From Candidatus Dadabacteria bacterium (GTDB lineage Bacteria > Desulfobacterota_D > UBA1144 > Nemesobacterales > UBA2774): a stretch of DNA of 11,231 bases. This document shows, in pieces, positions 1 to 11,231 of the stretch. Numbering within the stretch: the first letter of the stretch is position 1; every line of letters starts with the position of its first letter. The notes under the pieces were generated by a model. That model was given only the letters and a program-made list of their open reading frames with translations, made no database searches and was not told the DNA's origin. Position numbers and translations under genes: made by a program. Location of the stretch: contig QIHJ01000120.1 of the NCBI GenBank assembly GCA_003229065.1, positions 1-11,231 of the forward strand. The letters are read 5' to 3'.

Positions 1-1435
1 GGAGCTCTATAATCTTGGGGAACTGAGGCGAAGCCTTTTCGCCTATGTGTCCTATAACTGTCGCAGTCTGGGCCCTCAACACTCTGTTTTGGCTCTTTAG
101 AAGTTCTGTAAAGGTGTCAGCGTAATCTTCTAATGGTATGTCGATAGCGCTCAGAACTATAAGAGCTTTGTAAGCGGCCATACCGTTTGGGTCTTTGAGC
201 TTTTCGGCAATCTGAGGAGCGTATTCATTTCCTGATTCGCCGAGTTGTCCGAGGGTAAGCATCGCCTCAATCCTTACTCCGGTGCTCGGGTCGTTTAAAC
301 GCTTTGCCACGGCTGGAGCTTCACCGGCTGCCGCTTCGCCCATTAAGTTCATGGTTTTTAAGGCGCCTACTCTCAGTTTAGGGTCCAGGCTGTCCAATTG
401 CTCAGCCACAATTGACGCGGTGTTCTGATTAACCTGTGCTATTTTCCCCAGCGCCGCCCGGGCGGCCGCCCGTATCCGTTTATTACTCCCCGTTTGGAGG
501 GCTGTGATGGTTCTTACCTCTGCGTCAGAAAGATCGCCTATATTCCCGAGAGATTTTAGGGCTGAAATGCTTACATACATGCTTTGGTCTTTAAGAAGCG
601 GCATGATATCTTTAATTTGAGGTTTGGACGACTTACCCAAGTCGCCAAGCGCTCGTGCCGCGCTCGATCTTACTGATTGATTAGGGTCTTTAAGCATTTT
701 TATTATAAGAGCTTTATCATTGCCGCCTTTTTTGCCAAGTTTTCCGAGTGCCCTTAAGGCAATCGACCTGACTTTGGAGTTTTCACTATTAACGAGCTCG
801 ATAATTTGCTGTTTCCGGGCAAGGGCCTGCTGTGGATTGTCTTCTACTAATTTCAATGCCAATTGTCTTACTCTGCTGTCATCATCGCTGAGGAGCGTTA
901 TTGCAACCTGCATTTGGGAATTATTCAGATTCCCTATATTTAGCGCTGCCTGAGCCGCCGCCCGGCGGGTGCTTACGTTCCTGTCGCTCATATTTTCGAT
1001 TACCTGAGGCAGGTACTCACTTGAGGCCTCACCCCATGAACTGACCGAATATAATGCTGCTTGTCTGGGTAGAGGGTCTTTTTCATTTAAGAACTCCACA
1101 ATCAGTTCCCTGACAGCTTCGTCATCGAGAGTTGAAAGCTCCTTGATCGCGATTGTCCTGACTTCGGGATTGGGGTCACTCAGAGCGCCCATAAGCGCGC
1201 TCATTTCCCATTCTGCAAATCCCCCTTCCGAGGCTTTGAATTCTTTAGTTATTTCAGTTGATTCAGTACCGTTTTCAACTATTACTTCTTCCTGAACGTT
1301 TTCCTGGGATAACGACATTAGCGGAGCAGCTGTCATCGTGAGCAGAAATATAATAGCCGTGACAGTCATTTCGCTCTTATGTGTCCTTAGGTATTCAACT
1401 ACTGTAAAAAGTGCGCTTTTGTATGGATATTTCAT
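1..1435 (-). CDS. Exported HEAT-repeat protein, C-terminus cut by window edge
   Basis: The frame is open from ATG at 1435 down to the left edge: 478 residues with no stop, so the C-terminus is missing. Residues 1-22 are basic and polar, residues 23-42 are hydrophobic (MTVTAIIFLL onward), and a likely signal-peptidase site follows near S43/Q44. No lipobox Cys is present, so I infer a periplasmic protein. From about residue 78 onward there are some ten or eleven HEAT repeats of 30-40 residues, each with the family signature of a D-P/D-x-x-VR turn, then an A-L-x-x-L-G-x-hydrophobic helix (for example DPNQSVRSSAARALGDLG). HEAT solenoids bind proteins or form scaffolds; no catalytic residues are visible. 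The start is supported by GAGAGGG at 1444-1450, 8 nt upstream, and by an in-frame TGA two codons before the ATG. A later start at M23 would also give a signal peptide but lacks a good ribosome site. The binding partner is unknown. Confidence 0.9.
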   Translation of the reverse strand, partial: MKYPYKSALFTVVEYLRTHKSEMTVTAIIFLLTMTAAPLMSLSQENVQEEVIVENGTESTEITKEFKASEGGFAEWEMSALMGALSDPNPEVRTIAIKELSTLDDEAVRELIVEFLNEKDPLPRQAALYSVSSWGEASSEYLPQVIENMSDRNVSTRRAAAQAALNIGNLNNSQMQVAITLLSDDDSRVRQLALKLVEDNPQQALARKQQIIELVNSENSKVRSIALRALGKLGKKGGNDKALIIKMLKDPNQSVRSSAARALGDLGKSSKPQIKDIMPLLKDQSMYVSISALKSLGNIGDLSDAEVRTITALQTGSNKRIRAAARAALGKIAQVNQNTASIVAEQLDSLDPKLRVGALKTMNLMGEAAAGEAPAVAKRLNDPSTGVRIEAMLTLGQLGESGNEYAPQIAEKLKDPNGMAAYKALIVLSAIDIPLEDYADTFTELLKSQNRVLRAQTATVIGHIGEKASPQFPKIIEL

Positions 1436-1443
1436 AATTCAAA

Positions 1444-1450
1444 CCCTCTC
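1444..1450 (-). promoter_or_regulatory. Ribosome binding site of the HEAT-repeat gene
   Basis: On the minus strand GAGAGGG lies 8 nt before the ATG at 1435. It decides between that start and the internal ATG at codon 23, which has no comparable site. Confidence 0.7.
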
Positions 1451-1575
1451 AAATATTTGTTGTGAGTTTTCTTAGGGACATTCTGAGTAAGGCGGATTTA
1501 CTTTAGCGGCGGGCGCCCGTAACACAAAAAGCCCGATATGAAGCGGATAACGCCGGCACTCCTCTAACAATCCCT

Positions 1576-1605
1576 ACTGTTATAAGTGATCGATTATATA
1601 ACAGT
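1576..1605. promoter_or_regulatory. 9-bp inverted repeat, candidate operator
   Basis: ACTGTTATA (1576-1584) and TATAACAGT (1597-1605) are perfect reverse complements separated by 12 bp. The half-site spacing of about two helical turns suits a dimeric transcription factor. The dyad lies directly downstream of the inferred leftward transcription start, where a bound protein would block the HEAT-repeat gene. No T-run follows on either strand, so it does not look like a terminator. The regulator is unknown, and the role is inferred from symmetry and position. Confidence 0.4.
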
Positions 1606-1612
1606 GTGAAAA

Positions 1613-1640
1613 AGCATATCCTATCCTTTTACCGAGTCAA
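1613..1640 (-). promoter_or_regulatory. Candidate leftward promoter of the HEAT-repeat gene
   Basis: On the minus strand TTGACT (1640-1635) is followed after 16 nt by TATGCT (1618-1613). These match the sigma-70 consensus at 5 of 6 and 4 of 6 positions. The start of transcription would fall near 1606, leaving a leader of about 170 nt before the ATG at 1435. The -35 lies inside a 10-bp motif repeated in inverted orientation at the rightward promoter. Confidence 0.4.
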
Positions 1641-1755
1641 ACGGATTTTTATGCTGTATGTTCCATGTTCCCGCCAGCTGTAAGTATCCGGGAAATGCTA
1701 TATTAAACACCATTTATTCTTTATCGGGCACTGTGATAATCGCTTTAGAAAATTG

Positions 1756-1786
1756 CCGTTTGACTTTGCGTATTATCAAGTATCAT
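1756..1786 (+). promoter_or_regulatory. Candidate rightward promoter of the zinc-ribbon gene
   Basis: TTGACT (1760-1765) and TATCAT (1781-1786) are each one mismatch from the sigma-70 hexamers, but the spacer is short (15 nt). Transcription would start near 1793, about 55 nt before the ATG at 1849. The preceding bases complete CCGTTTGACT (1756-1765), the motif also found at the divergent promoter. Confidence 0.4.
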
Positions 1787-1834
1787 TTTTATTGTAACTT
1801 TCCAAAGAGAATCGTGAAAAATGCGTATTGAATT

Positions 1835-1841
1835 AAAGGAG
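1835..1841 (+). promoter_or_regulatory. Ribosome binding site of the 51-aa frame
   Basis: AAAGGAG is a near-perfect Shine-Dalgarno site, 7 nt before the ATG at 1849. The codon immediately before that ATG is an in-frame TGA, so this start is unambiguous. Confidence 0.85.
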
Positions 1842-1848
1842 ATGGTGA

Positions 1849-2004
1849 ATGGTTGATATCCTGGATACCCGAGATTTGTACGGACGCTTGAAATCGGGTG
1901 TCAATAAAGGCCTCAAGATAGTGCTCAAAAGAGGCTTACGGTACGATTCTAATCAAAAACCGACTCAGATCGCTCAAGAAAAAAAGACGAGACAGCGCGC
2001 TTGA
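1849..2004 (+). CDS. Small protein, probable N-terminal half of a split zinc-ribbon protein
   Basis: A 51-residue frame starts at the ATG after a strong Shine-Dalgarno site and ends at TGA 2002-2004. The product begins MVDILDTRDLYGRLKSGVNK and is basic and probably helical, with no cysteines, signal peptide or membrane segment. From memory, the LKSGVNKGLK stretch resembles the start of short bacterial proteins that combine an N-terminal helix, a coiled coil and a C-terminal zinc ribbon; no family accession is claimed. The next frame begins one base after this stop and carries what looks like the rest of such a protein. Removing one A from the A7 run at 1979-1985 would join the two into a 147-residue product. 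The visible product may therefore be a truncation. The cellular role is unknown. Confidence 0.65.
   Translation: MVDILDTRDLYGRLKSGVNKGLKIVLKRGLRYDSNQKPTQIAQEKKTRQRA
1979..1985 (+). other. A7 homopolymer at the frame break
   Basis: Seven consecutive A's lie just before the stop of the 51-aa frame. With six A's the reading continues through EKRRDSALDMGNTIYR into the 95-aa frame without a stop, and this junction fits the helical pattern on both sides. Runs of this length are prone to replication slippage, RNA-polymerase slippage and sequencing error. Confidence 0.5.
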
Positions 2005-2005
2005 T

Positions 2006-2293
2006 ATGGGGAATACCATATACCGCTCCTATAAATATAAGGGGGAGATTAACCAAGACAGCATTATGGCCAAATGCGCTGAGATTGAAGATATAGAGCG
2101 CGAGATGGATAAATGCGAAGAAGAGCTAAGGCTCGTGCATTTAAGCGCTCAAAAAGCGCTCGGGAGCTTAAAAGCGCTTGCTAAGCCTGCGGTTATAGCG
2201 ATTTGTGAATGCGGAGCCGAGGTGACTCGAGGCTTGAAATTCTGCTCAGAATGCTCAAAAAAAGTCGATTCACCTGAGGCTATTCAAAAATAA
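2006..2293 (+). CDS. Coiled-coil/zinc-ribbon protein, probable C-terminal half of a split gene
   Basis: A 95-residue frame runs from ATG 2006 to a TAA ending at 2293. Residues 22-52 are charged heptad-like helix (AEIEDIEREMDKCEEELRL), likely a coiled coil. They are followed by a compact ribbon with Cys67, Cys69, Cys80 and Cys83 (CxC-x10-CxxC), which should bind one zinc; the first pair is CxC instead of the usual CxxC. The ending ICECGAEVTRGLKFCSEC resembles zinc ribbons at the C-terminus of small bacterial coiled-coil proteins. No Shine-Dalgarno site precedes this ATG. The start lies one base after the upstream TGA, so expression would need re-initiation or a frame change at the A7 run. I think the two frames are one gene with a frameshift, but an independently re-initiated product cannot be excluded. 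The function is unknown. Confidence 0.7.
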   Translation: MGNTIYRSYKYKGEINQDSIMAKCAEIEDIEREMDKCEEELRLVHLSAQKALGSLKALAKPAVIAICECGAEVTRGLKFCSECSKKVDSPEAIQK

Positions 2294-2447
2294 CACCGGG
2301 TCTAACATTTGATCTCCGATTTACTTAGAGAACTCGGATTTGAAACCTATCCGGGCTCCTGATCATCTCCTATTAAGCCAGTGCCCGATTCATTCCGCTT
2401 TCTTGCGGAAGCCCATGCTAAGACGTAAATATTATTGGAAATATATA
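2294..2447. other. Intergenic stretch with one short hairpin
   Basis: No coding frame with a ribosome site is visible. TTCCGC (2393-2398) and GCGGAA (2405-2410) can form a 6-bp hairpin with a 6-nt loop, but no U-run follows. It could end the zinc-ribbon transcript only weakly or with Rho. Confidence 0.4.
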
Positions 2448-2474
2448 TTGACAGCGCACTAAAACGGTTATAAG
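2448..2474 (+). promoter_or_regulatory. Promoter of the riboswitch-TPR transcript
   Basis: A perfect TTGACA (2448-2453) is followed after 15 nt by TATAAG (2469-2474), five of six consensus bases. The inferred start, near 2481, lies just ahead of the 5' strand of the aptamer P1 stem, which fits a riboswitch leader. The spacer is shorter than the optimal 17 nt. Confidence 0.55.
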
Positions 2475-2495
2475 TTTTGTATTGACGGGGAAAAG

Positions 2496-2608
2496 TTAAT
2501 CCTAAGTCGAAAAAGGCAAACCATCCGAAAGGGTGGGACGCAAAGTCACGGGCCTAAATGACAGTGGTCAATAGTCACCGGCAGCCGGACTACCGAGGGC
2601 GGGATTGT
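2496..2608 (+). promoter_or_regulatory. Cyclic-di-GMP-I (GEMM-I) riboswitch aptamer
   Basis: The strand carries the GEMM-I signature in order. GGCAAACC (2515-2522) leads into a stem closed by a GAAA tetraloop (CCATCC 2521-2526 with GGGTGG 2531-2536), then the invariant GGGACGCAAAG (2535-2545). Next come ACGGGCCTAAA with the second hairpin (TGAC 2559-2562 with GTCA 2574-2577) and the closing GCAGCCGGACTACCGA (2581-2596). A P1 stem forms between AATCC (2498-2502) and GGATT (2602-2606). By alignment to the Vibrio cholerae Vc2 RNA as I recall it, the base equivalent to G20, which distinguishes c-di-GMP from cGAMP binders (A20), is G2515, so c-di-GMP is the expected ligand. The A that intercalates between the two guanines would be A2542. 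It lies in the leader of the giant TPR gene, on the same strand. Confidence 0.9.
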
Positions 2609-2615
2609 TATGTAG

Positions 2616-2772
2616 ACGGATATGCTCCGTGCATTTATTTATTCCTTCTTCTTTGCGTCCGATATTATCATCCTATATGCCTGGTTTGAATACGCGCACT
2701 TAAGCTGTATAAGTCAATTATATCCAGCCTGATCGCGCGCATGAGCTTTTTTGCCGCATTATAAGGAATAGA
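2616..2772 (+). promoter_or_regulatory. Riboswitch expression platform with anti-aptamer and anti-SD strands
   Basis: CTTTGCGTCC (2651-2660) is the exact reverse complement of GGACGCAAAG (2536-2545), the ligand-binding core of the aptamer. TATTCCTT (2640-2647) is the exact reverse complement of AAGGAATA (2763-2770), the ribosome site of the giant gene; the helix extends through a G-U and a U-A pair to 2638/2772. TGCG (2654-2657) can add pairs with CGCA (2755-2758), using bases of the anti-aptamer strand. The two long helices cross, so they would normally exclude each other. A small hairpin (ACGGA 2616-2620 with TCCGT 2626-2630) sits between aptamer and switching strand. The pairings are read from the sequence; ligand-induced translational repression is inferred. 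Confidence 0.65.
2763..2767 (+). promoter_or_regulatory. Ribosome binding site of the giant TPR gene
   Basis: AAGGA lies 7 nt before ATG 2775. An in-frame TAG at 2769-2771 excludes any earlier start in this frame. The site is the target of the complementary strand at 2638-2647. Confidence 0.8.
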
Positions 2773-2774
2773 GT

Positions 2775-5700
2775 ATGGGTGAAACATCGAAGTCCGGTCG
2801 GGAGAAAGACCTGCGTTTAAATCCACTTGACGCTATCTGGAATCCGGAGTATCAGATTCCGTGTATAGTCGTCTACCCCGGGGAAGCTGAGGGCTCTGCG
2901 CTTGAGTTAATATTAAATCCGCTTATTGACGTACTTTCTGAAAAGGGTTTTAAGCTACATGCTCTACCCGAAGAGTCATCACAGAGTGGGGAATTAGAGA
3001 ACCTGGCGCGGGACTGTGCACTGGGTGTACTTGTACTCGTGGGGCCGGGCTCCGCTCTTCAGTACTCTTACGGTTATTTAAAAGGAAAAGGGAAGTTTGT
3101 ACTTACCATAAGAGATATTGCAGGTGAAGCCGAGCTTGGCGAAAGCAGCGCTCCCGAACCACCGGCGCAAAGCCCGTTAGATCGATTAAAAAGAAATTCA
3201 AGCTTAAGCGCGCTTAATGAGATCCGGGTAGATAGCTCTTCTCAAAACCCTTCGTCCGAGAATCCGGCAAATAAAATCAGATACGAAATAGACTCTTTTA
3301 TACCGGCTGTTTTAGAAAGCTATATTTCGGAGCTAACCAAGACCTACAGCTCCATGGACCCGGAGCTCTATTCTACGCTCAGGGAATTGGCTCGGGAAGT
3401 ATCGAATTATTATACGAAAACTGCCGAGTACGATATAAGCGATTTGGATAAATCTTATGATTTACTTACCGTCTGGGAGGAAAGATCCGGACGAAGCACT
3501 CCATCTCAAATCCTGACTATGCTCGCATCGCTTTATACGAATCAAGCCGATAAAAATATAGATATCGAATCGGAAAAAAATGAATGTTATTACAAAGCTG
3601 CCCAAATATATGAGAGTGTATCCTCAAGTGATTCCGATGCTGCGCTCTCTTCGTGCTTTAAGATAAAACAGGGTGAAATACTCATGTTATCTCTCAATGA
3701 TCGTGAGGATAGAGATAAAATCGAATTGGCCGCGAAGGTCTTTGAGGAAGGGCTCAATTATTTTGGTAAAGATAAGAGCAAACCCGTGTTCGCTTATCTA
3801 AATAAGAAACTCGGGGAAATCTATGAAGTATTTGCAGGTCTTAAAGAGAAGGATAAGGAGAAAAAGGAGCTCCTTAAGTGGTCCCTTACCCATATAAGGA
3901 GCGCGCTTGAGGTCTATGAGACCTCAGAGTTTCAATCGGAATATTTTGACCTGATGAATTTGCAAGGCCGGGTACTTAGCACTCTGGGTGAATTCGATAG
4001 CAGCGGCGAGGGGATAGGAGAGGCGATCGACATATTAAAAGAATCGCTCAGGTTCAATACGTCTGAGGAATCACCGGAGGCGTATTCCGAAGCACTCATA
4101 GACCTGGGTAACGCGTACCGTACGCAGGCCGAGGTCGATGCATCGGCCGAAAGCTGCATATTGGCCATAGAAGCATACGAGAAAGCGCTTCAGGTTTACT
4201 CGGATGGGGATTTTGCGCTTGAGTCTGCTCTTGTATGCAACAACCTCGGTGCTTCATACGATATGCTGGCTCAGATAGAAGAGAGCCCCGAGAGCTGCCG
4301 CGGGGCCATTTTAAACTTTGAGGAAGCTTTGAGGTTTTATTCATTAAACGATTATCCGGATCAGTACTCTACAGCACAAAACAATATAGGGAATGCTTAC
4401 GGCACTCTCGCGGAGCTTGAAGACAGAGCCCGAAACTGCGAAAAAGCAGTGTTATGCTACCTGGAATCTCTCAAAGTGAGGACTCTTGAGCACTACCCTC
4501 TCGAGTACGCAATGACACAGAATAATCTGGGTGTGGTTTACAGCACACTTTCGGAGGTTCAAGATAAGGAAGAGAGCTGTATTAATGCTGTGAGCGCGTA
4601 TTCCGAGGCCCTCAAGGTATACGACACTTCCGAGCACCCTTTAGAGCGCGCCATGATATCAAATAACCTTGGAGATGCGTACTCTTTATTATCCGAGGCA
4701 CAGGATACAGCCCCGAATTTGAAACAAGCGGCGGGCTCCTACAGGGAAGCCCTGAAGGTATATACAGAGGATGAGAATCCTTTAAATTCTGCCATAATCC
4801 ATAAGAAACTGGGTGACGTGCTCTTGAGCCTTACAGAGCTTGAAGCGGGTAAGGAGTACGCAAGTGAATCCGCTTCATCATACGAGCGAGCGCTTAAGGT
4901 TTATAGTAGAGAAGAGCATCCGATAGAATACGCCCGGATAAAGATGAATGAAGGTAGGCTTTTCTCCGGGGTGGCTCTGCTTCAGGATAATCCCGAAGGT
5001 TTTGAAAGGGTTTTTCTGGCATTGGATGAAGCAATATCGATTATGTGTAAGGAGGAGTTTCCTGAAGAGGCTTTTGAGATAAAACTCTTAAAGGGGGACG
5101 CATATGCGGGGCTGTCGGGTATGGATGCAAGTATAGATGCAAGTGTAGATGATAGATGCCGGAGCTTAGAAAACGCGCTTAAACAATATGAATCCGCTTT
5201 GAGCATATGTTCTTCTTTTGATACTCAAGAGAGAAGCGCTCGTATAAGAAATAAAATAGGGCAGTGTCACGCCGACATGTCGATCGTAAAGGACTGTGCC
5301 GAGCACTCTGAAAAAGCCGTAGAGGCGTTCTCAGAAGCCCTTGAGCTCATGAATCCTGAAGAGCATCCTATGCCGCATGCTCTTATAAAGAACAATTTGG
5401 GCGCAGCCTATGGGCGGCTTGAGCAAGCGGACGAGGGCGGTAATTACACAGAGCTCGCCTTGGCCGCGCTTGAGAGCGCAGCCTTTACTCTTAAGACGTT
5501 TGGTGCTAGCGGAAACGAAGCCAGGGCGCTCTATGCCAAATCTCTTGGAAATCTGGGAGCTCTTTACAATAGAATCTCCGACGCAGACGATCCGGGGAGT
5601 AATGTGAGAAAATCTGTCGAATTGTTGGAAGAGGCGCTTTCCGTAATTACGCTTGAAATAAACCCGTTTGAGTATGCAAGAATAAAAAATAATCTAGCTA

Positions 5701-8700
5701 ATTCCTACTGCAAGCTAGGGGCGGCGGAAGAGAGCAAAAAATATTACTCACTGGCAATAGAGTCATACAAAGATGCCCTGGGTGTATATTCCCGCAGCGC
5801 CGGCGATGAAAGCGCGGTTGTGAATAACAACCTGGGAAATGCTTATCTTTCCTTCTATGACGTCGGAGAAAGCGCAGAGAGCGCAGATAAGGCGCTAAGC
5901 TGCTATAACGAAGCCCTTGCCTTTACTCAAGCCCGGGAGCAGCCGCTCAGGATTGCATTAATTAAAACTAATATCGGCCGCACATATACGCGTATGGCCA
6001 ATATGGACAATCAGTCTCAAAATTACGCCTTGGCCGTAGAAGCCTATGAGGGGTCACTGGGCGTTTATACGAAAGAGGATTTCCCGGCTGAGTATTCTGC
6101 GGTCAAGAGGAACATAGGGATATTGCTAATGCTTAGTTGTGAATTCGCCAAGAGCGGGCAACAGTGCGTATCTCTTTCCGAGAGGGCTCTTCAAGTATTT
6201 GAGGAGGTTCTCAGCGGATTCAGCGCCGATCACAATAATCAATACGGAATTATACGGGCCGCGATGGGTGACGCGCATATGCTTATAAGCTCACTCGAAG
6301 AAAGAGCATCTCGCGAGAAGAGCGCGGCTGAGTGCTATACGGATGCGCTCGGGAGTTTCCCCGTTGACTCGTTCCCGGAGCACTACCTTGAGCTTATCCA
6401 AAGACTCGAATCACTTTTTGAGAACACTGAAGAGCCTGAGGGCCGAGACCCAAAGAGCGTAATTGAGTTCTGCACAAAGGCCCTACTGGTATACAAATTC
6501 GACGAGTATCCCTATGAGTATGCATCCACCCACAAGAAGCTCGGCCGGGTCTATAGACTCTTGGGAGATGGGGGTGGGGTCGCGAACTACAGAAAGGCAG
6601 TAAATTCCTTTGAGGAAGCCCTAAGGGGTTACTCCGTAATGAATGATAGGGACGAGTGCGGGCAGGTGAGTAAAGAGCTCGGGGACTTATATACAGAGAT
6701 TGCTCAAGTTAGCAGCTCCCCGGGTGAGTATAGAAACGCTATTTCATACTACGACGAGTCTCTTAAGCTCTTCACAGCCGATGAGTATCCGGAGCTTTAC
6801 GGAGAGATAAAGAAGAGCCTCGGAATTGCCTACGGCGCACTTGGGGGTAAGCAGGACGGTGATGAAAATTACCTGCTGGAGCTTGACTCATACAATAAGG
6901 CGCTCGGGGTTTTCACACGTGAAGAGTATTATGAGGAGTATAAAGAGCTCAGAAAAAGGATGGGCGGCGTATATGCTATGCTTGCAGGGGCTAAGGGGGA
7001 GCTGGACGACCATACGGGAGCGCTTGAGCATTATAGTGAGGCGCTTAAGGTATTTAGCTTTGAGGAATTCCCCGAAGAGTACGGGAAATACAAAAAGGAG
7101 CTGGCGGAGCTGTTAGAGAAAACCGGCCGCTCAGGTAACGGTCTAACGAGCATAAAGGATGCTCTCAACGCTTACGGGGAGTCTCTTAGTTTTTATACAC
7201 AAACTGATAGCCCGGAAGAATACGCCGTAATTACGGATAATATTAAAGGGCTATATAAATTTTTAAGCGAGTTTGATGCCGACTCTAATCTAAGCGCTCA
7301 GTCTGTATACCGTGAAATATTGATGATATGCACCGAATCCGTTTCGCCTTACGAGCATGCGCTACTACAGATGAAGCTCGGTGACACCTATCTCGGCACA
7401 CCTCTTGGTGGTGGCACAATACCCGATTCAAGTGAAGCTTCGCCGGAGGATTTGAGCTCTGCTTTAGAATCTTATCTAAGGGCGCTAAACATATACGGTG
7501 AGGACAACTACCCGCGTGAGCGGGCCTGTATTAATTTCAGGCTCGGGGGTGTTTACAGGTCTCTATCAAGGGTTCAAGATGAGGACAATAATCTAAAAAA
7601 AGCTGCAGAATCCTATATTGATTCGATCAATTTCTATACTCCAGAGAACTACTCTCAAGCCAATATACAAGCCAGGGTCGAGATTGCAGATATTTACAAA
7701 TCGCTGGGCGAAAAGCAATTTGGTGCCGACAATTTGGCCGAATCGCTCGAATACCTGGAGAAGGCTTCAAGCATTTATGTGGCAGGCGAATTCCCCGAAG
7801 AATCGGCGTATCTGAATAGACAAATAGGCGGTATTTACAAAAAACTGGCCGAGCAAAGCGACAGGCTGTCTAATCTTGAAACAGCGGGACGGTATTACGC
7901 TGATTCGCTTTCATACTTTCAGCTGAGCACGTTTTCTGATGATTACGGCGATATTACTGAAACCTTAGCCGAGCTTTACTTTGAAATAGCCCGGGACCGA
8001 AAAGACCCTGAGACATATAAAAAATCTATCGACTATATAACGAAGTCCATCACACGATTTACATTAGAAAATAATCCCACAGAATATGCTAGATTGCATA
8101 AAATGCTCGGCGACGCATCGGCTGAGATAGCCTCATACGGGGGAAGTGTGGAGTGGCTTCAAAAGAGAGTGGATTCCTATGGCGAGGTGCTTAGAGTTTA
8201 CGGTTCAGGAGATTACCCTCAGAAGCATAGCGGATTTATAAATGAGCTTGGAGCAGCATATAGAGCTTTAGCGGGAGCGCTTGAAGAATCCGGCGAGCAT
8301 CATCAATGCTTACAAAATTACATCAGTGCTCTTGAGCTCTATGAAGGTTCAGATAACTTTACGGAGCGGGCTCTTTTATCTGTTGAGCTGGGCTCAGTAT
8401 ACCAAAAGCTCGCCCTTGCCGATGATACGGTAAATAATTCAAAGACGGCTTTGCAGCACTACGGAAAAGCTGAGGAATATTGCGCGCAGGCGGGCGACTA
8501 TAACCCCGTTCCCGGGATAAGTGAAAAACTTAATGAGATATACAATTTGCTGGGTGAGTACGGATGCGGTGGTGTAGAGAGTGGAGCGAATCCGGAAGAG
8601 CGGTACCTGGAAATACTAACAATATGTACCAAAGAAGATGCCCCTTTGCAATACGCCTTGGTCCAAAGGAAGCTCGGTCATTTTTACATGCAGCTTCTAC

Positions 8701-11231
8701 AGGCAGACCTCGATACTGCTAATGCTGAAAAGGCGCTGGAGGCTTATGGGGAAGCTCATAAAGCCTACGAGCGTTTGGAATTAGGAGATGCATACAAAGA
8801 GACTCTGGCCGATAAGGCGTCTGTTGTAAGTATTCTGGCTGATATAAGTTTAAAGAAAGGGGACTTTGAAGAGGCTTTGTCAGGATACCGGGAATCCCTA
8901 GATCTCTATGATTCTTTAGAGCTCGGAGAGGAATACACCGGAATACAGCTCAAGATCGGGAATGTGTACATGCGCAGAGGAGAAACCTTTGAAGATGCGG
9001 CCCGGGGGAGCTCTGATGCTGAGACGTATAAGAAGGCCGTAAACGTTTATACCGATGCGCTAGGAATTTACAGTGAAGCCCTGAACCCAGAGGAGTTCGG
9101 TTCAGTACACATGAAATTAAGCTCTTTATATTTATCCATGGGAGAGCAAGAGGGCACTGTAGAGCTTTTCAACAAAGCTATCGGGACATGCAGGGAAGCT
9201 TTGCGTGTGTTTTGCCCGGAAGATTATCCTGATCGCCATATGGAGATACAGAACAATATCGTTCGGGCATACGAAGCTATTACCGAGCTCAAGGACACGC
9301 AATCAAAAGATGCCGTGCAGACTGGGGAACCTGTTGAGGTTGTCCGGATTATTGAAGAAAAACCGCTTCTTAAGGTAGTCAAGTCTCAAGAAATAATAGA
9401 ATACCAAGAAGAAGTTATGTTAGAAGAAGTTGAGTCTCAGGAACCCGAGCAAGTTGAGGTAGAGTCCATGCCGCAGACTGTTATTGCCGCTGCGGCTTCG
9501 GGCGACTCCGGTGTGGACGCGGTTATTGAAGAACCTCAGTTCAGCGATTCGAACCAGGCAATCGAATATTATACAAAGGCTCTACTGACCGAGACTATTC
9601 AAACAGCGCCCGAGCAGTACGGGCGGATAAAGTCCAGGCTCGGGGGTCTGTATACCGAAGTTGCCCGGGCTACCGGATCCGCAAATAATTATAGGAGAGC
9701 GGTTAAGTCCTTTGAGGATTCACTCGAAGTTTTCAGCTCCGAGCACTACCCCGAGAAGTACGGCGAAGTCCAGAAAGATATAGCCGAGTCGATGAAAATG
9801 CTCGCCGATCATTCAGGGGACCTGAAGAGTTACCGTAAAGCCTTGCAAGCTTACAAACGGGCTCTTACGGTATTTAATTTGAACGATCATCCGGAGACAT
9901 TCGGTAATGTACATATGAGTATCGGTTGTACCTACAGCACAATCGCTGAAATATCTGGTAACGCGGAGGAGTACCAAAACGCGATATTGGCCTATAATCA
10001 AGCTCTACGTGTTTACAATCAGGATCAATGCAAGGAGGAGTACGGCCTGGTCCAAAGAAATATCGGTATGGCGTACGGCATATTAGCCGAGGTCGACAAC
10101 AATACGGGATATCACCAAAAAGCCGTAGAGGCCTATACGGAAGCGCTAAAATACTATACACCGGAGAATGCGCCTTTGGAGCACGGAGAGCTATCCAAAT
10201 ATCTAGGAATAGCCTATGGGAACCTACACGCGAAGAGTGGGGATGTCGATACTTTAAGACTGGCGATAGGGTCCTACAAAAGCGCGCTCAAGCTGTATAT
10301 GGAAGAGAGCTATCCGGGTGATTACGGACTTATTCAAAAGAATATGGGAAGCGCGTATGAGAAGCTGTCCCACAAAGAAGCTCCTGCCCAAAACACCAAT
10401 AATGCGAGCAAAGCTTATCAGGAAGCGATTAAATATTATAGATACGACAACCATCCCATAGAGTACGCTTCGATAGAGAGCAGCCTCGGGGGTCTCTATA
10501 AAACACTTGCCGAAACTGAGAACCAGGTACAGAACTCAAGGAGAGCTATTGAATCCTATGAGCAGGTCTTAAGAGTTTTCAATATAAAAGAGTTTCCCAT
10601 CGAATACGCTGCTTCCCAGAACAACCTCGGTATTGTTTACAGGACTCTAGCAGAGGTTGAGGATAAAGGTAAGAACTGTAAGAGGTCGGTAAACGCTTAT
10701 AAAGAATCCCTTAAAATATACAGCAGAAGCAGCTACCCCGATCAGTACGGCTCGACTCAAACAAACCTGGGGAGCGCCTATAGAACACTGGCCGAGGTTG
10801 AGGAGAAAGAGGTTAACTGCAGACATTCCATCAGAGCTTTTGAGGAAGCGCTTAAGGTGAGGACGATTAAAGAGCAGCCGCTTCAGTTCGCAGCTACACA
10901 GAATAACCTGGGCGTCGTTTACAGGACGCTCGGTGATAAGGAAGACAGGGTTAAGAACACCAAGAAAGCAATCGACGCATATGAGACCGCTCTCATTATC
11001 TATACTATGGATAAGTACCCCATTCAGTACGCATCCACTCAGAACAATATTGGTGCCGCATACACCGCGCTCGCAGAGGCCGAGAATAAGGACGAGAACT
11101 GTGACAAGGCTATAAACGCATATACCGAGGCGCTTAAGATCTTTACCGAAGCCCGCTTCCCCGGCCCCCACAAGCTGGTCTCGACCAACCTTAAGCTTCT
11201 CAAGGAATTCTGCGGCAAAGACTGCCAAGAT
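2775..11231 (+). CDS. Giant TPR-repeat protein with N-terminal nucleoside-deoxyribosyltransferase/TIR-like domain, C-terminus beyond window
   Basis: One frame of 2819 codons without a stop runs to the right edge, so the visible product already exceeds 300 kDa. There is no signal peptide or membrane segment; a cytoplasmic scaffold is inferred. Residues 28-113 form an alpha/beta domain, residues 115-175 are Ser/Pro/Asn-rich and probably disordered, and residues 175-337 are helical, with two degenerate TPR-like units. From residue 338 to 2798 I count 50 TPR units, mostly of exactly 47 residues (consensus YAxTQNNLGxAYRTLAEVED, then a second helix AIxAYEEALKVYT and a loop ending in YPxE/Q). This is longer than the canonical 34. 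Unit 39 is split by an acidic linker. Many units carry a Cys (S/N-C) at the start of helix B. TPR superhelices bind proteins or peptides. The gene follows a c-di-GMP riboswitch, so its product level should answer to that messenger. The partner and process are unknown. Confidence 0.93.
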   Translation, partial: MGETSKSGREKDLRLNPLDAIWNPEYQIPCIVVYPGEAEGSALELILNPLIDVLSEKGFKLHALPEESSQSGELENLARDCALGVLVLVGPGSALQYSYGYLKGKGKFVLTIRDIAGEAELGESSAPEPPAQSPLDRLKRNSSLSALNEIRVDSSSQNPSSENPANKIRYEIDSFIPAVLESYISELTKTYSSMDPELYSTLRELAREVSNYYTKTAEYDISDLDKSYDLLTVWEERSGRSTPSQILTMLASLYTNQADKNIDIESEKNECYYKAAQIYESVSSSDSDAALSSCFKIKQGEILMLSLNDREDRDKIELAAKVFEEGLNYFGKDKSKPVFAYLNKKLGEIYEVFAGLKEKDKEKKELLKWSLTHIRSALEVYETSEFQSEYFDLMNLQGRVLSTLGEFDSSGEGIGEAIDILKESLRFNTSEESPEAYSEALIDLGNAYRTQAEVDASAESCILAIEAYEKALQVYSDGDFALESALVCNNLGASYDMLAQIEESPESCRGAILNFEEALRFYSLNDYPDQYSTAQNNIGNAYGTLAELEDRARNCEKAVLCYLESLKVRTLEHYPLEYAMTQNNLGVVYSTLSEVQDKEESCINAVSAYSEALKVYDTSEHPLERAMISNNLGDAYSLLSEAQDTAPNLKQAAGSYREALKVYTEDENPLNSAIIHKKLGDVLLSLTELEAGKEYASESASSYERALKVYSREEHPIEYARIKMNEGRLFSGVALLQDNPEGFERVFLALDEAISIMCKEEFPEEAFEIKLLKGDAYAGLSGMDASIDASVDDRCRSLENALKQYESALSICSSFDTQERSARIRNKIGQCHADMSIVKDCAEHSEKAVEAFSEALELMNPEEHPMPHALIKNNLGAAYGRLEQADEGGNYTELALAALESAAFTLKTFGASGNEARALYAKSLGNLGALYNRISDADDPGSNVRKSVELLEEALSVITLEINPFEYARIKNNLANSYCKLGAAEESKKYYSLAIESYKDALGVYSRSAGDESAVVNNNLGNAYLSFYDVGESAESADKALSCYNEALAFTQAREQPLRIALIKTNIGRTYTRMANMDNQSQNYALAVEAYEGSLGVYTKEDFPAEYSAVKRNIGILLMLSCEFAKSGQQCVSLSERALQVFEEVLSGFSADHNNQYGIIRAAMGDAHMLISSLEERASREKSAAECYTDALGSFPVDSFPEHYLELIQRLESLFENTEEPEGRDPKSVIEFCTKALLVYKFDEYPYEYASTHKKLGRVYRLLGDGGGVANYRKAVNSFEEALRGYSVMNDRDECGQVSKELGDLYTEIAQVSSSPGEYRNAISYYDESLKLFTADEYPELYGEIKKSLGIAYGALGGKQDGDENYLLELDSYNKALGVFTREEYYEEYKELRKRMGGVYAMLAGAKGELDDHTGALEHYSEALKVFSFEEFPEEYGKYKKELAELLEKTGRSGNGLTSIKDALNAYGESLSFYTQTDSPEEYAVITDNIKGLYKFLSEFDADSNLSAQSVYREILMICTESVSPYEHALLQMKLGDTYLGTPLGGGTIPDSSEASPEDLSSALESYLRALNIYGEDNYPRERACINFRLGGVYRSLSRVQDEDNNLKKAAESYIDSINFYTPENYSQANIQARVEIADIYKSLGEKQFGADNLAESLEYLEKASSIYVAGEFPEESAYLNRQIGGIYKKLAEQSDRLSNLETAGRYYADSLSYFQLSTFSDDYGDITETLAELYFEIARDRKDPETYKKSIDYITKSITRFTLENNPTEYARLHKMLGDASAEIASYGGSVEWLQKRVDSYGEVLRVYGSGDYPQKHSGFINELGAAYRALAGALEESGEHHQCLQNYISALELYEGSDNFTERALLSVELGSVYQKLALADDTVNNSKTALQHYGKAEEYCAQAGDYNPVPGISEKLNEIYNLLGEYGCGGVESGANPEERYLEILTICTKEDAPLQYALVQRKLGHFYMQLLQADLDTANAEKALEAYGEAHKAYERLELGDAYKETLADKASVVSILADISLKKGDFEEALSGYRESLDLYDSLELGEEYTGIQLKIGNVYMRRGETFEDAARGSSDAETYKKAVNVYTDALGIYSEALNPEEFGSVHMKLSSLYLSMGEQEGTVELFNKAIGTCREALRVFCPEDYPDRHMEIQNNIVRAYEAITELKDTQSKDAVQTGEPVEVVRIIEEKPLLKVVKSQEIIEYQEEVMLEEVESQEPEQVEVESMPQTVIAAAASGDSGVDAVIEEPQFSDSNQAIEYYTKALLTETIQTAPEQYGRIKSRLGGLYTEVARATGSANNYRRAVKSFEDSLEVFSSEHYPEKYGEVQKDIAESMKMLADHSGDLKSYRKALQAYKRALTVFNLNDHPETFGNVHMSIGCTYSTIAEISGNAEEYQNAILAYNQALRVYNQDQCKEEYGLVQRNIGMAYGILAEVDNNTGYHQKAVEAYTEALKYYTPENAPLEHGELSKYLGIAYGNLHAKSGDVDTLRLAIGSYKSALKLYMEESYPGDYGLIQKNMGSAYEKLSHKEAPAQNTNNASKAYQEAIKYYRYDNHPIEYASIESSLGGLYKTLAETENQVQNSRRAIESYEQVLRVFNIKEFPIEYAASQNNLGIVYRTLAEVEDKGKNCKRSVNAYKESLKIYSRSSYPDQYGSTQTNLGSAYRTLAEVEEKEVNCRHSIRAFEEALKVRTIKEQPLQFAATQNNLGVVYRTLGDKEDRVKNTKKAIDAYETALIIYTMDKYPIQYASTQNNIGAAYTALAEAENKDENCDKAINAYTEALKIFTEARFPGPHKLVSTNLKLLKEFCGKDCQD
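2856..3113 (+). other. N-terminal Rossmann-like domain, nucleoside 2-deoxyribosyltransferase/TIR-like
   Basis: Residues 28-113 show strand IPCIVVYP, helix ALELILNPLIDVLSEKG, strand FKLHAL, helix ELENLARDCA, strand GVLVLVG, then ALQYSYGYLKGKGKFVLTI. This order matches nucleoside 2-deoxyribosyltransferase-like and related TIR-like domains, where a segment of the type N-x-x-YELGYAxxxGK-P-V-hydrophobic carries the catalytic Glu. Here the Glu position appears to be Ser98 (QYSYGY), so the domain is more likely a binding or sensing module than an enzyme. The assignment is by pattern only. Confidence 0.4.
3786..11168 (+). repeat. Array of about 50 TPR-coding units, 141 bp each
   Basis: The coding sequence repeats with a dominant period of 47 codons. 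Units 4-6 and 46-50 stay close to the consensus (QNNLG, TLAEVED), while many middle units are diverged. A few are longer: units 10, 26 and 37 carry 7-8 extra residues. Repetition is clear at the protein level but weak at the DNA level, so recent wholesale amplification is unlikely. Confidence 0.85.
9297..9554 (+). other. Acidic linker inserted inside TPR unit 39
   Basis: Helix A of unit 39 ends near residue 2174 (AYEAITELKD), and its helix B resumes at residue 2261 (QAIEYYTKALL). The roughly 85 residues between are rich in Glu, Val and Gln (VEVVRIIEEK, EEVMLEEVESQEPEQVEVES), then Ala/Gly-rich. The insert looks extended or disordered, and it divides the solenoid into about 39 units and 11 or more units. 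Confidence 0.7.

Follow-up and report, generated by a model that had tools for sequence, protein, structure and literature searches.

The locus and its leader

The window, i.e. the whole stretch of DNA that was analyzed (11,231 nucleotides), is an entire contig (C28) of a 2.05 Mb Candidatus Dadabacteria assembly of 446 contigs. Its plus strand carries the gene of a giant tetratricopeptide repeat (TPR) protein, and its minus strand a HEAT-repeat protein gene (2-1435), which runs off the opposite contig end. The leader of the TPR gene contains a riboswitch aptamer, and the start codon of the open frame is found 176 nt 3' of the aptamer end. Upstream of the aptamer there is a promoter-like pair of hexamers (TTGACA and TATAAG), both identical in the corresponding leader of a relative from the same genus (L035 in genome G001, hereafter the same-genus leader) and similar by eye in three cousins. 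A consensus promoter scan, which required a spacer of 16-18 nt, did not call this arrangement with its 15-nt spacer. A distant-mode search of a phage collection with positions 2301-3100 gave no match, and a phage origin of the locus was rejected on this ground. No report of this leader was found among open-licence papers that mention Dadabacteria together with riboswitches or with tetratricopeptide; judged by title and abstract, these concern carbon fixation and community genomics, respectively. The parts of the leader are listed in Table 1.

Table 1. Features of the TPR gene and its leader (SD, Shine-Dalgarno)
Feature	Position	Strand	Basis or remark
Promoter-like TTGACA-15 nt-TATAAG	2448..2474	+	Read from sequence; putative transcript start ~2481
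P1 extension, 5' strand	2497..2503	+	Pairs with 2601-2607; forms in aptamer-constrained folds
Class I c-di-GMP riboswitch aptamer	2506..2598	+	cmscan, RF03167; G2515, A2542 and C2593 mapped to G20, A47 and C92
Aptamer core strand (P2 3' strand, J2/3, P3 start), target of anti-core	2536..2545	+	Pair list; exact complement of 2651-2660
P1 extension, 3' strand	2601..2607	+	Aptamer-constrained folds
Small hairpin ACGGA/TCCGT	2616..2630	+	Most predicted folds, both states; terminator-like by pattern
Anti-SD strand	2638..2647	+	Pyrimidine-rich anti-ribosome-site strand continues to ~2654
Anti-core (anti-aptamer) strand	2651..2660	+	Complementarity, shuffles, same-genus comparison
CGCA, possible extension with 2654-2657	2755..2758	+	3/4 pairs kept in same-genus leader
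Ribosome site (SD region)	2763..2772	+	Sequestered in aptamer-formed state (predicted folds)
Giant TPR protein (2819 aa or more; frame open at contig end)	2775..11231	+	No Pfam match in first 402 residues

Aptamer class and likely ligand

As assessed by cmscan, the aptamer matches RF03167 with 73.7 bits (E 2.5e-16), which lies above the gathering cut-off of 59 bits and places it in the c-di-GMP-I aptamer clan CL00126. The ligand-contact set of this clan, G20/A47/C92, is present as G2515, A2542 and C2593. The assignment of these bases to positions 20, 47 and 92 is our own mapping onto published numbering. Because the three positions read G, A and C, c-di-GMP is the likeliest ligand judging from the sequence, the GGC label of RF03167 notwithstanding. 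This label presumably names the bases at positions 20/47/92. Position 47 is a G in the RF03167 consensus (GACGCGAA) and an A both in the RF01051 consensus and in the window (GACGCAAA), so that the c-di-GMP-I-GGC variant was rejected despite the best-scoring model. A 3',3'-cGAMP (GEMM-Ib) riboswitch, which has the same scaffold, was rejected as well, since position 20 is G2515 where an A is needed; PMC6274999, the source of the position numbering, links the exchange G20A to binding of cGAMP. Overall, the aptamer resembles c-di-GMP-I (GEMM-I; RF01051/RF03167) in its fold, core sequence, GAAA tetraloop and A47, which is that of the RF01051 consensus. It differs in scoring best against the GGC model yet lacking its G47, in an insert in P3 and in the 176 nt that separate it from the start codon.

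The same genome encodes three GGDEF matches, which read GGEEF, GGDEF and SGDEF, and one PilZ match. All three GGDEF matches have a D at the position where cGAMP-making Hypr enzymes have an S. The residue named S347 in PMC6456294 probably corresponds to this position. In two relatives, PilZ-domain genes lie directly under the same riboswitch type (L028, 1708-2052, in G007; L086, 283-699, in G003). Four more leaders (L012, L030, L088 and L089) precede proteins that look similar by eye to those PilZ-domain proteins. Elsewhere in the genome of the window (G000), three more loci match this riboswitch family less strongly, all below the gathering score (C3:275-365, C5:15333-15421 and C112:332-416).

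Competing pairings predicted for the aptamer and the ribosome site

A sequence-only reading of this leader had described three complementarities, each of which was recovered. The aptamer core strand (GGACGCAAAG, 2536-2545) is the exact reverse complement of the anti-core strand (CTTTGCGTCC, 2651-2660), giving 10 Watson-Crick pairs and a duplex of -15.6 kcal/mol. The anti-SD strand (TTTATTCCTT, 2638-2647) can pair with the ribosome site (AAGGAATAGA, 2763-2772) through eight consecutive Watson-Crick pairs, one G-U and one A-U (-8.8 kcal/mol), and TGCG at 2654-2657 can pair with CGCA at 2755-2758. The 10-base match of the anti-core strand exceeds what chance would give: an exact complement of at least 10 bases to the core occurred in 1/2000 dinucleotide shuffles of the leader, and to any part of the aptamer in 25/2000. 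An exact complement of at least 8 bases to the ribosome site occurred in 184/2000, so the anti-SD match is not unusual alone; by duplex energy, too, the ribosome-site match of the window is not clearly beyond shuffles (fraction 0.068).

The leader was folded either freely or with the aptamer pairs enforced, using 20 combinations of RNA ends per leader, and the aptamer-formed fold was taken to represent the ligand-bound state. The fold models are nested, contain no tertiary contacts and are sensitive to RNA ends. Accessibility was measured either from -13 to +3 (wide measure) or at the SD (narrow measure). In the free window leader, the exact anti-core helix reaches an occupancy of 51-93%. The exact anti-SD helix stands at 0.00 in all 40 free-state truncations of the window and same-genus leaders, and with the aptamer enforced it ranges in the window from 3% to 97%, depending on the RNA ends. 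When registers are summed, the strand 2638-2660 of the window makes a mean of 8.2 core pairs and 0.4 ribosome-site pairs in the free state, against 0.0 and 8.0, respectively, once the aptamer is formed. The aptamer-formed state has more than three strand/ribosome-site pairs in 17/20 truncations (the lowest value is 1.7). Concomitantly, wide accessibility drops in 20/20 truncations (mean 0.52 to 0.31) and narrow accessibility in 19/20; with 45 nt upstream, two of the five truncations are nearly flat on the narrow measure (0.43 to 0.40 and 0.45 to 0.46). This comparison of folds with and without a constrained aptamer, which the sequence-only reading had put forward as a check, thus came out in its favor. 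The predicted closure of the site in the aptamer-formed state, seen in silico in the same-genus leader as well, agrees with its proposal that ligand closes the site and turns translation off.

We compared these scores with those of shuffled leaders in which the aptamer, ribosome site and coding start were kept. Anti-core occupancy was as high as in the window in 1/400 shuffles, the accessibility loss was as large in 3/400, and both were reached together in 0/400; on the narrow measure, each score and their combination gave 0/120. As shuffles rarely match the predicted behavior of the window, and never jointly, its leader looks built to switch in these models, and in the direction that had been proposed.

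The same-genus leader is identical to the window at 129/176 positions between aptamer and start codon. All ten anti-core pairs are kept (one G-C becomes G-U) and an eleventh is gained, with 12/13 bases identical over 2648-2660; this is conservation rather than covariation, because the aptamer itself constrains the core side. For the anti-SD helix, 8/10 pairs are possible, with 2640/2770 and 2638/2772 broken and one compensatory change from U-A to A-U at 2646/2764, which, as a single pair from a single comparison, is weak support for this register. With the aptamer enforced, the homologous anti-SD helix of the same-genus leader forms at 0.00-0.43, mostly 0.00. The folds of this leader prefer another register, in which the anti-core strand itself takes part and the SD, the start codon and the first codons are all covered. 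Its mean strand pairs with core and ribosome site nevertheless change from 6.6 and 0.0 in the free state to 0.0 and 7.9 when the aptamer is formed, with more than three ribosome-site pairs in 15/20 truncations (the lowest value is 0.04), and wide accessibility drops in 20/20. Shuffles equal it in anti-core occupancy in 3/300, in accessibility loss in 14/300 and in both in 0/300 (narrow measure, 2/120, 4/120 and 1/120). In both leaders, nested models therefore predict mutually exclusive anti-aptamer and anti-ribosome-site pairings. The anti-SD register of the sequence-only reading, whose pairs exist in the window, is only partly kept in this relative.

Forcing the aptamer to form costs ~5 kcal/mol when the RNA ends at 2605 and 12 kcal/mol when it ends at 2660; over the full leader the cost is 8-15 kcal/mol in the window and 10-17 kcal/mol in the same-genus leader. 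Equilibrium ligand binding that pays 8-15 kcal/mol is unlikely by our own estimate. Because the aptamer fold is worse than the free fold by this amount, control would have to be kinetic, with regulation during transcription, and the aptamer would have to capture its ligand before the polymerase passes ~2660. Kinetic control had no part in the sequence-only reading. It has a parallel in the group 3 strand-exchange riboswitches, which are under kinetic control according to a review (PMC10907184) and in which a downstream strand likewise chooses between the aptamer and a regulatory partner; the anti-core strand of the window differs in targeting P2/J2-3/P3.

These findings probably reflect a class I c-di-GMP riboswitch that acts as a strand-exchange translational OFF switch in the leader of the giant TPR gene. 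The aptamer would form first during transcription. With c-di-GMP bound, the core would be locked and the downstream strand 2638-2660 left free to fold onto the SD/start region, turning translation off. Without c-di-GMP, 2651-2660 would invade the core at 2536-2545 and destroy the pocket; with the strand so occupied, the ribosome site would be more open and translation on. The trapping of a ribosome site and AUG linked to c-di-GMP has a precedent in Bc1 of Bacillus thuringiensis, where, according to PMC11218506, SHAPE shows that c-di-GMP causes both to be trapped in the mRNA. Bc1 resembles the window in its class I aptamer, its long platform and this trapping, which in the window is predicted. 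It differs in that it carries two intrinsic terminators and controls transcription and translation in opposed directions, whereas the window has no supported terminator; the same paper reports no response of Bc1 to c-di-GMP in native expression.

Could the aptamer act on transcription instead, by controlling termination, intrinsic or Rho-dependent, within the leader, with the pairing of the ribosome site secondary? Terminators are used by Cd1 and pilM, two relatives in class I (PMC9262584), and these precedents, together with the length of the leader and one terminator-like pattern at 2616-2630, speak for such control. However, the pattern is weak, with 5 pairs (shuffles average 0.4), its hairpin appears in folds of both states, its T-rich tail is missing in the same-genus leader, and in the scan the T run at 2747-2752 is not preceded by a hairpin. 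An intrinsic terminator in the platform was rejected, with this weak and unconserved pattern its only candidate, and we regard transcription-level control, which might then depend on Rho, as unlikely. We see similarly little chance that the anti-core strand is real while the trap uses another register or strand than the 2638-2647 helix, or that the switch works in the ON direction. The unremarkable 8-base match (184/2000), the two anti-SD pairs broken in the same-genus leader and the different register preferred by its strand, onto the SD, start codon and first codons, would all fit this explanation; against it, the site closes with the aptamer in both members of the genus, in 20/20 truncations each on the wide measure, and the compensatory change supports the 2638-2647 register.

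A further arrangement concerns the geometry of the two long helices, which had been said to cross and to compete. The folds bear out competition between the anti-core helix and the aptamer, but crossing alone does not make the two helices exclusive; only the overlap at 2654-2657 or the shifted register does. They might thus coexist as a pseudoknot, leaving the ribosome site closed in both states with no such switch, and the geometry permits it (10 bp, an inner loop of 3 nt, 10 bp, and loops of 92 and 102 nt). This we consider very improbable: the free-state anti-SD helix is at 0.00 in 40/40 truncations, though nested models cannot represent pseudoknots, and part of the anti-core strand is also needed for the 2654-2657 extension as well as for the register of the same-genus leader. 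The translational OFF switch by strand exchange is the reading that we prefer.

Related leaders and the giant TPR protein

We assembled 55 Dadabacterial aptamer leaders, which are part of the riboswitch matches found. Duplexes were scored in 46 of these (9 TPR and 37 other), three having no recognizable core and six no usable start; accessibility was scored in 41 (9 TPR and 32 other), eight having too few aptamer pairs and six no usable start. For the non-TPR leaders the start codon was chosen by an automatic procedure and may be incorrect in some cases. In the six TPR leaders of the same family, the shuffle fractions of the anti-core duplex are 0.006, 0.024, 0.106, 0.074, 0.008 and 0.090, and those of the ribosome-site duplex, none of them beyond shuffles, are 0.068, 0.428, 0.442, 0.460, 0.474 and 0.110. 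None of the 37 other leaders scored has an anti-core fraction of 0.03 or below (the lowest is 0.038), and the three TPR leaders of families f6 and f7 have no anti-core (0.45-0.94). The leaders of G003, G012 and G007, which belong to the same family in another genus, have anti-core strands by eye that are interrupted or, in G007, duplicated. Their joint shuffle counts are 3/120, 1/120 and 0/120, respectively, and the best-scoring anti-core duplex in G012 lies at +121, unlike the strand seen by eye near +73. The tandem duplicate in G007 (L040) reads TTTGCGTACTTTGCGTC. The G004 leader, with a joint count of 21/120, gives no signal; by eye, its GCGTCCTT strand could pair with either the core or the SD.

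The six same-family TPR leaders show drops in SD accessibility of 0.33, 0.27, 0.10, 0.19, 0.07 and 0.01, and the remaining three TPR leaders drops of 0.03, 0.04 and 0.04. Among the 32 non-TPR leaders, the drop is at least 0.25 in one (L093) and at least 0.10 in five, and the behavior is therefore not unique to TPR leaders. L093 and the related L092 and L094 precede another riboswitch-linked gene family, with predicted closure of the ribosome site in the presence of the aptamer (drops of 0.44, 0.13 and 0.20). In L078 (G029:C4), a TPR leader without anti-core, one strand can pair with the sequence from the SD to the AUG (duplex of -20.6 kcal/mol; fraction of 0.006 against shuffles); with the aptamer constrained, accessibility in the G029 leader is nearly unchanged (0.18 to 0.14). 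Covariation in related leaders, a further check that had been suggested, gave a divided answer: the anti-core pairing is kept and one anti-SD change is compensatory, but two anti-SD pairs are broken in the one close relative, and beyond the genus the switch signal fades, being weaker or absent in the cousins.

The frame starting at 2775 encodes TPR repeats; residues 1-402 of the protein gave no Pfam match at a cut-off of 0.001. Matches of its N-terminal domain to BrxB (E 0.14) and UPF0669 (E 0.18) were taken as noise. Among 43 genomes of the taxonomic order that were searched, the N terminus of the protein was found in 10, the one of the window included, and in seven of these ten the aptamer lies directly upstream of the TPR gene (G018, G026 and G034 are without it). 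G004 and G029 add two genomes with a riboswitch ahead of a frame whose apparent relatedness was judged by eye or from its repeats. A protein search restricted by length band and shared words found no wider homologues of the N terminus at E 1e-3, and contig scans for its relatives found none in the first and three in the second. Structure prediction of the N-terminal domain for four sequences had a mean pLDDT of 60, with PDB matches to flavodoxin-like, TIR and DNPH1 structures, which we treat as no more than a lead because of this low confidence. In the distant relative L037, matches to Nuc_deoxyrib_tr (E 0.0088) and CAP12 TIR (E 0.25) are below curated cut-offs.

A broader interpretation, which we find possible and rather doubtful, is that one Dadabacterial family is involved, in which c-di-GMP would repress lineage-specific giant TPR proteins through a fused anti-core/anti-ribosome-site strand. 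With an N-terminal domain distantly flavodoxin/TIR/deoxyribosyltransferase-like, these might be c-di-GMP-gated signaling or defense proteins of a kind not described before. The window itself offers a specific and testable pair of competing strands in a class I c-di-GMP riboswitch from an uncultured lineage. The mechanism would be an ordinary one for riboswitches, and its possible interest lies in the target, since it would link c-di-GMP to an uncharacterized giant TPR protein.
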